A stretch of 64,000 nucleotides of DNA from Methylomusa anaerophila (GTDB lineage: Bacteria; Bacillota; Negativicutes; Sporomusales; Sporomusaceae), in contig NZ_AP018449.1 of NCBI RefSeq assembly GCF_003966895.1, forward strand, positions 4,109,501 through 4,173,500, given 5' to 3'. Under the pieces are notes generated by a model, which worked only from the letters and a program-made list of their open reading frames with translations, was not told the origin of the DNA and ran no database searches. Positions 1 to 64,000 of the stretch are shown one piece after another. Each line of letters opens with the position of its first letter. Within the stretch, counting starts at the first letter, position 1. Both the position numbers and the translations under genes were made by a program.

Positions 1-462
1 ATTAGCCAGCAGGATATACGCGTTCTTACTTATTCCATAATTGTAAAAATCCTGGTCCACATTAGTATGGTCTGCGTATTTTGGGAATATTGATAAATCC
101 ACAATATGGATAATAAAATCGGCATAGCGGAGCAAGCCGATGGTTTGAGCCATCCCCTTACGAATGCCTTCATCCTGATGAATATGCTCAACTATGCCGC
201 AAGTATCAGTTAGTTTAAAGTTTACGGCTGTTTTACCAACAGCTATTTTTAAAACCATCGACTGGAGGCAACGAGTTTTGTGTTTGGTTGATGAGCATAA
301 TTCACGCTTCGCTTCGTCAATGGAATAATGGCGGCAGGTCGTAAGTCCGTCATAGGTTCGAAAAGTAACGTCCACATTTTTACTGCCAAGATATCCTGCA
401 AAATTTAAAGCAAACATTGTTTTGCCGGAGTTAGGTTTACCAACGATTACACACTCTCGCAT
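1..462 (-). CDS. Small GTPase-like P-loop protein next to spoVK, 3' end cut by window
   Basis: Reading from the ATG at 462-460, the first 154 codons are open to the window edge. The protein starts almost directly with a Walker A/G1 motif (GKPNSGKT, residues about 8-15). A G3-like DTCG follows at about residue 90, and the visible end reads ILLAN, where a G4 NKxD motif would begin, so the guanine-specificity loop probably lies just outside. The start is supported by a GGAGG ribosome site about 7 bases upstream and overlaps the end of spoVK by 16 bp, so the two genes are translationally coupled. The fold assignment as a Ras/Era-like GTPase comes from motifs. A role in sporulation is inferred from the coupling to spoVK only. 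The G3 cysteine (DTCG rather than DTPG or DTAG) is unusual. Confidence 0.7.
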   Translation of the reverse strand, partial: MRECVIVGKPNSGKTMFALNFAGYLGSKNVDVTFRTYDGLTTCRHYSIDEAKRELCSSTKHKTRCLQSMVLKIAVGKTAVNFKLTDTCGIVEHIHQDEGIRKGMAQTIGLLRYADFIIHIVDLSIFPKYADHTNVDQDFYNYGISKNAYILLAN

Positions 463-1415
463 TGTCCCACCTCCGCAAGATCACCCGGCTCAATTAGCAT
501 TAGTTCTTCTCTACTGATATGCTGTTTCGAAATCAAACGAACTGCTTGCCGTCTAATGGCTTTTTCAATTATATTTCGTACCGTTCTAGCATTACCGAAA
601 TTTTCTTCAGCACCTTTCTCTGACAAATTTAGAACTTTTATTAGGGCTGCTTTTGTTTGACTGGTCAGTTGATATTGCCGTTTTAGGCACATTTGTTCAG
701 CTATCTGCATTAATTCGGGTTCGTGATAATCGGGAAAATTAATATGGATAGGAAATCTCGATTTGAGGCCTGGGTTGGTCTGTAAAAAATTCTCCATTTC
801 TTTTTGATAACCAGCTAAAATGAGGATCAATTCATCCTTATGATCCTCCATTGCTTTCACCATACAATCTATAGCCTCTTTACCAAAATCTTTTTCTCCC
901 CCCCGTGCTAAGGAGTAGGCTTCATCAATAAACAGAATACCGCCGTAAGCTTTTTTTAACTGTTCTCTGGTTTTTTGAGCAGTATGGCCTATATACTCGC
1001 CTACCAAATCGGCCCGCTCTACTTCGATCAAATGCCCACGGGATAATACACCCATTTCGTTGAATATTTTGCCTAGAATACGGGCAACGGTAGTTTTTCC
1101 TGTTCCCGGATTTCCTTTAAATATCATGTGCAAGACCAAAGGCTCGGTATTGAGTTTTTCTTTTTCCCGCCGCTTTTGTATCTCAATGAACGCATATATT
1201 TCCCGCACCAATTTTTTTACTTCCGTAAGACCTATCAAATTATCTAATTCATGCAAAATGTTATCAATTCGTTGGGCTTGCGAATACTGAGCGCCAGCCG
1301 AATCGGCACGCGGGACGATATTATCCATCTCCTGCAATATGCGAAAGGCTTCTGACGGAGAAATCTCTCCGGATTTTATAGCCGACAGCACATCCTGGGG
1401 CCACGGATATGTCAT
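447..1415 (-). CDS. spoVK: Stage V sporulation protein K, AAA+ ATPase
   Basis: A CbxX/CfxQ-type AAA+ ATPase of 322 residues. Visible motifs are Walker A (GNPGTGKT), Walker B with adjacent acidic residues (ILFIDEAYSL), a sensor/arginine-finger stretch around LKSRFP, and a C-terminal lid. Bacillus SpoVK has this architecture and is needed for spore maturation; the substrate is not known to me. I start the gene at the ATG at 1415, because GAGGTG lies seven bases upstream; an open upstream extension to 1511 lacks a ribosome site and is not typical of the family. It sits downstream of the hfq terminator, so it probably has its own promoter, and its 3' end overlaps the GTPase gene. Confidence 0.93.
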   Translation of the reverse strand: MTYPWPQDVLSAIKSGEISPSEAFRILQEMDNIVPRADSAGAQYSQAQRIDNILHELDNLIGLTEVKKLVREIYAFIEIQKRREKEKLNTEPLVLHMIFKGNPGTGKTTVARILGKIFNEMGVLSRGHLIEVERADLVGEYIGHTAQKTREQLKKAYGGILFIDEAYSLARGGEKDFGKEAIDCMVKAMEDHKDELILILAGYQKEMENFLQTNPGLKSRFPIHINFPDYHEPELMQIAEQMCLKRQYQLTSQTKAALIKVLNLSEKGAEENFGNARTVRNIIEKAIRRQAVRLISKQHISREELMLIEPGDLAEVGQCESV

Positions 1416-1454
1416 CACTTTCACCTCACTGTGGCAAGGTGTATCGTGATATAC

Positions 1455-1485
1455 ATTATACGCAGAGCATCTGAAAAAGTGCCAA
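1455..1485 (-). promoter_or_regulatory. Candidate promoter for spoVK
   Basis: On the minus strand TATAAT (1460-1455) is preceded by TTGGCA (1485-1480) with a 19-bp spacer, longer than the 17 bp preferred by sigma-A. It is the only convincing -10 box between the hfq terminator and spoVK. A sporulation sigma factor could instead be used. Confidence 0.3.
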
Positions 1486-1547
1486 AAAAAAAGCGAAAGG
1501 TTTTTAAGCAAGAAGAAACAGGCCTGCTTCTCGATTCGAAACCGACA

Positions 1548-1581
1548 AAAGTACCCCAGGTAAAATTACCTGGGGTACTTT
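1548..1581 (-). terminator. Rho-independent terminator behind hfq
   Basis: A perfect 16-bp inverted repeat (1548-1563 and 1566-1581) with a two-base loop. On the minus strand the GC-rich stem is followed by TTTT. It lies between hfq and spoVK and most simply ends the miaA-hfq transcript. Confidence 0.75.
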
Positions 1582-1625
1582 CATACTGTTTGAATTAATA
1601 GTTTAACCAAATTCGAAGACCCCCA

Positions 1626-1668
1626 AACTTCGCTGGAGGCAGACTCCCCCCACCGCAACCTCGAAGTT
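1626..1668. repeat. Hairpin-forming intergenic element after hfq
   Basis: Arms AACTTCG (1626-1632) and CGAAGTT (1662-1668) enclose a GC-rich core that contains a second small stem (GGAG/CTCC). It starts about 20 bp beyond the hfq stop codon, ahead of the 1548 terminator. No second copy was found in this window, so repeat-family membership is unproven. Confidence 0.45.
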
Positions 1669-1686
1669 AGCTGAGCTAAAACGGGT

Positions 1687-1947
1687 TCACTTATCCACCT
1701 TTACGAGATCTTCTTTTTTCTCATGGATACTGGCAGATAGCGGACGAAAGGGAGTAATGGTTGAAATTGCATGTTTATATACCAATTGCTGCTTACTATC
1801 GTTTTCGATTATAACAGTAAAATTATCGAATCCCTTTACTGCGCCACGCAATTGAAAACCGTTAACCAAATATATAATGACGGGAACATTTTCTTTGCGT
1901 ACTTGATTGAGGAAACTATCCTGAAGATTAATTACTTTATTGGTCAA
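1687..1947 (-). CDS. hfq: RNA chaperone Hfq
   Basis: An 86-residue Sm-like protein that forms hexameric rings and binds small RNAs and A-rich mRNA. The Sm1 motif is recognisable in the stretch around [16 protein letters not shown] and the Sm2 motif ends in [10 protein letters not shown]; the N-terminal QDSFLN helix is the usual Hfq start. The C-terminal tail is short, as in Gram-positive Hfq. The start codon is TTG, supported by GGAGGGG upstream. It follows miaA by about 40 bp, the arrangement known from many bacteria, and is followed by a strong hairpin terminator. Confidence 0.97.
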
Positions 1948-1985
1948 AAGAAACCCCTCCGATATAATATTTACCTGTTGTTATT

Positions 1986-2921
1986 CTACCCTATACCATA
2001 CTTTTCCGCAATATAATTGTAAACTATTTCCAATATTTTATCGTACTCATCAAATTTGCCAAGATCAATCCACTCTATGTAGGGCATCTTCCGGTACCAG
2101 GTCAACTGTCTTTTAGCAAAGTTTCTGGTAGCTTTTTTAATGTTCTCAATAGCAACGGCCAAATCCACTTGTCCCGCAAGATACTCGACTATCTCTTTGT
2201 AGCCAATGCCTTGCATAGCCTGAGACTCACTGGGTACACCCCTATTTAATAAATTGGCTACTTCCTCCACCAAGCCTTGAGAAATCATACAGTCGACGCG
2301 TGTGTGTATTCTTTCATAAAGAATCGACCGGTCAATATTGAAACCTAAAACTAGAGCATCGTAAAGAAGTCCTGTTTCCGGAAGTTTATTTTGAGATATT
2401 TTTTCGCCCCCTAGGTAATATACTTCTAAAGCCCTGATAACTCGTCGGACATCGTTGGGATGAAGACGATTAGCCACTTCCGGCAATACTTCTTTAAGTA
2501 TATTATGGAGGTACGGATTTCCCCGTTCTTTCGCGATAGATGCCAGCTTGCCACGCAATTCTTCATTGCCATTCGCATGACTAAACTGATAATCTTCAAT
2601 AAGAGCTTTAACGTATAGCCCGGTTCCACCTGCCAAAATCGGGATTAGCTGTCGATCATTAATATCAGAAATAAGCTTTCTTGCCCGTTGTTGAAACTCT
2701 ACAACACTAAATTCCTCATAAGGCTCTAGAATGTCAATCAGATGATGGGAAATACCTGCGCGTTCCCTAAGGTCGGGTTTGGCAGTTCCAACATTCAGCC
2801 CACGATAGACTAACATCGAGTCGCCAGAGATGATTTCAGTTTTTAATAATTTCGCCAAATCTATACTAATCTTGGTTTTTCCAACGGCTGTAGGCCCGAT
2901 GATGGCTATTAGGCGTTCCAT
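1986..2921 (-). CDS. miaA: tRNA dimethylallyltransferase
   Basis: A 311-residue enzyme that transfers a dimethylallyl group to N6 of adenosine 37 in tRNAs reading codons that begin with U. The P-loop GPTAVGKT is at residues 9-16, followed by the family stretch SGDSMLVYRGLNVGTAKP and the conserved RQLTWYRK near the C-terminus. Its product is the substrate of MiaB, encoded upstream at 8338-9741. The ATG follows a GGGAGG ribosome site inside the end of the preceding methyltransferase gene (13-bp overlap), indicating coupled translation. Confidence 0.97.
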   Translation of the reverse strand: MERLIAIIGPTAVGKTKISIDLAKLLKTEIISGDSMLVYRGLNVGTAKPDLRERAGISHHLIDILEPYEEFSVVEFQQRARKLISDINDRQLIPILAGGTGLYVKALIEDYQFSHANGNEELRGKLASIAKERGNPYLHNILKEVLPEVANRLHPNDVRRVIRALEVYYLGGEKISQNKLPETGLLYDALVLGFNIDRSILYERIHTRVDCMISQGLVEEVANLLNRGVPSESQAMQGIGYKEIVEYLAGQVDLAVAIENIKKATRNFAKRQLTWYRKMPYIEWIDLGKFDEYDKILEIVYNYIAEKYGIG

Positions 2922-3745
2922 CTCTCAGCCTCCCTAACCTTTTGCCCTAGAGATGACTGATCGCAATGAATGATCCCGTATTTGATGCGGCTGTATTTGC
3001 CTCCGAAAAAACGGTTAATACCTAATTTGGCAAATTGCTCACTATCCCGCCCATCTTTAATGACTACCCGTTTTTTTGCTATTCGCATAGCTTCCTCAAC
3101 CGCATCGACGGTAACCGGCTGCTTGTCTGTCAAATACCTTAACGGTTTCATGCAGGAACTTCTATAAACAGGCTGACGAAACATTGGGTCAAAATAAACT
3201 ATGTCAAAACTATTATCCGGAAGAGAATGAAAATAGTCCATGTAGTCTATATTTTTAACTTCAATTCGCCGCAAAGATTCAGTAATCTTAAGTTCATCAT
3301 TTGCAAGTATAAAGCGACTGAGCCCGCTACCGGTGACTAGAGCAATAACAGGGGAACTTTCCAATCCAACAACACGACCTTTGCTTCCTGCCACAAAATT
3401 TGCAACTATGGCGTCGGTGGCTAAACCTAAAGTACAGTCAAGCACCGAATTGCCAAAGGCCAATTCCATTGCGTCTATCATATGGTCATGTTTTCCAATT
3501 ATGATATTTTTTATTCGCAATTCAGCCATGCTTAAATGAAAAAAATACTCTCCCCCTGGTGTGTGCACTACCGGTCCGTTACTGGTAGCCACCAATACCA
3601 TGTCTGCATGAAATTGATCTTTGAGATTGTTGAGAGAAGTCCGTCCCCGTGGAGTAAAAGGAACAGCCAATTTTTTCGCAATCTCCCGCCCGCAATCGAT
3701 TATTTCCCAAGACGGCTCTTGTATGGTAGTAACTACAATATCCAT
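2909..3745 (-). CDS. Class I SAM-dependent methyltransferase, RsmJ-like
   Basis: A 278-residue protein with a Rossmann-type SAM-binding fold. Motif I is the VLDCTLGLATDA stretch near residue 105, and a catalytic-type DPMF follows around residue 190. DPMF and the C-terminal sequence resemble the PF04445 family that contains E. coli RsmJ (16S rRNA m2G1516), but this protein carries an extra N-terminal region of about 90 residues, so the substrate is uncertain. I choose the ATG at 3745, preceded by AGGTGG; a TTG nine codons upstream is possible but falls inside a hairpin. It is coupled to miaA by a 13-bp overlap. Confidence 0.75.
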   Translation of the reverse strand: MDIVVTTIQEPSWEIIDCGREIAKKLAVPFTPRGRTSLNNLKDQFHADMVLVATSNGPVVHTPGGEYFFHLSMAELRIKNIIIGKHDHMIDAMELAFGNSVLDCTLGLATDAIVANFVAGSKGRVVGLESSPVIALVTGSGLSRFILANDELKITESLRRIEVKNIDYMDYFHSLPDNSFDIVYFDPMFRQPVYRSSCMKPLRYLTDKQPVTVDAVEEAMRIAKKRVVIKDGRDSEQFAKLGINRFFGGKYSRIKYGIIHCDQSSLGQKVREAERWNA

Positions 3746-3761
3746 ATAACCACCTATTAAA

Positions 3762-3781
3762 GCGTGTTTCAAAAAACACGC
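3762..3781 (-). promoter_or_regulatory. Small hairpin in the leader of the methyltransferase-miaA-hfq unit
   Basis: A perfect 8-bp inverted repeat GCGTGTTT/AAACACGC with a four-base loop, followed on the minus strand by TTTAAT and then the AGGTGG ribosome site. It could be a weak terminator behind mutL or a leader hairpin. Confidence 0.4.
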
Positions 3782-3793
3782 AACCTTAATTTA

Positions 3794-3920
3794 AGGAGGC
3801 TGGTTCAAAATGTTCAGATGCTAGGCGTGACGAGGACGCGAGCGGAACAGTACAGTTAAGTACGTGCAGTGAGCGCCCGCAGGAGCAACAACGCAGATGG
3901 GCGTTTTGAACCAGCCTCCT
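3794..3920. repeat. Dispersed palindromic element, family A, copy 1
   Basis: A 127-bp element with perfect 17-bp terminal inverted repeats (3794-3810 and 3904-3920). Its right end touches the last base of the mutL stop codon. The conserved end sequences GGTTCAAAATGTTCAGATG and GCAGATGGGCGTTTTGAACC recur at 26029-26089 (reverse orientation, core deleted), and a diverged copy lies at 33155-33332. No open reading frame is credible inside it. Position directly after a stop codon and strong self-complementarity resemble REP or MITE-like intergenic elements. It may act as the mutL terminator or a 3'-end stabiliser. Confidence 0.8.
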
Positions 3921-5731
3921 CAGGTACGTTTAAACATTTTAGCCAGCTCCGCGAAGCTCACTCTTATCGTGGTAGGTCGTCCATGCGGGCACGTATAGGG
4001 AAATTGTATACTTCCCAGTTCAGTAAGCAGGGCTTGCATCTGACGCATATTCAAAAGATCTCCGGCTTTAATCGCAGCCCGGCAGGCGGCAATTTGCAGA
4101 TAGGAATGGCGCAGTGTTTCCGGAGTTGGCTGGTGCATGTTTTGCATTAAACTTAATACTTGTCGAATTATAGGCTCAGCTTCATCTACCGGAATGTCGG
4201 CAGGGGTTTCTTCTAACCGCATTGTATCAGGCCCCGTTTGTTCTAACGTAAACCCCAAGTCATAAAAGAGAGGTTTATGTTCAGCGATGATATCACAATC
4301 AGATGAAGAAAATTCAAGAAAGACAGGAACCAATAGTTGTTGCGAGGGTATTCGTCCTGCCGCTCTGCCTAATCGTTCATACATTATTCTCTCATGGGCG
4401 GCGTGCTGATCAATAATATAAAGGCCGTCATCACCTTGCGCGATAATGTAACAAGAGTCAATTTGCCCCAGAGGCACAAGTTGGAGCGATGCTGCACCGG
4501 TTTCGGGCATGGGGTCCTGGTGCCCATAGTCTTTCTCCTGCCTGATTATGTCCCTGGCTTCTGCGAACGAGAGTTTGTCAGGATTATCCTGCCACAATAG
4601 CTGCGGTTTTGGCAGAGTATGAAAATATGTTTTTCCTGCTGTATTGGGAGAAGAGATTCCCTGATCATGAAAAAAGTTATTATGAGTCGGTGCAACAGTG
4701 GCTGCTGCTATACTTCCTTCTTTTGCATCCTTATCCGGCAATTTATTGGCAAGGGCTTCTAAAATCGCTTTATAGACGATTCGGTATATTTGCTGTTCAT
4801 CACTGAATTTAACTTCCTTCTTCTGAGGATGGACATTTACATCAATACTGTTCAGAGGAATCATTACGTCTAAAACAACTAACGGATTACCATTTTTGGG
4901 AACCAGCGAAAAATAGCCATTGTCTAATGCTTTTACAAGCATTCGATTGTTTACTACCCGTTTATTTACAATGAACGTTTGCCATTGTCTACCGCTTTTT
5001 AATAAAGCCGGTTTCCCCACAAATCCCGCTATGGTGATCTCATCTTGAAAATACTGAACAGGAATAAGATCCGGCGCTACCTTATGTCCGTACATACAGG
5101 CGATTACATCTTGTAGCTTTCCATTTCCGGTAGTCAGCAGTACTATTTTCTTATTATTTATAAATTTAAAAGCAATATTGGGGTTCGATAAAGCCAGCTT
5201 GCCAATAATATCGCTGATATGGCCACTTTCAGCAGTAACTGATTTCAAAAACTTTCGTCTGGCAGGTGTGTTAAAGAAAAGGTCTTCGACGACTACCGAA
5301 GTACCAATCCCGGCGCCGACTTCCTGAATAGGTTCGACTATGCCGCCGTTCAATGCCACTTGTGCAGCCAGATCGTCTCCCATCTGCCGGGTAGTCAGAG
5401 TAAACTTGGAAACCGCTCCAATACTGGGAAGGGCTTCACCGCGAAAACCTAACGTAGAAATAGCCGTAAGATCAGCAGCATTTTTAATTTTACTGGTAGC
5501 GTGCCGCAGGATGGATAACTCGGCATCTTGACGACTCATACCTATTCCATCATCAGTAACCCTGATATAACTGGTGCCACCCTCGGCAATTTCAACCTCA
5601 ATGCTCTTACTGCCGGCATCAATAGAGTTTTCAACCAGTTCTTTGACAACCGCCGCCGGACGCTCAACCACTTCACCGGCGGCTATCTTATTCGCAGTAT
5701 TTTCATCAAGTACCTTTATTCTTGCGATCAT
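3920..5731 (-). CDS. mutL: DNA mismatch repair endonuclease MutL
   Basis: A 603-residue GHKL ATPase. The N-terminal half shows the ATP-binding motifs ENSIDAG, DDGIGM and GFRGEAL. The C-terminal domain carries DQHAAHERIMYE, ACRAAIKAGD and CPHGRPT, the metal-binding endonuclease motifs of MutL proteins from bacteria without MutH, so this MutL is expected to nick the nascent strand itself. Its ATG overlaps the mutS stop codon by 4 bp (ATGA), so the mismatch repair pair is translationally coupled. A family A palindrome follows immediately. Confidence 0.97.
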   Translation of the reverse strand: MIARIKVLDENTANKIAAGEVVERPAAVVKELVENSIDAGSKSIEVEIAEGGTSYIRVTDDGIGMSRQDAELSILRHATSKIKNAADLTAISTLGFRGEALPSIGAVSKFTLTTRQMGDDLAAQVALNGGIVEPIQEVGAGIGTSVVVEDLFFNTPARRKFLKSVTAESGHISDIIGKLALSNPNIAFKFINNKKIVLLTTGNGKLQDVIACMYGHKVAPDLIPVQYFQDEITIAGFVGKPALLKSGRQWQTFIVNKRVVNNRMLVKALDNGYFSLVPKNGNPLVVLDVMIPLNSIDVNVHPQKKEVKFSDEQQIYRIVYKAILEALANKLPDKDAKEGSIAAATVAPTHNNFFHDQGISSPNTAGKTYFHTLPKPQLLWQDNPDKLSFAEARDIIRQEKDYGHQDPMPETGAASLQLVPLGQIDSCYIIAQGDDGLYIIDQHAAHERIMYERLGRAAGRIPSQQLLVPVFLEFSSSDCDIIAEHKPLFYDLGFTLEQTGPDTMRLEETPADIPVDEAEPIIRQVLSLMQNMHQPTPETLRHSYLQIAACRAAIKAGDLLNMRQMQALLTELGSIQFPYTCPHGRPTTIRVSFAELAKMFKRT

Positions 5732-8334
5732 ATACTACCGGTTTCCTTTCTTGCCTTATTCTGCAGACGATAAAGAATGTTTAAAGCCTCTAACGGAGTT
5801 GTTGACAGTATATCAATTGTCAATATTTCGTCGGCAACGCTGGAAGAAAACAGCGATACAGGCGTGATAGTGCTTGTAGCAGCTATTTGCTCCCTGCTTT
5901 GCTGCGAAACCGACACTATACTCTTACTGGCCTCTAATTCCTGCAATACCTGTTGGGCCCGTTCAATAATACGTTTTGGCAGACCGGCAAGTTGGGCTAC
6001 GTGAATACCGTAGCTTTTGTCAGCTCCGCCAGGGACGATGCGTCGTAAAAAAACAATATCACTGCCACGCTCTTTTACCGCAATGGAATAATTCTTTATT
6101 ACCCTGCTGGTGTCAGCCAAGTCCGTAAGTTCGTGGTAATGAGTTGCAAACAACGTTTTCGCTCCGACTTTGTCCCGGATATATTCAACTACCGCCCTAG
6201 CAATACTCATTCCATCAAAGGTGCTGGTTCCCCTGCCGATTTCATCAAGAATGATTAAACTTCTGGCTGATGCATATTTTACAATTTGCGCTACTTCATT
6301 CATCTCTACCATGAATGTGCTTTGACCTGTAGCCAAATCATCACTTGCGCCCACACGGGTAAAGATTCTATCCACGGTGCAGATTGAAGCTTCACGGACA
6401 GGTATAAAGCTGCCGGTTTGTGCCATAAGGGTTAATAACGCCACCTGACGCATGTAAGTCGATTTACCTGCCATATTAGGCCCTGTAATGATCATAATTT
6501 CGCTGTCATTATGATTCAAGGTTGTGTCATTGGGTACAAACATTTCACGTTTTAGAAGACGCTCCACTACCGGATGACGGCCATCTTTAACAATAATTTC
6601 CGAGTTATGATTTAATTGCGGTCGAACATAATTATAGCGGGCAGCCGCTTCAGCCAAGCCTGTGATTACATCAAGTTGGGCAATTTGTCTTGCTGTCAGT
6701 TGAATGTCCTGTAGACGTTCTTTTATATAATCGCGAATGGTGAGAAAGAGCTGATACTCAATATTGACAATTTTCTCTTGCGCACCTAAAATTTTAGTTT
6801 CAAAATCCTTTAATTCCGGCGTAATATACCGCTCTGCATTTACCAGTGTCTGCTTACGTACATAGTTGGGGGGTACTGCCGCGGAATTGGCGTGAGTTAC
6901 CTCAATGTAATAACCAAATATTTTATTGTAGCCAACCTTTAAAGACTTGATGCCGGTAATTTCCCGCTCCTTTGCTTCCATTTCCTGAATTAATTGTTTG
7001 CTATCCCGGGCCAAGCTACGCAGTTCATCTAACTCCAGATCATAGCCCTGTCTGATAATATTGCCCTCCCGAACTGACAGAGGCGGGTTATCCACAATGG
7101 CTGCAGCAATCATATTAACAACATTGGCATGAGTGTTAAGGGAAAGATTTATGTCTAGCCAAAATTTCGCTCCACAACTGTTGAGACGCTCTTTAATTGC
7201 CGGCAGTACCGCAAGGGAAGCTTTCAACGACACTAAATCCCTGGCGCTGGCCGTCCCCACTTCGATTCTGGTCATGATCCGTTCGAAGTCGTATATTTTC
7301 CCCAATTCTTCAATCATCTGTTCCCGCAGGGTAGGCTTTTGCACAAACTCCTCGATTGCATCCTGGCGTCGGATAATTTGTAAGGGATTAATCAGGGGAA
7401 ATTCCATCCATTTTTTCAGAAGACGTCCGCCCATGGCTGTTTTAGTGAAATCCAGCACTGATAATAAAGTGTCTTTTCGTCCTCCATCCCGCATGTTTCT
7501 AGTAATCTCAAGATTGCGTAAAGTAGCGGCATCCAAAACCAGGTATTCCTTAGTGTCCAAATTAATGAGCCGATTAATATGGGATAGGTCATTCTTAACT
7601 GTATAGTGGAGATAATAAAGCAAATACCCCAGCGAAGATAACACACAAGGGTTTCCGGGTAACTCTTCCGGTGAGAAATGCCGTTGAGGAAGTTGCTCCG
7701 CCTGGGTGACATCATCTACAACCAATGTGGTTTGGGCACAACTGGGAATCCGCTGGGAAACAAAAGAACTAATAGTATCTAAACTATGTATCTTGCCAAC
7801 AGTCACTAATTCAGACGGCATCAGGCGGAATAATTGATCACAAACTGCCGTCAAACGGGAGTTCCCGGCAAATAAAGTCCATAGGCACTCCCCTGTCGAT
7901 ATGTCGGCAGCGGATAAACTGATAGTATCATCTTCTTCATATAGAAGGACAAGATAATTGTTCCCTGTTTCTGAGAGTAAAAGTTCGGATAGAATAGTAC
8001 CGGGTGTAATGATTTTGATAACTTCCCTGCGTACAATTCCTTTTGTTTGTTTGGGATCCTCAACTTGTTCGCAGATGGCAACTTTATAACCTTTATTAAT
8101 CAGCTTGGTAATGTAACTCTCAACCGCGTGATAAGGAACACCGCACATCGGAACCCGGATGTTATGCCCTCCCTCCCGGGAAGTCAAAGTAATTTCCAGC
8201 TCTCTCGCAGCCAATTCAGCATCTTCAAAAAACATCTCATAAAAGTCACCCAGCCGGAAAAACAATATTTCATTGGGATGTTTACTTTTAATATCCCGAT
8301 ATTGCTCCATCATGGGAGTATAACTTGCCGTCAT
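5728..8334 (-). CDS. mutS: DNA mismatch recognition protein MutS
   Basis: An 868-residue MutS1. The mismatch-reading FYEMF motif (the Phe-x-Glu wedge) is near residue 32, and the C-terminal ABC-type ATPase has Walker A GPNMAGKS, the signature around DLATGQSTFMVEM, Walker B IILDEIGRGTS and the switch ATHYHEL. The length is normal. It lies 3 bp after miaB and overlaps mutL by 4 bp, so miaB-mutS-mutL form one transcription unit, driven most simply by the promoter at 9781-9809. Confidence 0.98.
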   Translation of the reverse strand: MTASYTPMMEQYRDIKSKHPNEILFFRLGDFYEMFFEDAELAARELEITLTSREGGHNIRVPMCGVPYHAVESYITKLINKGYKVAICEQVEDPKQTKGIVRREVIKIITPGTILSELLLSETGNNYLVLLYEEDDTISLSAADISTGECLWTLFAGNSRLTAVCDQLFRLMPSELVTVGKIHSLDTISSFVSQRIPSCAQTTLVVDDVTQAEQLPQRHFSPEELPGNPCVLSSLGYLLYYLHYTVKNDLSHINRLINLDTKEYLVLDAATLRNLEITRNMRDGGRKDTLLSVLDFTKTAMGGRLLKKWMEFPLINPLQIIRRQDAIEEFVQKPTLREQMIEELGKIYDFERIMTRIEVGTASARDLVSLKASLAVLPAIKERLNSCGAKFWLDINLSLNTHANVVNMIAAAIVDNPPLSVREGNIIRQGYDLELDELRSLARDSKQLIQEMEAKEREITGIKSLKVGYNKIFGYYIEVTHANSAAVPPNYVRKQTLVNAERYITPELKDFETKILGAQEKIVNIEYQLFLTIRDYIKERLQDIQLTARQIAQLDVITGLAEAAARYNYVRPQLNHNSEIIVKDGRHPVVERLLKREMFVPNDTTLNHNDSEIMIITGPNMAGKSTYMRQVALLTLMAQTGSFIPVREASICTVDRIFTRVGASDDLATGQSTFMVEMNEVAQIVKYASARSLIILDEIGRGTSTFDGMSIARAVVEYIRDKVGAKTLFATHYHELTDLADTSRVIKNYSIAVKERGSDIVFLRRIVPGGADKSYGIHVAQLAGLPKRIIERAQQVLQELEASKSIVSVSQQSREQIAATSTITPVSLFSSSVADEILTIDILSTTPLEALNILYRLQNKARKETGSI

Positions 8335-8337
8335 GAA

Positions 8338-9741
8338 TCAATTCTCCTCTTCCCTGTCGTTAAAAGTCAGGCGTCCTTTTAATAGCCAGGTCTGCGCACT
8401 TGTAACATTTATATTCACCAACTGGCCAATCTTTTCCGGACCGCCTTTTTCCCAAATAACGATTTTGTTGGTTCTCGTTCGTCCCATCAATTTTGACTCA
8501 TCGGTTTTACTAAAACCTTCGACAAGAACTTCAACAGTTCTATGTATCAATTGCTTATTGATTGTCAGACTTACTTGATTTTGCATATCCATAAGCTGTT
8601 TCAGGCGAGCCTTTTTTACCGCCAGTGGAATTTGATCTTCATATTGAGCGGCGGGAGTACCGGAACGCTGAGAGTATAAAAAGGTATAGGCAGCATCAAA
8701 ACCAATTAATTTTACAAATTCTAGCGTTTCTTGAAACATTTCATCCGTCTCCCCTGGGAAGCCGACAATAATGTCCGTCGTTATACTCGAACCCGGGATC
8801 AAATCGCGTATTTTTTTAACTAACTGGCAATAATATTCTGTCGTGTATCCCCGATTCATTCGGTCCAGTATTTTGTCGCTTCCCGCTTGGATCGGCAAAT
8901 GAAAATGTTCGCAGATTTTTCTGCTGTCTTGAATGACCTTTATTACTTTATCATTCATATCTCGCGGATGGGAAGTCATATAGCGGATTCTTGCAATGGA
9001 TTGTATACTGTCGCTTTCTTTAAGCAAATCGGCAAAATCGGCCCCTTCTTCACTATCTTTACCATAAGAATTGACGTTTTGGCCAAGAAGGGTTATCTCC
9101 TTAAATCCTTCTTTCCCCAATTGTTCAATTTCTGAAATTATGTCTGCCAGCGGTCGGCTTCTTTCCCGTCCACGCACGTAAGGAACGATGCAGTATGTAC
9201 AAAAATTATTACAGCCATACATTATAGGAACCCAGGCTGATATCTGGCCTTTACGCACTGTAGGTACATCAGGAGCTAAACGCTCCGCCTGGTCCCATAC
9301 CGCCAGAACCTTTTCTCGCTTTGCCTCCACCGTCTGTACCAATTCTGCTAATTGGTGAATATTGTGGGTGCCAATAACTATGTCCAAATGAGAAAATTTT
9401 TTTAGAAGTTTTTCCCGCTCTTTCTGAGCCATACACCCGGCTATAACAATAATTATATTAGGATTTAAAGCCTTATAACGTTTTAATTCACCAATTTTTC
9501 CATGTATCTTTTTTTCGGCGCTTTCCCTGACGCAGCACGTGTTAATCACTATAAGATCGGCTTTCTCCAATTCTGTTGTCGAGTGATACCCCAGCCTTTT
9601 TAGTTGACCTGCAAATCGTTCGGAATCATTCTCGTTCATCTGACAGCCGTATGTCAGAACTATATAGTATTGGTCGCCAAACTTATTTGAATCCCGGTCT
9701 GGTTCAATCGATATATGCGTATTGACTTCCCTGACTATCAC
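8338..9741 (-). CDS. miaB: tRNA-2-methylthio-N6-dimethylallyladenosine synthase
   Basis: A 467-residue radical SAM methylthiotransferase that adds the 2-methylthio group to i6A37 made by MiaA. The N-terminal UPF0004 domain has the cluster-binding cysteines (TYGCQMN, INTCCVRESA, IAGCM), the radical SAM motif is CNNFCTYC, and a TRAM domain closes the protein. The start is a GTG with GGAGTG about ten bases upstream. It is the first gene of the miaB-mutS-mutL unit. The extra 28 residues before the UPF0004 domain are common in Firmicute MiaB. Confidence 0.97.
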   Translation of the reverse strand: MIVREVNTHISIEPDRDSNKFGDQYYIVLTYGCQMNENDSERFAGQLKRLGYHSTTELEKADLIVINTCCVRESAEKKIHGKIGELKRYKALNPNIIIVIAGCMAQKEREKLLKKFSHLDIVIGTHNIHQLAELVQTVEAKREKVLAVWDQAERLAPDVPTVRKGQISAWVPIMYGCNNFCTYCIVPYVRGRERSRPLADIISEIEQLGKEGFKEITLLGQNVNSYGKDSEEGADFADLLKESDSIQSIARIRYMTSHPRDMNDKVIKVIQDSRKICEHFHLPIQAGSDKILDRMNRGYTTEYYCQLVKKIRDLIPGSSITTDIIVGFPGETDEMFQETLEFVKLIGFDAAYTFLYSQRSGTPAAQYEDQIPLAVKKARLKQLMDMQNQVSLTINKQLIHRTVEVLVEGFSKTDESKLMGRTRTNKIVIWEKGGPEKIGQLVNINVTSAQTWLLKGRLTFNDREEEN

Positions 9742-9780
9742 TGATTATCACTCCGATAATTCTAATGTTCTATGGATGAT

Positions 9781-9809
9781 ATTATAGCCTAAATATGGAT
9801 GTTATACAA
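9781..9809 (-). promoter_or_regulatory. Sigma-A promoter of miaB-mutS-mutL
   Basis: On the minus strand TTGTAT (9809-9804) and TATAAT (9786-9781) are separated by exactly 17 bp. The -10 box lies 40 bp upstream of the miaB GTG. The divergent small gene starts about 180 bp away. Confidence 0.7.
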
Positions 9810-9926
9810 ATAATACCCGCCCGGCTTCCACCAGACAGGTATCCGTCAAACTTCTTTATTGTAAACCGCCCAATAAGCTGTCTAATTAGGGAAGTCATTC
9901 CAGCAAGCATACTTTTTTATGAAATG

Positions 9927-9966
9927 AGCAAGATATCACGTACTTGTAAAATACAGCAAGATATCA
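9927..9966. repeat. Two 12-bp direct repeats 28 bp apart, upstream of the plus-strand small gene
   Basis: AGCAAGATATCA occurs at 9927-9938 and again at 9955-9966. The second copy ends 4 bp before the AGGAGG ribosome site of the gene at 9985. The spacing is about 2.7 helical turns. It could be a regulator site or a small duplication. Confidence 0.55.
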
Positions 9967-9984
9967 ATGTAGGAGGAGTTTAGC

Positions 9985-10155
9985 ATGTATGTACAAGCAC
10001 TAACAACGCTTCTCAACCTTAATGAAAAATGGGACTATCTTAGTGATCAGGAAAAACGAGTGACCTTAGAAATAGCTATTGAAGAGTTAAATCAATTTAT
10101 ACTTGACTATGATTGTACTGCCACTGGAAATGCTCCCGTCAAGAGCGAGGAGTAA
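9985..10155 (+). CDS. Small acidic protein of unknown function, 56 residues
   Basis: This is the only credible plus-strand gene in the window. The ATG at 9985 follows a perfect AGGAGG with 8-base spacing, and the frame ends at TAA 10153-10155. The product begins MYVQALTTLLNLNEKW, is rich in Glu, Asp, Leu and Ile, has one cysteine near residue 44, and should form one or two helices in residues 15-42 followed by a polar tail. There is no signal peptide or membrane segment. It lies between divergent miaB and the convergent P-loop/Asp23 gene. I recognise no family. The ribosome site and codon pattern make it likely to be real, and comparative data would settle it. Confidence 0.6.
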   Translation: MYVQALTTLLNLNEKWDYLSDQEKRVTLEIAIEELNQFILDYDCTATGNAPVKSEE

Positions 10156-10179
10156 GTTCCAGTATATAAAACTCCACCT

Positions 10180-11010
10180 CTAGGTATTATCGATACTTAA
10201 CCTCTTGACAGCAATGTTAACTTCTCTGACTATCATTCCGGTCATATATTCGACCATATCTTTAATTCGATGCTGGGCATCGTGAACTACATTCCAGATA
10301 GATTGCCCATACTTGATGGTTACATCCAAAGATATGGAAATCCCTTTTTCTCGTTCATGAGAATTTTTGATTGTTATTTGGTTGGTTTTAGTAATTAACA
10401 GGTCGCCGGTAGCCACATGATCAACAATAGCCGCGATTGCCGCATCTGAGATGAGTAACTTGCCATAATAGCTGAATGTGGGTCGCACAATAGATTTTTC
10501 ACCCAGTTTTCGCCGTTTGTTTTGAGGTTTTTTAAAAAAAATTTCCAAAGGATCGATTAAATAACCGGAAAAATGCGGTTTTAGTTCTATTGTCGGCACA
10601 GGAATTATATGTTTTCCTTCTTTTACCCTGCTTTCTCTGGCCTTTGCAATTTCGGTTCTGGTGGCAATATCTTCGATTCTAATAACCTTACTAATTTTAG
10701 GTAAATTGAGTACGTCTACTATTTTTTGTACCATATTGTTTGAAGTGCCGAGAATTAAAATTCGCTCAGGCTTTACTTCTGCAATTGCTTTTCGCACTTC
10801 TTCAGCATGATCCTGATGCATAAATATGGCACGTTTTACAGCCTGTATCTTGCTGGGTTCCTTTTTAGCGGAATAACCGGCAATAATTTTGCTGCCTTTT
10901 ATTAACAAACCGTCGTCAATGATTGTATCTATATTATGTTCATGGGCTACAATAAGGGCACGGTGGCTTTTACCGGTACCACTAGGTCCTACCAAGGCGA
11001 TGACGTCCAT
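10180..11010 (-). CDS. P-loop ATPase fused to an Asp23/Gls24-like domain
   Basis: A 276-residue two-part protein. Residues 1-130 form a nucleoside-triphosphatase-like domain with Walker A GPSGTGKS at residues 8-15. A basic linker (about 160-175, with QNKRRKLGEK) leads to a C-terminal Asp23/DUF322-like domain, recognised from GKLLISDAAIAAIVDHVA and the closing stretch with VTIKYGQSIWNVVHDAQ and the conserved MTGMIVREVN. Stand-alone Asp23 proteins are membrane-associated stress or envelope proteins. The fusion suggests an ATPase tethered to or regulated by that scaffold, which is inference. The gene is probably transcribed with the PHP gene 25 bp upstream. Confidence 0.75.
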   Translation of the reverse strand: MDVIALVGPSGTGKSHRALIVAHEHNIDTIIDDGLLIKGSKIIAGYSAKKEPSKIQAVKRAIFMHQDHAEEVRKAIAEVKPERILILGTSNNMVQKIVDVLNLPKISKVIRIEDIATRTEIAKARESRVKEGKHIIPVPTIELKPHFSGYLIDPLEIFFKKPQNKRRKLGEKSIVRPTFSYYGKLLISDAAIAAIVDHVATGDLLITKTNQITIKNSHEREKGISISLDVTIKYGQSIWNVVHDAQHRIKDMVEYMTGMIVREVNIAVKRLSIDNT

Positions 11011-11034
11011 AAAAGACAGCCTCCCGCTAGAGTA

Positions 11035-11868
11035 TTAAATAGATTCTGTCTTCAAACTATTTACTAAATTTCCTGGTATGGTAAATACCCCAAGGCGCTC
11101 TGGAAATCGGCCCGTTATAGCGTGAAAATCGGAACCTCCAGTTATTTTTAATTGATATCTTTCGGCCAATACCAGATATTTTTGGAGCATCTTATTATCG
11201 TGTTTCGGGTGATATACCTCTAACCCGTCAATACCCGCATTAATAATATCAAATATGATTTGGTCGTCCCCAATTAATCCCGGATGAGCAAGTATCGCAA
11301 TTCCGCCGGCATGATGTATTAAGTCAATAACTGTCTTGGGGAGAAGCTTATAATGCGGAACATAGGCAGGGCCGTTTTTGCGTAGAAGAGCTTCAAATAC
11401 TGCTGAAATGTCGGAGAAATATTTTTTTTCTACAAGCGCTTGGGCAATATGCGGCCGCCCAAGCGAGGTAGCTTGTCCGGCAATCTCCATTACCCGCTCA
11501 TATTCTATATGAAATCCCAGTTTTACCAGTTTACTAATCATTCTTTGCATCCGTAATACCCGGTCTTCAGCAATGGCAGATAATTGGGCCCGCAATTCAT
11601 TGTTATCAACATCAATAAAGTATCCCAGTATATGGACTTCACTATAAAACATGTCTGTGCTGAATTCAATGCCGGGAATTATTGTAATATTATCATCGCA
11701 ATTGGCAAGGTAACCGGCACTGCGTAACATGATATATCCATCGACAGTGTCGTGGTCGGTAATTGCAATATAACGCAAACCTGCTGCTTTGGCTTGATCT
11801 ACAATTTCCAAAGGGTTAAGTCTTCCATCTGAGAAAGTAGTATGAATATGGAGATCAGCGGTATTCAT
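11035..11868 (-). CDS. PHP-domain metal-dependent phosphoesterase, YciV/TrpH-like
   Basis: A 277-residue PHP-family protein. The motifs HIHTTFSDG at the N-terminus, ITDHDTVDGY, PGIEFS, ILAHPG and GGSDFH near the C-terminus supply the metal ligands. Relatives (E. coli YciV/RNase AM) hydrolyse 3',5'-nucleoside bisphosphates or trim short RNA 5' ends. The true start is the ATG at 11868, with GGAG in front; a longer frame to 12009 only overlaps pepA. It begins one base after the pepA stop region, so it is co-transcribed with pepA. Confidence 0.85.
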   Translation of the reverse strand: MNTADLHIHTTFSDGRLNPLEIVDQAKAAGLRYIAITDHDTVDGYIMLRSAGYLANCDDNITIIPGIEFSTDMFYSEVHILGYFIDVDNNELRAQLSAIAEDRVLRMQRMISKLVKLGFHIEYERVMEIAGQATSLGRPHIAQALVEKKYFSDISAVFEALLRKNGPAYVPHYKLLPKTVIDLIHHAGGIAILAHPGLIGDDQIIFDIINAGIDGLEVYHPKHDNKMLQKYLVLAERYQLKITGGSDFHAITGRFPERLGVFTIPGNLVNSLKTESI

Positions 11869-11869
11869 T

Positions 11870-13384
11870 TTACTGCTCCAAATCAAAGGCCAACTGAACC
11901 AAGGAGCGAATTCCGACACCAGTTCCGCCTTTTCGGTTGTAACCTTTATCTTTATCAGTCTCGGCAGTACCCGCAATATCAATATGGACCAAAGGAGTCT
12001 TATCGGCAAATTGCTCTAGGAACAAGCCCGCAGTTATGGCACCGGCCGGACGTCCGCCACTGTTTTTCAGATCAGCAATGCTGCTCTTAATTTGTTCGGT
12101 ATACTCAGGAAAACTGGGCAATTCCCACATTTTCTCGCCGGTTTTTGTTGCCGCTTTCAGCACCATTTGGCACCATTCCTGATCATTGGCGATGACAGCC
12201 GAAGTAACTGTACCCAGAGCAATAACACAAGCACCTGTTAGGGTAGCCAAATCAACAATACGGGTAGCACCAAGCTTTTTGGCATAAGTTATAGCATCAG
12301 CAAGTATTAGTCTTCCTTCCGCATCAGTGGTTATAATTTCGATGGTTTTACCGCTCATAGCCGTGATGATATCACCTGGTCTAAAAGCACCTCCTGAAGG
12401 CATGTTTTCTACGCAAGGAATAATACCGACAATATTTGATTTGGGTTTAAGCCGGCCTATTGCCATCATAGCCCCCAAAACAGCAGCCCCGCCAGCCATA
12501 TCACGTTTCATCTCATCCATATTTTGACTGGGTTTAAGTGATATGCCGCCGCTATCAAAGGTAACTCCCTTGCCCACAAAAGCCGTCAAATCTTGACTAG
12601 TAGGGTTTCCAATATACTTCAGTATGATTATCTTGGGTTGCTCCACGCTCCCTTGGGCCACTGCCAAAAGGGCACCCATTCCATGACACTGCATCTCCTC
12701 CCTGCTCAAACATAAATATTCGATATCCAGCCTTTTTGCCAATTCACATGCTAATGATGCCATCTTGGAAGGAGTCATGTAGTGAGCCGGGTGATTGATC
12801 ATATCTCTAGCATAATTGACACTTTCGGCAATTATACGGGCGGTATTGATGATTGCAGTTAATTCATTAGGTTGTCCTTCCGCACCAATAATGGTAAATG
12901 TTTCAATGGCCGTTTGATTATTGCGCTCAGATTTGTAATAGTCGAAGTCATAAGTACCTAAAATTGCTCCCTCAACCATGGCATGAATAGCCTGGTGTGC
13001 CGTTATTCCTGCAACCCCAATACCATAAATAGTGGAAGCAACTGACCGTGAACATATTTTTTGCGCTGTTCTCATTACTAATGCTGTTAGTGACCGTATC
13101 CTATCTATGGTTAAATCTTCCTTTTTCCCTAAACCAAGCAATATAATTTTTTTCGTTTTTAATTTGCCAAGTGTATGAATAACGGTTGTTTCTCCATACT
13201 TGCCACAGCAAGGCATTTCCTGTATGACCTCACTAAATTGGTCATTTAACACTGTATCTAGAGTATCTAAAGTATCTAAAATTTTAGTTGTTTCATTAGC
13301 AGCCAACTCGCCTTCGAATATGTTTAAGATCAATGTGTCACATACCACATCCGTTCCTGGCCCTATATCAATGGCAATATTCAT
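11870..13384 (-). CDS. pepA: Leucyl aminopeptidase (M17)
   Basis: A 504-residue cytosolic aminopeptidase of the M17 family, which removes N-terminal residues from peptides as a two-metal hexamer. The metal-binding and catalytic signatures GKGVTFDSGGISLKP and TTDAEGRLILADA are intact, and the N-terminal macro-like domain is present. The ATG has AGGAG ten bases upstream. It follows the spoVS terminator and heads the pepA-PHP-Asp23 group. Confidence 0.96.
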   Translation of the reverse strand: MNIAIDIGPGTDVVCDTLILNIFEGELAANETTKILDTLDTLDTVLNDQFSEVIQEMPCCGKYGETTVIHTLGKLKTKKIILLGLGKKEDLTIDRIRSLTALVMRTAQKICSRSVASTIYGIGVAGITAHQAIHAMVEGAILGTYDFDYYKSERNNQTAIETFTIIGAEGQPNELTAIINTARIIAESVNYARDMINHPAHYMTPSKMASLACELAKRLDIEYLCLSREEMQCHGMGALLAVAQGSVEQPKIIILKYIGNPTSQDLTAFVGKGVTFDSGGISLKPSQNMDEMKRDMAGGAAVLGAMMAIGRLKPKSNIVGIIPCVENMPSGGAFRPGDIITAMSGKTIEIITTDAEGRLILADAITYAKKLGATRIVDLATLTGACVIALGTVTSAVIANDQEWCQMVLKAATKTGEKMWELPSFPEYTEQIKSSIADLKNSGGRPAGAITAGLFLEQFADKTPLVHIDIAGTAETDKDKGYNRKGGTGVGIRSLVQLAFDLEQ

Positions 13385-13452
13385 TATCTCATGCTCCTTC
13401 TTAATACATTTATTAATACTTATTATGCCATAAATTAAATTAGTTTACAAAA

Positions 13453-13488
13453 ACAATAAAACCTGTTCAATCAAGAACAGGTTTTTTT
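13453..13488 (-). terminator. Terminator behind spoVS (bidirectional form)
   Basis: A 10-bp stem, AAACCTGTTC (13459-13468) and GAACAGGTTT (13475-13484), with a 6-base loop. T-rich tracts lie on both sides, so it could also stop plus-strand transcripts. Confidence 0.8.
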
Positions 13489-13521
13489 CTTAAATTAACG
13501 TCAAAATATTTTGTAAAGTTC

Positions 13522-13782
13522 TTATCTGGGCTCTACAATCAGCTTGATCGCAGTTCTTTCTTCTCCATCTATCAATATATCAGTAAAGGCAGGGATACAA
13601 ATCAAATCTACACCGTGAGGCGCAACGAACCCTCTTGCAATTGCAACTGCCTTTACCGCCTGGTTGAGCGCTCCGGCACCGATCGCCTGTATCTCGGCGC
13701 CTCCTCGCTCTCTAAGCACACCAGCCAAAGCTCCGGCTACAGAGTTAGGATTGGATTTTGCTGATACTTTTAAAACATCCAC
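13522..13782 (-). CDS. spoVS: Stage V sporulation protein S
   Basis: An 86-residue Alba-fold-like protein, nearly invariant across spore formers. The sequence from MDVLKVSAKS through VRERGGAEIQAIGAGA-type residues to the FTDILIDGEERTA end is the SpoVS pattern. In Bacillus it acts at stage V (coat and cortex assembly) and affects septation. The start is GTG with GGAGGG eight bases upstream. It has its own sigma-H-like promoter and a terminator, so it is probably monocistronic. Confidence 0.97.
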   Translation of the reverse strand: MDVLKVSAKSNPNSVAGALAGVLRERGGAEIQAIGAGALNQAVKAVAIARGFVAPHGVDLICIPAFTDILIDGEERTAIKLIVEPR

Positions 13783-13837
13783 GTTTTGTGCCCTCCTTCG
13801 ATTAAAAGCCTCATAAAATTAGATCTACAAATTAGAT

Positions 13838-13864
13838 ATTCGTTGCTCCCCAAAAAATTCCTTT
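13838..13864 (-). promoter_or_regulatory. Sigma-H-like promoter of spoVS
   Basis: On the minus strand AAAGGAATT (13864-13856) and CGAAT (13842-13838) are separated by 13 bp, matching the sigma-H pattern (RnAGGAwWW / GAAT). Bacillus spoVS is known to depend on sigma-H, so the match is biologically coherent. Confidence 0.6.
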
Positions 13865-13929
13865 TTTATATCCAAAAAAATCTAACAATTTCAACAAATT
13901 TCATTATATCGTAAAATCGTGAAAATGCG

Positions 13930-14451
13930 CTATTTGTTAAATACAAACACTCTTCCGTCTTCGCGGATACCAATTAAGCTATTATGGCCATTATTCTCTT
14001 GCCGCATATTTTCCAGCATATCCTCTATCAGTTCATCCTGCATCAGAAGATCTTCTTCCAGCATGGCGTCATTCCGGTCTGCTACCAACCGGTCTATAAA
14101 CTGCTCCCGCAATAATTTTATAGCCAAAGCGATTTCTCCGCGGGAGAGAGTATGTACATCCCGTAAAATCGTCAGGATTGTCACCTGCCTGTAAGAGCTA
14201 ATTTCAACATCAATATGGCTATTTCTCAATCCTACAAGCATATGATAGGCCAAAGCGCTGTCTGTAAGCATCTTTTTCGTCGCTTTATAATCTTTATCAG
14301 ATAATATGCCGGAGATCATAAACGTTAGCTTAAGTGAATTGGAATCAGGTTCAAAATTAATAGTACCAATTTCAGGATATCGAACCAGCATTGAAATTAA
14401 GAGATTTACACCGTCAGAAACCTGCTGGTCTTCGTGAGAAAACTCAGGCAT
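13930..14451 (-). CDS. Conserved-looking protein of unknown function between rny and spoVS
   Basis: A 173-residue soluble protein that I cannot assign. Residues about 1-100 alternate beta-like and helical stretches (IGTINFEPDSNSLKLTF, ISSYRQVTILTILRD). Residues about 110-155 form a long acidic helix with a run of Glu, Asp, Met and Leu (MLEEDLLMQDELIEDMLE), and the end returns to a beta-like hairpin (SLIGIREDGRVFVF). There is no membrane segment or catalytic motif. I choose the ATG at 14451 because GGTGA lies just upstream; a TTG at 14475 is the alternative. It sits where ymdB is found in Bacillus but shows no phosphodiesterase motifs. Confidence 0.75.
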   Translation of the reverse strand: MPEFSHEDQQVSDGVNLLISMLVRYPEIGTINFEPDSNSLKLTFMISGILSDKDYKATKKMLTDSALAYHMLVGLRNSHIDVEISSYRQVTILTILRDVHTLSRGEIALAIKLLREQFIDRLVADRNDAMLEEDLLMQDELIEDMLENMRQENNGHNSLIGIREDGRVFVFNK

Positions 14452-14555
14452 GAAATTCACCGTCCAAATTTTCAATTCGATCTGATTAAGTATTCTCTAG
14501 AAGCTATATAATTCCTGCTTTTAAATATTGGAAGACTCAAACTGGTTTTAGAAAT

Positions 14556-14598
14556 AAAAACGACCTTGCAACTAACGATAAGCAAAGTCGTTTTTAAG
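14556..14598 (-). terminator. Terminator behind rny
   Basis: Stem AAAAACGAC (14556-14564) with GTCGTTTTT (14587-14595) and a partly paired interior; the minus strand runs into T-rich sequence. It ends 13 bp beyond the RNase Y stop codon. Confidence 0.75.
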
Positions 14599-14610
14599 CC
14601 GGCTCACGTA

Positions 14611-16155
14611 TTATTTTGCGTAATCTACGGCGCGGGTTTCACGAATAACTGTTACTTTAATCTGGCCAGGATATTCAAGTTCACTTTCGATTTTCTTTAC
14701 TATATCGCGAACCAAACGAACGGCAGACAAGTCATCGATTTTTTCCGGTTTTACCATGATGCGAATTTCCCGTCCTGCCTGGATTGCAAATGATTTTTCA
14801 ACACCTTCGAATGACTCGGCAATTTCTTCCAATCGTGTCAATCGCTTTAAATAACTTTCTAGAGTTTCCCGACGAGCTCCCGGTCTAGCAGCCGATACGG
14901 CATCTGCCGCGGCCACTAATACGGCTTGGATTGTTTTTGGTTCTTCGTCGCCGTGATGAGCACCAATAGCATTAATAATTTCCGGGGCTTCCCGATATTT
15001 CTTAGCTAAATCAGCTCCAATAGTAACATGCGGTCCCTCAACTTCATGGTCAACCGCTTTACCAATATCGTGGAGTAATCCAGCCCGTTTAGCCATCATA
15101 ACATCTACTCCGAGCTCGGCAGCCATAACTCCCGCGAGATGGGCAACTTCTATAGAGTGCTTCAGTACATTTTGGCCGTAGCTCGTGCGGAACCTGAGTC
15201 TTCCAAGAAGTTTTATCAGTTCAGGATGTAACCCATGAACTCCGGTTTCAAAAGTAGCCTGCTCACCAGCTTCTTTAATTTTCTGTTCAACTTCTTTTTG
15301 AGCTTTTTCCACCATTTCTTCAATACGGGCAGGATGAATACGTCCGTCAGTAATAAGTTTCTCCAGCGCAATTCTGGCAACTTCCCGTCGTACCGGGTCA
15401 AACCCCGACAGGATAACTGCTTCAGGCGTGTCATCAATGATAAGATCGATACCGGTAAGAGTCTCCAAAGTACGGATATTGCGACCTTCCCGCCCAATAA
15501 TCCGACCTTTCATTTCATCGTTCGGTAAAGCTACTACCGATACGGTAGTTTCAGCCACATGGTCTGCAGCGCAACGTTGTATAGCCAAAGAAATAATTTC
15601 TCTTGCTTTTTTATCTGCCTCTTCCTTAGCTTGCTGTTCAAGGTCTTTGATCAACATTGCGGTTTCATGTTTTACTTCTTCCTCAACATTAGCTAGTAAC
15701 AAATTTCGCGCATCATCAGAAGTTAATCCTGATAAACGCTCTAATTCCGTTAGTTGCTTGGCATACAATTCATCAATTTTTTCTTGACTTTTATCTAGCT
15801 CGGTCTCTTTTCGACTAAGAATCTCTTCCTTTTTTTCAAGGGAATCGATTTTGCGGTCAAGATTTTCTTCTTTTTGTACTAACCGGCGTTCCAAACGCTG
15901 CAGTTCAGTGCGACGCTCTTTCGTTTCGCGCTCCAGTTCACTCCTGAGCTTGTGTATTTCTTCTTTGGCTTCTACCAGTGCTTCCTTTTTCTTGGCTTCG
16001 CCGTGTTTTTCCGCATCGTCAAGAATTTTTCTTGCAGCGTCCTCTGCTGATGCAATTTTAGCTTCAGCAATATTTTTTCTTATCCAGTACCCAATGCCAG
16101 CCCCAGTTAATCCGACGATAATTGCTGTAATTATAAACTCGAGTATACATTCCAC
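14611..16155 (-). CDS. rny: Ribonuclease Y
   Basis: A 514-residue membrane-anchored endoribonuclease that starts bulk mRNA decay. An N-terminal transmembrane helix (about 5-25) leads to a long charged coiled coil (about 30-180). A KH domain follows with [15 protein letters not shown], then the HD domain with [12 protein letters not shown]. Only one in-frame start fits the family, a GTG (GTG GAA TGT) that is itself part of the AAGGAGGTG ribosome site; an ATG five bases later is out of frame. The promoter and two leader hairpins upstream suggest post-transcriptional control. Confidence 0.95.
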
Positions 16156-16185
16156 CTCCTTTTCTTAATAACTGATATTACGGGT

Positions 16186-16234
16186 AAAGCCGAGTATAAC
16201 TCGGCTTTTAAAAGCAACTTAACTGATTGCTTTT
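16186..16234 (-). promoter_or_regulatory. Tandem hairpins in the rny leader
   Basis: In minus-strand order, AAAAGCAA/TTGCTTTT (arms 16227-16234 and 16210-16217) is followed by a perfect 10-bp stem AAAGCCGAGT/ACTCGGCTTT (16186-16208, 3-base loop). The second resembles an attenuator but has only a short T tract. They lie between the rny promoter and start codon. Confidence 0.5.
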
Positions 16235-16304
16235 CCTTACAGCGCTCAGGCTCTTCTAAAAGTTGTTTTTACTGCGGTATCGGGTTACACGATTGGTTAA
16301 TTTT

Positions 16305-16333
16305 ATTGTAAATGTTTTTCAAAGGAGTGTCAA
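16305..16333 (-). promoter_or_regulatory. Sigma-A promoter of rny
   Basis: TTGACA (16333-16328) and TACAAT (16310-16305) with a 17-bp spacer, a near-consensus promoter about 150 bp upstream of the RNase Y start. Confidence 0.8.
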
Positions 16334-16393
16334 GGTAACCTCTCCAGTCACTGCCATTGTTAGCCTGCTATAATCATTCTGCCAATTTTTCTC

Positions 16394-16873
16394 TTACTTT
16401 TGAATTTTTTGAAGTTCCGTCAGTACTCTGACTATAGTTGCACGAGTAAATCCTTTTGCTGCTAGATAACGGCATACTTTGGACAAGTCGCTTGCATGTT
16501 TCAACTTTTTCTCAACAAGACGCAATGCATGTTTGTATTCGATATATTCGATATCAATATCGGCGATATCCATATCGAAACGTTTCACTGCCGCGGTAAT
16601 ATAAATATCCGGTATACCTCGCTGTTTGACTCTGGCAACGGCACCACGCAAGCTATAATTTCCATTAACATAATATTTATTTAGCAACAAATCACAAAGC
16701 GCGGCATCATTAAGATAGCCGCGCTTAGACAAATGGTTTACTATCTTATCAATATCTTCCTGGGTATAGCCGCCCTTTTTCAGTCTATGGCACAACTCTT
16801 GCACACTATATGATTTACCTGCTAACCACCGAACGGCTGTATTCAACGCATCTGAGTCTTTATTATTGGTCAT
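16394..16873 (-). CDS. recX: Regulatory protein RecX
   Basis: A 159-residue all-helical RecX protein made of repeated three-helix units (LAGKSYSVQELCHRLKKGGY, HLSKRGYLND). RecX binds in the groove of RecA filaments and modulates recombination and coprotease activity. It begins 2 bp after the recA stop codon with GAGGGG as ribosome site, so recA and recX form one SOS-controlled unit. There is no obvious terminator before the rny promoter. Confidence 0.93.
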   Translation of the reverse strand: MTNNKDSDALNTAVRWLAGKSYSVQELCHRLKKGGYTQEDIDKIVNHLSKRGYLNDAALCDLLLNKYYVNGNYSLRGAVARVKQRGIPDIYITAAVKRFDMDIADIDIEYIEYKHALRLVEKKLKHASDLSKVCRYLAAKGFTRATIVRVLTELQKIQK

Positions 16874-16875
16874 TT

Positions 16876-17925
16876 TTACCCCTCGAATGCGTCATCTATT
16901 ATGTCTGCATCACTTGCTCTGGCACTTATTTTTACTTCGCCCACAGTTAGAGTCTCCCGAATTTTTCTCTCTATCTCGTCAGCTATAGCAGAATTTTCTT
17001 TCAGGAATTCTTTTACGTTTTCTCGTCCCTGACCCAATCTTTGCTCCCCGAATGAATACCACGTACCGCTTTTGCTTAAAATATCAAGCTCAGTACCGAT
17101 ATCAACCAGACTTCCCTCGCGAGAAATTCCTTCGCCGTACATGATGTCAAACTCAGCCTGTTTGAAGGGAGGAGCAACTTTATTTTTAACAATCTTTACC
17201 CTAGTCCTGCTGCCAACTACTTCATTGCCTTGTTTTATGCTGTCTGCCTTGCGCACGTCCAAGCGAACCGAAGCATAAAACTTTAACGCTCTGCCGCCGG
17301 TAGTTGTTTCAGGGTTGCCAAACATAACTCCTACCTTTTCGCGAATCTGGTTAATAAAAATTACCGTAGTCCTGGATTTACTGATAATACCCGTTAGTTT
17401 ACGCAAGGCCTGTGACATTAAACGGGCATGAAGACCTACGTGAGAATCTCCCATTTCCCCTTCAATCTCAGCCTTCGGTACCAATGCGGCGACTGAATCA
17501 ATAACAATTACATCTATGGCGGCGCTGCGTACCAATGCTTCGGCAATTTCTAAAGCTTGCTCACCATTATCGGGTTGGGAAATAAGCAGATTATCGATGT
17601 CAACTCCCAGTTTTCTGGCATAAACCGGGTCCAGCGCATGTTCAGCGTCAATAAAAGCGGCAAATCCTCCCATTTTTTGCGCTTCAGCGACTATATGTAA
17701 GGCGACAGTGGTTTTACCGGAAGATTCCGGCCCAAAGATTTCAACTGCCCTTCCCCTCGGTATTCCACCTACCCCCAGTGCGGCATCCAATGACAACGCG
17801 CCGGTGGGAATAATCTCAACATTCATTTTCGCTGCAGCTTCCCCAAGTTTCATAATGGCGCCTTTGCCAAAATCCTTTTCTATCTGACGCATCGCGTTTT
17901 CCAGCGCTTTGAGCTTGTCCATCAA
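16876..17925 (-). CDS. recA: Recombinase RecA
   Basis: A 349-residue RecA with Walker A GPESSGKT near residue 66, Walker [13 protein letters not shown], the L1/L2 DNA-binding loops and the conserved [19 protein letters not shown] stretch. The start is either the TTG at 17925 or the ATG one codon later; GGGAGGG fits the TTG slightly better. Expression should be SOS-controlled: a LexA box lies in a near-consensus promoter about 300 bp upstream, giving an unusually long leader. Confidence 0.98.
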
Positions 17926-18058
17926 TCTTTTCCCTCCCTTAAACTACTAGCCTTAAGTCTGACTATGTCTACCCTGTGACATATAAATCGGCGGTTCGCA
18001 ATAAGTTAAAACTATACAACTATATTGGCGCCACAGGGATGAAAATGGAGAACGTTTT

Positions 18059-18150
18059 ACCGCAGAGGGATTGATTATTTATGTTTTTTAACGCTCTTCG
18101 TTATCTTTTCTCTGTGTCCCTCTGTGTCCTCAGCGTCTCTGTGGTTCCGG
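18059..18150. repeat. CTCTGTG-type degenerate repeat in the recA leader
   Basis: TCTGTGTCCC, TCTGTGTCCT and TCTCTGTGG follow one another between 18111 and 18144. The upstream stretch CCGCAGAGGGA (18060-18070) is partly complementary to the first unit. The run lies in the untranslated recA leader and carries no open frame. Confidence 0.5.
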
Positions 18151-18228
18151 TTCCTTTGTCTTATGACGTTTTAGATTTTCAGGATAGTTCGTGGCATTTG
18201 TAAGCTAAGCAGATACAAGTCTACCTCA

Positions 18229-18257
18229 ATTGTACAAACGTTTGTTCGCTTTGTCAA
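18229..18257 (-). promoter_or_regulatory. SOS promoter of recA-recX with LexA box
   Basis: TTGACA (18257-18252) and TACAAT (18234-18229) with a 17-bp spacer. The spacer contains CGAACAAACGTTTG (18248-18235), a full match to the Gram-positive LexA/DinR core CGAACnnnnGTTYG. LexA bound here would sit between the two RNA polymerase contacts. Confidence 0.88.
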
Positions 18258-18266
18258 TATAGGAAA

Positions 18267-18372
18267 CGCATTAAAGAATTGAAATTATATCCGGTATTAG
18301 GAACGCTTCGACGCTGTCGCTTAACTTCAGCTTATCCTAATACCCGGACCCGAATGTCAATTCTTTAATGCG
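18267..18372. repeat. Dispersed palindromic element, family B, copy 1
   Basis: A 106-bp element with perfect 16-bp outer arms beginning CGCATTAAAGAATTGA and nested inner arms (TCCGGTATTAGGA / TCCTAATACCCGGA). The near-identical 100-bp second copy is at 41553-41652 in the same orientation. It lies between the DEAD-box gene stop codon and the recA promoter, ending 10 bp from the -35 box, so it probably also ends helicase transcripts. Confidence 0.85.
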
Positions 18373-18389
18373 AATAATAGGGCAGGAAG

Positions 18390-19970
18390 TTATCTGCCTT
18401 TAGCCGGCTCAATATTAATCCGGTAACCTTTTATGGTATTCTTGTTCATAACGGACAAAACACGCTCGGCAACATCTTCCGGAACCTCTACGAAGGTAAA
18501 TTTGTCATAGATATTGATTGCCCCGATAACGCTACCTTCAATATCAGCTTCTTCGGCAATTGTGCGCACAATATCCTGGGGCTGAATTTTTTGTATCCGG
18601 CCGGCATTAATAAATAAGCGCACCATCCCGGGTTCAGCTCCGGTATTGCCAAAAGAAACTCGCTCTTCCGGCGATTGCGATTTTTCTTTAAAGCCTTCTT
18701 GGAACAGCTTCAACGCTGCGGACGCAATATCAATTGGATCATAGTCTTCCGCCATATCCGCAATTAGATTGCTATAGGCCTCAAAGCCGCCTTGGGCAAT
18801 AGTCCTAGCCAATTGTTCCTTAATTACTTCTATCTGACGTTCCAGGATATCGGCAGGTGAAGGTAATTGCTTACGGATAATTCGGGTTTTAATTTGTTTC
18901 TCGATCAGTTTGAGTTGCCGGTATTCACGCGGCTGAATAAAGGTTATTGCCACACCTTTTTTCCCGGCTCTACCGGTACGGCCGATACGATGGACATAAG
19001 ACTCGGGATCTTGCGGAATATCAAAATTGATAACATGGGTAACTTGGTCAATGTCCAGCCCTCTGGCCGCCACATCAGTGGCAATCAATATATCCAGTTT
19101 TCCATCCCGGAACCTTTTCATCACACGGTCTCTTTGCGCTTGGCTCAAATCGCCGTGCAACCCGTCAGAAATATATCCGCGGGCGGATAGTGAAGCAACC
19201 AAGTCATCCACACCTTTTTTCGTGCGGCAAAAAATAATCAGGCGACCAAATGCTTCGGTATCAAGCACCCGGCACAATCCTTCCAGCTTGTCGCGAGTTT
19301 CATAATAAATCTGATCAATCAAAGGAACGGTCAGTTGTTCTTTACTAATCGTTACGGTTACCCGGTCGTGCATATATCTGTCTGCCAGCGCCATGATTTC
19401 CGTCGGCATAGTAGCAGAAAATAGTAACGTTTGCCGTTCTTTAGGAACATGTTCCAAAATACTCTCAATATCTTCAATAAATCCCATATCCAGCATCTCA
19501 TCAGCTTCATCAAGTACTAAAATGTTAACATGATCAAGTTTTATGGTGCCGCGGCGAATGTGATCAAGCAATCGTCCGGGTGTCCCAATGACTACTTGCA
19601 CTCCCGATTTCAAAGTTCTAATCTGCCGGTCAATCGCTTGCCCACCATATATTGGTAATGTTTTAATTTTTTTAAATTTACCTATTTTGGCTAATTCCTC
19701 CGATACTTGTATGGCGAGCTCACGGGTAGGAGTCAGTACAAGGGCCTGTACTTGCCGGAGTTCAGAAATCTTCTCCATAATAGGAATGCCAAACGCTGCC
19801 GTTTTTCCGGTTCCTGTTTGCGCCTGGCCAAGCACATCGTTTCCGGCTATAACCAAAGGAATGGTTTTACTCTGAATGGGGGAAGGTTCTTCAAATCCCA
19901 TTTGCGTAATGGCCGATATAGTTTTTTTGCTAAGCGGAATATCGCCAAATGTAGCTGAATCTTTAAACAT
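18390..19970 (-). CDS. DEAD-box RNA helicase with DbpA-type RNA-binding domain
   Basis: A 526-residue ATP-dependent RNA helicase. The Q-motif region (FEEPSPIQ), AQTGTGKT, PTRELA, DEAD, SAT and HRIGRTGR motifs are all present in order. After an intermediate helical region the last 75 residues (from about RLFINAGRIQKI) form a DbpA/CsdA-type RNA-binding domain, as in Bacillus DeaD/YxiN and CshA-like helicases. The likely role is structured RNA remodelling in ribosome assembly or cold adaptation. It is 18 bp behind cinA, with AGGAGG about 13 bases before the ATG, and is followed by a family B palindrome. Confidence 0.93.
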   Translation of the reverse strand: MFKDSATFGDIPLSKKTISAITQMGFEEPSPIQSKTIPLVIAGNDVLGQAQTGTGKTAAFGIPIMEKISELRQVQALVLTPTRELAIQVSEELAKIGKFKKIKTLPIYGGQAIDRQIRTLKSGVQVVIGTPGRLLDHIRRGTIKLDHVNILVLDEADEMLDMGFIEDIESILEHVPKERQTLLFSATMPTEIMALADRYMHDRVTVTISKEQLTVPLIDQIYYETRDKLEGLCRVLDTEAFGRLIIFCRTKKGVDDLVASLSARGYISDGLHGDLSQAQRDRVMKRFRDGKLDILIATDVAARGLDIDQVTHVINFDIPQDPESYVHRIGRTGRAGKKGVAITFIQPREYRQLKLIEKQIKTRIIRKQLPSPADILERQIEVIKEQLARTIAQGGFEAYSNLIADMAEDYDPIDIASAALKLFQEGFKEKSQSPEERVSFGNTGAEPGMVRLFINAGRIQKIQPQDIVRTIAEEADIEGSVIGAINIYDKFTFVEVPEDVAERVLSVMNKNTIKGYRINIEPAKGR

Positions 19971-19988
19971 ATATAATCCTCAATCCTC

Positions 19989-21230
19989 CTAAAGTGAAAG
20001 CAAGTATTTTCGCAATTCATTCAATGCGGTTAAAGCTGTACGATTCTTAATATCTAAGCGGCTACCGTTGAAAAAATGTTCATGAAGGGCCGTACCTTTG
20101 GGGCCGGAAACAGCTATGTAGACAAGGCCTACCGGTTTATTGGGCGTAGCTCCGCCAGGACCGGCAATACCGGTAATTCCTATTCCAATATCAGCTGAAA
20201 ACTTACGTTGAATTCCCTCAGCCATAGATAAAGCCGTTTCTTGGCTGACTGCCCCGAATTTTTCCAATATTGCGGCGGAAACTCCTACTTCTTCAATTTT
20301 AATATGATTACTATAACAAACAACTGAACCTGTAAAATAATTGGAACTGCCCGGAATATCAGTTAATCGACTGGATACCAGCCCGCCGGTACATGATTCC
20401 GCCAGCGCAATGGTAAAGTTCTTTGCCGCTAACAAACGCCCGGTAATGTATTCCAGTGTTTCACCATCAAAACCAAAAATATAATCACTGATATAAGGAT
20501 ATATTTTATTTTCTAAATCGGTGATCAATTTTTGCGCCTCAGCATGGCTTTCCCCTTTGGCCGTTAATCGGACGTGAATTTCACCACCCTTAGCAAGTAA
20601 AGCAATAGTGGGATTACCCTGGGCTAAAATAAACTGGTGTATACGCTCTTCCAGCAACGGTTCTCCCAAACCATAGGTACGAAGAACTTTGGAGACAATC
20701 GACCCTTGAACGCCAAAACGCCGATTAAGATAAGGAATGACCGATTGATCAAACATTACTGTAAGTTCTCTTGGCGGCCCGGGTAAATGAATAATAACTT
20801 TACCGTTTGCCAGTTCCAAAATTACCCCCGGCGCCGTACCACAAGTATTATCAACAACAATTGCCCCTTCCGGCATCATAGCTTGGCGCAAGTTGCTATG
20901 CGCCATACCTAAGTGACGCTGAGCAAAAAAACGCTTAATGCGCTCGACACTTGCTTCATGTAGGTACATAGACAAATTTAACACAGATGCCGTTACTTCT
21001 TTGGTAATATCCCCCTGAGTTGGTCCTAATCCCCCACTGGTAATGACTATATCAGACCGTGACAGGGCAGTCTGAATAACTTGGGACATGCGCTCCCGGT
21101 TATCTCCCACAGTGGACTGAAACAATACACTATATCCCAGTTCATTTAATCTTTTGGCTAAATATGGAGCATCCGTATTTATTTGCCCGAGCAACAATTC
21201 AGTTCCGGTACTAATAATTTCAACAATCAT
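19989..21230 (-). CDS. cinA: CinA-like protein, competence/damage-inducible family
   Basis: A 413-residue two-domain protein. The N-terminal COG1058 domain (MoaB/MogA-like; STGTELLLGQ, TSGGLGPT) is linked to ADP-ribose pyrophosphatase-type activity. The C-terminal CinA domain (ESCTGGLVSSRLTDIPGSS, GITGIAGPGG) is linked to nicotinamide mononucleotide deamidase activity. It recycles NAD metabolites and in competent bacteria is co-expressed with recA. Here recA lies downstream beyond the helicase gene, as in many Firmicutes. The ATG follows GGGGGG. Confidence 0.94.
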   Translation of the reverse strand: MIVEIISTGTELLLGQINTDAPYLAKRLNELGYSVLFQSTVGDNRERMSQVIQTALSRSDIVITSGGLGPTQGDITKEVTASVLNLSMYLHEASVERIKRFFAQRHLGMAHSNLRQAMMPEGAIVVDNTCGTAPGVILELANGKVIIHLPGPPRELTVMFDQSVIPYLNRRFGVQGSIVSKVLRTYGLGEPLLEERIHQFILAQGNPTIALLAKGGEIHVRLTAKGESHAEAQKLITDLENKIYPYISDYIFGFDGETLEYITGRLLAAKNFTIALAESCTGGLVSSRLTDIPGSSNYFTGSVVCYSNHIKIEEVGVSAAILEKFGAVSQETALSMAEGIQRKFSADIGIGITGIAGPGGATPNKPVGLVYIAVSGPKGTALHEHFFNGSRLDIKNRTALTALNELRKYLLSL

Positions 21231-21365
21231 ACTCTTTTACCCCCCAACTATGCATTTATGCATTCGTCATAAAAGTTACCAAATCCTCTACGATATAATA
21301 AAGCTCAATTATTCAAAAAAAATTTACAATTAGCTAACATCTAACTAACACGTAGCTAACACCAT

Positions 21366-21419
21366 GGATTGAAGAAAAAATAGTAGGACTGAAAGTCTCT
21401 ACTATTTTTTCTTCAATCC
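21366..21419 (-). terminator. Long perfect hairpin behind rimO
   Basis: A 21-bp perfect inverted repeat (21366-21386 and 21399-21419) around a 12-base loop that can pair further. It lies 10 bp beyond the rimO stop codon. The stem includes an A6/T6 run, so both strands can present a U tract. Confidence 0.75.
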
Positions 21420-21429
21420 GTATATCTAT

Positions 21430-22764
21430 TCAGGACGGCAACTTTTCCCCTAGCAAGTCATAGGTAAACCCTTGAACAATCTCCACCGTAATTATATCCC
21501 CCGGTTGGGCTTCAGTTGCTCCTTCAACATAAACTTTGCCATCTACATCAGGAGCTTCGCGATAAGATCGTCCGAATCCTACTTCTGGTTGTTCGCTACT
21601 ACGACCTTCGATAAGAATATCCAGTTTCCTACCTTCCATCTGTTGGTTTAGTTCTTCAGATATTTGACATTGTAACGCCATTAACTGATGATACCGTTCT
21701 TCTTTCACTTCATCAGAAACCTGCTGGATCATGGAAGCGGCCGGAGTTCCTTCTTCTTGCGAATAGGTAAATATGCCCATTCTTTCGAACTTATGTTTCA
21801 TAACAAACTGTTTTAATGCGGCAAAATGTTCCTCTGTTTCCCCAGGAAAACCTACAATAAACGAAGTACGTAATACAACTCCGGGAATATTCATTCTTAA
21901 TTTCATAAGTAATGTTTCGATATCGCTTTTTCTATCGCGCCGATTCATCGCCAATAGTATATCATCATGACAGTGTTGTAATGGCAAATCAACGTATTTA
22001 CAAATTTTAGGCTCAGCTGCAATCATTTCGATTAATTTGTCCGTAAAGTATTTAGGATAACAATACAATAACCGAATCCATGTTATATCTTCAATCTGAA
22101 CGAGTTCTTGGAGTAATTTTGTTAAGCAAGGTTGACCATAAAGATCTCTTCCATAACTGGTTGTATCCTGTGCTATCAGATTAATTTCCTTTACTCCCCT
22201 GCGTACAAGATCTTTTACTTCTTTTACAATAGACTCCATATGGCGGCTGCGAAAATTCCCCCTAATGGCTGGAATCACACAATAAGAACAACAGTTACTG
22301 CACCCTTCGGCAATTTTAACATAAGCACTATACGGTGGCATAGTATTTATTCTTGGCATGTTCTCATCATATATTACATCCAATTTGCTTGTTAGTACGA
22401 CCCGCTGCCCGGCAAGCGTAGCCTGAATTGCCTCCATTATCCGGGGCCAAGCACCTGTCCCTACAATGGCTGATACTTCCGGTAACTCATCTAATAGCTC
22501 CTGCTGATAACGCTGCCCCAAACATCCGGCAACTATGATTCCCCGGCACTTGCCATTTTGCTTATACTCAGCCATTTGCAATACGGTAGAAATCGACTCT
22601 TCCTTGGCGGAATCGATAAAACTGCAGGTATTAATAATTATAATATCTGCTTCCCATGGGTCAGCGGTAATTGCAAAGCTATTTTCAAGCAAAATTCCAA
22701 GCATGACTTCGGTATCAACAAGGTTTTTGGCGCAACCCAAACTTACGAAACCGATTTTTAACAT
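21430..22764 (-). CDS. rimO: Ribosomal protein S12 methylthiotransferase RimO
   Basis: A 444-residue radical SAM enzyme that methylthiolates an aspartate of ribosomal protein S12. The N-terminal SLGCAKNLVDTE is diagnostic of RimO against MiaB; further cysteines lie in INTCSFI and VAGCLGQRY, and the radical SAM motif is CSNCCSYC. The C-terminal TRAM domain ends the protein. It follows the solute-binding gene by 26 bp with GGGGGG before the ATG. Confidence 0.96.
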   Translation of the reverse strand: MLKIGFVSLGCAKNLVDTEVMLGILLENSFAITADPWEADIIIINTCSFIDSAKEESISTVLQMAEYKQNGKCRGIIVAGCLGQRYQQELLDELPEVSAIVGTGAWPRIMEAIQATLAGQRVVLTSKLDVIYDENMPRINTMPPYSAYVKIAEGCSNCCSYCVIPAIRGNFRSRHMESIVKEVKDLVRRGVKEINLIAQDTTSYGRDLYGQPCLTKLLQELVQIEDITWIRLLYCYPKYFTDKLIEMIAAEPKICKYVDLPLQHCHDDILLAMNRRDRKSDIETLLMKLRMNIPGVVLRTSFIVGFPGETEEHFAALKQFVMKHKFERMGIFTYSQEEGTPAASMIQQVSDEVKEERYHQLMALQCQISEELNQQMEGRKLDILIEGRSSEQPEVGFGRSYREAPDVDGKVYVEGATEAQPGDIITVEIVQGFTYDLLGEKLPS

Positions 22765-22790
22765 GTTCCCCCCTAATTCGGCTACTACTG

Positions 22791-23819
22791 CTATTTAAGC
22801 CCCAAACGAACAGTTTGAACCCATTTATCTAATAATTTCTGCTGCTGTTCGTTTGATAATGCATCATTATAATCAATCAGCTTGATATTCTTCTCTGAAT
22901 ATTCCTGATACGTTACAGTTTCCGGGTTTGTAGGAATAAAGTAAAATTTGTTCTTAATCAATACTTCCTGGGCACGATCCTGAGTCAGCCATTCGATAAA
23001 GGCTTTGGCCTCTATATTGTGGGGAGATCCTTTAACCAGAGCAGCGGCAGTCAGAATATAGGACGTCCCCTCTTCAGGATAAAATATTTTTACAGGAAAT
23101 CCGTCATTAACATAACGTTTCGCTTCACTTTGTACCGTAATACCCAGGTGAACTTCACCTAAAGAGACCATCCGCGCCGGTGTAACCAAAAATTTAGAGT
23201 ATTGAACAATTTGGGGATGAATTTTTTTTAAGTAAGCTAGTGTCTGTTCTTCTCCCTGAACGGAAACCAATGAGTACAATAAATTGGCAGATGCTTCAGC
23301 TGCCAGAAAATCGGTAATGGCCAGACGCAGTTTGTCATTTTGATAGAGCTCAGACCATTTGAGCGGAACTCGCCCGTTATTCTTTATGTAATCTTGATTA
23401 ACGGCAAAAATAACCGGATCATACCAGATACCTGTCCAATAGCTTTCACTATCGCGGAAGCGTGAAGGTATAATATCCAACTGTTCCGAAGCATAGGACT
23501 CCAATAAATTGTATTTTCGCGCCTGCTTTACTATAAAACGGTTAGTAATAATTACATCGGCCTGAAACTGCCCATCACCTTGAAGCCTTTGAAGTAATTC
23601 CCGTTCTGTCAATGGCGTCACATTTACCTTGACATTCATGGTTCTCCCATACTCTTCCGCTAAGACTGCAATCTGTTCGACAGGTAAAGTTGTATATAAG
23701 TTAACGTTTTTTATCTCCTGCTCCGGCTGTCTACCAGCATAGCCGGCCAGAAAAGTAGTTACGGAGAAAGCTAATATTGTTAAGAAAAAAGACATTAACA
23801 ACGGTAGATAACGGCGCAT
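22791..23819 (-). CDS. Extracellular solute-binding protein, iron/polyamine ABC type
   Basis: A 342-residue periplasmic-binding-protein fold protein of the Fe3+/spermidine group (family 1). A short hydrophobic N-terminus (about 5-27) is a signal peptide or membrane anchor; no lipobox cysteine is visible. Family stretches include VNLYTTLPVEQI near the start, TGIWYDPVIFAVN in the middle and ALVKGSPHNIEAKAFIEWL near the end. No permease or ATPase gene is adjacent, so it is an orphan of unknown ligand, located oddly in front of rimO. The ATG follows GGAGG. Confidence 0.82.
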   Translation of the reverse strand: MRRYLPLLMSFFLTILAFSVTTFLAGYAGRQPEQEIKNVNLYTTLPVEQIAVLAEEYGRTMNVKVNVTPLTERELLQRLQGDGQFQADVIITNRFIVKQARKYNLLESYASEQLDIIPSRFRDSESYWTGIWYDPVIFAVNQDYIKNNGRVPLKWSELYQNDKLRLAITDFLAAEASANLLYSLVSVQGEEQTLAYLKKIHPQIVQYSKFLVTPARMVSLGEVHLGITVQSEAKRYVNDGFPVKIFYPEEGTSYILTAAALVKGSPHNIEAKAFIEWLTQDRAQEVLIKNKFYFIPTNPETVTYQEYSEKNIKLIDYNDALSNEQQQKLLDKWVQTVRLGLK

Positions 23820-24143
23820 TAATCATGACCTCCACCGCAAAAGTATAATTTTTATACACTGTCTTAAAATTACTTTTTCGTTACGCAAGTCCAAAATCCT
23901 ACTAAAAGTAATTATAGTAATTATGATAATTACTTTAAAATGCTATCCCTCACCCTCATATAGTAAATCTGACTGTAAAAACGGCTCAATACGCTATACG
24001 CTCCTCATCCATGCTATTTCCTCCCTAGAGGCTAGATGGTTATTCTTTGTAGTATGACAGCTTGAATGCGAAGTTATGCTGAAAAGTTTATAAATTATGA
24101 TACAATGTACGATGCATCGCTACGTGTCAGGTTAGCCCTTTTG
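23820..24143. other. AT-rich intergenic region, no gene seen
   Basis: This 324-bp stretch precedes the solute-binding protein gene. It holds an AT-rich imperfect palindrome around 23905-23938 (arms AAAGTAATTAT and ATAATTACTTT) and TATA-like sequences 20-50 bp before the ribosome site, but no promoter pair with good spacing. No open frame with a ribosome site was found. Confidence 0.5.
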
Positions 24144-26012
24144 TCATTTATTTCGCGCTGCCGGCAAACGCCGTTGTTTATCCGGTTTTTTCTTTTGCGA
24201 CGCTACGGGATAATCCTGATTTTTAGGCGGCCGGATCAAGCATTTCGGACTATAGCCTATTAAATCCTTTCTTCCGTCTTTTATCAAAGCCTCGTATACT
24301 AAATGATAATTTTTAGGATCCCGATACTGGATCAGTGCCCGTTGAAGTCTCTTATCGTGAGCCGACTTAGCAACAAAGACCTGTTCCCCTGTTAGCGGGT
24401 TCACCCCTGTATAATACATGCAAGTTGAAAGACTGCCGGGAGTGGGAATAAAATCCTGAACCTGCTCGGGATGATAACCTAAATCTCTGACAAATTCCGC
24501 TAATTCAATTGCTTCTTTGAGTCCAGCCCCGGGGTGGCTTGACATAAAATACGGAACAAGATACTGTTCTTTCCCCAGTTTATTATTGGTTTCCTGGTAG
24601 ACACGCGCAAATTTTTTAAATACATCAATGCCTGCTTTTCCCATTAAAGCAGTTACATGAGGCGATACATGCTCAGGCGCTACTTTAAGTTGCCCGCTTA
24701 TATGGTGCTCGCATAATTCCCTCAGAAAATTGGAATCGTTGGCAGCCATTAAATAATCATAACGTAATCCCGACCGAACAAATACTTTTTTTATTCCCGG
24801 AAGTTGTCTGAGTTTTTGCAGGAGTATCAGATAATCGTCATGATTTTTATTCAAGTTATTACATGGTGTAGGATATAAGCATTGTTTTCCTTTGCATGTG
24901 CCACGATCAGCTTGGTAATGACAGGCCGGCACCCGAAAGTTTGCCGTGGGGCCGCCAACATCGTGAATATACCCTTTAAAATCGGGTAGTTTGGTGAGAT
25001 TGATTGCTTCTTTTATGATTGACTCGTGACTGCGGCTTTGTATTATTCTTCCTTGATGAGCGTACAACGCACAAAACGAACAGCTTCCATAACAGCCGCG
25101 GTGACTTACCAGGCTAAATTTCACTTCCTGAATAGCTGGAACACCACCGGCCTGTTCGTACACCGGATGATATGTTCGCTGATACGGCAATTCGTAAATT
25201 TCATCCATTTCCGCCGCAGTTAAAGGAAATAAGGGTGCATTTTGCACAACATAGGCCGCACCATGCCTCTGAACAACTATTTTCCCACGAATAGGATCTT
25301 GTTCGTAATATTGAATTGCAAATGCATCGGCAAAATCTTTCTTACTGGTGCTTACCGCCTCATAACCTGGCATTTCTATAAATTCCCACAGGTGGTCAAG
25401 AGATTCGGCAATATAGCATGTCCCTCGTACAGTTCGGATATCTGATACATTAATACCATTGGCTAGTTGTGAAGCAATGTCCTTTACCGGTTTTTCACCC
25501 ATGCCATATATTAAAAGATCAGCTTTACTATCAATTAATATTGAGCGGCGGACAGTATCCGACCAGTAGTCGTAGTGCGCAAATCTTCGCAGGCTGGCTT
25601 CAATCCCGCCGATAATAAGCGGGACGTTTTTCCAAAGTTCCCTAACACGGTTGCAGTACACAATGGTGGCCCGTTCCGGCCGAAGCCCGGTTTTGCCGCC
25701 AGGAGAATAACTATCGCTGCTGCGTATTTTTTTGGCGGCGGTATATTTATTCAGCATGGAGTCAAGATTGCCAGCAGAAACCAATACACCTAAGCGAGGC
25801 TTGCCAAGTCTTTTAAAATCCTGGGTTGATCTCCAATCGGGTTGAGGCAGGATGCCAACCCTGAAACCGCAGCTTTCCAATAAGCGGCAAATAATAGCCG
25901 GACCAAAACTGGAATGATCAACATACGCATCGCCGCTTATACATAAAAAATCCAGTTGATCCCAGCCTCTGTCAGCCATATCCTGCTTGCTTATTGGTAA
26001 GAAACCGTCCAT
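24144..26012 (-). CDS. ygiQ: YgiQ-family radical SAM protein
   Basis: A 622-residue UPF0313/YgiQ protein. An N-terminal B12-binding-like domain ([16 protein letters not shown]) precedes the radical SAM core with CYGSCSFC, and the C-terminal region carries a second cysteine-containing part and a basic tail (KKKPDKQRR). The function of the family is unknown. I place the start at the ATG at 26012 ([11 protein letters not shown]), with AAGGA upstream; the open frame to 26132 is only translation of the palindromic element at 26029-26089. It lies after rodZ. Confidence 0.9.
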
Positions 26013-26028
26013 AGTCACTGTTCCTTTT

Positions 26029-26089
26029 GGAGGGTGGCTCAAAACGCCCATCTGCGCTGCTGTCATCTGAACATTTTGAACCACCCTCC
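26029..26089. repeat. Dispersed palindromic element, family A, copy 2 (short form)
   Basis: A 61-bp hairpin. On the reverse strand both ends match the ends of the 3794-3920 copy almost base for base (TTCAAAATGTTCAGATG and GCAGATGGGCGTTTTGA), but about 70 bp of the core is missing. It sits 5 bp after the rodZ stop codon and 17 bp before the YgiQ ATG. Confidence 0.85.
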
Positions 26090-26094
26090 CTAAA

Positions 26095-26874
26095 TTAGGG
26101 TGTAACTGAATTGGCAGTAAATGTTTTGTCAATCACTTCACCGTTCGTTCCGGGGGTTCCTATTTGTTTCCCATTATATATCAAATTAACGGCACCCGCG
26201 TTACCCAATTTCATTGTGATTTTATTGTCAGCTTCCCACGTTAACGTCTCACCCGGCTTGGGAATGCCTTCATATATTTCTCTGCCGTCGGCAGTCACTA
26301 AAGTCCAACAATCATTCGAGAACTTGGCCGTTACAACCACAGGTTTAGCATTAGCGGGTTTAGCAGGAGTTGTAACTTGGGGTTGAGAGGTAGAAGGTGT
26401 AGTAGGTTGGGGAGAATTTTGAGTTGGGTTTATTTGCTGAGCAGTAGGAGGCGGTGGTGTAGGAGCCGGTTGCTTGACATTTGAAGACCACCATGCATAA
26501 CCTGCAACTCCTCCGGCCACAAGAGCAACGATCAACCACTTGGCAATCGAGTAGTTCCACGACTTTTCCGCCGCTGAAGTTGCCCCTTGTTTTTTGAGAC
26601 GGGATTCCTCTATAACAGAAGCAGATGTAACTGTTGCAGGCTTTTCTTTACTCTGGCGATATACTGCCATTATCTGCTGCACATCTAATCCCAAAAAGTT
26701 GGCATAGTTCCGAATAAAACCCTTTAAATAAACTTCACCGGGAATGATAGAATAGTTACCTTCCTCAATAGCATTCAGATAAAGCGCTCTAATACTGATT
26801 TCTCGCTCAACATCCTTGATGGAAAAACCTTTTTTTTCCCGCTCACTTCTCAATATTTCCCCTACTGTCGGCAT
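26095..26874 (-). CDS. rodZ: RodZ-like helix-turn-helix membrane protein
   Basis: A 259-residue bitopic protein. Residues 1-70 form a Cro/C1-type helix-turn-helix ([19 protein letters not shown]), which in RodZ contacts MreB. One transmembrane helix lies at about 130-150 ([17 protein letters not shown]), followed by a Pro/Thr/Gln-rich linker and a C-terminal DUF4115 domain (residues about 185-259, [15 protein letters not shown]). The role is cell-shape maintenance. It overlaps the end of mnmH by 32 bp and has GGGAGG before the ATG. Confidence 0.92.
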
Positions 26875-27937
26875 AACAAGTACCTCCCAACTGATTTAAA
26901 TATTCGATAATTTTCTCTGCAGCATTATGTAGGTCATCAGCAAAAATCGTTTGGTCAAAATATGACGCCGCAGCGCCCTCGTAACCATACAACGGATCAT
27001 AATATTTCACAAGCAGAGTTCTAACAACCTCCCGCACGTGACCCTGTCTAAAATCATCCAGCAACCGTTCTGTCTTCTTATTGCCTAATCGCTTGCGCAA
27101 AGTTTCAATACAAGCCAGTATCTCCGGCTGATTTTTATCGTATGTGTCCAGGTATTCTTCCATGAGTCGCGATATACGCGTCTCTATATCGGTAATTAAT
27201 AACAGCTTTTTACCTTGCTTGATCGCATCATAGAGAAAATCAGGAAGATACACCTTACCGACTCGTTTACTCTCACATTCTACAACAATAAAAGGCCTGT
27301 CATTATAACGCTCTAATTCGTCTAATAACGCCACATCAAAATTTGGGGCTGTAGTTGCGGAACCCAAACCAATCTGCCCAAAAACTGATCCGCGGTGATT
27401 AGCCAATTTCTCAAGATTAATGACCGGAATACCTTTACTGCCTAACAACTCCAAAACAGCAGTTTTTCCGGTTCCGGTTGATCCACATAAAACAACCACT
27501 TGGGGGTTGAGACTAAAGGCGCCTAGTTTATCTAAGATATGACGCCTGTATGCTTTATATCCGCCTAACAGCTGATAAGCCGCTATTCCCATAATATCTA
27601 AAATGCCTACCACTGATCTTGATCTCATCCCGCCGCGCCAGCAGTAGACTACAACTGTACTGCCTTTTTGGGATATGGTCCTGATTTGTTGGACAATAGC
27701 CGGTAATTTGCCGGATACGATTTCAAGGCCTTGCTGTTTAGCATCCTCTGCTCCAACCGACTTATATGTCGTTCCTACCAATACCCTCTCCTCGTTGCTA
27801 AAAAGAGGAATATTAACCGCGCCTTTAATACTTCCTATCTGAAATTCGGAAGGTGATCGCATATCGACAAATATTGGATCCTCTAATTGTAGTGCATTTG
27901 CAACTGTTATTATTTTATGCAACCTGTTCACCAACAC
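26843..27937 (-). CDS. mnmH: tRNA 2-selenouridine synthase
   Basis: A 364-residue SelU/MnmH protein. An N-terminal rhodanese domain carries the catalytic cysteine in YCWRGGMRS (near residue 97), and a C-terminal P-loop domain carries GSTGTGKT (near residue 148). It replaces sulfur by selenium in 2-thiouridine at the tRNA wobble position, using selenophosphate made by SelD, which is not encoded here. The start is probably the GTG at 27937, but no strong ribosome site is present and a TTG a few codons on is possible. Its presence implies selenium metabolism in the host. Confidence 0.92.
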   Translation of the reverse strand: MLVNRLHKIITVANALQLEDPIFVDMRSPSEFQIGSIKGAVNIPLFSNEERVLVGTTYKSVGAEDAKQQGLEIVSGKLPAIVQQIRTISQKGSTVVVYCWRGGMRSRSVVGILDIMGIAAYQLLGGYKAYRRHILDKLGAFSLNPQVVVLCGSTGTGKTAVLELLGSKGIPVINLEKLANHRGSVFGQIGLGSATTAPNFDVALLDELERYNDRPFIVVECESKRVGKVYLPDFLYDAIKQGKKLLLITDIETRISRLMEEYLDTYDKNQPEILACIETLRKRLGNKKTERLLDDFRQGHVREVVRTLLVKYYDPLYGYEGAAASYFDQTIFADDLHNAAEKIIEYLNQLGGTCYADSRGNIEK

Positions 27938-28024
27938 ATTATAAAAATCAGCAATTTAGTTTTCCCTTATTGCCTAAGTTTATTTTACTAAAAAACATTC
28001 CATCTGACTTACTAACTTACTGAC

Positions 28025-30187
28025 TTATTTTATAAAATATCTCGCATAGATCTGATCCGATGTCATGATAATATCACGGGCTTTGCTTCCCAAATTAGGA
28101 CCCACTATCTTCATTTCTTCCATTGTATCAATGAGTCTTGCCGCCCGTGTATACCCAATGCGGAACTTCCGCTGCAACATAGATACAGAAGCCTGCCCAG
28201 TCTCAAGTACCATTTTGACTGCTTCTTCCAACAACTCGTCTTCAAAATGTTGTTCAGTGTTTTCGCTGGTGCTTTCAGCCGCAGTAACCCCTTCATTATA
28301 TTCCGGTTCAGCTTGTTGTCTAATAAATTCCACAAGCTCTTCTACTTCGCTGTCACTGATAAATGCACCCTGAACTCGTAAAGGTTTCGCCGCCCCTACC
28401 GGGTAAAACAGCATGTCCCCTTTTCCTAATAGCTTCTCAGCCCCTGCCATATCGAGTATTGTGCGCGAATCAACCTGCGACGAGACAGCAAAGGAAATCC
28501 GGGAGGGAACATTCGCTTTGATAGTTCCGGTAATCACATCGACTGATGGACGCTGCGTAGCCAATACTAAATGCAGTCCGGCTGCCCTGGCTTTTTGGGC
28601 TAATCTGCATATGGCATCCTCAACATCAACCGGCGCTACCATCATTAAATCGGCCAACTCATCAATGATAATAACAATAAAGGGTAGTCTTCCCTCAAGA
28701 TTAACCTCATTGTACCTTGTAATATCCCGCACGCCTCCAGTTGCAAAAAGGGCGTACCGGCGTTCCATCTCCTGTACAGCCCAATTCAATGCCGATGCTG
28801 CTTTTTTGGAATCGGTTACAACTGGACTTAATAAGTGCGGTATACCGTTATAGTTGGTTAGCTCAACCATTTTAGGATCGATTAGCACCAGTTTCACTTC
28901 ATCCGGTTTGGCTTTAAACAGAATACTGGTTATCAGTGTATTGATACAAACACTCTTCCCTGATCCCGTTGCTCCCGCAACCAGCAAATGGGGCATTTTG
29001 GTCAATTCGGCAGTGACCGGTTGACCAGCAATATCTTTTCCGAGAGCAACAGTGAGTCGGGACGAAGATCGTTGAAAGTCATCACTTTCCAACACCTCTC
29101 GCAACATCACTCCGGCCAATTCTTTATTGGGAACCTCAATGCCGATGGCGGCCTTTCCGGGAATAGGAGCTTCAATTCTAACACCGGAGGATGCCAGTTT
29201 TAACGCCAAATCGTCTGCTAAGTTCACAATTTTACTCACCTTGACGCCAGGAGCAGGTTCTAACTCGTATCTTGTTACAGTAGGCCCCTGACAGGTATTA
29301 ATCACCTTGGCACTGACCCCAAAGCTCTCCAGTGTTTGTTCCAGTATCCGCGCGTTATCCGAAATCTCTTTGGGCAATTTTGATGATCGCGGTTTGTTTG
29401 GTTTGTTTAATAACGCTAAAGATGGCAATTTATAAGCAGAATTAGTATCATTTTGTATTTTATGTAATACCTCAGTTGGTTTTTCTCCATGAATCTGAAA
29501 TTCCTCTGCCCCCGTTTTCTGATAAGGCATGCTGGGTTCCGGTTCACTATGACCATCGTTTTCGTTAGAAATAAATGAAGCTGAATCCTGTTGCTGATCG
29601 TAAAACTTGGTAGAATGCTTGTCACATCCCATTTCTTCGGTAGCAGACGCTATTGCCTCACGTGCCTCCATAATGCTCTCTATCGCCTTTTGCTTTGCGG
29701 TCAACAGAGTCTGAGCCAGTGACCAGGTAGTCGCCATCAAAACAGCGCAAATCGATAAAGCAACCAAAACTACCATTGAACCGTCCACCCCTAAAAGTTT
29801 TCGGAGTGTAAACAGGATCATTCCGCCGACAAGCCCGCCGCCTGGAGCCAAGCTATCCGGCATGATTTCTTGCCCCGGAATTGTTTTAATGTGATGAAAG
29901 ATTGACAAAAGCAAGAAGTATAACAGCAGTATTCCCCAAAATTTCACGGAGTAGACAATTTCCCGCTTTGTCATAATATAACGCAAACCAATGATGATCA
30001 GTACAATAGGCATCAGTAATGCGCCGATGCCAAAAGTATACTTAAGCAGTTTGGTAAAAAATAGTCCCATAGGTCCCACGTTTAACCCTAATAAACTGAT
30101 AATCGCCAAAATGCCACTGGTTATTAATATTACTCCTAAGATTTCAAACTTTAACTCCGGAGATAATTGAGCAAACCATCTAGGCAA
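28025..30187 (-). CDS. ftsK: DNA translocase FtsK/SpoIIIE
   Basis: A 720-residue translocase. Four hydrophobic helices lie in residues about 15-165 and a variable linker extends to about 280. The RecA-like motor follows with Walker [10 protein letters not shown] and Walker [13 protein letters not shown], and the C-terminal winged helix (gamma domain; [19 protein letters not shown]) reads KOPS/SRS-like polarity sequences. It moves chromosome DNA through septa in division and, in spore formers, into the forespore. The start codon is TTG with GAGGTG upstream. Placement after tepA and ylzJ matches Bacillus spoIIIE. Confidence 0.95.
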
Positions 30188-30269
30188 ACAAAATCACCTC
30201 TAACTTTATACTGTTCTATATAATAATTGGAAATCCTTTATTTTAAGTCAGCAAAAAATTTACAGAACT

Positions 30270-30309
30270 AATAATAAAAATTAACGCTCTCATTTAGTTT
30301 GAGAGCGTT
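30270..30309 (-). terminator. Terminator overlapping the end of ylzJ
   Basis: The 9-bp stem AACGCTCTC (30283-30291) and GAGAGCGTT (30301-30309) is followed on the minus strand by TTAATTTTTA. The ylzJ stop codon (30294-30296) lies inside the loop. Confidence 0.75.
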
Positions 30310-30542
30310 TGAAATAACTTTTTGGCAACAATGATTGTACCGGGCTGAAGATCTTGCTGCAAGTATTTTGCAGGATCAGTCGTTAATAAGCGAAGAATTT
30401 TGTACTGGTCGTCTGAAACTTTGGTGACCTGTACCTGGCAACCCCCAAAGTCGACTTCTTCTATTTCTTCGCATTTTCGGTTTTCTGTTAAATCTGAGAC
30501 GGGGAAAATCATCTCTTCTGGTATAATTGTCCAAAGAAGCAT
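30294..30542 (-). CDS. ylzJ: YlzJ-like protein
   Basis: An 82-residue member of the YlzJ family, found next to tepA and spoIIIE in spore formers; function unknown. The opening [14 protein letters not shown] and the closing basic/hydrophobic segment fit the family. Its ATG shares one base with the tepA stop codon (TAATG), so translation is coupled. The last codons and the stop form part of a terminator hairpin. Confidence 0.85.
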   Translation of the reverse strand: MLLWTIIPEEMIFPVSDLTENRKCEEIEEVDFGGCQVQVTKVSDDQYKILRLLTTDPAKYLQQDLQPGTIIVAKKLFQTLSN

Positions 30543-31333
30543 TATTGTTTCAGCCCCTTATTCTCATTTTGGGCTTTTTGGGCCGCAATAAGTTCTTTCA
30601 ATTTGCTGATGGCTTGAGCAACTCCACCCACTTGATCAATAATTCCAAATTTTACTGCGTCTTTGCCACCAACAGATGTTCCGATATCTCTGGATAGCTC
30701 TCCTGTCTTAAATAATAGTTCCTTCCACTTTTTCTCAGTCACATTAGAATTCGTAACGACAAACTTATTCACCCGTTCCTGCATTTTTTCGAGGTAATCA
30801 AACGAACTGGGCGCGCCAATCACCAATCCGGTAAGGCGAATAGGGTGAATGGTCATAGTTGCACTTTCAACGATGTAGGAGTAGTTGGCGGAAACAGCTA
30901 TCGGCACGCCAATACTATGCCCGCCTCCTAAAACTATCGAAACTGAAGGCTTAGACATACTGGAGACCATTTCGGCAATAGCCAATCCGGCCTCAACATC
31001 GCCGCCAACGGTATTGATGACTAATAACAGTCCTTCAATTTCATCGGCTTGCTCAATAGCCACTAATTGCGGCAATAAATGCTCATACTTTGTCGTCTTA
31101 TTCTGAGGCGGCAGCACCATATGGCCTTCAATTTGACCAATAATAGTCATAACGTGAATATTCGTTTTGGCCATAGGTACTTCTGTTGACCCTAGTTCCT
31201 GGATATTGTCGGTAACAGAAGCAGCCTTGCGGGCCTGCTTGGTTCTTTTCGCAGGAGCCGGTGACGGCATAGTTTGCGGCTGTTCCGGGTTTGTCCCGGG
31301 AGGAGCTACTACCGGATTATCATTATTAAGCAT
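30542..31333 (-). CDS. tepA: ClpP-class serine protease TepA
   Basis: A 263-residue ClpP/crotonase-fold peptidase of the translocation-enhancing protein group. After a Pro/Lys-rich N-terminal extension of about 50 residues, the nucleophile serine lies in [11 protein letters not shown] and the histidine in MTIHPIR, with the oxyanion-type [11 protein letters not shown] before them. Bacillus TepA degrades signal peptides or small acid-soluble spore proteins. The ATG follows GGGGG. It is coupled to ylzJ. Confidence 0.92.
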
Positions 31334-31413
31334 TTCGAAATTCCCCCAGCGCTAAAATGTCAGATACATGAGCTTACATTTATAGTATTGGCGTGGGTGG
31401 AAATTTCATTCTG

Positions 31414-33078
31414 TTAAACTTCCATAATTATCGGTAATATCATCGGCCGCCGGCGCGTTCTCTCATAGAGATATTTACCTAACGTATCGCGAACATTCGA
31501 TTTAATGGCGGACCACTCAGTCACTCCGCCAAGCTCACATTTTTCAAGTGCCTGTTTAACCCGTTCTTTGGCTTCTTCCATCAACTGCTCAGATTCCCGC
31601 ACGTAAACAAATCCCCTTGATACAATATCCGGGCCAGCCACGGCTGAGCCACGCTGCTTATCCATCGTTACCACAACAATCAAGATTCCGTCTTGGGACA
31701 ACTGTCTGCGATCACGAAGAACAATATTGCCGACATCACCCACTCCCAGACCATCGACAAGGACGTTGCCGGATGTAACCTTACCGACAATACCGCCTTT
31801 TTCAGCAGTAAATTCTAAAACTTGGCCATTCTCGGCAACAAAAATATTTTCTTTAGCCATTCCAAGGGCCTGAGCCAGTTTGGCGTGTTTAATCAAGTGC
31901 CTGTACTCGCCGTGTACCGGTATAAAAAATTTCGGACGAATAAGGTTATGAATGAGTTTTAACTCCTCTTGGCTGGCATGCCCGGAGACGTGAATACCCG
32001 ACGTGGATTCATACACGACCTCAGCGCCTTGACGGAAAAGATAGTCTATGGTTCTCGATACCAGCTTTTCATTGCCCGGTATCGGGGTCGCCGATATAAT
32101 AACCGTATCCCCCGGGACGATTTCCACTTTTTTGTGATCAGACATTGCCATTCTGGTTAAAGCCGACATTGGTTCTCCCTGACTGCCTGTGGTTAGAATT
32201 ACTATTCCCGCTGCAGGGTAATTGTTAATTTCATCAATATCAATTATTACACCTTCCGGTACAGTCAGGTATCCTAATTCTAAAGCAATATTTACAACAT
32301 TAACCATACTGCGGCCCAAAACAGCCACTTTTCGTTTGTGCTTGCAGGCTGTATCTATGGCCTGCTGAATTCTATGGATGTTGGATGAAAATGAAGCAAT
32401 AATGATACGTTCATGGGCATTGCGAAAAGCTTCATCAAAGGTAGCTCCAACCGACTTTTCGCTTAACGTATAACCTGGTCTTTCAGCATTTGTACTGTCT
32501 GCAAGTAAAACTAACACTCCTTGATCGCCAAGTTCGGCAAACCTATGAAAATCAGTTACCTTTCCATCCACAGGCGTCTGGTCAAGCTTGAAGTCGCCAG
32601 TATGAACAATGGTTCCGATCGGGGTCTTAATCCACAGAGCAACTGAATCGGCAATGGAGTGACTAACTCGAATAAATCCGACTTTTAATGCACCGATTTG
32701 TATCTGATCGCCGGCCTTAATCGCATGTAAGTTATTCGCCGATACATTGTTTTCTTTCAGGCGTCCTTCTAATATTCCCAGAGTAAGCCTTGTACCATAA
32801 ACCGGCACATTCAATTGCTTAAGAACGTAAGGTAATGCACCGATGTGATCTTCATGTCCGTGGGTGAGTACGATAGCCTTAACCAAATCACGATTGTCAA
32901 GTAAGTAGGTAATATCCGGAATGACTAAATCTATACCTAGCATATCGTCTTCCGGGAACATCAAACCAGAGTCAATAATGATAATTTCATCCCCATAGCG
33001 GACTATTGTCATATTCTTGCCGATTTCTCCCAGTCCCCCAAGAGGAATGATTTGTATTTTGTTTGATTGTTTTGCCAA
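31414..33078 (-). CDS. rnj: Ribonuclease J
   Basis: A 554-residue metallo-beta-lactamase/beta-CASP nuclease with 5'-to-3' exonuclease and endonuclease activity in mRNA decay and rRNA maturation. The metal motif HGHEDHIG, DSGLMFPE, GDFKLDQTPVDG and the beta-CASP stretch TGSQGEPMSALTRM are visible, and a short C-terminal domain is present. The start is the TTG at 33078, with GGAGGTG nine bases upstream; the open extension to 33096 consists of the ribosome site itself. By position (after dapA, before tepA) it corresponds to Bacillus RnjB, though only one copy is visible here. Confidence 0.95.
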   Translation of the reverse strand: MAKQSNKIQIIPLGGLGEIGKNMTIVRYGDEIIIIDSGLMFPEDDMLGIDLVIPDITYLLDNRDLVKAIVLTHGHEDHIGALPYVLKQLNVPVYGTRLTLGILEGRLKENNVSANNLHAIKAGDQIQIGALKVGFIRVSHSIADSVALWIKTPIGTIVHTGDFKLDQTPVDGKVTDFHRFAELGDQGVLVLLADSTNAERPGYTLSEKSVGATFDEAFRNAHERIIIASFSSNIHRIQQAIDTACKHKRKVAVLGRSMVNVVNIALELGYLTVPEGVIIDIDEINNYPAAGIVILTTGSQGEPMSALTRMAMSDHKKVEIVPGDTVIISATPIPGNEKLVSRTIDYLFRQGAEVVYESTSGIHVSGHASQEELKLIHNLIRPKFFIPVHGEYRHLIKHAKLAQALGMAKENIFVAENGQVLEFTAEKGGIVGKVTSGNVLVDGLGVGDVGNIVLRDRRQLSQDGILIVVVTMDKQRGSAVAGPDIVSRGFVYVRESEQLMEEAKERVKQALEKCELGGVTEWSAIKSNVRDTLGKYLYERTRRRPMILPIIMEV

Positions 33079-33154
33079 AAAAAAGTACACCTCCAAATAT
33101 ACAATTATTTACAGTTATTAGTGAGAGACGTGCCGCTTCTTTAATCTGATATAA

Positions 33155-33332
33155 GGTTGATTCGAAACGTTCATATGCGAGGCGCAACGAGAACGCCAGC
33201 GTGGCTGTACATGGTGGTACGTAAGAGATTGTCGCCATAGAATGCGCTATGTGAGATGCGTCTATCATGCTAAGAAAAGCTTGCATACTAGACCGGGCCC
33301 GCAAGAGCAATGAAGCAGAGGGGCGTTTACAA
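33155..33332. repeat. Dispersed palindromic element, family A, diverged copy 3
   Basis: The ends and internal blocks match the 3794 copy at lower identity (GAGGCGCAACGAGAACGC, GCCCGCAAGAGCAA, then GGGCGTTT), with an insertion of roughly 50 bp in the core. Flanking arms are no longer perfectly complementary. It lies inside the rnj leader on the minus strand. Confidence 0.6.
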
Positions 33333-33339
33333 GCAGACT

Positions 33340-33697
33340 TGATACTGCAAGAAAAACCAAACGAGTTTTTAAGCAGGAAAAAAGTAAACTACTTTCCGGC
33401 TCCATGGAAGCAAAGTGCCTTGGATAAATCCCGAAAAGTTATACTTTCTGGCGCCGCACGTAAGACCCGCAGGGTCTTTAAGCAGAAAGAATAAATTTTT
33501 CGATTAGGAAGATTGGGAAAACAATTATACTGTTTTTCACCTTCCCGAAAAGCCATAAAGTCCGAACTATTGGGAAAATCTCCGAAAAGTGAAACTCTGA
33601 TACTGAAAAAAACAAATTGTATTCAGTTTTTTACCGCTCGCTCATAATAAACTAGATAATTAGTTCAAAAAACCAGCCGTACCGTCCACTTATAATT
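33340..33697 (-). promoter_or_regulatory. Long untranslated leader of rnj with repeated motifs
   Basis: Between the candidate promoter at 33698 and the family A element there is no credible open frame. The stretch contains three CCGAAAAG motifs (near 33431, 33546 and 33592), two TTAAGCAG motifs (near 33370 and 33478), and hairpins at about 33471-33480 and 33513-33540. It is about 360 bp and matches no riboswitch class I know. Confidence 0.4.
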
Positions 33698-33726
33698 ATT
33701 ATACCCGATTTGAAAGATGACAACAA
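33698..33726 (-). promoter_or_regulatory. Candidate promoter of rnj
   Basis: TTGTTG (33726-33721) and TATAAT (33703-33698) with a 17-bp spacer, about 620 bp upstream of the rnj start codon and just beyond the dapA terminator. Confidence 0.55.
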
Positions 33727-33773
33727 GTGGCAAGCTCTTTCCGTCTAAATATTATATGCAAATCTTGGTATTT

Positions 33774-33806
33774 AATACAAAAATCCCGGCGGTATACCGC
33801 CGGGAC
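33774..33806 (-). terminator. Terminator of the dapB-asd-dapG-dapA operon
   Basis: The 10-bp GC-rich stem TCCCGGCGGT/ACCGCCGGGA (33784-33805) with a two-base loop is followed on the minus strand by TTTTTGT. It lies directly after the dapA stop codon. Confidence 0.88.
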
Positions 33807-33813
33807 TTATTAA

Positions 33814-34698
33814 TTATTGTAAGATACCCAGACTTTGCATAACTTTTTTGATTTGATTGGATTCTGTTTCCATTGGCGGAACTAAAGGCAATCTTACCTG
33901 TCCTGCCTTAAATCCGGTCAGATTGAGGGCTTCTTTTATAGGTATCGGATTGGTTGTTATAAATATGACTTTAAAGAACGGCAATAACTCCAAATGAATT
34001 GCCTGAGCTTTGGAAATATTGCCGGCGAAAAAGGCAGTTACCATTTCCTGCATCCTATTGCCGACAATGTGGGCAGCAACACTTATGATCCCTACACCGC
34101 CAAGAGCAAGAAGAGGCAATGTGAAACCGTCGTCACCGCTATATACCAAAAATTCGTCAGGGGTGGTTCTGATTATTTCAGATACTTGCTCAAGGCTGCC
34201 GCTAGCTTCCTTAATAGCGACAATATTTTTGATTTCAGCCAATCTGGCGATAGTCGGCGGCAAAATATTAGAGGCGGTACGCCCTGGAATGTTGTAGAGG
34301 ATAAGTGGTAGTCCCGTTGACTCGGCAATGGCTTTAAAGTGTTGGTAATATCCTTCTTGTGGCGGTTTATTATAATATGGACCGACCGCCATAGCTCCAT
34401 GGACGCCGGCTTTTTCAGCTTCCTGCGTTAGAGCAATTGATGCCCGGGTATCATTGGACCCGGTACCGGCGATCACAGTAGCTTTATCGCCAACTGCGTC
34501 AAGCACAGCTGCAAATAGCTTTACCTTCTCTTCTTTCGTTAATGTGGCTGATTCGCCGGTACTACCGGCAAGCACAAGTCCGTCGGATCCGTTTTGTACA
34601 AGATATTCGGCAAGTCTGGCAGCTTCGCGATAGTTTACAGATTGATCATCATTAAACGGCGTGACCATAGCGGTAAGAACCCGCCCGAAATTTTTCAT
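33814..34698 (-). CDS. dapA: 4-hydroxy-tetrahydrodipicolinate synthase
   Basis: A 294-residue Schiff-base aldolase that condenses pyruvate with aspartate semialdehyde. Conserved blocks are [10 protein letters not shown] (substrate carboxylate), the YNIPGRT tyrosine region and the lysine nucleophile in VAIKEASG (near residue 163). It is the last gene of the riboswitch-controlled diaminopimelate operon; the product is used for lysine, peptidoglycan and, in spores, dipicolinate. The ATG has GGAGGGG in front. Confidence 0.97.
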
Positions 34699-34713
34699 TC
34701 TTCCCCCTCCAAT

Positions 34714-35934
34714 CTAATTACACAAGCCAAACTTCTCGTGTAAAGCTTTAACGGCGGCTTCTACATCACCTTTTTGGACAAGCACTGAAATGGAAGTATG
34801 AGAATCTACTGTTTGTAGAATGGCAATCTTCTTCTTTGACAGAGCCTCAATAAAATTAGCCATAACACCGGGAACCTCTCTCATACCACCACCAACGACA
34901 GATACTTTAGCACAGCTTTCAACCATTTCCACGTCATAACCCTGCCGCTTGAGTTTCGCTATTGCCCTCTCAGCAAAATCAGAATCAATGGTAAACATGA
35001 TTTCACCGGGATGGACATTGATTAGATCGACACTAATGCCGCTGTCGGCCATGGTTTTAAATACTTTGTAGCTGTCATCGCTGGAAATATCCTCATCCAA
35101 ATGAATTTTTATCTGAACAATATTTCCCAAATAAGTGACTCCAGTTGCCACCCGGTCCGTTACTGTAGTCCCGTCAGCATCCTCTTTCCCTATGTTTGTT
35201 ATCAGAGTACCGGGCGCATCAGAAAATGTAGATTTAACAACTAACGGAATATTTTTTTGCATCGCTATTTCTACCGCCCTCGGATGTATTACTTTAGCCC
35301 CTTGGTGCGCGAGTTGGCAAACTTCCCCATAACTAATACAATCCAGTATTTTGGCATTGGCAACAATTCTCGGATCAGCTGTCATAATGCCGTCAACATC
35401 AGTATATATTTCCACCAACTCAGCATTTAAAGCGGCGCCTAATGCCGCTGCCGTAGTATCACTGCCGCCACGTCCTAATGTAGTAAATTCTCCCTCGGAA
35501 GTCATTCCCTGAAAACCGCATACTACAGGTATTTTTCCTGCCTTTGTCAGCCCAAAAAGGCGGGTAGGGTCGCATTTTAATATACGCGCATGATTAAAGC
35601 TTCCATCGGTTATGATACCGGCCTGCCCACCGGTAAGCATGATTGCATCCATACCGGCAGCTTGAAGAGTTCCCGCCATTACCACAGCCGATATCATTTC
35701 TCCACAGTACATGATATGGTCCAGTTCTCGTGGCGCAATGTATTTATATGTGTCCCGGGCCATGTTAATAAAGGTATCGGTCGCATAACAATCGCCCCTT
35801 CGTCCCATGGCTGATACGACAACTACCGGATGGAACTCTTGTTCACGCGCTTTTTCTATTTTTTTTAATACAAGCTCCCGAACCTCAGGTGAGGCAACTG
35901 AGGTTCCCCCAAACTTTTGGACAATTATTCGCAT
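34714..35934 (-). CDS. dapG: Aspartate kinase
   Basis: A 406-residue aspartokinase catalysing the first step of the aspartate family pathway. The KFGGTSV motif opens the protein, followed by TLGRGGSDTTA and two C-terminal ACT domains that usually bind the feedback effector. I choose the ATG at 35934, preceded by GAGGTG; the frame to 35943 adds only three residues. By position between asd and dapA it matches Bacillus dapG (the diaminopimelate-sensitive isoenzyme), but effector specificity cannot be read from sequence. Confidence 0.94.
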   Translation of the reverse strand: MRIIVQKFGGTSVASPEVRELVLKKIEKAREQEFHPVVVVSAMGRRGDCYATDTFINMARDTYKYIAPRELDHIMYCGEMISAVVMAGTLQAAGMDAIMLTGGQAGIITDGSFNHARILKCDPTRLFGLTKAGKIPVVCGFQGMTSEGEFTTLGRGGSDTTAAALGAALNAELVEIYTDVDGIMTADPRIVANAKILDCISYGEVCQLAHQGAKVIHPRAVEIAMQKNIPLVVKSTFSDAPGTLITNIGKEDADGTTVTDRVATGVTYLGNIVQIKIHLDEDISSDDSYKVFKTMADSGISVDLINVHPGEIMFTIDSDFAERAIAKLKRQGYDVEMVESCAKVSVVGGGMREVPGVMANFIEALSKKKIAILQTVDSHTSISVLVQKGDVEAAVKALHEKFGLCN

Positions 35935-35944
35935 TTGCCACACC

Positions 35945-36976
35945 TCAAATTAAATTTTGATGAATCATGTACTCCGCTATTTGTACAGCATTAAGGGCTG
36001 CACCTTTTCTAATTTGATCACCAACTACCCACATATTAAGTCCGTGTTTTACAGACTTATCTTCGCGAATTCTCCCCACAAACACTTCATCATGACCAGA
36101 TGCCAACAGCGGCATTGGGTAAATCATTTCAGCCGGATTATCTTGTACAATAACTCCTGGGAATTTAGCCAAAAGTTCTTTGGCTTCCGGCGGCGATAAC
36201 GGACCGTCAAGTTCCAGATTTATGGATTCCGAATGGGCGCGGTATACCGGCACCCTGACCGTTGTGGCCGAAATGCCGATGCTAGGATCGTTTAATATTT
36301 TATGCGTCTCATTAACCATCTTCATCTCTTCTTTTGTATAGTCTCCATCTACAAATATATCGATATGCGGAATGAGATTAAATGCGATTTGATAGTGCTT
36401 GTCAAGGCTCGCACTTGGCAATACACGCGCTTTTACCGGACGTTCTTCCATGACGGCTTCAACCTGATCCGTCAATTCGTCAATTGCTTCTTTACCCGCT
36501 CCTGATACTGCCTGATAGGTTGAAACTACCACTCGTTTGATTTTTACACTGTCATATATGGGTTTCAAAGCCATAACCATAATGATTGTTGAACAGTTGG
36601 GATTGGCAATTATGCCCCGGTGCTGCTTAATAGCTTCCGGATTGACTTCAGGCACAACCAAAGGCACTTCGGGATCCATGCGAAAAGCACTGGAGTTGTC
36701 GATTACTACAGCACCAAACTTAACAGCTTCCGGCGCAAGTGTCTTGCTAATAGATCCCCCGGCAAACAAAGCAATCTGTATTTCTTTAAATGAATCAGGC
36801 CGGGCTTCCTCTACAGTATACTTTTTGCCTGCAACTTCAATCTCTTTACCCGCTGAACGTTCCGAGGCCAGTAACTTAAGTTCATTGTACGGAAAATTCC
36901 GTTCTTCGATTAATTTAATAAATTCGCGGCCAACAGCTCCAGTAGCGCCTAAAATTGCCACATTATACTTTTTCAT
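35945..36976 (-). CDS. asd: Aspartate-semialdehyde dehydrogenase
   Basis: A 343-residue NADPH-dependent enzyme that reduces aspartyl phosphate. The NADP-binding GATGAVGREF lies at the N-terminus, the catalytic cysteine is in NPNCSTI (near residue 130), and VYRAHSESINLE carries a catalytic histidine. The start is the ATG at 36976, with GAGGGTG upstream. It lies between dapB and the aspartate kinase with short gaps, as part of one operon. Confidence 0.96.
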   Translation of the reverse strand: MKKYNVAILGATGAVGREFIKLIEERNFPYNELKLLASERSAGKEIEVAGKKYTVEEARPDSFKEIQIALFAGGSISKTLAPEAVKFGAVVIDNSSAFRMDPEVPLVVPEVNPEAIKQHRGIIANPNCSTIIMVMALKPIYDSVKIKRVVVSTYQAVSGAGKEAIDELTDQVEAVMEERPVKARVLPSASLDKHYQIAFNLIPHIDIFVDGDYTKEEMKMVNETHKILNDPSIGISATTVRVPVYRAHSESINLELDGPLSPPEAKELLAKFPGVIVQDNPAEMIYPMPLLASGHDEVFVGRIREDKSVKHGLNMWVVGDQIRKGAALNAVQIAEYMIHQNLI

Positions 36977-37036
36977 ATGCGACACCCTCTCTATAATAAT
37001 ATATATATAACTAGTTCGTTTCGGCCTCTTCCCGCC

Positions 37037-37831
37037 TTAATCCAGAATGTTCTCCAGCCCGTAAACCAGGCCGTCAATTGTTAGAATCCGCTTACAGGCC
37101 AGCGTTACACCAGGCATAAATGATTCTCTGGAGATTGAGTCGTGACGAATGGTTAACGTTTGACCCAGACCGCCAAAAATAACTTCCTGATGGGCCACAT
37201 AGCCAGGAAGCCGGACACTGTGAACCCTAATGCCGGCTAGCTCGCTCCCTCTTGCGCCGGCCAGTTTTTCAAATTCATCCGGATGTCCTTGGCGTAAAGT
37301 TCCCCGAACCTGAGCGATTAATTCCGCCGTTCTCAAGGCAGTTCCAGACGGCGCATCCAGTTTTTGATCATGATGAAGTTCAATAATCTCGACTTGGGGC
37401 AGATATTTTACCGCCTCTTGCGCCAATCTCATCATTAGTATGGCCCCAATTGAAAAATTAGGCGAAATAATAGCATTTACTTTTGTATATTCGCATAAGT
37501 CACGCACTTCTTGAAGATCTTCTTCCGATAGTCCGGTAGTCCCAACCACCGGACACACGCCGTTATTGATTGCGATTCTGATATTATTCATAACAGCCTC
37601 CGGATTGGTAAAATCAACCATAACTTGGGGTTTCGTTTCATTGATTACCATACTCAAGTCATTGCCGACAATAACCCCGGTTTTCCCCGCACCTATAATA
37701 TCCCCAACATCGTTAAAATCAGATTTTAAATCGACAGCGCCAACAATGCTTAAATGTTCATCTTTATGTACGGCTTTCAACACTTCCCGTCCCATTTTTC
37801 CGTAGGCGCCGCACACTAACACTCGTATCAC
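37037..37831 (-). CDS. dapB: 4-hydroxy-tetrahydrodipicolinate reductase
   Basis: A 264-residue NAD(P)H-dependent reductase, the step after DapA. The cofactor loop GAYGKMGREV is at the N-terminus and the catalytic/substrate motif ELHHDQKLDAPSGTA lies near residue 155. The start is GTG with AGAGGTGG seven bases upstream. It is the first gene behind the lysine riboswitch. In Bacillus dapB lies elsewhere, so its position at the head of this cluster is a lineage feature. Confidence 0.97.
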   Translation of the reverse strand: MIRVLVCGAYGKMGREVLKAVHKDEHLSIVGAVDLKSDFNDVGDIIGAGKTGVIVGNDLSMVINETKPQVMVDFTNPEAVMNNIRIAINNGVCPVVGTTGLSEEDLQEVRDLCEYTKVNAIISPNFSIGAILMMRLAQEAVKYLPQVEIIELHHDQKLDAPSGTALRTAELIAQVRGTLRQGHPDEFEKLAGARGSELAGIRVHSVRLPGYVAHQEVIFGGLGQTLTIRHDSISRESFMPGVTLACKRILTIDGLVYGLENILD

Positions 37832-37861
37832 AACAATACCACCTCTTTTAACAAATAAAAT

Positions 37862-38115
37862 AACAGCCGGTGAGTGCTGTTCTCACCCGCTGTAAAATAC
37901 AGCCTTACGGCATAGGAAAATATTTATATCTTCCCTTGCCAGACGAGATAGCTCTCCACCAATAATTTTTGGTGACAGTCTTAAACTTATTCAGTATAAG
38001 ACCAGCAAGAAAAACGCCGGTAGTTCTTCCCACTTCGGCGGTTGACCCTTTCCCTTCAGATCATTGGTACCACTCTCCCTGAAAGTACTTTTGACTCCCG
38101 CACCTCTACTTCATC
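37862..38115 (-). promoter_or_regulatory. Lysine riboswitch (L-box) of the dap operon
   Basis: On the minus strand the aptamer (about 38115-37944) shows the L-box signatures GAGGTGCG, AGTACTTTCAGGGAGAGTG, GAAGGGAAAGGGTCAACCG followed by CCGAAG, and the closing GGAGAGCTATC. The expression platform contains a terminator stem (37893-37862) and an overlapping antiterminator GCTGTATTTTACAGC (37903-37889), which compete for ACAGC. Bound lysine should favour termination and switch off dapB-asd-dapG-dapA. Confidence 0.92.
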
Positions 38116-38150
38116 CTGCCCAGGATGTTGCTTATTCATTTTACGTTCAT

Positions 38151-38178
38151 TGTATAATAAAGGTTCCTAAAGTGTCAA
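38151..38178 (-). promoter_or_regulatory. Sigma-A promoter of the L-box/dap operon
   Basis: TTGACA (38178-38173) and TATACA (38156-38151) separated by 16 bp, about 40 bp upstream of the L-box aptamer. Confidence 0.82.
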
Positions 38179-38195
38179 CAATAATAAAAATTAAT

Positions 38196-38229
38196 AAAAA
38201 AATTAAAAACCGGGAATTCATCCCGGTTT
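38196..38229 (-). terminator. Terminator behind the glycine-rich stress protein gene
   Basis: Stem AAACCGGGA/TCCCGGTTT (38207-38229) with a five-base loop; the minus strand continues into TTTTTAATTTTTTT. It separates the upstream gene from the dap promoter. Confidence 0.88.
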
Positions 38230-38292
38230 AAGCTACCTTGAATTAGCGGAATTAGCGAATTAACCTTTGAATAACTGATTTAACTTTTAAAA

Positions 38293-38910
38293 CTATTTGA
38301 TCGAATGAGTTTCAACATCCTTGGCGCCGTATTGGCGAAGAACTTGCGCCGCCTGCTGAACTTTGTTCTCACTGGTACGGATGACGGTCAATATTCCTCC
38401 TTTGGCCACTTGTTCTTCATAATGCTTACCTGCTTCGGCCGGAATTCCCCAGTCGATCAGTCCGCCAGCAATTCCGCCGGCGACTGCGCCGCTTAGGGCT
38501 GCTGCAATAGGACCTGCGGCCAAAACCGGACCAACTCCCGGGATTGCTAAAGCCCCTGCTCCTAAAAGCAGTCCTCCTATCCCGCCAAGAGTACCGCCTG
38601 TCAAGGCACCATCAGTCACATCGTCCTCAAAATATTGATTTTCCCGGTTGCGGGTACTTTTATTTTTTGAGACGATATTAATTTCCTCAATACCGAATCC
38701 TTGTGATCTTAACGCATTAACAGCTTTTTCCGCGTCATCATGGGAATTAAATATCCCCACAACAGTTTTCACACCCTGCCCGACATTCTGCCCCCCTGAT
38801 AAAGTCTGCTGAACTGCCGAACTTTGCGAATTAGAATAGCCGGTGACCAAAGAGTCGTTTTCAATGTGAGTATTTCCAGTTGCTGTGCTATTGGAATTGT
38901 ATGTAGCCAT
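38293..38910 (-). CDS. Glycine-rich general-stress-type protein
   Basis: A 205-residue protein. After a low-complexity Asn/Ser/Thr N-terminus (about 45 residues), a general-stress/YflT-like alpha-beta unit follows (VVGIFNSHDDAEKAVNAL). A glycine/alanine-rich hydrophobic segment at about 95-150 looks like a glycine-zipper membrane region, and a second alpha-beta unit closes the protein (GILTVIRTSENKVQQAAQVL). The ATG at 38910 has AGGAGG; the frame to 38949 extends through that site. It resembles the General stress protein 17M group; function unproven. It is monocistronic by its terminator. Confidence 0.75.
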   Translation of the reverse strand: MATYNSNSTATGNTHIENDSLVTGYSNSQSSAVQQTLSGGQNVGQGVKTVVGIFNSHDDAEKAVNALRSQGFGIEEINIVSKNKSTRNRENQYFEDDVTDGALTGGTLGGIGGLLLGAGALAIPGVGPVLAAGPIAAALSGAVAGGIAGGLIDWGIPAEAGKHYEEQVAKGGILTVIRTSENKVQQAAQVLRQYGAKDVETHSIK

Positions 38911-39020
38911 GATTTTACCTCCTAACTTAGAATAGATTTTGTGATGCAATGTTAGTTTATCCCGCTAAGCAAGTCATATACCATAGAATCAACGAACTTC
39001 GGCACCAAATTCCAGTATTA

Positions 39021-39290
39021 TTATCCCAATATACGTTCGTACGATTCGTACGAATTATTTAAATCAACGATAATTACTTCCTCTCCAATTCGTTTAATTG
39101 CTTGCCATGGAACAACAGTGCTTTGTAGATCCGCCAAAAAATTTAACAGATTTTTTCTTTTGGGCAATATAATTCCTAAAATTTGGCCTGTCTGGCTATC
39201 AATAGACAGTTCACATTCATTAATTATTCCTAAACGCGCCCCATCCCCAAGATTGATTACCTCTTTTCCTGTAAACTCACTAATCCGCAC
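39021..39290 (-). CDS. YlmC/YmxH-family PRC-barrel sporulation protein
   Basis: An 89-residue PRC-barrel protein. RISEFTGKEVINLGDG and VVPWQAIKRIGEEVIIVDL fit the YlmC/YmxH family. The true start is the GTG at 39290, giving an MRISEF opening like Bacillus YmxH, with GGGGGGAG five bases upstream; the ATG at 39305 belongs to that ribosome site region. The position between the M16 peptidase/dut group and the dap genes matches ymxH in Bacillus. Confidence 0.85.
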   Translation of the reverse strand: MRISEFTGKEVINLGDGARLGIINECELSIDSQTGQILGIILPKRKNLLNFLADLQSTVVPWQAIKRIGEEVIIVDLNNSYESYERILG

Positions 39291-39307
39291 TACCTCTCCC
39301 CCCATTA

Positions 39308-39634
39308 CTAACTGATATTGTCTATGACTCTTGCGACCAAAGGCTGAACAATCGCCAAGCTAATTGCTGTAACAGCAAGAGGATCAAAAGAAAACTCACC
39401 CAGGCCAATAATATTAGGAATATTCAATTTTAAAAATGATACAATCATGACCAGTGATATATATATGCCACCAGCGGTAGCTACTAAATCTTGCACTGCT
39501 GTTGACAAAGGTGTGGGCTTTGGTTCTATCCCTGATGGCAATCCACCTGAATTAACCCGCGAACGACAGATTCGCAGCCATATTGACCAGACACTTAGCA
39601 GACATACAGCCAATAACGCTCCCCATGTATACAT
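39308..39634 (-). CDS. Small membrane protein of unknown function
   Basis: A 108-residue protein with predicted membrane helices at about 3-20 (WGALLAVCLLSVWSIWL), 53-70 and 82-100, and a short Pro/Gly-rich loop between the first two. I recognise no family. The ATG at 39634 follows GGAGGAG. It ends 18 bp before the start of the YmxH-type gene and is probably co-transcribed with it. Confidence 0.7.
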   Translation of the reverse strand: MYTWGALLAVCLLSVWSIWLRICRSRVNSGGLPSGIEPKPTPLSTAVQDLVATAGGIYISLVMIVSFLKLNIPNIIGLGEFSFDPLAVTAISLAIVQPLVARVIDNIS

Positions 39635-39717
39635 AAGGATCTCCTCCCCAGTCAACATCTATGATATGTATATGAAAGAAAAATAGTAACTATTCAGGAG
39701 TCCTAATCCAGGGATTT

Positions 39718-39743
39718 AGAAAAAAAGACAGGAAAACCCTGTC
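39718..39743 (-). terminator. Terminator behind dut
   Basis: Stem GACAGG/CCTGTC (39727-39743) followed on the minus strand by TTTTTTT, 16 bp beyond the dut stop codon. Confidence 0.8.
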
Positions 39744-39758
39744 CAAAATTATATTATT

Positions 39759-40205
39759 CTATTCGTTGCCCGTGCTTCCGAATCCCCCGCTGCGAGATTC
39801 ATTAGCATCATCGTTATCTGCCAGTAAATATTTATAAAAAACGCCTTGCGCTATACGTTCACCTTTTTGAATGTGTACCGAACTAGAACTGTGATTATAT
39901 AAGGCAATCATAATATGGCCTTCATTTTCCGGATTATTATAGTAATCCGAATCAATAATACCTTGTCCGTTGATGAGACTCAGACCACGCTTGACAGAAA
40001 GTCCTGATCGGATATGAATTCCCAGATATTCGTCAGGTTGCATGTACGCTTTTAAGCCGGTAGGTACCAATATTATTTGGCTGGGAGGAACAACAACATC
40101 CTCGGCGGCAGCCAGGTCGTAACCGGCGCTTTGCTTTGTCTTGCGCCCAGGTAGGGAAATGCTTTTATGTTCATATGTGCTAATCTTCTCAAAACCACGC
40201 ATCAT
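39759..40205 (-). CDS. dut: Deoxyuridine 5'-triphosphate nucleotidohydrolase
   Basis: A 148-residue trimeric-type dUTPase that hydrolyses dUTP to dUMP. Motifs in order: SAGYDLAAAED, IRSGLSVKRGL, NGQGIIDSDYY, KGERIAQGVF and the C-terminal arm RSGGFGSTG. The length is close to the usual 145-150 residues. The ATG (MMRGFEK) has AGGAG about ten bases upstream. It lies 38 bp after the M16 peptidase gene, as in many Clostridia and Negativicutes. Confidence 0.96.
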   Translation of the reverse strand: MMRGFEKISTYEHKSISLPGRKTKQSAGYDLAAAEDVVVPPSQIILVPTGLKAYMQPDEYLGIHIRSGLSVKRGLSLINGQGIIDSDYYNNPENEGHIMIALYNHSSSSVHIQKGERIAQGVFYKYLLADNDDANESRSGGFGSTGNE

Positions 40206-40243
40206 TATATCCTAATCTCCTATCATCAATTCCGGCAAAGTAT

Positions 40244-41503
40244 TTATTCCCGAGGCTTGCGAACATCAGGAATAGAATCTGACTGAATCGGACCGAGAGC
40301 TGTGAGGCAAAGTGACTCAGAAACAAACATTTTTTTTATCATTCGCCAAATATCTTCTTCCGCAACGCGTTCGATCTTGTCAACAACTTCATCTAGGGAA
40401 ATGTATCTACCCAAAGTAATTTCCATTTTGCCAATGCGGGACATGCGGCTACTGGAACTTTCTAATCCAAGTAAAAGATTCCCTTTAATTTGCTCTTTCG
40501 CTTTAATAAATTCTTCTTTGGTTACGCCGCCTGCTTGCAGATCCATGATATTTTTCATGATCAGTTCCACGACCTGGCCGATATTATTGGGGCGGGTGCC
40601 TGCGTAGACTGTAAAAAGTCCTGCATCCCTGTAATTTGCCTGATATGAATAGACAGAGTATGCCAGCCCCCGTTCTTCCCGGATTGATTGAAACAAACGC
40701 GAACTAATTCCGCCACCCAGTATATTATTGATTATATGGGTAGGGTAAATATCAGGAGAACTTTGCGATACACTGGCGGTACCCAAACATAAATGCACTT
40801 GTTCAGTCTCTTTGGAGTGAATTAATCGTGTAGGAGTATACTGCGGCGGATGTACAAGAGCATCTTTTTTGTTTCCCGAAAAACCGCCAAAATGTTTTCC
40901 GGCCAATTCAACCAGCGCCTCGTGCTCCAAATTGCCTGCCGCCGCAACAACTATATTATCCGCAGTATAATGCGAGTGGTAAAAGTCCAAGACTAATCTG
41001 CGATCAAATCCCTCTATTGACTCTTCCGCCCCCAGAATATTTCTTCCCAATGGATGTCCGGGCCAAACCGCATCAAGATAGATATCATGAACTAATTCAT
41101 CAGGGGAATCCTCATACATGTGAACTTCTTCCAAAACGACCTGACGTTCGCGCTCAATATCTTCAGCTGCGAACTTAGAATTTAACAGCATATCACTCAG
41201 TATATCCATTGCTAGTTCCCGGTGAACATCCAATACTTTGATGTAATAGCAGGTATACTCTTTGGCGGTAAAAGCGTTTAACTGCCCGCCAACCGCGTCG
41301 ATGGCTTCGGCGATGTCTTTAGCTGAACGCCTGCCGGTTCCCTTGAACATAAGATGTTCGAGAAAGTGTGAAATACCGTGACTCTTCTCATCCTCAAAGC
41401 GGGACCCCGTTCCTATCCATACGCCTAAGGTAACTGATTTCACATAGGGAATTGTTTCCGACACTATCCGGATTCCATTAGGTAATACCGATTTACAATA
41501 CAT
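40244..41503 (-). CDS. M16-family zinc peptidase, MPP/YmxG-like
   Basis: A 419-residue protein like the mitochondrial processing peptidase beta subunit and Bacillus MlpA/YmxG. The inverted zinc motif HFLEH lies near residue 47 with the distal glutamate in the EVHMYEDSPDEL region, and the C-terminal M16 half contains the GGISSRLFQSIREERGLAY stretch. The substrate is unknown; Bacillus MlpA influences AprE expression. It lies in the position expected after pnp-ylxY. Confidence 0.94.
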   Translation of the reverse strand: MYCKSVLPNGIRIVSETIPYVKSVTLGVWIGTGSRFEDEKSHGISHFLEHLMFKGTGRRSAKDIAEAIDAVGGQLNAFTAKEYTCYYIKVLDVHRELAMDILSDMLLNSKFAAEDIERERQVVLEEVHMYEDSPDELVHDIYLDAVWPGHPLGRNILGAEESIEGFDRRLVLDFYHSHYTADNIVVAAAGNLEHEALVELAGKHFGGFSGNKKDALVHPPQYTPTRLIHSKETEQVHLCLGTASVSQSSPDIYPTHIINNILGGGISSRLFQSIREERGLAYSVYSYQANYRDAGLFTVYAGTRPNNIGQVVELIMKNIMDLQAGGVTKEEFIKAKEQIKGNLLLGLESSSSRMSRIGKMEITLGRYISLDEVVDKIERVAEEDIWRMIKKMFVSESLCLTALGPIQSDSIPDVRKPRE

Positions 41504-41552
41504 ATATTGCCCCTTTTCTTAAAATGAATATAATTAATTCATCTATATGAAC

Positions 41553-41652
41553 CGCATTAAAGAATTGAAATTATATCCGGGTATTAGGAACGCTTCGACG
41601 CTGTCGCTTAACCTCAGCTTATCCTAATACCCGGATGTCATTCTTTAATGCG
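41553..41652. repeat. Dispersed palindromic element, family B, copy 2
   Basis: A 100-bp element nearly identical to 18267-18372, in the same orientation: outer arms CGCATTAAAGAAT/ATTCTTTAATGCG, inner arms TCCGGGTATTAGGA/TCCTAATACCCGGA, central block GCTTCGACGCTGTCGCTTAA. It lies between the amidase terminator and the M16 peptidase start. Confidence 0.88.
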
Positions 41653-41709
41653 ACATATATAATACAATGTATTAACATTATTATACCGAAATACTATCCG
41701 AAAACAAAG

Positions 41710-41746
41710 AAAAAAACAGAGACTGAGTAACTCCCGAGTCTCTGTT
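41710..41746 (-). terminator. Terminator behind the amidase gene
   Basis: 10-bp stem AACAGAGACT/AGTCTCTGTT (41715-41746) followed on the minus strand by TTTTTTTC; it ends a few bases from the stop codon. Confidence 0.85.
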
Positions 41747-41753
41747 TGATTTT

Positions 41754-42659
41754 TTAATGGTTGTTGAAATACCTTACTATGCCGTTATAGATTCCCTGAG
41801 CAAGCTTCGTACGGTATCCCTCGTCCTGCAGCCTGGCAGATTCTGCTTTGTTGGTGACAAAACCCATCTCGACCAAAATACTTGGCATGGATGTGTTCCG
41901 AAGCACATAATAAGTTGCAGGGGATACGCCTTTATCAACAGTGGCGGTTTCCTGAATTAAAGCACTCTGTATGCTGCGTGCGAGCTCAGACGATCTACCG
42001 CTAGGGTAGAAAGTCATAGCGCCAGCAATAGTTGGGTCAGTATTATAATTGGAATGAACACTGACAAACATATCAGCATGATTTGATTCAGCAATATCAA
42101 CTCTGGCAGCAAGTTCTTGACCAAGCGTGCCGCCTTCAGCCGCAACAGTGCGGTCGGTTTCCCGCGTCATGATTACAACCGCCCCGGCTTTTGCAAGTTT
42201 ATCTCTTAATTTCAAGCTTACTGCTAAGTTGTTATCTGATTCACGAGTACCGTAAGCCATGGCGCCGGGGTTGCTGCCTCCGTGCCCTGGATCAACAACA
42301 ATCACTTTTCCTCGCAGTACACCGTTGTCTACAACCTGTCCATAATTTCCTTTCGACGGCAGGGGAGTAACTTTTATCAAAGGGTCGACCGGATTGGCAG
42401 CGGATTTTCCCCCACCAATAATATTTAATATCGGCCCTAAAATTTTATCAAACAGTAAACTAAAAACCTGCTCAAAAAAACTCGTGCCGCTAATATTGCC
42501 ATCAGTTCCTGACTGATTCGGCATTGTAGGAGAGGTTAAAGCATTCATTGTACTGCTAAGTCCATTTCCAGATGCAGCATATGCAACCGGCACCGATCCC
42601 AAAATGTTAAGCAACATCAGTAACGCCAGAATATATGACATTAGTTTTTTGTTATGCAC
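41754..42659 (-). CDS. N-acetylmuramoyl-L-alanine amidase (Amidase_3)
   Basis: A 301-residue exported peptidoglycan amidase. A signal peptide or anchor occupies residues about 7-29, a linker extends to about 115, and the catalytic domain carries the zinc ligands in VVDPGHGGSNPG, the glutamate in TRESDNN, the histidine in FVSVHSNYN, and the catalytic glutamate in ILVEMGFVTN. The start is GTG with AGGAGG. It resembles CwlD/LytC catalytic domains; a role in cortex or septal wall cleavage is inference. It is inserted between ylxY and the M16 gene, unlike in Bacillus. Confidence 0.92.
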   Translation of the reverse strand: MHNKKLMSYILALLMLLNILGSVPVAYAASGNGLSSTMNALTSPTMPNQSGTDGNISGTSFFEQVFSLLFDKILGPILNIIGGGKSAANPVDPLIKVTPLPSKGNYGQVVDNGVLRGKVIVVDPGHGGSNPGAMAYGTRESDNNLAVSLKLRDKLAKAGAVVIMTRETDRTVAAEGGTLGQELAARVDIAESNHADMFVSVHSNYNTDPTIAGAMTFYPSGRSSELARSIQSALIQETATVDKGVSPATYYVLRNTSMPSILVEMGFVTNKAESARLQDEGYRTKLAQGIYNGIVRYFNNH

Positions 42660-42765
42660 TATAACCTCCTAAACTCCTGAAAGTGTCGGGAACTTTTACT
42701 TGTCATCTGATTCTATTAAATTATGTTATGTTAACAATATTATCATAGAAATGCAATTATAGCAA

Positions 42766-42798
42766 TAAAAAAAGCAGGCTATTGCCTGCCTTTTTTTG
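42766..42798 (-). terminator. Terminator behind ylxY (bidirectional form)
   Basis: GCAGGC/GCCTGC stem with a four-base loop (42774-42789), flanked by A-run and T-run on both sides. Confidence 0.85.
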
Positions 42799-43527
42799 TT
42801 ATTGAAGTATATCACTCACCTTAACGACTGTATATCCTTTATTTTTTATTTCCCTTAGAAGTTCAGGTAAAGCTTCTGCAGTTGGTGCCGTCGGATGCAT
42901 CAAAATGATTGCTCCATTGTGCAGTTTACTTATCACCCTATTTTTTATTACCTGTGCCGGAGGGCGTTTCCAGTCAATGGTATCGATACTCCACATAATG
43001 GTCCTGTAGTCTAACTCGTGCGCCGCCATGAGAACGGTATTATTATATTCACCGTAAGGAGGAGCATAAAGATTAGTTTTGATTCCAGTAATGCTATGTA
43101 CCAATTCCTCTGTTTTAATAATTTGCTCTTGATTTTTCTCTTTACTCAAATTATTGGGATGGGGGTGACTATAGGTATGATTGCCAAGTTCATGTCCGCC
43201 ATCAGCTATGGTCTTAACCATCTCCGGATATTTTTTCGCCCAACTCCCGCCAATAAAGAACGTAATCTTTGCATCCTGTTGCGCAAGCGTATCAAGCATT
43301 TGGGGCAAAAACTCCTCGCCCCAAAACACATTACAGGCCAAAGCCACTTTAGGTTCCGCCGTGTTTCCCTGAGAAATCGGCTGCAAGCCGGTATGCAAAA
43401 AATTATTTGTGTACCAAGGCTGCAAATTCCCGGATAGCATGGCAACAAATAGACAGAAGGCCGCCGAAAATAGTACATACCAAGCAGGAATTTTTCGTAT
43501 AACTATCGTATTCCATTTCCGCCGCAT
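42799..43527 (-). CDS. ylxY: YlxY-like polysaccharide deacetylase-family protein
   Basis: A 242-residue membrane-anchored protein (one helix at about 15-33) with a NodB-homology domain. The second motif with the metal histidines is intact (HELGNHTYSHP), and APPYGEYN and ILMHPT are present. The first motif, normally TFDDG, is replaced by NVFWGEE, so the catalytic base aspartates are absent. Bacillus YlxY, also next to pnpA and ymxG, shows the same kind of change. It is therefore an ortholog of that atypical group and may not be an active deacetylase. Confidence 0.9.
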   Translation of the reverse strand: MRRKWNTIVIRKIPAWYVLFSAAFCLFVAMLSGNLQPWYTNNFLHTGLQPISQGNTAEPKVALACNVFWGEEFLPQMLDTLAQQDAKITFFIGGSWAKKYPEMVKTIADGGHELGNHTYSHPHPNNLSKEKNQEQIIKTEELVHSITGIKTNLYAPPYGEYNNTVLMAAHELDYRTIMWSIDTIDWKRPPAQVIKNRVISKLHNGAIILMHPTAPTAEALPELLREIKNKGYTVVKVSDILQ

Positions 43528-43632
43528 TGAATCAACCCCCGTCCAGCTACTAAATGTATTATTACAATTTATTAACCGGACTCAAAAATTATGTACGTAC
43601 CTGTCGTTTTATTTTATGCGGAACGGATTAAA

Positions 43633-43668
43633 GAAAAAAACATAACCAAATCTGATTATGTTTTTTTT
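43633..43668 (-). terminator. Terminator behind pnp
   Basis: Stem AAACATAA/TTATGTTT (43638-43663) with T-rich flanks, 19 bp beyond the pnp stop codon. Confidence 0.75.
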
Positions 43669-43686
43669 ATCAAAATCGCTATTTTC

Positions 43687-45792
43687 TTATTCTGAAGTTT
43701 TGTCCCGATCATGTTGTTCAGCTTTCAGCAATTCTTTACGTGAAAGATTAATTCGTCCCTGACGATCAATTTCTGTTACTTTTACAAGAATTTCATCACC
43801 AGGCTTTACAACATCCTCAACCTTTGCTACCCGCTCTCTAGCTAACTGGGAGATATGGACAAGACCTTCCTTGCCCGGCAAAATTTCAACAAATGCACCA
43901 AAGTTCATTAAGCGGGTAACCTTACCCATGTATACACCGCCAACTTCCACGTCTCGCACCAATGTTTCTATGATGCGCACAGCCTTTTGTCCAGCTTCAA
44001 CGTCAACTGCGGCAATAAAGACCTTGCCGTCGTCTTCAATGTCAATAGAGACACCCGTATCTTCGATTATCTTCTTGATCGTCTTACCGCCTGGTCCAAT
44101 AACATCGCGGATTTTATCAGGATCAATCTCCATCGTGATGATGCGCGGAGCATACGGAGACAATTCGGCTTTCGGTTCACTAATCACCTCAAGCATTTTA
44201 CTAAGAATATGCATGCGGCCCCGTTTAGCCTGCGCCAAAGCATCCTGCAGTATTCCCTTGCTGATACCGGCGATTTTAATATCCATCTGTACCGCTGTAA
44301 CTCCGTTAACAGTGCCGGCAACCTTAAAGTCCATATCACCTAAAGCGTCTTCCATTCCTTGAATGTCTGTTAAAATGGTGTAATGGTCTCCTTCTTTAAC
44401 TAAACCCATCGCTACGCCGGATACAGGCGCCTTTATCGGCACCCCTGCATCCATTAAGGATAAAGTACTGCCGCAAACACTTCCCATGGATGTAGATCCG
44501 TTAGACTCCAGCACCTCCGAAACCAGGCGGATAGTATAGGGGAACTCGCTTTCAGGAGGAATAACCGGTACCAAAGCACGCTCGGCCAGGGCACCATGCC
44601 CAATTTCCCGTCTTCCGGGTCCCCGCGACGGGCGGGTCTCCCCCACACTGAAGGCAGGAAAATTGTAATGGTGCATATATCGTTTAGATTCCTCAACTCC
44701 CAAACCATCCAGTATTTGCTCATCGCCGATAGCCCCAAGAGTAGTGATGGTAAGTACCTGCGTTTGTCCGCGGGTGAACAAGCCCGAGCCATGAGTACGG
44801 GCCAGCAATCCAGTTTCGCATGTAATTGGCCTGACTTCCTCCACTTGCCGGCCATCAGGACGAATCTTATCAATTGTAATCATCCTTCTGACAATTTCTT
44901 TGAGAATTTTTTGTATCATGTAGGAAACATCTTTTTCGTTTTCAAGGAAAATAGCAGAAAAATGCTCCGCTGTTTGGTTCTTTATTTCTTTTATCTTTTC
45001 TTCCCGTTCCAGTTTATCCGGGTTTGATACCGCCACTTGCAATTTGTCAGTGACAAACTCTCTTACAGCAGTGTCTATTTCTGCCGGAACTTCATAAAGC
45101 GGTTTTTCTTTCTTTTGTTTTCCTACTTTAGTAATAATATCTTCTTGGAAATTAACGATTTGGCGAATGATATCATGCCCAAACATAATTGCATCTAAAA
45201 CAGTTTCTTCCGGCAGCTCGTTGGCACCGGCTTCGACCATAAGCACGGCATCTTCGGTGCCGGCTACAACCAGATTAAGTTCACTGCAGCCCTGTTGGGA
45301 AACAGTAGGATTTACAACAAATTGATTATTAATAAGTCCAATACGTACCCCGCCAATTGGGCCGCCAAAAATAATGTCCGATATGCCTAAAGCGCAAGAA
45401 GCGCCAATCATTGCCGGAATATCAGGGGGATTATCCTGATCAACAGATAATACCGTCGCCACGATTTGAACATCATTACGTAAACCATCAGCAAACAAAG
45501 GTCGAATCGGACGGTCAATCAACCTGCCGGCTAATATTGCCGATTCACTGGGTCTGCCTTCACGCTTAATAAAGCCACCGGGAATTTTACCTACCGAATA
45601 CAGTCTTTCTTCATAGTCAACGGTTAAGGGAAAGAAATCTATACCAAGCCTGGGTTCCGCCGACTGAGTGGCAGTAACCAGTACTGCCGTGTCACCGTAT
45701 CGGACTAGCACTGCTCCATTTGCCTGTTTAGCCATCTTGCCCGATTCAATAGTCAAAGCACGACCGCCTATCTCCAATTGAAATACTTCCAT
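43687..45792 (-). CDS. pnp: Polynucleotide phosphorylase
   Basis: A 701-residue phosphorolytic 3'-to-5' exoribonuclease. Two RNase PH domains frame a helical linker; the second has FTRGQTQVL and the active-site [17 protein letters not shown] ([12 protein letters not shown]) and S1 ([19 protein letters not shown]) domains follow at the C-terminus. The start is the ATG at 45792 with GGAGG; the frame to 45831 only reads upstream sequence. It follows rpsO, the usual bacterial arrangement. Confidence 0.97.
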
Positions 45793-45893
45793 ATTTTGTT
45801 TTCCTCCTCTTATACCCCTTTTCTTTTTCACAAAGAATTCAACTTCGACATTTTTCTTATTATTCCCTTTTTTATTTTGGTTTAACCTGTAAA

Positions 45894-45920
45894 TAAATAA
45901 AAAAGCGGCAGACCGCTTTT
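45894..45920 (-). terminator. Terminator or attenuator between rpsO and pnp
   Basis: Stem AAAAGCGG/CCGCTTTT (45901-45920) followed on the minus strand by TTATTTATTT. It ends directly at the rpsO stop codon. Confidence 0.82.
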
Positions 45921-46187
45921 TTATTTTCTGAGATTGAGTTTTTCGAGAATTGTGCGATAGCGCTCAATATCGTTGTCACGCAGATAATTCAACAATCCTC
46001 TGCGTTGACCAACCATCTTCAAAAGACCGCGCCGTGAATGATGATCTTTCTTATGCTCTTTCAAATGCCCGGTCAAATAGTTGATTCTTTCGGTCAGAAT
46101 TGCAATCTGTACTTCAGGCGATCCTGTATCGTTAGGGTGCATACGATATTTTTCAATGAGCTGTTGTTTATTTTCCGGCGTCAACAT
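45921..46187 (-). CDS. rpsO: Ribosomal protein S15
   Basis: An 88-residue S15, a primary 16S rRNA binder in the small-subunit central domain. The full pattern is present ([42 protein letters not shown]). The ATG at 46187 has GGAGGTG seven bases upstream; the frame to 46229 extends through that leader. S15 often represses its own mRNA through the leader, and the hairpin near 46274-46291 is a candidate. Confidence 0.98.
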
Positions 46188-46298
46188 GTGGTCACCTCCT
46201 CTTCCTCTAATCCCCTCTAGCCAAGACAATCGCCGGAGAATCGACTATCCTCGCCATGGTTCATGATGTATCTAGTGCTATGCTATGCACTGAAGTAA

Positions 46299-46327
46299 AT
46301 ATTACCACAAACATGTAGTCAATGCAA
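46299..46327 (-). promoter_or_regulatory. Candidate promoter of rpsO
   Basis: TTGCAT (46327-46322) and TAATAT (46304-46299) with a 17-bp spacer; an alternative TTGACT is nested in it. The untranslated leader would be about 105 nt and include the hairpin AGTGC/GCACT at 46274-46291. Confidence 0.5.
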
Positions 46328-46348
46328 ATATTATTTGTTGCTTTTTAG

Positions 46349-46462
46349 GAATTCAGAATTCAGAATTCAGAATTCTGAATTCGGTAGTCAGAATCTGATT
46401 GCTTTGAGACGACCGTTCTCTTTTCTCGACTCCTGACTCCTGACTCCTGACTCCTAACTCCT
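46349..46462. repeat. Paired heptanucleotide arrays between ribF and rpsO
   Basis: Five GAATTCA-type heptads (46349-46383) and five GACTCCT-type heptads (46428-46462) flank a 44-bp core containing a near-palindrome GAGACGACCGTTCTC (46406-46420). Period seven is exact in both arrays. The element starts 6 bp past the ribF stop codon. Confidence 0.85.
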
Positions 46463-46468
46463 AAATAA

Positions 46469-47416
46469 TTACATTTGTCTGGAAAAGATCCGGTTTTGGG
46501 CCACAGAAATATCGCTGGCAATTTGCGTCGTCAGTTGCTCTACACTGCTAAAAGCAATTTCGTCCCGAATTCTATCTACAAACTCAACCAGCAAAAATCG
46601 GCCGTAAAGGTCACCGGAATAATCCAAAATATACACTTCGATTCGCCGATCACTGCCAGTAAAGGTGGGATTGGCACCAATATTGGCAATTGCATTACGT
46701 CTTATACCTTCAATTAAAACTCTTACGGCATACACACCATCTTTGGGAACCAGCAAACCAGTTGGAATGGAGAGATTAGCAGTAGGATATCCCAATGTAC
46801 GCCCGCGGCCATCGCCCTTTATTACTTGTGCTTCAATGGTTAGAACTCGGCCTAATAATTTGGACGCAAGTTTGATGTCACCAGCGGCGATTAATTGCCG
46901 AACCGCAGTACTGCTCACTGGCAGGCCGTCTACACATACAGTATCAATTATCTCTACTTTAAAACCATGCTTAATACCTGCTTCGCATAAAGTTTCAGCA
47001 GTACCGGCGCCGCGAAAACCGTATGTATAATTAGATCCAATAATGACGTACCTCAGATCAAAGTATTTAAGAAGCAAGGAAATAAAATTATCCGGGCTCA
47101 AATGTAGCATTTGTTCCGTGAACGGGATATTGAGAAAGATGTTAATTGACAAAGCCTCAATAAGACGTGCTTTTTCTTGCGCTGTAATAATTTGCGAGGG
47201 ACAGCGCTCAGGATCAATAATACAAAGTGGATGATTGCTGAAAGTGAAAACCACACTCGTACCGAAAATAACTCTGGCTAACTCTGCCGTATGAGAAATA
47301 ATTCTTTTGTGTCCCACATGCACGCCATCAAATGTACCAAGTGCCATTACCGTTTGATTGAGTCTAAAAATATCACAAATATCACGAATATCACTAAGGT
47401 GAGTAAATACTTTCAT
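46469..47416 (-). CDS. ribF: Bifunctional riboflavin kinase/FAD synthetase
   Basis: A 315-residue enzyme that converts riboflavin to FMN and then FAD. The N-terminal nucleotidyltransferase domain carries GTFDGVHVGHKRII, and the C-terminal kinase domain carries GDGRGRTLGYPTANL. Length and domain order are normal. It follows truB by about 35 bp, as in Bacillus (ribC). Confidence 0.97.
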   Translation of the reverse strand: MKVFTHLSDIRDICDIFRLNQTVMALGTFDGVHVGHKRIISHTAELARVIFGTSVVFTFSNHPLCIIDPERCPSQIITAQEKARLIEALSINIFLNIPFTEQMLHLSPDNFISLLLKYFDLRYVIIGSNYTYGFRGAGTAETLCEAGIKHGFKVEIIDTVCVDGLPVSSTAVRQLIAAGDIKLASKLLGRVLTIEAQVIKGDGRGRTLGYPTANLSIPTGLLVPKDGVYAVRVLIEGIRRNAIANIGANPTFTGSDRRIEVYILDYSGDLYGRFLLVEFVDRIRDEIAFSSVEQLTTQIASDISVAQNRIFSRQM

Positions 47417-47451
47417 AAAGCAAAATACTCCTAAAATATCAGTTTGACAAC

Positions 47452-48339
47452 TTAATTTAAAACTTTTACCGGACTAAGAACGTGCTGTCCTTCCGTCTTC
47501 TTAAAAAGCAGTCCAATTCCAATGAACGTATTAGACTGATCATATATTTTGACACTTTGTTTCAAAACTTGAATCTCATGATTATAAGCATAGGGAACGC
47601 TCCGGCCGTTGCAAATGGCTTTAGCCTCATCAGGTGTCAACACTACGGAGGGTATTGTTAAAACACGGTCGGCCGGCAGTATAGCTTCTTCTTTCGCGGC
47701 GGCAATTTCTTCGATAGTCCAAGAGTTTTCTAGAAAAAACTGGCCGACACGCGTCCTCACCAAAAAAGACATAACGGCCGGACACCCGAGTTTTTTACCA
47801 ATATCAACGCATAGGGAGCGTATGTAAGTACCTTTAGAACACGTGACATCAAATAAAAGTTTATGGTAATTGGCTTTGACCAATGAAATATCATAAATTA
47901 TAATATTTCTTGGCTTTGGCTCAACATCCACTCCCGCCCGCGCAAGTTCATAAAGCTTTTTACCACCAACTTTGATAGCAGAATATATAGGTGGAATCTG
48001 CGTAATTTCGCCTAAGAATGAAACAAGCACCTGTTCGATCCGACTCGGCTCAGGAACAGCGCAATCAATAGCAGTATAAGTGATCCTGCCGGTGTCGTCT
48101 GCGGTATCCGTTTCATAACCGAAAGTCACTTCGGCCCGGTAGCTCTTGTCATCATTCGTCGTGTATTCAATTAACCTGGTGGCATTGCCGATAAATACCG
48201 GCAATACTCCGGCCGCAGCAGGATCAAGGGTTCCGGCATGCCCAACCCGTTTAATCCCATAGATCCGGCGAATGAAAGACACAACGTCATGAGAGGTCAT
48301 GCCTGGCGGTTTGAGAATATTGAGTACCCCTGAGATCAT
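47452..48339 (-). CDS. truB: tRNA pseudouridine-55 synthase
   Basis: A 295-residue TruB that makes pseudouridine 55 in the T loop of tRNA. The catalytic aspartate lies in GHAGTLDPAAAGVLPV (near residue 41), followed by KSYRAEVTFG and SKGTYIRSL; the C-terminus is a PUA-like extension. Its ATG shares one base with the nrnA stop codon (TAATG), indicating coupled translation. Confidence 0.97.
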   Translation of the reverse strand: MISGVLNILKPPGMTSHDVVSFIRRIYGIKRVGHAGTLDPAAAGVLPVFIGNATRLIEYTTNDDKSYRAEVTFGYETDTADDTGRITYTAIDCAVPEPSRIEQVLVSFLGEITQIPPIYSAIKVGGKKLYELARAGVDVEPKPRNIIIYDISLVKANYHKLLFDVTCSKGTYIRSLCVDIGKKLGCPAVMSFLVRTRVGQFFLENSWTIEEIAAAKEEAILPADRVLTIPSVVLTPDEAKAICNGRSVPYAYNHEIQVLKQSVKIYDQSNTFIGIGLLFKKTEGQHVLSPVKVLN

Positions 48340-49310
48340 TATCCTGATCTCCCATCATTTTTCGACAGTTTCTCAATAGCAGAAATAAGTTGATCTTTCA
48401 CCAGGTCCACCGGTCCATTAATTGTGCAACCGGCGGCGCGAGCGTGCCCACCGCCGCCAAATGTAAGGGCAACACGACTAACATCAGTAATTTTTGATCG
48501 CAAGCTGACTCTAATTACATTATCATTAACCACTTTTAATAATACGGCAATTTCCACACCGGCAATGTTTCGCGGATAATTAATAAGCCCCTCAGTATCG
48601 TCATTTAGTTCTTGAAGAAGTGACGGCATAACTGTTAGAAAAGCAACCTGTCCGGTTGCGCTCAATTCGCGAATTTCAAGCGTCTCTAAAATTTTCGGTA
48701 AGACCTTAATTGCGGCTAGCGGTCTTGTATCAAGACACTCCGCAATTTTACTCGGCTTGGCTCCGTACTCTACCAAATCCGCTGCATAACGGAGAGCATT
48801 GGGCGAGGTATTGGCATAACGGAAGAAACCACAATCAGTAGCTATTGCTGTAAATAGACATGTTGCCATTTCCTTAGTGATTGAGGCTTTCTCCAGTTCT
48901 AATAGCTGCATAATAATCTCGCCTGTAGCCGCTGCAGCGCTATCGAGGTATAAGTAGTCCGCATATTTGGTGTTGGAAATATGGTGATCAATATTGAGAA
49001 TCGGCGCCTTTACCATATGTTTAACCTTGCCTATTCTCTCGGCATCGCTTGCATCCAAGACAACAAGCAAATCAGCAGTTTCGGGGGTTTCAGGCAGCTT
49101 TTGAATCTCTTCGGTGCCAGGTAAAAAAGCTAGCGAGGCTGGTATATCATCATCTAATAACAAACGAATACATTTTCCTGTGGACACTAAATAGAAATAC
49201 AGCGCCAATAATGACCCTAGGGCATCGCCGTCAGGATGAATATGAGTGGTTAGCACAATATTAAACGCTTTACGCAGTAATTGGGCACTAACTGCGAGTG
49301 ATATCTCCAT
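48339..49310 (-). CDS. nrnA: DHH/DHHA1 oligoribonuclease, NrnA-like
   Basis: A 323-residue bifunctional nanoRNase/3'-phosphoadenosine phosphatase. DHH-family metal motifs are HIHPDGDALGS, VLDASD, NIDHHISN and the DHHA1 motif GGGGHARAAG. The start is the ATG at 49310; the AAGGCGG ribosome site overlaps the end of rbfA. It finishes degradation of 2-5 nt RNA made by the other nucleases of this region (pnp, rnj, rny). Its place between rbfA and truB is standard in many Clostridia and Negativicutes. Confidence 0.94.
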   Translation of the reverse strand: MEISLAVSAQLLRKAFNIVLTTHIHPDGDALGSLLALYFYLVSTGKCIRLLLDDDIPASLAFLPGTEEIQKLPETPETADLLVVLDASDAERIGKVKHMVKAPILNIDHHISNTKYADYLYLDSAAAATGEIIMQLLELEKASITKEMATCLFTAIATDCGFFRYANTSPNALRYAADLVEYGAKPSKIAECLDTRPLAAIKVLPKILETLEIRELSATGQVAFLTVMPSLLQELNDDTEGLINYPRNIAGVEIAVLLKVVNDNVIRVSLRSKITDVSRVALTFGGGGHARAAGCTINGPVDLVKDQLISAIEKLSKNDGRSG

Positions 49311-49317
49311 AACGCTA

Positions 49318-49671
49318 CTAACCGCCTTCTTCCTGCTTAATTTTAAGCAATAGTTCTTGAATTCTGGCACTATGATCAAGAGACTCGTCAAGATGCAGTG
49401 ACAACTCGGGAGTAAAGCGCATGCGGATTCTCTTGCCTATTTCCGTACGTAAAAAACCTAAAGACGATTGTAATCCTTGCCATGTTACCAGTTTCTGATC
49501 TTCGTTTCCCATTAAGCTAAGATATACTTTTGCGCTGCGCAAATCGCCGCTTGCCTCTACCCGGGTTACCGTGACAAAACCGATCCGGGGATCCTTCAAT
49601 TCACTTAATATAATCTGACTGATTTCTTGTTTTATAAACTCTTGTACCTTCTCTACCCGCAGTTGACCCAT
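49318..49671 (-). CDS. rbfA: Ribosome-binding factor A
   Basis: A 117-residue KH-like factor for 30S maturation at the 5' end of 16S rRNA. The family start RVEKVQEFIKQEISQII and SAKVYLSLMG are present. The ATG at 49671 follows GGAGGG; the long upstream frame is a shadow in the infB 3' end. The usual ylxP gene between infB and rbfA is absent: the gap is 22 bp. Confidence 0.95.
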   Translation of the reverse strand: MGQLRVEKVQEFIKQEISQIILSELKDPRIGFVTVTRVEASGDLRSAKVYLSLMGNEDQKLVTWQGLQSSLGFLRTEIGKRIRMRFTPELSLHLDESLDHSARIQELLLKIKQEEGG

Positions 49672-49693
49672 GATATCCCTCCAAGCAGAAACC

Positions 49694-52330
49694 CTAGCTG
49701 GGCTTTTGCGCGACTTCTTCCATGGAAAAAGCTTCCATGATATCGCCTTCTTTAATATCCCGGTATTTCTCAAGGGAAATACCGCATTCATATCCTTGTG
49801 CAATTTCTTTTACATCATCTTTAAAACGACGCAAAGACTCAACTTTACCTTCATGTACTACAATTCCGTTACGAATCAGCCGAATCTGAGAAGTACCGGT
49901 AATTTTGCCTTCCAGAACATAAGAACCTGCTACCACTGCCTTAGGCACATTAAACACCTGCCGTACTTCCGCCCGGCCATGAATCACTTCTTTCAATTCC
50001 GGCGCCAGCATACCGTTGATCGCAGCTTCCACATCGTTAATAGCATCATAGATTACCCGATACGTTCTGATGTCAATATTTTCGTTTTCAGCAGCTTTCC
50101 GGGCATTGCCATCAGGGCGAACATTAAAGCCGATAATCAAACCATTAGACGTTGAAGCCAGCATGACGTCGGATTCATTAATAGCTCCAACACCGGCATG
50201 AATAATATTTACCCGCACTTCCTTATTTTGTAAGTTAACCAAAGATTGTTGCAATGCTTCAATCGATCCTTGAACATCAGCCTTTACAATGATATTCAAG
50301 TCTTTTAAGTTACCTTCCTGAATTTGCTTAAACAATTCATCCAGAGATACTTTTTGCGATTGCTTTTGTTCTTCCGTGCGTTTTTTAGCCAGACGTTTCT
50401 CGGCAACTATGCGGGCCGTTTTCTCGTCAACAGCTACTAAATTATCGCCGGCCTGAGGTACCTCAGCTAAACCTAACACCTCTACCGGTGCTGATGGCTC
50501 AGCTTTTTTCACTTTCTCGCTGCGGTCGTTGATCATCGCCCGTACTTTGCCAAAAGCAGTCCCGGCAATAATCGAATCCCCAATTCTAAGCGTTCCTTTT
50601 TGTACCAGAACTGTAGCTACAACACCCCGGCCTTTGTCTAATTTGGCTTCAATGATGGTACCATAGGCCGCCCGGTTAGGGTTGGCTTTCAGGTCCAGCA
50701 TTTCAGCAACTAATAGTACCATCTCCAATAATTCATTCAAACCTGTCTTTTTATGAGCAGAAACCGGAACCATGATGGTATCTCCCCCCCAGTCCTCGGG
50801 GATAAGTCCATGTTCCGAGAGTTGTTGTTTAACCCGGTCGGGATTGGCGCCCTCCCGGTCTATCTTATTAATCGCCACGATAATCGGCACTTGGGCCGAC
50901 TTAGCATGGTTGATGGCTTCAATGGTCTGCGGCATAACGCCGTCATCAGCCGCTACTACTAAAATAGCAATATCGGTGACCTGAGCGCCCCGTGCCCGCA
51001 TAGCTGTGAAGGCCTCATGTCCGGGAGTGTCCAAAAATACAATTTTTTTGCCTTGGCACATCACTTGATAAGCGCCGATATGTTGCGTAATTCCACCGGC
51101 TTCTTGGGCAGTAACATTAGTTTGCCGTATTGTATCAAGTAAAGAAGTTTTCCCGTGATCGACATGACCCATTACAGTCACCACCGGGTGCCTGTAGACA
51201 AGGTCTTTAGGATCATCTTCGATTTCCGGAATTTCCGTAGGATCCTCTTCCGGCGGCAACTCTTCAACGGAAGTTCCAAACTCACTGGCCAAAATGCTTG
51301 CTGTTTCAAAATCCACCTCTTGGTTTATACTGGCCATTATACCTAACAACATGAGCTTTTTAATTACTTCGCTAACTTCACGTCCTAGCTTACTCGCCAA
51401 ATCCTTTACTGAAATAGATTCCCCCAGTTTGATAACTTTTGGTTTAGGCGGCTCGGCTTTAGCAGGAGCCGGTATATTAGCCTGCGGGTTACGGGAATTT
51501 TGTATGTGGCGGTTTTGGTGCTGATTCTGTCTACCCCCTTGCCCCCCCGTACCAGAGGACTTAGGACCAGAACTATGGGGAGTCATAGGACGACGGCCTT
51601 GCGAATGTTGCCCTTGCTGTTTATCCGTCCGCACGTTGCTTGGACGATTATTGTGCGCCGTCTGCTGAATTTGAGAAACTCCGGCTGTAGATGCAACAGG
51701 ACGGTTTTGTCCTGGGCGATCTTGATTTTGATTTGACCATTGTGGACGCTGCTGGTTGAGCCTATTCGCTTGAGCTTGAGGATTCGAACGATAGTTATTA
51801 TTCTGTTGTCCCCCGCTAAAACCTTGATTGTTTTGCTGGGAACGCTGTTGATTTGGACGGTCGGTCGGATATTGTTGACGTTGTTGTGGTGACTGGTTTT
51901 GTGGTGACTGGTTTTGGCGTTGAAATGGTCGTTGCTGCTGAGGTAGCCCCCCATTCTGCCCGCGGGGTTGATATTGTTTATTGGAGAACTGCTGTCGCTG
52001 TACATTTTGTCTGTCTGACTGATGGTGTTGAAGTTGCTGTACTTGAACTTGTGGTGTTGACTGTTGCGATTGTTGTGACTGGTGTGGCCGTTGCCGCTGA
52101 TTGTCGACAGGTTGATTGACTTGGGCATTAATAGGTTGTTTTTCAGACTTATTCTCTTCAACCGGACCTGTTTTTCTCGCAAACGTGTGTTCTATCACCT
52201 GTTTCGCGTCTTCATCAACACTACTCATGTGGTTTTTGGCGGTGACGCTGTGTCTACCCAAGATATCTATAATAACCTTACTGGAAGTATTAAATTCTTT
52301 AGCCAATTCATATACTCTGTATTTTGACAT
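49694..52330 (-). CDS. infB: Translation initiation factor IF-2
   Basis: An 878-residue GTPase that delivers initiator tRNA. The N-terminal IF2N domain ([19 protein letters not shown]) is followed by an unusual linker of about 220 residues, dominated by Gln, Asn, Arg and Pro (about 70-290). A second IF2N domain comes next, then the G domain ([20 protein letters not shown]) and the C-terminal beta-barrel domains. A 15-bp exact tandem duplication (51886-51915, NQSPQ twice) lies in the linker. The ATG at 52330 has GGGGGTGG. Confidence 0.97.
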
Positions 52331-52383
52331 TGATCCACCCCCCAATTTTCTTTCTCTCCCCTGGCGGTATCTAACCCATATGA

Positions 52384-52683
52384 TTAGAGCAATGAAACGA
52401 TTGATTTTGCAAAACCGTCATCAATAATTGCTATCGCCGCTCGTCGAGCTTTTCCGATACATCGACCTAAATGATCCTTGGATGACGCTTCATAAGAAGC
52501 AATTTTATAGTATGCAGCTTGATCACGATAGGTCTGCTTGGTACTTTCCGATGCGTCAGAAGCAATCAGTAGAAGCCTGGCTTTTCCTGATTTTATAGCT
52601 CCTTGAACAGCGAATTCCCCGGATGCCAGTTTCCCTGCTTTTTGGGCTAGGCCAAGAATTGACATAAGTTTCTGCTCATTCAT
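52384..52683 (-). CDS. ylxQ: L7Ae-family RNA-binding protein YlxQ
   Basis: A 99-residue L7Ae/L30e-fold protein; members bind kink-turn [19 protein letters not shown] and [13 protein letters not shown] are the recognisable blocks. It overlaps rnpM by 8 bp and precedes infB, the classic nusA operon order. A precise role is not known. Confidence 0.93.
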
Positions 52684-52942
52684 TTGTTATACCTGAGCGT
52701 AACAACTCGTAAACCTCCGCCTCAATAGTTTGTTTAAGTGCGCGTTCCAGTCGCTTCTCTTTAAATGCTTTCGCAAAGCATTGCTCGCTACGGCAAACAT
52801 ATGCTCCTCGTCCGGCTTTTTTTCCTGTCGAGTCTAAGATAACTTCGCCGTTAGGAGTACGTACAACTCTTAATAATTCCTTCTTGTTTTTCATTTCCTG
52901 GCAACCAACGCACATTCTTTGGGGTATCTTTCGCGGTTTCAC
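52676..52942 (-). CDS. rnpM: YlxR/RnpM, RNase P modulator
   Basis: An 88-residue YlxR protein with the RMCVGCQEM cysteine motif, a basic RNA-binding surface and GRGAYVCRSEQC. Homologs bind the RNase P RNA and regulate its activity. The GTG start overlaps the nusA stop codon by four bases (GTGA), so the two are translationally coupled. Confidence 0.92.
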   Translation of the reverse strand: MKPRKIPQRMCVGCQEMKNKKELLRVVRTPNGEVILDSTGKKAGRGAYVCRSEQCFAKAFKEKRLERALKQTIEAEVYELLRSGITNE

Positions 52943-54030
52943 ACCAGTTCCTCCTCAGCAAGCAGAGGATCCTGCCCAGATGAATTCCCTAATTGTGCAG
53001 CCTGAGATTCACTTTTGATATCAATTTTCCACCCTGTTAATTTGGCAGCCAGCCTGGCATTCTGTCCTTCCTTACCAATTGCAAGCGACAATTGGTAATC
53101 AGGCACAATAACCCGGGACATTTTATCGTTTTCCTGCACATCCACAGATACTACTTTGGCAGGGCTTAACGCATTGGCTATATATTTGGCTGGATCAACA
53201 TTCCACTTAACAATATCAATTTTTTCACCTTTTAATTCATTGACAATAGTCTGGACGCGCATTCCTTTGTGACCGACGCAGGCGCCTACAGGGTCAACAG
53301 TTTCGTCGCGGGAATGGACAGCTATTTTAGATCGTAGTCCGGGCTCGCGCGCCACGGATTTGATTTCCACTATACCGTCATGGATTTCCGGCACTTCTAA
53401 TTCAAACAACCGTTTTAACAGGCCGGGATGAGTGCGCGAAACCAGAATCTGCGGCCCTTTGGTAGTTTTTTTAACCTCAATGATATATGTTTTCAGCCGA
53501 TCACCATGTTTATAGCTCTCATCAGGCATTTGCTCGGAGGGACCCAAAATGGCTTCGGCTTTGCCTAGGTCTATGTATACATTCTTTTGCTCCATACGTT
53601 GGACAATGCCAGTAACAATATCACTTTCACGGTTAGAAAACTCTTCGTAAATCATACCCCGTTCAGCTTCCCGTATACGTTGTACAACTACCTGCTTGGC
53701 TGTCTGTGCTGCTATTCTGCCAAAATTCTTGGGAGTAACTTCAAGTTCGACAACATCTTCCAGCTCGTAGCGAGGATCCATAGCTTTGGCTTCATTTAAA
53801 TTGATTTCGAGACGAGAATCGGCCACGTTATCAACAACAGTTTTACGAGCATATACGTGGATTTCACCAGTAATACGGTCTAAAGACACACGTACATTTT
53901 GGGCAGAGCCGAAATTTCTTTTATAGGCTGATATCAAGGCGGCTTCAATGGCATCAAACAGAACTTCCGGCGTAATCCCCTTCTCTCTACCTAATTGCTC
54001 AAAAGCTTGCATAAATTCAGCATTCACCAA
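52939..54030 (-). CDS. nusA: Transcription elongation factor NusA
   Basis: A 363-residue NusA with an N-terminal RNA polymerase-binding domain, an S1 domain ([20 protein letters not shown]) and two KH domains ([37 protein letters not shown]). It lacks the C-terminal acidic repeats of E. coli NusA, as is normal in Firmicutes. The start is a TTG or the adjacent GTG behind GGGGG. It follows rimP by 26 bp. Confidence 0.97.
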
Positions 54031-54056
54031 TATTCCCCCTATTCAATTTTCTTGAT

Positions 54057-54515
54057 TTAAAAGTCGATATGGAGTCTGACCTGCGCCACTTTTTCTTTAG
54101 GAAGGTGTACTTCGGCCCCGCCGATATTAATTGTAATAATGTCGTCAATCAAATCTACCAGCGTTCCGATAAGAACTTTCTGTCCATCTACAGGTTCATA
54201 GGTCTTTATCTCCACTTTGTCCCCTTTATGGCGAACATAATCGCGATTTTTTTTGAGAGGACGATCCAAACCTGGCGAAGAGACCTCTAAATAATATCTT
54301 TCTTTAATAATGTCAAGTTCATCCAATTTGGCTTCCACCCGCTCACTTACCCACTGGCAGTCATCTAATTCAATACCTTTTTCTTTATCTAAAAAAATCC
54401 TTAAGTACCATTCTCGTTCCTTTATGTACTCAACATCCACAACCTCAAGCCCGGTTCCAGCAATAATATCATTGACGATTTTTTCTACAGCTTCTTCAAT
54501 TTTTTCTCTGGCCAA
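54057..54515 (-). CDS. rimP: Ribosome maturation factor RimP
   Basis: A 152-residue 30S assembly factor. Visible blocks are LEVVDVEYIKEREWYLRIF, CQWVSERV, YLEVSSPGLDRPLKK and VLIGTLVDLIDD. It is the first gene of the nusA-infB operon; upstream lies a gap of 241 bp with a hairpin behind polC and a TACAAT box near 54574 lacking a good -35 partner. Confidence 0.96.
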   Translation of the reverse strand: MAREKIEEAVEKIVNDIIAGTGLEVVDVEYIKEREWYLRIFLDKEKGIELDDCQWVSERVEAKLDELDIIKERYYLEVSSPGLDRPLKKNRDYVRHKGDKVEIKTYEPVDGQKVLIGTLVDLIDDIITINIGGAEVHLPKEKVAQVRLHIDF

Positions 54516-54641
54516 AATACCACACCCCCAATATTAAAGTGATTCAGCGAAACGCTACATATCCGGTATCTTTATTGTAACCTATTGCTATGTATGCTTA
54601 TACCCTGATATTGGAAATGGCGAAATACAGCAATAAGATGA

Positions 54642-54666
54642 AAGAGTGGGCTTTTCACCCACTCTT
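54642..54666 (-). terminator. Hairpin behind polC
   Basis: 9-bp stem AAGAGTGGG/CCCACTCTT (54642-54666). The following minus-strand tract is only moderately T-rich, so termination efficiency is uncertain. Confidence 0.6.
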
Positions 54667-54756
54667 GAAACAGTTAAAACTTTAATTCTACAATATTATA
54701 ACACCTAGAAACAAATAACACAACAAATTTAACGTAAATTTTGCCTATTAGGAAAA

Positions 54757-57700
54757 TCATGCAAACAACATAATTTGGTCTGTTTCATCCATATCGTGCA
54801 AACAGCCATGTTCTTTCAGTATGTCGATGACTGCCCTCGATATTCGGGCCCGTGAACGTAAATCTTCCAAAGATGAAAAAGGTTTTTTCCGCCGGGCTTC
54901 AGCGATATTGTGAGCCGCCGCATCTCCAAGTCCCTGCAGTGACGCAAGCGGCGGCAAAAGCCCATCATCAGCTATGATGAACTTTGTTGCGTCTGAGGTA
55001 TATAAGTCTACTCGCCGGAATGTATAACCCCTTAAATACATCTCAAGTGCCATCTCCACAATTGTCTGCAGACCTTTTTCCTTAGCCGTCATAGCATTGC
55101 CTTTTTGCTCAAATTCCAATAACTTAGCCCTTAAGGCACCTTCACCTTGAATAATAAGGCCGGCGTCAAATTCCGTTGCCCGAACGGTAAAATAGGAAGC
55201 ATAAAAAGCAAGCGGGTAGTGGACCTTGCAATAAGCAATACGAAATGCCATCATAACATAAGCAACGGCATGGGCTTTGGGAAACATATATTTAATTTTT
55301 TGGCAGGACTCAATGTACCACTCCGGAACATTTTTAGCCCGCATCTTTTCTACATCGTCCGGTTTGACTCCTTTTCCTTTGCGTACGCCCTCCATTATTT
55401 TAAAAGCAGTTTGCGGTTCTACACCTTTATGAATGAGATAAACCATAATATCATCACGGGTAGAAATGGCCTCGGAAAGCCTGACCGTACCACTCTTTAT
55501 CAAATCCTGAGCATTATTCAGCCAAACATCTGTACCATGGGAAAAACCACTAATACGAACTAGCTCACTGAATGTTTTCGGTTTAGTATCTTCAAGCATT
55601 TGACGGACAAATTTAGTGCCAAATTCGGGAATCCCAAAGGTCCCCACCGTACTGCCCAGTTGCTCCGCTGTAAGCTTTAGCACCTCAGTCGATGAAAATA
55701 AACTCATTGTTTCCCTATCGTCAAACGGCAGTGATTTTGCATCAATGCCGGTCAGATCTTCCAGCATTTTTATTACCGTAGGATCGTCATGTCCTAAAAT
55801 GTCCAATTTAACTAACCTGCTGCTAATAGAATGATAATCGAAGTGCGTCGTGATGGTAGATGAATTCTTATCGTCGGCAGGAAATTGAATAGGAGTAAAA
55901 TGGTGCACGTCCATATCTCTCGGAACAACCATAATCCCCCCCGGATGCTGACCGGTTGTACGTTTTACCCCTGTGCAGCCTGCGACCAATCGGTCAATAT
56001 GTGCGTTTCTAGCTACAATCCCCTTTTCGGCGCAATAGTTTTTAACAAAGCCATACGCGGTTTTTTCCGCAATAGTCGCGATAGTTCCAGCTCTAAATAC
56101 GTTATCTTTTCCAAACAATTCTTCTGTATATTTGTGGGCAACCGGTTGATAATCCCCGGAAAAATTGAGGTCAATATCAGGTACTTTGTCGCCATGAAAT
56201 CCCATAAATACCGCAAAAGGAATGTTATGCCCGTTTTTTACCATCAGAGTTTGACACTTTGAACACACCTTATCAGGCAAATCAAAGCCGCCGCCGTAAC
56301 TGCCATCGGTGATAAATTCACTGTTCTTACAGTTAGGACAGCGCCAGTGTGGCGGTAAAGGATTTACTTCCGTGATGCCGGTCATGGTAGCAACAAAGGA
56401 TGAACCGACAGAACCCCGGGAACCAACCAGATAACCATCATCCATTGATTTCTTTACCAGTTTGTGAGCGATTAGATATAAAACCGCAAAACCGTTATTA
56501 ATAATTGAGTTCAATTCATACTCCAAACGCTCAGCCACTATTGCCGGCAGGGGACTGCCGTACAAAGCCTCGGCGTTTTGGTAAGACATGGACTTTATTT
56601 CCTCTTCCGCGCCTGGTATCTGGGGCGAATAAAGTTCGTCCGGAATGGGTTTAATGGATTCCACCATATCATTAATTAGACGGGGGTTTTCCACTACAGC
56701 CTGAAATGCCAATTGGGTCCCAAGATAGCTGAACTCTTCAAGCATCTCTTGCGTTGTCCGAAAATAAAGCGGCGGCTGATTATCGGCGTCATCAAATCCT
56801 TGGCCTGCCATTAGAATTCGGCGATAAATCTCATCTTCAGGATTCAAAAAATGAACATCACAGGTTGCCACTACCGGTTTATTCAATCTAGCTGCCAATT
56901 CACAAACTTTTATATTGATTTGCCGCAAACCATCTTGATTGGCAATTTTTCCTTTGCGAACTAAAAATTCATTATTTTTAATAGGTTGGATTTCCAGATA
57001 ATCATAAAAGCCGGCTATCGCCAGCAAGTGTTCGTCCGGTGCACCGTTTACAATGGCCTGTATTAATTCGCCGGCTTCACAGGCAGATCCCAAAATGAGT
57101 CCCTCCCGGTACTCGTTTAAGACTGCCCTGGGAATGCGGGGAGTGCGATGCAGATATCTTAAATGGGATATAGAAACCAGTCGATATAAGTTGCGCAAGC
57201 CAATATTATTTCTCGCTAAGATTACAATATGCCGGGCTTGATTAATATCTTCATCAAAAAGGTAACCTTCCATACCATAAATAATTTTAATCCCAGCTTC
57301 AATCGCTTCTTCGTGGGCTTCCGGAAAGGCTTGAACTACCCCGTGGTCAGTAATGGCTACAGCCGGATGGCCCCACTTAGCCGCTGTTTTGATTAAACTT
57401 TTGATAGATACTACGGCGTCCAAAGTGCTCATCCTAGTGTGCGCATGAAGTTCGATCCGCGGGGTTTCACAGGTATCCTCTCTCTCCACCCGTTCTACCC
57501 GGCACATGCTGTCTGTAAACAAAACAAGTTCATTGGAAAACTTATCAAACTGAACGGTTCCCTTCACTTTTACGTATAGTCCGTTTTTGATAACTGCCGA
57601 TACTTTTTTAAATTGCTCTTCATTGTCAAAAAATACTTTATTGCTTATACCGTCAGTATTATCAATAAGATCATAAGTAAGTAAGAAGCGGCCTGAGCGT

Positions 57701-58452
57701 AGCTCTTTCCCTTCCAAATTCATAATCTGGCCTACAATAACCACATTGCGGACTTCATCCTGAATTGAACTGATTGTTTGTTGTCCGGCATCACTAATGT
57801 TGCGGATATTACGCCCAAAGATGACCGGACTGTCATTATTCCTCACTTTATTCGGAGCGGAATTTTCAGATAAAGCCTCCACATATTCGGGAGTCATGAG
57901 AGAAGACTCACAATCATCAGGAATTTCGGCCAGTCCTGAGTTGGTAAAACGTATTTCACAAATGCGACCATACTCACGCAGGATAAAGGATTTTATGGTA
58001 TGATCAATGCCACGGTCGGCCACAATTGCTGCCGATAAATTACCAACTGTTTCAATTGACAAAATTTCGCCGTCAAAGCTGAATGAGGCATTTAACAAAA
58101 TATGTCGCACAGCCGGATTATCTTGAGATACTTGACCGACAAACTCAGTCCAGCATTGAGACAGATACGCCGCTAAATCCCCAAGTTGTTGAACGAATGC
58201 TACTTTTGACAATCCACAACGACTGCAAAGGTATTTTTCTGCCGGCGCTAAAATCGAATCCGGAATATTTTTTTGAACATTAAGAAAAATCTTCCATGAT
58301 CCTGAACTGCCATATTCCGTATTGATTTCAACCTTACTGATTCTGGCAGACCGTAAGGCCTCGTACCCCGAATCTACAATATTAAGTTCAAGTCCTGCGA
58401 TAAATTGATATAAATTCGATATTCCTTCAGGAATTACACAATAGCTAGACAT
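54757..58452 (-). CDS. polC: DNA polymerase III alpha subunit PolC, lacking the exonuclease insertion
   Basis: A 1231-residue replicative polymerase of the Gram-positive PolC type. Domains in order: N-terminal region, OB fold (about 235-330), PHP domain (from HAHTRMSTLD, residue 336), the polymerase core with GSRGSVGSSFVATMTGITEV, a zinc motif (CPNC...CSKC) and catalytic PDIDLNFSG, and a C-terminal duplex-binding part. Between GMEGYLFDED and RHIVILARNN the usual roughly 190-residue DnaQ-like 3'-5' exonuclease is absent, leaving a continuous PHP domain. The frame is intact. Start ATG at 58452 with GGGAG. Confidence 0.95.
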   Translation of the reverse strand: MSSYCVIPEGISNLYQFIAGLELNIVDSGYEALRSARISKVEINTEYGSSGSWKIFLNVQKNIPDSILAPAEKYLCSRCGLSKVAFVQQLGDLAAYLSQCWTEFVGQVSQDNPAVRHILLNASFSFDGEILSIETVGNLSAAIVADRGIDHTIKSFILREYGRICEIRFTNSGLAEIPDDCESSLMTPEYVEALSENSAPNKVRNNDSPVIFGRNIRNISDAGQQTISSIQDEVRNVVIVGQIMNLEGKELRSGRFLLTYDLIDNTDGISNKVFFDNEEQFKKVSAVIKNGLYVKVKGTVQFDKFSNELVLFTDSMCRVERVEREDTCETPRIELHAHTRMSTLDAVVSIKSLIKTAAKWGHPAVAITDHGVVQAFPEAHEEAIEAGIKIIYGMEGYLFDEDINQARHIVILARNNIGLRNLYRLVSISHLRYLHRTPRIPRAVLNEYREGLILGSACEAGELIQAIVNGAPDEHLLAIAGFYDYLEIQPIKNNEFLVRKGKIANQDGLRQINIKVCELAARLNKPVVATCDVHFLNPEDEIYRRILMAGQGFDDADNQPPLYFRTTQEMLEEFSYLGTQLAFQAVVENPRLINDMVESIKPIPDELYSPQIPGAEEEIKSMSYQNAEALYGSPLPAIVAERLEYELNSIINNGFAVLYLIAHKLVKKSMDDGYLVGSRGSVGSSFVATMTGITEVNPLPPHWRCPNCKNSEFITDGSYGGGFDLPDKVCSKCQTLMVKNGHNIPFAVFMGFHGDKVPDIDLNFSGDYQPVAHKYTEELFGKDNVFRAGTIATIAEKTAYGFVKNYCAEKGIVARNAHIDRLVAGCTGVKRTTGQHPGGIMVVPRDMDVHHFTPIQFPADDKNSSTITTHFDYHSISSRLVKLDILGHDDPTVIKMLEDLTGIDAKSLPFDDRETMSLFSSTEVLKLTAEQLGSTVGTFGIPEFGTKFVRQMLEDTKPKTFSELVRISGFSHGTDVWLNNAQDLIKSGTVRLSEAISTRDDIMVYLIHKGVEPQTAFKIMEGVRKGKGVKPDDVEKMRAKNVPEWYIESCQKIKYMFPKAHAVAYVMMAFRIAYCKVHYPLAFYASYFTVRATEFDAGLIIQGEGALRAKLLEFEQKGNAMTAKEKGLQTIVEMALEMYLRGYTFRRVDLYTSDATKFIIADDGLLPPLASLQGLGDAAAHNIAEARRKKPFSSLEDLRSRARISRAVIDILKEHGCLHDMDETDQIMLFA

Positions 58453-58489
58453 ACTCGTCTCCCTACTAAGTATCACGCCTTTTTAAAAT

Positions 58490-60205
58490 TTAAAGTCCGG
58501 ACATCAATTGGGTAATGCTTCCAATATAATCTTCGGCTTTAAAAAAGGAGGTTTCACCAGTACGGCGTATTTTGACTTCGATCAGGCCTTCGCTTAAAGC
58601 TTTCGGTCCAACCGTTATGCGTAAAGGATAGCCAATTAGGTCGGCGTCCTTAAATTTAACGCCCGGTCGTTCATTACGATCATCCAACACTGTTTCGATG
58701 CTGTTACCGTTAAGCTCTGAATATATCTTTTCCGCTAAGGACATCTGCGCTTCATCTTTTGCGTTAACAGGCACTACTACCGCCTGGTAAGGAGCAATAG
58801 GTACCGGCCAAATAATGCCGTTCTCATCGTAATTCTGTTCAATAGCAGCAGCCATTGTCCGGCTGACCCCAACCCCGTAACACCCCATGACCATCGGCTT
58901 TTCTATGCCATTCTCGTCGATGAATGTCGCCTGAAGCGCCTTACTGTATTTAGTGTATAATTTAAATACCTGACCGACTTCAATCCCTCTGGTAGTTTTA
59001 ACCTTGATGCCACAGCGGGGACAAGGATCATTTTCCCGGATTAAACGAATATCAGCAACAAGAAACGGGCTGAAGTCACGCTTCGGATTAACGTTAATGT
59101 AATGCCGCTCCGGTTGGTTGGCTCCACACACCGCGTTGTACATGTTCATAACAGAGTGATCAGCCACGATTGCAACTTTTTCTGAATTTTGAACACCGAC
59201 GGGTCCCAGATATCCTACCGTACTGCCGGTTATTCTGGTAATGACATCTTCCGTAGCTAAATCAATACGCAAACATTTCAACTTATTTAACAACTTAATT
59301 TCATTAACTTCATGATCCCCGCGAACAAGCGCAAAAATCAGCTGTTCCCCGTCGGTAATGTAGGCAAGAGTCTTTATAGTTCTCGCGGGAGCAACACCTA
59401 AATATTTGCTAACAGCCGCGATAGTTTTTGTACCAGGAGTGTCTGTTATTGTTAATGGTAACAATTCTTCGTCAGCGTGAATAATTGGATGTAATTCAGC
59501 TTTTTCCACGTTGGCGGTATACTCACAGGATGGACAATAAACAATTGCTGCTTCACCGGAATCAGCAATTACCATAAATTCATGGGAACCACTGCCGCCA
59601 ATAGCGCCTGAATCGGCTTCAACGGCCCTAAACGTAAGTCCGCAGCGGCTAAAGATTTTTGTATAAGCATCATACATTTTATCATAACTTTCATCAAGAC
59701 CAGCTTCATCCTTGTCGAATGAATATAAATCTTTCATAATAAATTCGCGCCCCCGCATCAGACCAAATCTAGGCCGGATTTCATCACGATATTTATTTTG
59801 AATTTGATACAAGCGAAGGGGTAATTGACGATAAGAACGAACATCTCCTCTTACAAGAGTAGTAATCATTTCCTCGTGAGTCGGACCTAAACAGAAGTCA
59901 CGATTATGGCGGTCTTTTAAGCGAAACATTTCATCGCCGTATACGCTCCAACGCCCTGTCTCCATCCACATTTCCGCCGGCTGAATAACAGGCATGAAGA
60001 GTTCCTGCCCCCCCTTCGCGTCCATTTCTTCCCGTACAATATTTTCGATTTTCCGCAGAACCCGCCACGCTAGCGGCAGATAGGAGTATATACCTCCAGC
60101 TGCTTTTCTGATAAAACCGGCTCGCAGCATCAATTGATGACTAATTACTTCGGCTTCGGCAGGAGTTTCCCGCAGAGTCGGAGCATAGAGTTGTGAAGCT
60201 CGCAT
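58490..60205 (-). CDS. proS: Prolyl-tRNA synthetase
   Basis: A 571-residue bacterial-type ProRS. Class II motifs 1-3 are present (the PVIQPAEMW region, [27 protein letters not shown]). The editing (INS) domain lies between motifs 2 and 3 (about residues 230-400), and the anticodon-binding domain is C-terminal. The ATG overlaps nothing and lies 3 bp after ispG, so ispG-proS-polC are likely one transcript. Confidence 0.97.
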
Positions 60206-60207
60206 CG

Positions 60208-61296
60208 TTATATATCCTCCCTAATGATTGCATCGATTTCCTCAAATAATGAATTGACAAGTTCCGTTTCGGAAACTTTTCTTATGATTTGTCCTTTGCG
60301 AAATATAAGGCCCTGTTCTGTGCCGCCGGCAATGCCAACATCTGCTTCTTTGGCCTCGCCCGGTCCATTGACCACACACCCCATTACAGCGACTTTTATG
60401 GGTTTACGTATTGCAGTGAGCCGCTGTTCTACCGCTTCCGCGATGGATTGCAAATTAATCCTGCAGCGTCCGCAGGTAGGGCAGGAAATTAGAGTTGGTC
60501 CATATTCCCTAAGCCCTAAAGATTTTAAAATTTCACTGCCTACTCTGACTTCTTCCACCGGATCGCCAGTAAGAGAAACCCTTATAGTGTCGCCTACACC
60601 CTCTGCCAGCAGCGCCCCCAGGCCTACGGCGGATTTTATTACTCCTGATTTGACGGTTCCCGCTTCGGTAATTCCCAAATGAAGCGGGTAGTCTACAGTT
60701 TCCGACATCATACGGTAGGCCTGAACAGTAAGCGGTACATCGTGGGCTTTTAATGATATTTTTATATCATGAAAGCCTAATCTTTCCAATATATTCACAT
60801 GTCCCATAGCGCTTTCAACCATGGCGTCAGCAGTTGGTCTCCCCCCGTACTTGGCTAGTATGCTTTGCTCTAATGAACCGGCATTTACGCCAATCCGGAT
60901 AGGAATTCTACTCTTTTTTGCTTGTTTGACAACAGCCGCAACATGATCTGCAGCCTGAATATTACCTGGATTAAGGCGTAAAGCATCTATCCCGCGCTCC
61001 ATCACGGCAATCGCCAAACGAAAATCAAAATGAATATCAGCAACTAAAGGCACTTTCGTTGCTTTTTTTATTTGCTCAACAGCTTGTGCCGCAGCCATAT
61101 CAGGTATCGCAATTCTCACAATGTCGCAGCCGGCAGTTTGTAACTGTTCTATTTGTTTCACAGTCGCATCAACATCATCGGTCCTGGTATTGGTCATAGA
61201 CTGGACGGATATTGGAGCTTCACCGCCCACTGTAATATCGCCGATACGGATCGGGCGCGTTTTTTTTCTTTGCATAGTTATCACGTTATCAACCAT
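60208..61296 (-). CDS. ispG: 4-hydroxy-3-methylbut-2-enyl-diphosphate synthase (flavodoxin)
   Basis: A 362-residue GcpE/IspG of the MEP isoprenoid pathway. The TIM-barrel part shows VSVQSMTNT-like sequence and [15 protein letters not shown]; the [4Fe-4S] ligands lie in SCPTCGRC and [11 protein letters not shown] choose the ATG at 61296 with GGTGG upstream; the open frame to 61374 overlaps rseP. Dxr, two genes upstream, makes the earlier pathway intermediate. Confidence 0.96.
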
Positions 61297-61324
61297 CAAC
61301 CGACACCACCATAAACCAATAGTT

Positions 61325-62398
61325 TCAACCCAATTTCTCCAGCCATCTTGATATATCCTTAAATGTTGCAACAATCATGAGCAGCAATAATAAGGCAAAG
61401 CCAATCATCTGAATAAATTGCATATGATTTTTGTTTAACGGTTTACGCCGGATGCCTTCTACCGCTAAAGTTACTACATGTCCGCCGTCTAAAACAGGGA
61501 CAGGCAGCAAATTAATTAGCCCCAGGTTAATGCTTAAGAATGCGGCAAATTGCAATAGCGGAATTATGCCCAGCTGAGCAACTTCGCCTGCCATTTGAGC
61601 GACTCCGATTGGACCGGCAACGTCTGCCGGAGCTTTACCTGTAAGCATTTCACCAATGCCAACCAGCATACTGCCGCCGATACTATACGTCTGTTTGAAT
61701 GCAAGTCCTAATGACTCAAATGCTTCGGGTTGATCATGAATAATTAGGGGAGTAATTCCGATAATACCTCGTTTAGCTTTGGTATCGTATTCAGGAGTTA
61801 CTGTGATTGTTTGAAATTCCTTCGCCCCGCTTCGCTCGATATTTACAACCAGCTTGCTGCCTGAATTGCTTTGAATTACCTGAACAAATTGACGCCAGGA
61901 ATCAATTTTTGCGCCATTAACGGCTATGATACGGTCTCCGGCAACTAAACCGGCAAGCATTGCGGGCCTATCATGAAACACTGTACCAATAATTGGTTGA
62001 TCAGAGGGGGTGTCTACACCTGCACTTACGAATACGATAAAAAATAAAATGACCGGCAAGACAAAGTTCATCGCTGATCCCGCTACGATTACAAGCATTC
62101 TGGCCCAAACCGGTTTAGTATTAAAAGACCTTTCATCCTGCTCTTCGTCTGGATCCATCCCGGCAATTTTATTAAAACCGCCAAGGGGCACAATGCGGAT
62201 GGAGTATATTGTTTCACCAACTTGACGGCTAACCAGTTTGGGGCCAAAGCCGATAGCGAATTCGTCAACCCGCATACCGACAAGCTTAGCGGTTATAAAA
62301 TGACCAAGTTCATGGAACAAAATTAACAGCCCGAAGACAAAGATAGCGGCAATTATAGGAATTATGGTAGCAATCAACATTGATAACAGACATTCCAC
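61325..62398 (-). CDS. rseP: Site-2 protease RseP/RasP
   Basis: A 357-residue intramembrane zinc metalloprotease. HELGH lies in the first transmembrane helix (near residue 30), one PDZ domain is central (about 120-200), and the second motif region NLLPVPVLDGGH lies near the third helix. It cleaves anti-sigma factors or signal peptide remnants. The start is GTG (GTG GAA TGT) with AAAGG close by, the same arrangement as rny. It sits between dxr and ispG. Confidence 0.95.
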   Translation of the reverse strand: MECLLSMLIATIIPIIAAIFVFGLLILFHELGHFITAKLVGMRVDEFAIGFGPKLVSRQVGETIYSIRIVPLGGFNKIAGMDPDEEQDERSFNTKPVWARMLVIVAGSAMNFVLPVILFFIVFVSAGVDTPSDQPIIGTVFHDRPAMLAGLVAGDRIIAVNGAKIDSWRQFVQVIQSNSGSKLVVNIERSGAKEFQTITVTPEYDTKAKRGIIGITPLIIHDQPEAFESLGLAFKQTYSIGGSMLVGIGEMLTGKAPADVAGPIGVAQMAGEVAQLGIIPLLQFAAFLSINLGLINLLPVPVLDGGHVVTLAVEGIRRKPLNKNHMQFIQMIGFALLLLLMIVATFKDISRWLEKLG

Positions 62399-62480
62399 AA
62401 CCTTTCATTAATTAATCGTAAATTAATCGTACTTTTCTCAGGAGTCAGACTTCCATGCTGTCTGCAACGGCACCAGCAAA

Positions 62481-62510
62481 GAAGATAAAAGAAGATAAAA
62501 GAAGATAAAA
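62481..62510. repeat. Triple tandem decamer GAAGATAAAA
   Basis: Three exact 10-bp units lie in the dxr-rseP gap. Just downstream on the minus strand, 62409-62430 repeats the sequence ATTAATCGTA twice. Confidence 0.85.
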
Positions 62511-62531
62511 ATAGTCATTTTTATAGAACAA

Positions 62532-63704
62532 TCAACATTGCTTTATTGCTTTCGCCATATGCTCGATCATTTGACATGCGGATTGTCTTGCCCACGAATC
62601 ACAGGAAATAATCGCAGTTATATCCGGGTTCATAACGCTCTGATGCTGGGACATGGTATCTTTTATAACCCGTGGAATGTCCAGATAGCTAATTTTTCCG
62701 TTTAAAAAGGCGTATACTGCTACTTCATTTGCGGCATTATACACGCACGGTAAAGTACCGCCGCTACGTCCTGCAAGGTAAGCCAGGTTTAAGGCTGAAA
62801 AAGTATTAATATCTGGAGATTCAAATGTTAAGGCGCCAATTGATGTAAAATCCAGTTTGGGGAAATCAGTCACCAGTCGTTCGGGATAGGTAAGAGCATA
62901 CTGGATGGGAACACGCATGTCTGGTTGGCCTAGCTGAGCTAAAACGCTCCCATCAATAAATTCTACCATCGAATGAATGATGCTTTGCGGGTGAATCGTC
63001 ACTTCAATTTGATCATAATCAACGCCAAAAAGCCACCTGGCTTCAATTACTTCTAATCCTTTATTCGCTAAAGTAGATGAGTCTATGGTAATTTTTCTCC
63101 CCATAGACCAATTAGGATGGTGCAGACAATCGGCTACGTTTACGGAAACCAACTGCGCCGCTGTGAAGCCACGAAAAGGTCCCCCGGATGCGGTTAAAAT
63201 TATTCTGCGAATTTTTTCTGTATTTTCTCCCTGCAAACATTGGAAAATGGCGCTATGCTCGCTATCTACCGGCAATATACGAACATTATAACGCTTAGCG
63301 AGCTTCATAACAAGTTCGCCTGCCGCCACCAAAGTTTCTTTATTAGCAAATGCAATATCTTTCCCGTTTTCTATGGCTGCTATCGTCGGCTTCAGGCCGG
63401 CAAAGCCCACTAATGCCGTCAATACTATATGAGTAGATTTTTCCGTAGCCGCCGCCAGCAACCCTTCCTCACCGGTTAGTATCAGGGTAGAGCCACGATA
63501 CCTGCGAACAAGACGGTCCGCTGCCTGTTTGTCTACCAATACAGCTATTGCGGGTTTAAAATACTCAATCTGTTCCTCAAGCATTTGATCATTGTGGTAA
63601 GCTGCCAAAGCACTGATAGAAAGCGTTGCTGGGTTCTTGGAGATAACTGTCAAAGCTTGGGTTCCGATTGAACCTGTACTTCCTAAAATTGAAACATATC
63701 TCAT
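62532..63704 (-). CDS. dxr: 1-deoxy-D-xylulose 5-phosphate reductoisomerase
   Basis: A 390-residue DXR, the first committed step of the MEP pathway. The NADPH loop LGSTGSIGTQAL opens the protein, PVDSEHSAIFQ carries a metal ligand, and ILTASGGPFRGF and MGRKITIDSSTL are conserved. The ATG is at 63704 and follows cdsA by about 88 bp. Confidence 0.97.
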   Translation of the reverse strand: MRYVSILGSTGSIGTQALTVISKNPATLSISALAAYHNDQMLEEQIEYFKPAIAVLVDKQAADRLVRRYRGSTLILTGEEGLLAAATEKSTHIVLTALVGFAGLKPTIAAIENGKDIAFANKETLVAAGELVMKLAKRYNVRILPVDSEHSAIFQCLQGENTEKIRRIILTASGGPFRGFTAAQLVSVNVADCLHHPNWSMGRKITIDSSTLANKGLEVIEARWLFGVDYDQIEVTIHPQSIIHSMVEFIDGSVLAQLGQPDMRVPIQYALTYPERLVTDFPKLDFTSIGALTFESPDINTFSALNLAYLAGRSGGTLPCVYNAANEVAVYAFLNGKISYLDIPRVIKDTMSQHQSVMNPDITAIISCDSWARQSACQMIEHMAKAIKQC

Positions 63705-63792
63705 GCTGCCAATGTCTCCTATGTCTCCTATTTCCCCTATTAAAAATAAAAATCAGTAAAACTGCGCGCTTCCCAAACAAGAACTTATAAAC

Positions 63793-64000
63793 TTAATGGA
63801 GAACGAAAAAATTTATGTAATAAAATACTGCGGGAACTGTTATCATCATAGCATCAAACCGGTCAAGAATGCCCCCATGTCCCGGTAAGATGTTTCCTGA
63901 ATCTTTTACGCCAGCATATCTTTTTAAAGCGGACTCAACTAAGTCGCCTAGAGGCGCGGCAATTCCAATCAATAACCCAATTAATACTAAATGGATATAC
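63793..64000 (-). CDS. cdsA: Phosphatidate cytidylyltransferase, C-terminal part
   Basis: The C-terminal 68 residues of CdsA, reading into the window edge. The full CTP transferase signature is present: [20 protein letters not shown], followed by [10 protein letters not shown]. The enzyme makes CDP-diacylglycerol for phospholipid synthesis in the membrane. Too short for an independent start; it ends at TAA 63795-63793. Confidence 0.93.

Follow-up and report, generated by a model that had tools for sequence, protein, structure and literature searches.

The two palindromic repeats that we analysed in a 64,000-nucleotide stretch of DNA (hereafter the window, positions 4109501-4173500 of a genome that is one contig of 4,781,198 bp, i.e., 4.78 Mb) are almost certainly IS630-type MITEs, and the 32-nt core at their hairpin tip is probably a structured element kept by selection. 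The combination of both, a mobile MITE with a selected core, is the reading that we consider probable. The MITE part is conventional. The first-pass annotation had proposed that identity of this kind outside genes implies recent spread or strong selection, and both appear to apply, to different parts of the element. Spread follows from the dispersed intergenic copies, the TA ends, a resident IS630-family element with similar ends and the empty sites of a sister family, whereas selection follows from a tip core and a stem pairing that are kept while the stem sequence changes wholly between families and genera. Furthermore, relatives have the tip inside otherwise different repeats, pointing to a role of the tip itself that has not been described.

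Both palindromes lie where they had been reported, in the same orientation, and share outer arms, inner arms and a central block. The limits of 100 bp given to them were too narrow, however, as the family ends lie ca. 7 bp further out on each side, resulting in 120 bp for copy A and 114 bp for copy B (Table 1). Compared with copy B, copy A has one G fewer in the left inner arm and a 6-base insert (ACCCGA) in the right one; its right end is decayed and the second TA is absent, GG being found at 18380-18381. In a folding check, of the kind that the first-pass annotation had proposed, both copies fold far better than shuffled sequences (z of -8.6 for copy A and -9.0 for copy B, with 0 of 200 shuffles equally good).

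Table 1. Parts of the two repeats, in window positions.
Feature	Position	Strand	Evidence
TA before copy A, left half of presumed TA target duplication	18258..18259		sequence; family ends
Copy A, IS630-type MITE, decayed right end	18260..18379	+	sequence, genome search, alignment
Copy A left terminal inverted repeat	18260..18283	+	sequence, alignment, comparison with IS630-family ends
Copy A inner stem left arm, one G lost	18289..18302	+	sequence, fold
Copy A 32-nt tip core	18303..18334	+	core pattern scans, covariance model
Copy A inner stem right arm	18335..18348	+	sequence, fold
Copy A right terminal inverted repeat, end decayed	18356..18379	-	sequence, alignment
TA before copy B	41544..41545		sequence
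Copy B, IS630-type MITE	41546..41659	+	sequence, genome search, alignment
Copy B left terminal inverted repeat	41546..41569	+	sequence, alignment, comparison with IS630-family ends
Copy B inner stem left arm	41576..41589	+	sequence, fold
Copy B 32-nt tip core	41590..41621	+	core pattern scans, covariance model
Copy B inner stem right arm	41622..41635	+	sequence, fold
Copy B right terminal inverted repeat, one A lost	41637..41659	-	sequence, alignment
TA after copy B	41660..41661		sequence

The repeats had been described as a pair, but searches with the core, the terminal repeat and the whole query found dozens of copies in the genome, and neither a lack of further copies nor a lack of conservation in relatives, the outcome named beforehand as a refutation, was observed. 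A 126-base query hit at least 40 distinct places (40 of 117 candidates scored, nearly all further rows being the same places on the other strand). With up to 3 mismatches allowed, the core pattern occurs 50 times genome-wide (0 for the reversed pattern); a looser version occurs 60 times and the terminal-repeat pattern 75 times (0 in either control), while a covariance model at E<=0.1 found at least 82 matches, sister families included, among the best 150 of 1451 candidates. Ends without an intact core were seen at two places (L175 and L176). At least four stem families carry the core in this genome, namely B1 (that of the window), B2 (10 near-identical copies), B3 (13 copies) and B4 (7 copies), and in a related genome, G003, another family has 120 forward and 117 reverse end matches, which amounts to ca. 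118 copies. The spread can be called recent for the B2 and G003 families, in which copies are near identical; the window family, judged from 30 aligned copies, is more diverged. An origin from phages or plasmids was discarded: neither the 50,697 phage records nor the 72,556 plasmid records matched the 126-base query, and viral contigs contained no exact match to the core pattern. Two oddities were seen along the way. At L174 (genome 1262808-1263089) the tip loop of a window-type copy is interrupted by a palindromic insert with ends GTGGTCTGTAAAC/GTTTACAGACCAC, one repeat inserted into the hairpin tip of another, and in G003 core matches at 35961, 61709 and 87457 are spaced by exactly 25,748 bp, as if such a block were present three times.

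The elements are short (114-120 bp), gene-less and dispersed in many intergenic copies. Alignment of 30 copies suggested TATGGAACGCATTAAAGAATTG and CAATTCTTTAATGCGACATATA as the ends of the window family, and the B2 and G003 families have the same end design. The genome of the window also contains an IS630-family element (PF13358) of ca. 1.16 kb, with three TA-flanked copies that have both ends. Of 24 positions compared, these ends share 20 with the right end of the G003 type, a level reached by none of 100,000 shuffles, 16 with the left end of the window family (reached by 9 of 100,000) and 14 with its right end (386 of 100,000). Going by these comparisons, the terminal inverted repeats are IS630-like in design, the window family's own match being moderate. 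Flanking TAs were found in 10 aligned B2 copies and, among the 20 G003 copies fetched, of which 19 were readable (L163 had no script match), mostly at both ends, often as CTA..TAG, with the exceptions of L161 (CA/CA) and of L154 and L155 (TA/GA).

From these features, the element would be a non-autonomous MITE of ca. 115-120 bp, with two terminal inverted repeats of ca. 24 bp and no gene, inserting at TA and moved in trans by an IS630-family transposase. Which transposase serves the window family can only be inferred, as no IS with near-identical ends was found among the 75 end matches inspected in the genome. We looked for an autonomous copy among 19 inward-facing end pairs less than 6 kb apart, but 18 of them span 68-282 bp and the remaining pair, 3.6 kb apart, belongs to two different MITE copies. 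G003 and G007 (another related genome) have IS630-family remnants with window-like sequence at one end, which were also discarded as candidates, since a second matching end was not found.

Target duplications, which the first-pass annotation had suggested looking for, may be present. Copy B has TA on both sides and copy A on the left only, and the single-TA empty sites come from one copy of the sister family in a related genome, not from the window family. This copy, in G007, is a G003-type element located between TA and TA, ca. 20 bp upstream of a gene that, from its protein sequence, we take to be rph. When its flanks were joined, leaving out the element and both TAs, 8 of the 10 other genomes searched gave an alignment that spans the junction. 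Four of these alignments covered query positions 1-438 and two 1-434, at 80-81% identity, and the other two covered 68-434 at 77% (G004) and 25-434 at 74% (G003); G001 and the window's own genome gave one-sided matches only. The junction columns read exactly TA in six of the eight, with a gap in L214 and a T plus a gap in L217. Two further joined sites had no spanning match, one of them having no match and the other matching on a single side of the junction.

The core itself, 32 nt at the tip of a ca. 14 bp stem, has a much wider distribution than the window family. Of 60 relatives searched with the DNA query, 14 had matches, many of which covered the middle of the query only, and these middle matches turned out to be the 32-nt core within stems of different sequence. 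With a covariance model built from 25 sequences (E<=0.001, stricter filters) we found the core in 36 of 200 genomes of the class, and in a sample of the phylum (E<=0.01, stricter filters) in 3 of 398, both counts including the window's genome and the other two phylum matches being weak. An exact pattern scan recovered 14 stretches, from Sporomusa acidovorans, S. silvacetica, Anaerospora hongkongensis and one MAG. At the curated threshold, Rfam gave no match over the core in the window or in sets of 18 and 19 loci, and in a relaxed scan of 7 loci sub-threshold microRNA matches were all that appeared over the cores. The window does contain a lysine riboswitch (RF00168, 128 bits) at 37941-38116 on the minus strand. 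Three loci (L147-L149) represent one orthologous core locus in three species, with 88-95% identity over several hundred bases. They adjoin what we read as a methyltransferase-like gene, but no rule was seen and the idea of a conserved locus was abandoned.

The stem below the core covaries. In a MAFFT alignment of 25 sequences, picked by their core, 13 of the 14 stem pairs have changed on both sides, and the covariation score reached 0.578; shuffles scored 0.159 and slid partners no higher than 0.159. Another 24 sequences, hand-chosen to take in more distant copies and leave out those with gaps in the core (among others L140, L143, L145, L147-L149, L034, L045, L046, L053, and L054), had 92% of stem cells paired and 96% of the cells of an inner 2-bp hairpin, whose pairs were GC in 17 or AU in 5 sequences and CG in 18 or UA in 5. 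An inner hairpin of 4 bp, with 76% of its cells paired, was replaced by this one. Among the 113 matches from 100 loci that were fitted to the model (38 of them non-redundant), the 13 pairs with the highest corrected mutual information were all stem pairs. Such counts are inflated by sequences with a recent common ancestor. The cargo of the MITE is a stem of variable sequence presenting the conserved core with its small inner hairpin.

Repeats that lack IS630 ends also contain the core, and many of them follow an intrinsic terminator. When 110 distinct matches (113 rows with duplicates removed) were sorted by their end pattern, 37 of 64 non-MITE copies had a terminator upstream on the core strand, versus 6 of 46 MITE copies (p 1.5e-6, from a home-made, permissive detector and from related copies that are not independent), and the other three placements had 10 (the mirror image), 18 and 9 of the 64. 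Positive were 6 of the 8 B3 copies given to the detector, which sit behind differing terminators, and 6 of 7 B4 copies, five of which are clustered behind a similar one. This cluster (L108 and L109, genome 2300500-2328500) has its five B4-type copies within ca. 23 kb, with the similar terminator before each. In five genera (L033/L047, L048, L055, L145 and L150, among 37 loci scanned), copies directly follow 5S rRNA and share its strand. A general link with rRNA operons was discarded: one 5S was found in the window's genome, with no covariance-model match nearby. A core with common sequence and structure in several repeat families and many genera probably carries a function that mobile repeats exploit. 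The core could be a signal that some host factor recognises and that mobile repeats of several kinds carry. We give about even chances to the stronger statement that it is an undescribed, class-wide structured nucleic-acid element, independent of its vehicles, which rides IS630-type MITEs and terminator-adjacent repeats, the copies downstream of 5S included, because a host protein or ribonucleoprotein recognises it.

There are two ways in which such a core could act. We tentatively favour a hairpin signal at the RNA level, although we would not put the chances of a structured RNA as high as even. In 36 of 37 sequences the more stable fold is that of the core strand's complement (means of -24.2 versus -18.6 kcal/mol; one partial row was dropped and L146 is the exception), and the inner loop of the complement is often GNNA. 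The core strand has 46 A.C cells versus 13 G.U; counted as distinct events over 19 arm clusters these become 42 versus 20 (p 0.007), with 11 clusters leaning to A.C, 2 to G.U and 6 tied, the largest one (37 rows, of the window type) leaning to G.U with 4 A.C versus 6 G.U. RNA folding would most likely take place from the strand TAAGCGGAGGTTAAGC-GNNA-GCGNCGAAGCGT, that is, the TAAGCGGAGG strand. This strand evidence is statistical, and gene orientation argues partly against it. It is the core strand, and not its complement, that tends to run with the neighbouring genes: among 63 copies both neighbours had the same direction as the core strand in 24 and the opposite one in 10, to which the two window copies, dropped from this table as window duplicates, have to be added, as their neighbours are opposite to the core strand. 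In the remainder, 17 copies had the upstream gene opposite and the downstream one the same, 7 the reverse, and 5 had one side missing.

The other way would be a signal in DNA, the core being a binding site, or a hairpin formed in single-stranded DNA, for a transposition factor common to several transposon families, with no role as RNA. We rank this below even chances and close behind the RNA reading. In its favour are a core common to elements with different ends, strand-specific mispairs that would also fit a folded single strand of DNA, and a preference of the non-MITE copies for one orientation behind terminator hairpins. Against it, no candidate enzyme was found, and it is not the better-folding complement that one would expect to be exposed as lagging-strand template, going by the orientation bias and an origin inferred near 1.6 Mb from the sampled loci. 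Orientation along the chromosome is strongly biased (33 to 3 below 2.0 Mb and 10 to 29 above, 75 matches), but the coding DNA of the same loci is equally biased, so that the bias decides nothing and a lagging-strand hairpin model derived from it was discarded.

MITEs are usually treated as empty parasites, and a plain account of the window copies would be a MITE of this kind, whose central hairpin is functionless ancestral filler, alike through descent from few masters. Copies within a family are indeed near identical, and MITEs are often palindromic (PMC3049150). We nevertheless find this account improbable, as the same core recurs here in at least four families whose stems differ and covary, as well as in other genera and in repeats that lack IS630 ends, and filler would not have retained the tip while the stem turned over. 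REP sequences with RAYT transposases are abundant extragenic hairpins with variable stems, a likeness to the repeats described here. A REP, however, is a palindrome of 20-40 nt with a short motif conserved at the foot of the stem, whereas here we have 114-120 bp with 32 nt conserved at the tip and, in B1, B2 and the G003 type, IS630-type ends; membership in the REP/RAYT group was discarded on length, ends and position of the conserved part. The Correia elements of Neisseria are also short, with inverted repeats (of ca. 26 bp) and many copies, and we know of no core that they have in common with other repeat families, nor of covarying variable stems in them. Correia elements are named in the paper that describes RUP, the repeat unit of pneumococcus (PMC3049150). 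According to the same paper, RUP is ca. 107 bp long, has many extragenic copies, target duplication and tight secondary structure, and its terminal repeats resemble a resident IS630-family element (IS630-Spn1); reports of RUP come from pneumococcus and S. mitis and, rarely, from other streptococci (PMC3049150). RUP is alike in design: short, with many extragenic copies, ends like those of a resident IS630-family element and a tight fold, to which a target duplication can probably be added. The difference with RUP is that here the tip core is common to families with different stems and ends, across a class. As judged from the sequences, the window element would work like known IS630-type MITEs such as RUP, with the TA duplication seen for the sister family only. 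The part worth following is the shared core, which had no Rfam match in the scanned sequences and on which a limited literature search found no paper. It provides a defined RNA or DNA ligand for fishing, and the covariance model can be used for mapping.

The gene neighbourhood of the copies varies. All 63 copies that could be classed, using a crude ORF finder, were intergenic. Copy B is located between genes for an M16 peptidase and an amidase, both on the minus strand, and copy A between recA (Pfam RecA, 1.3e-143) and a DEAD-box helicase gene, also both on the minus strand, starting 10 bp after the helicase stop codon. The first-pass annotation had copy A abutting the SOS promoter of recA. 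The neighbour is indeed recA, and CAAACGTTTGTTCG, which resembles a LexA box, lies at 18235-18248, 9 bp from the TA that precedes copy A. That copy A is a site-specific regulator of recA or of the helicase gene, as these short distances could suggest, is very improbable, since dozens of copies are flanked by unrelated genes in every arrangement; the site of copy A is one of these dozens, and no tie to function was found in the recA neighbourhood. The window also has a second pair of repeats, at 3783-3919 and 26029-26101, in opposite orientation and 88-92% complementary, perhaps another MITE-like family.
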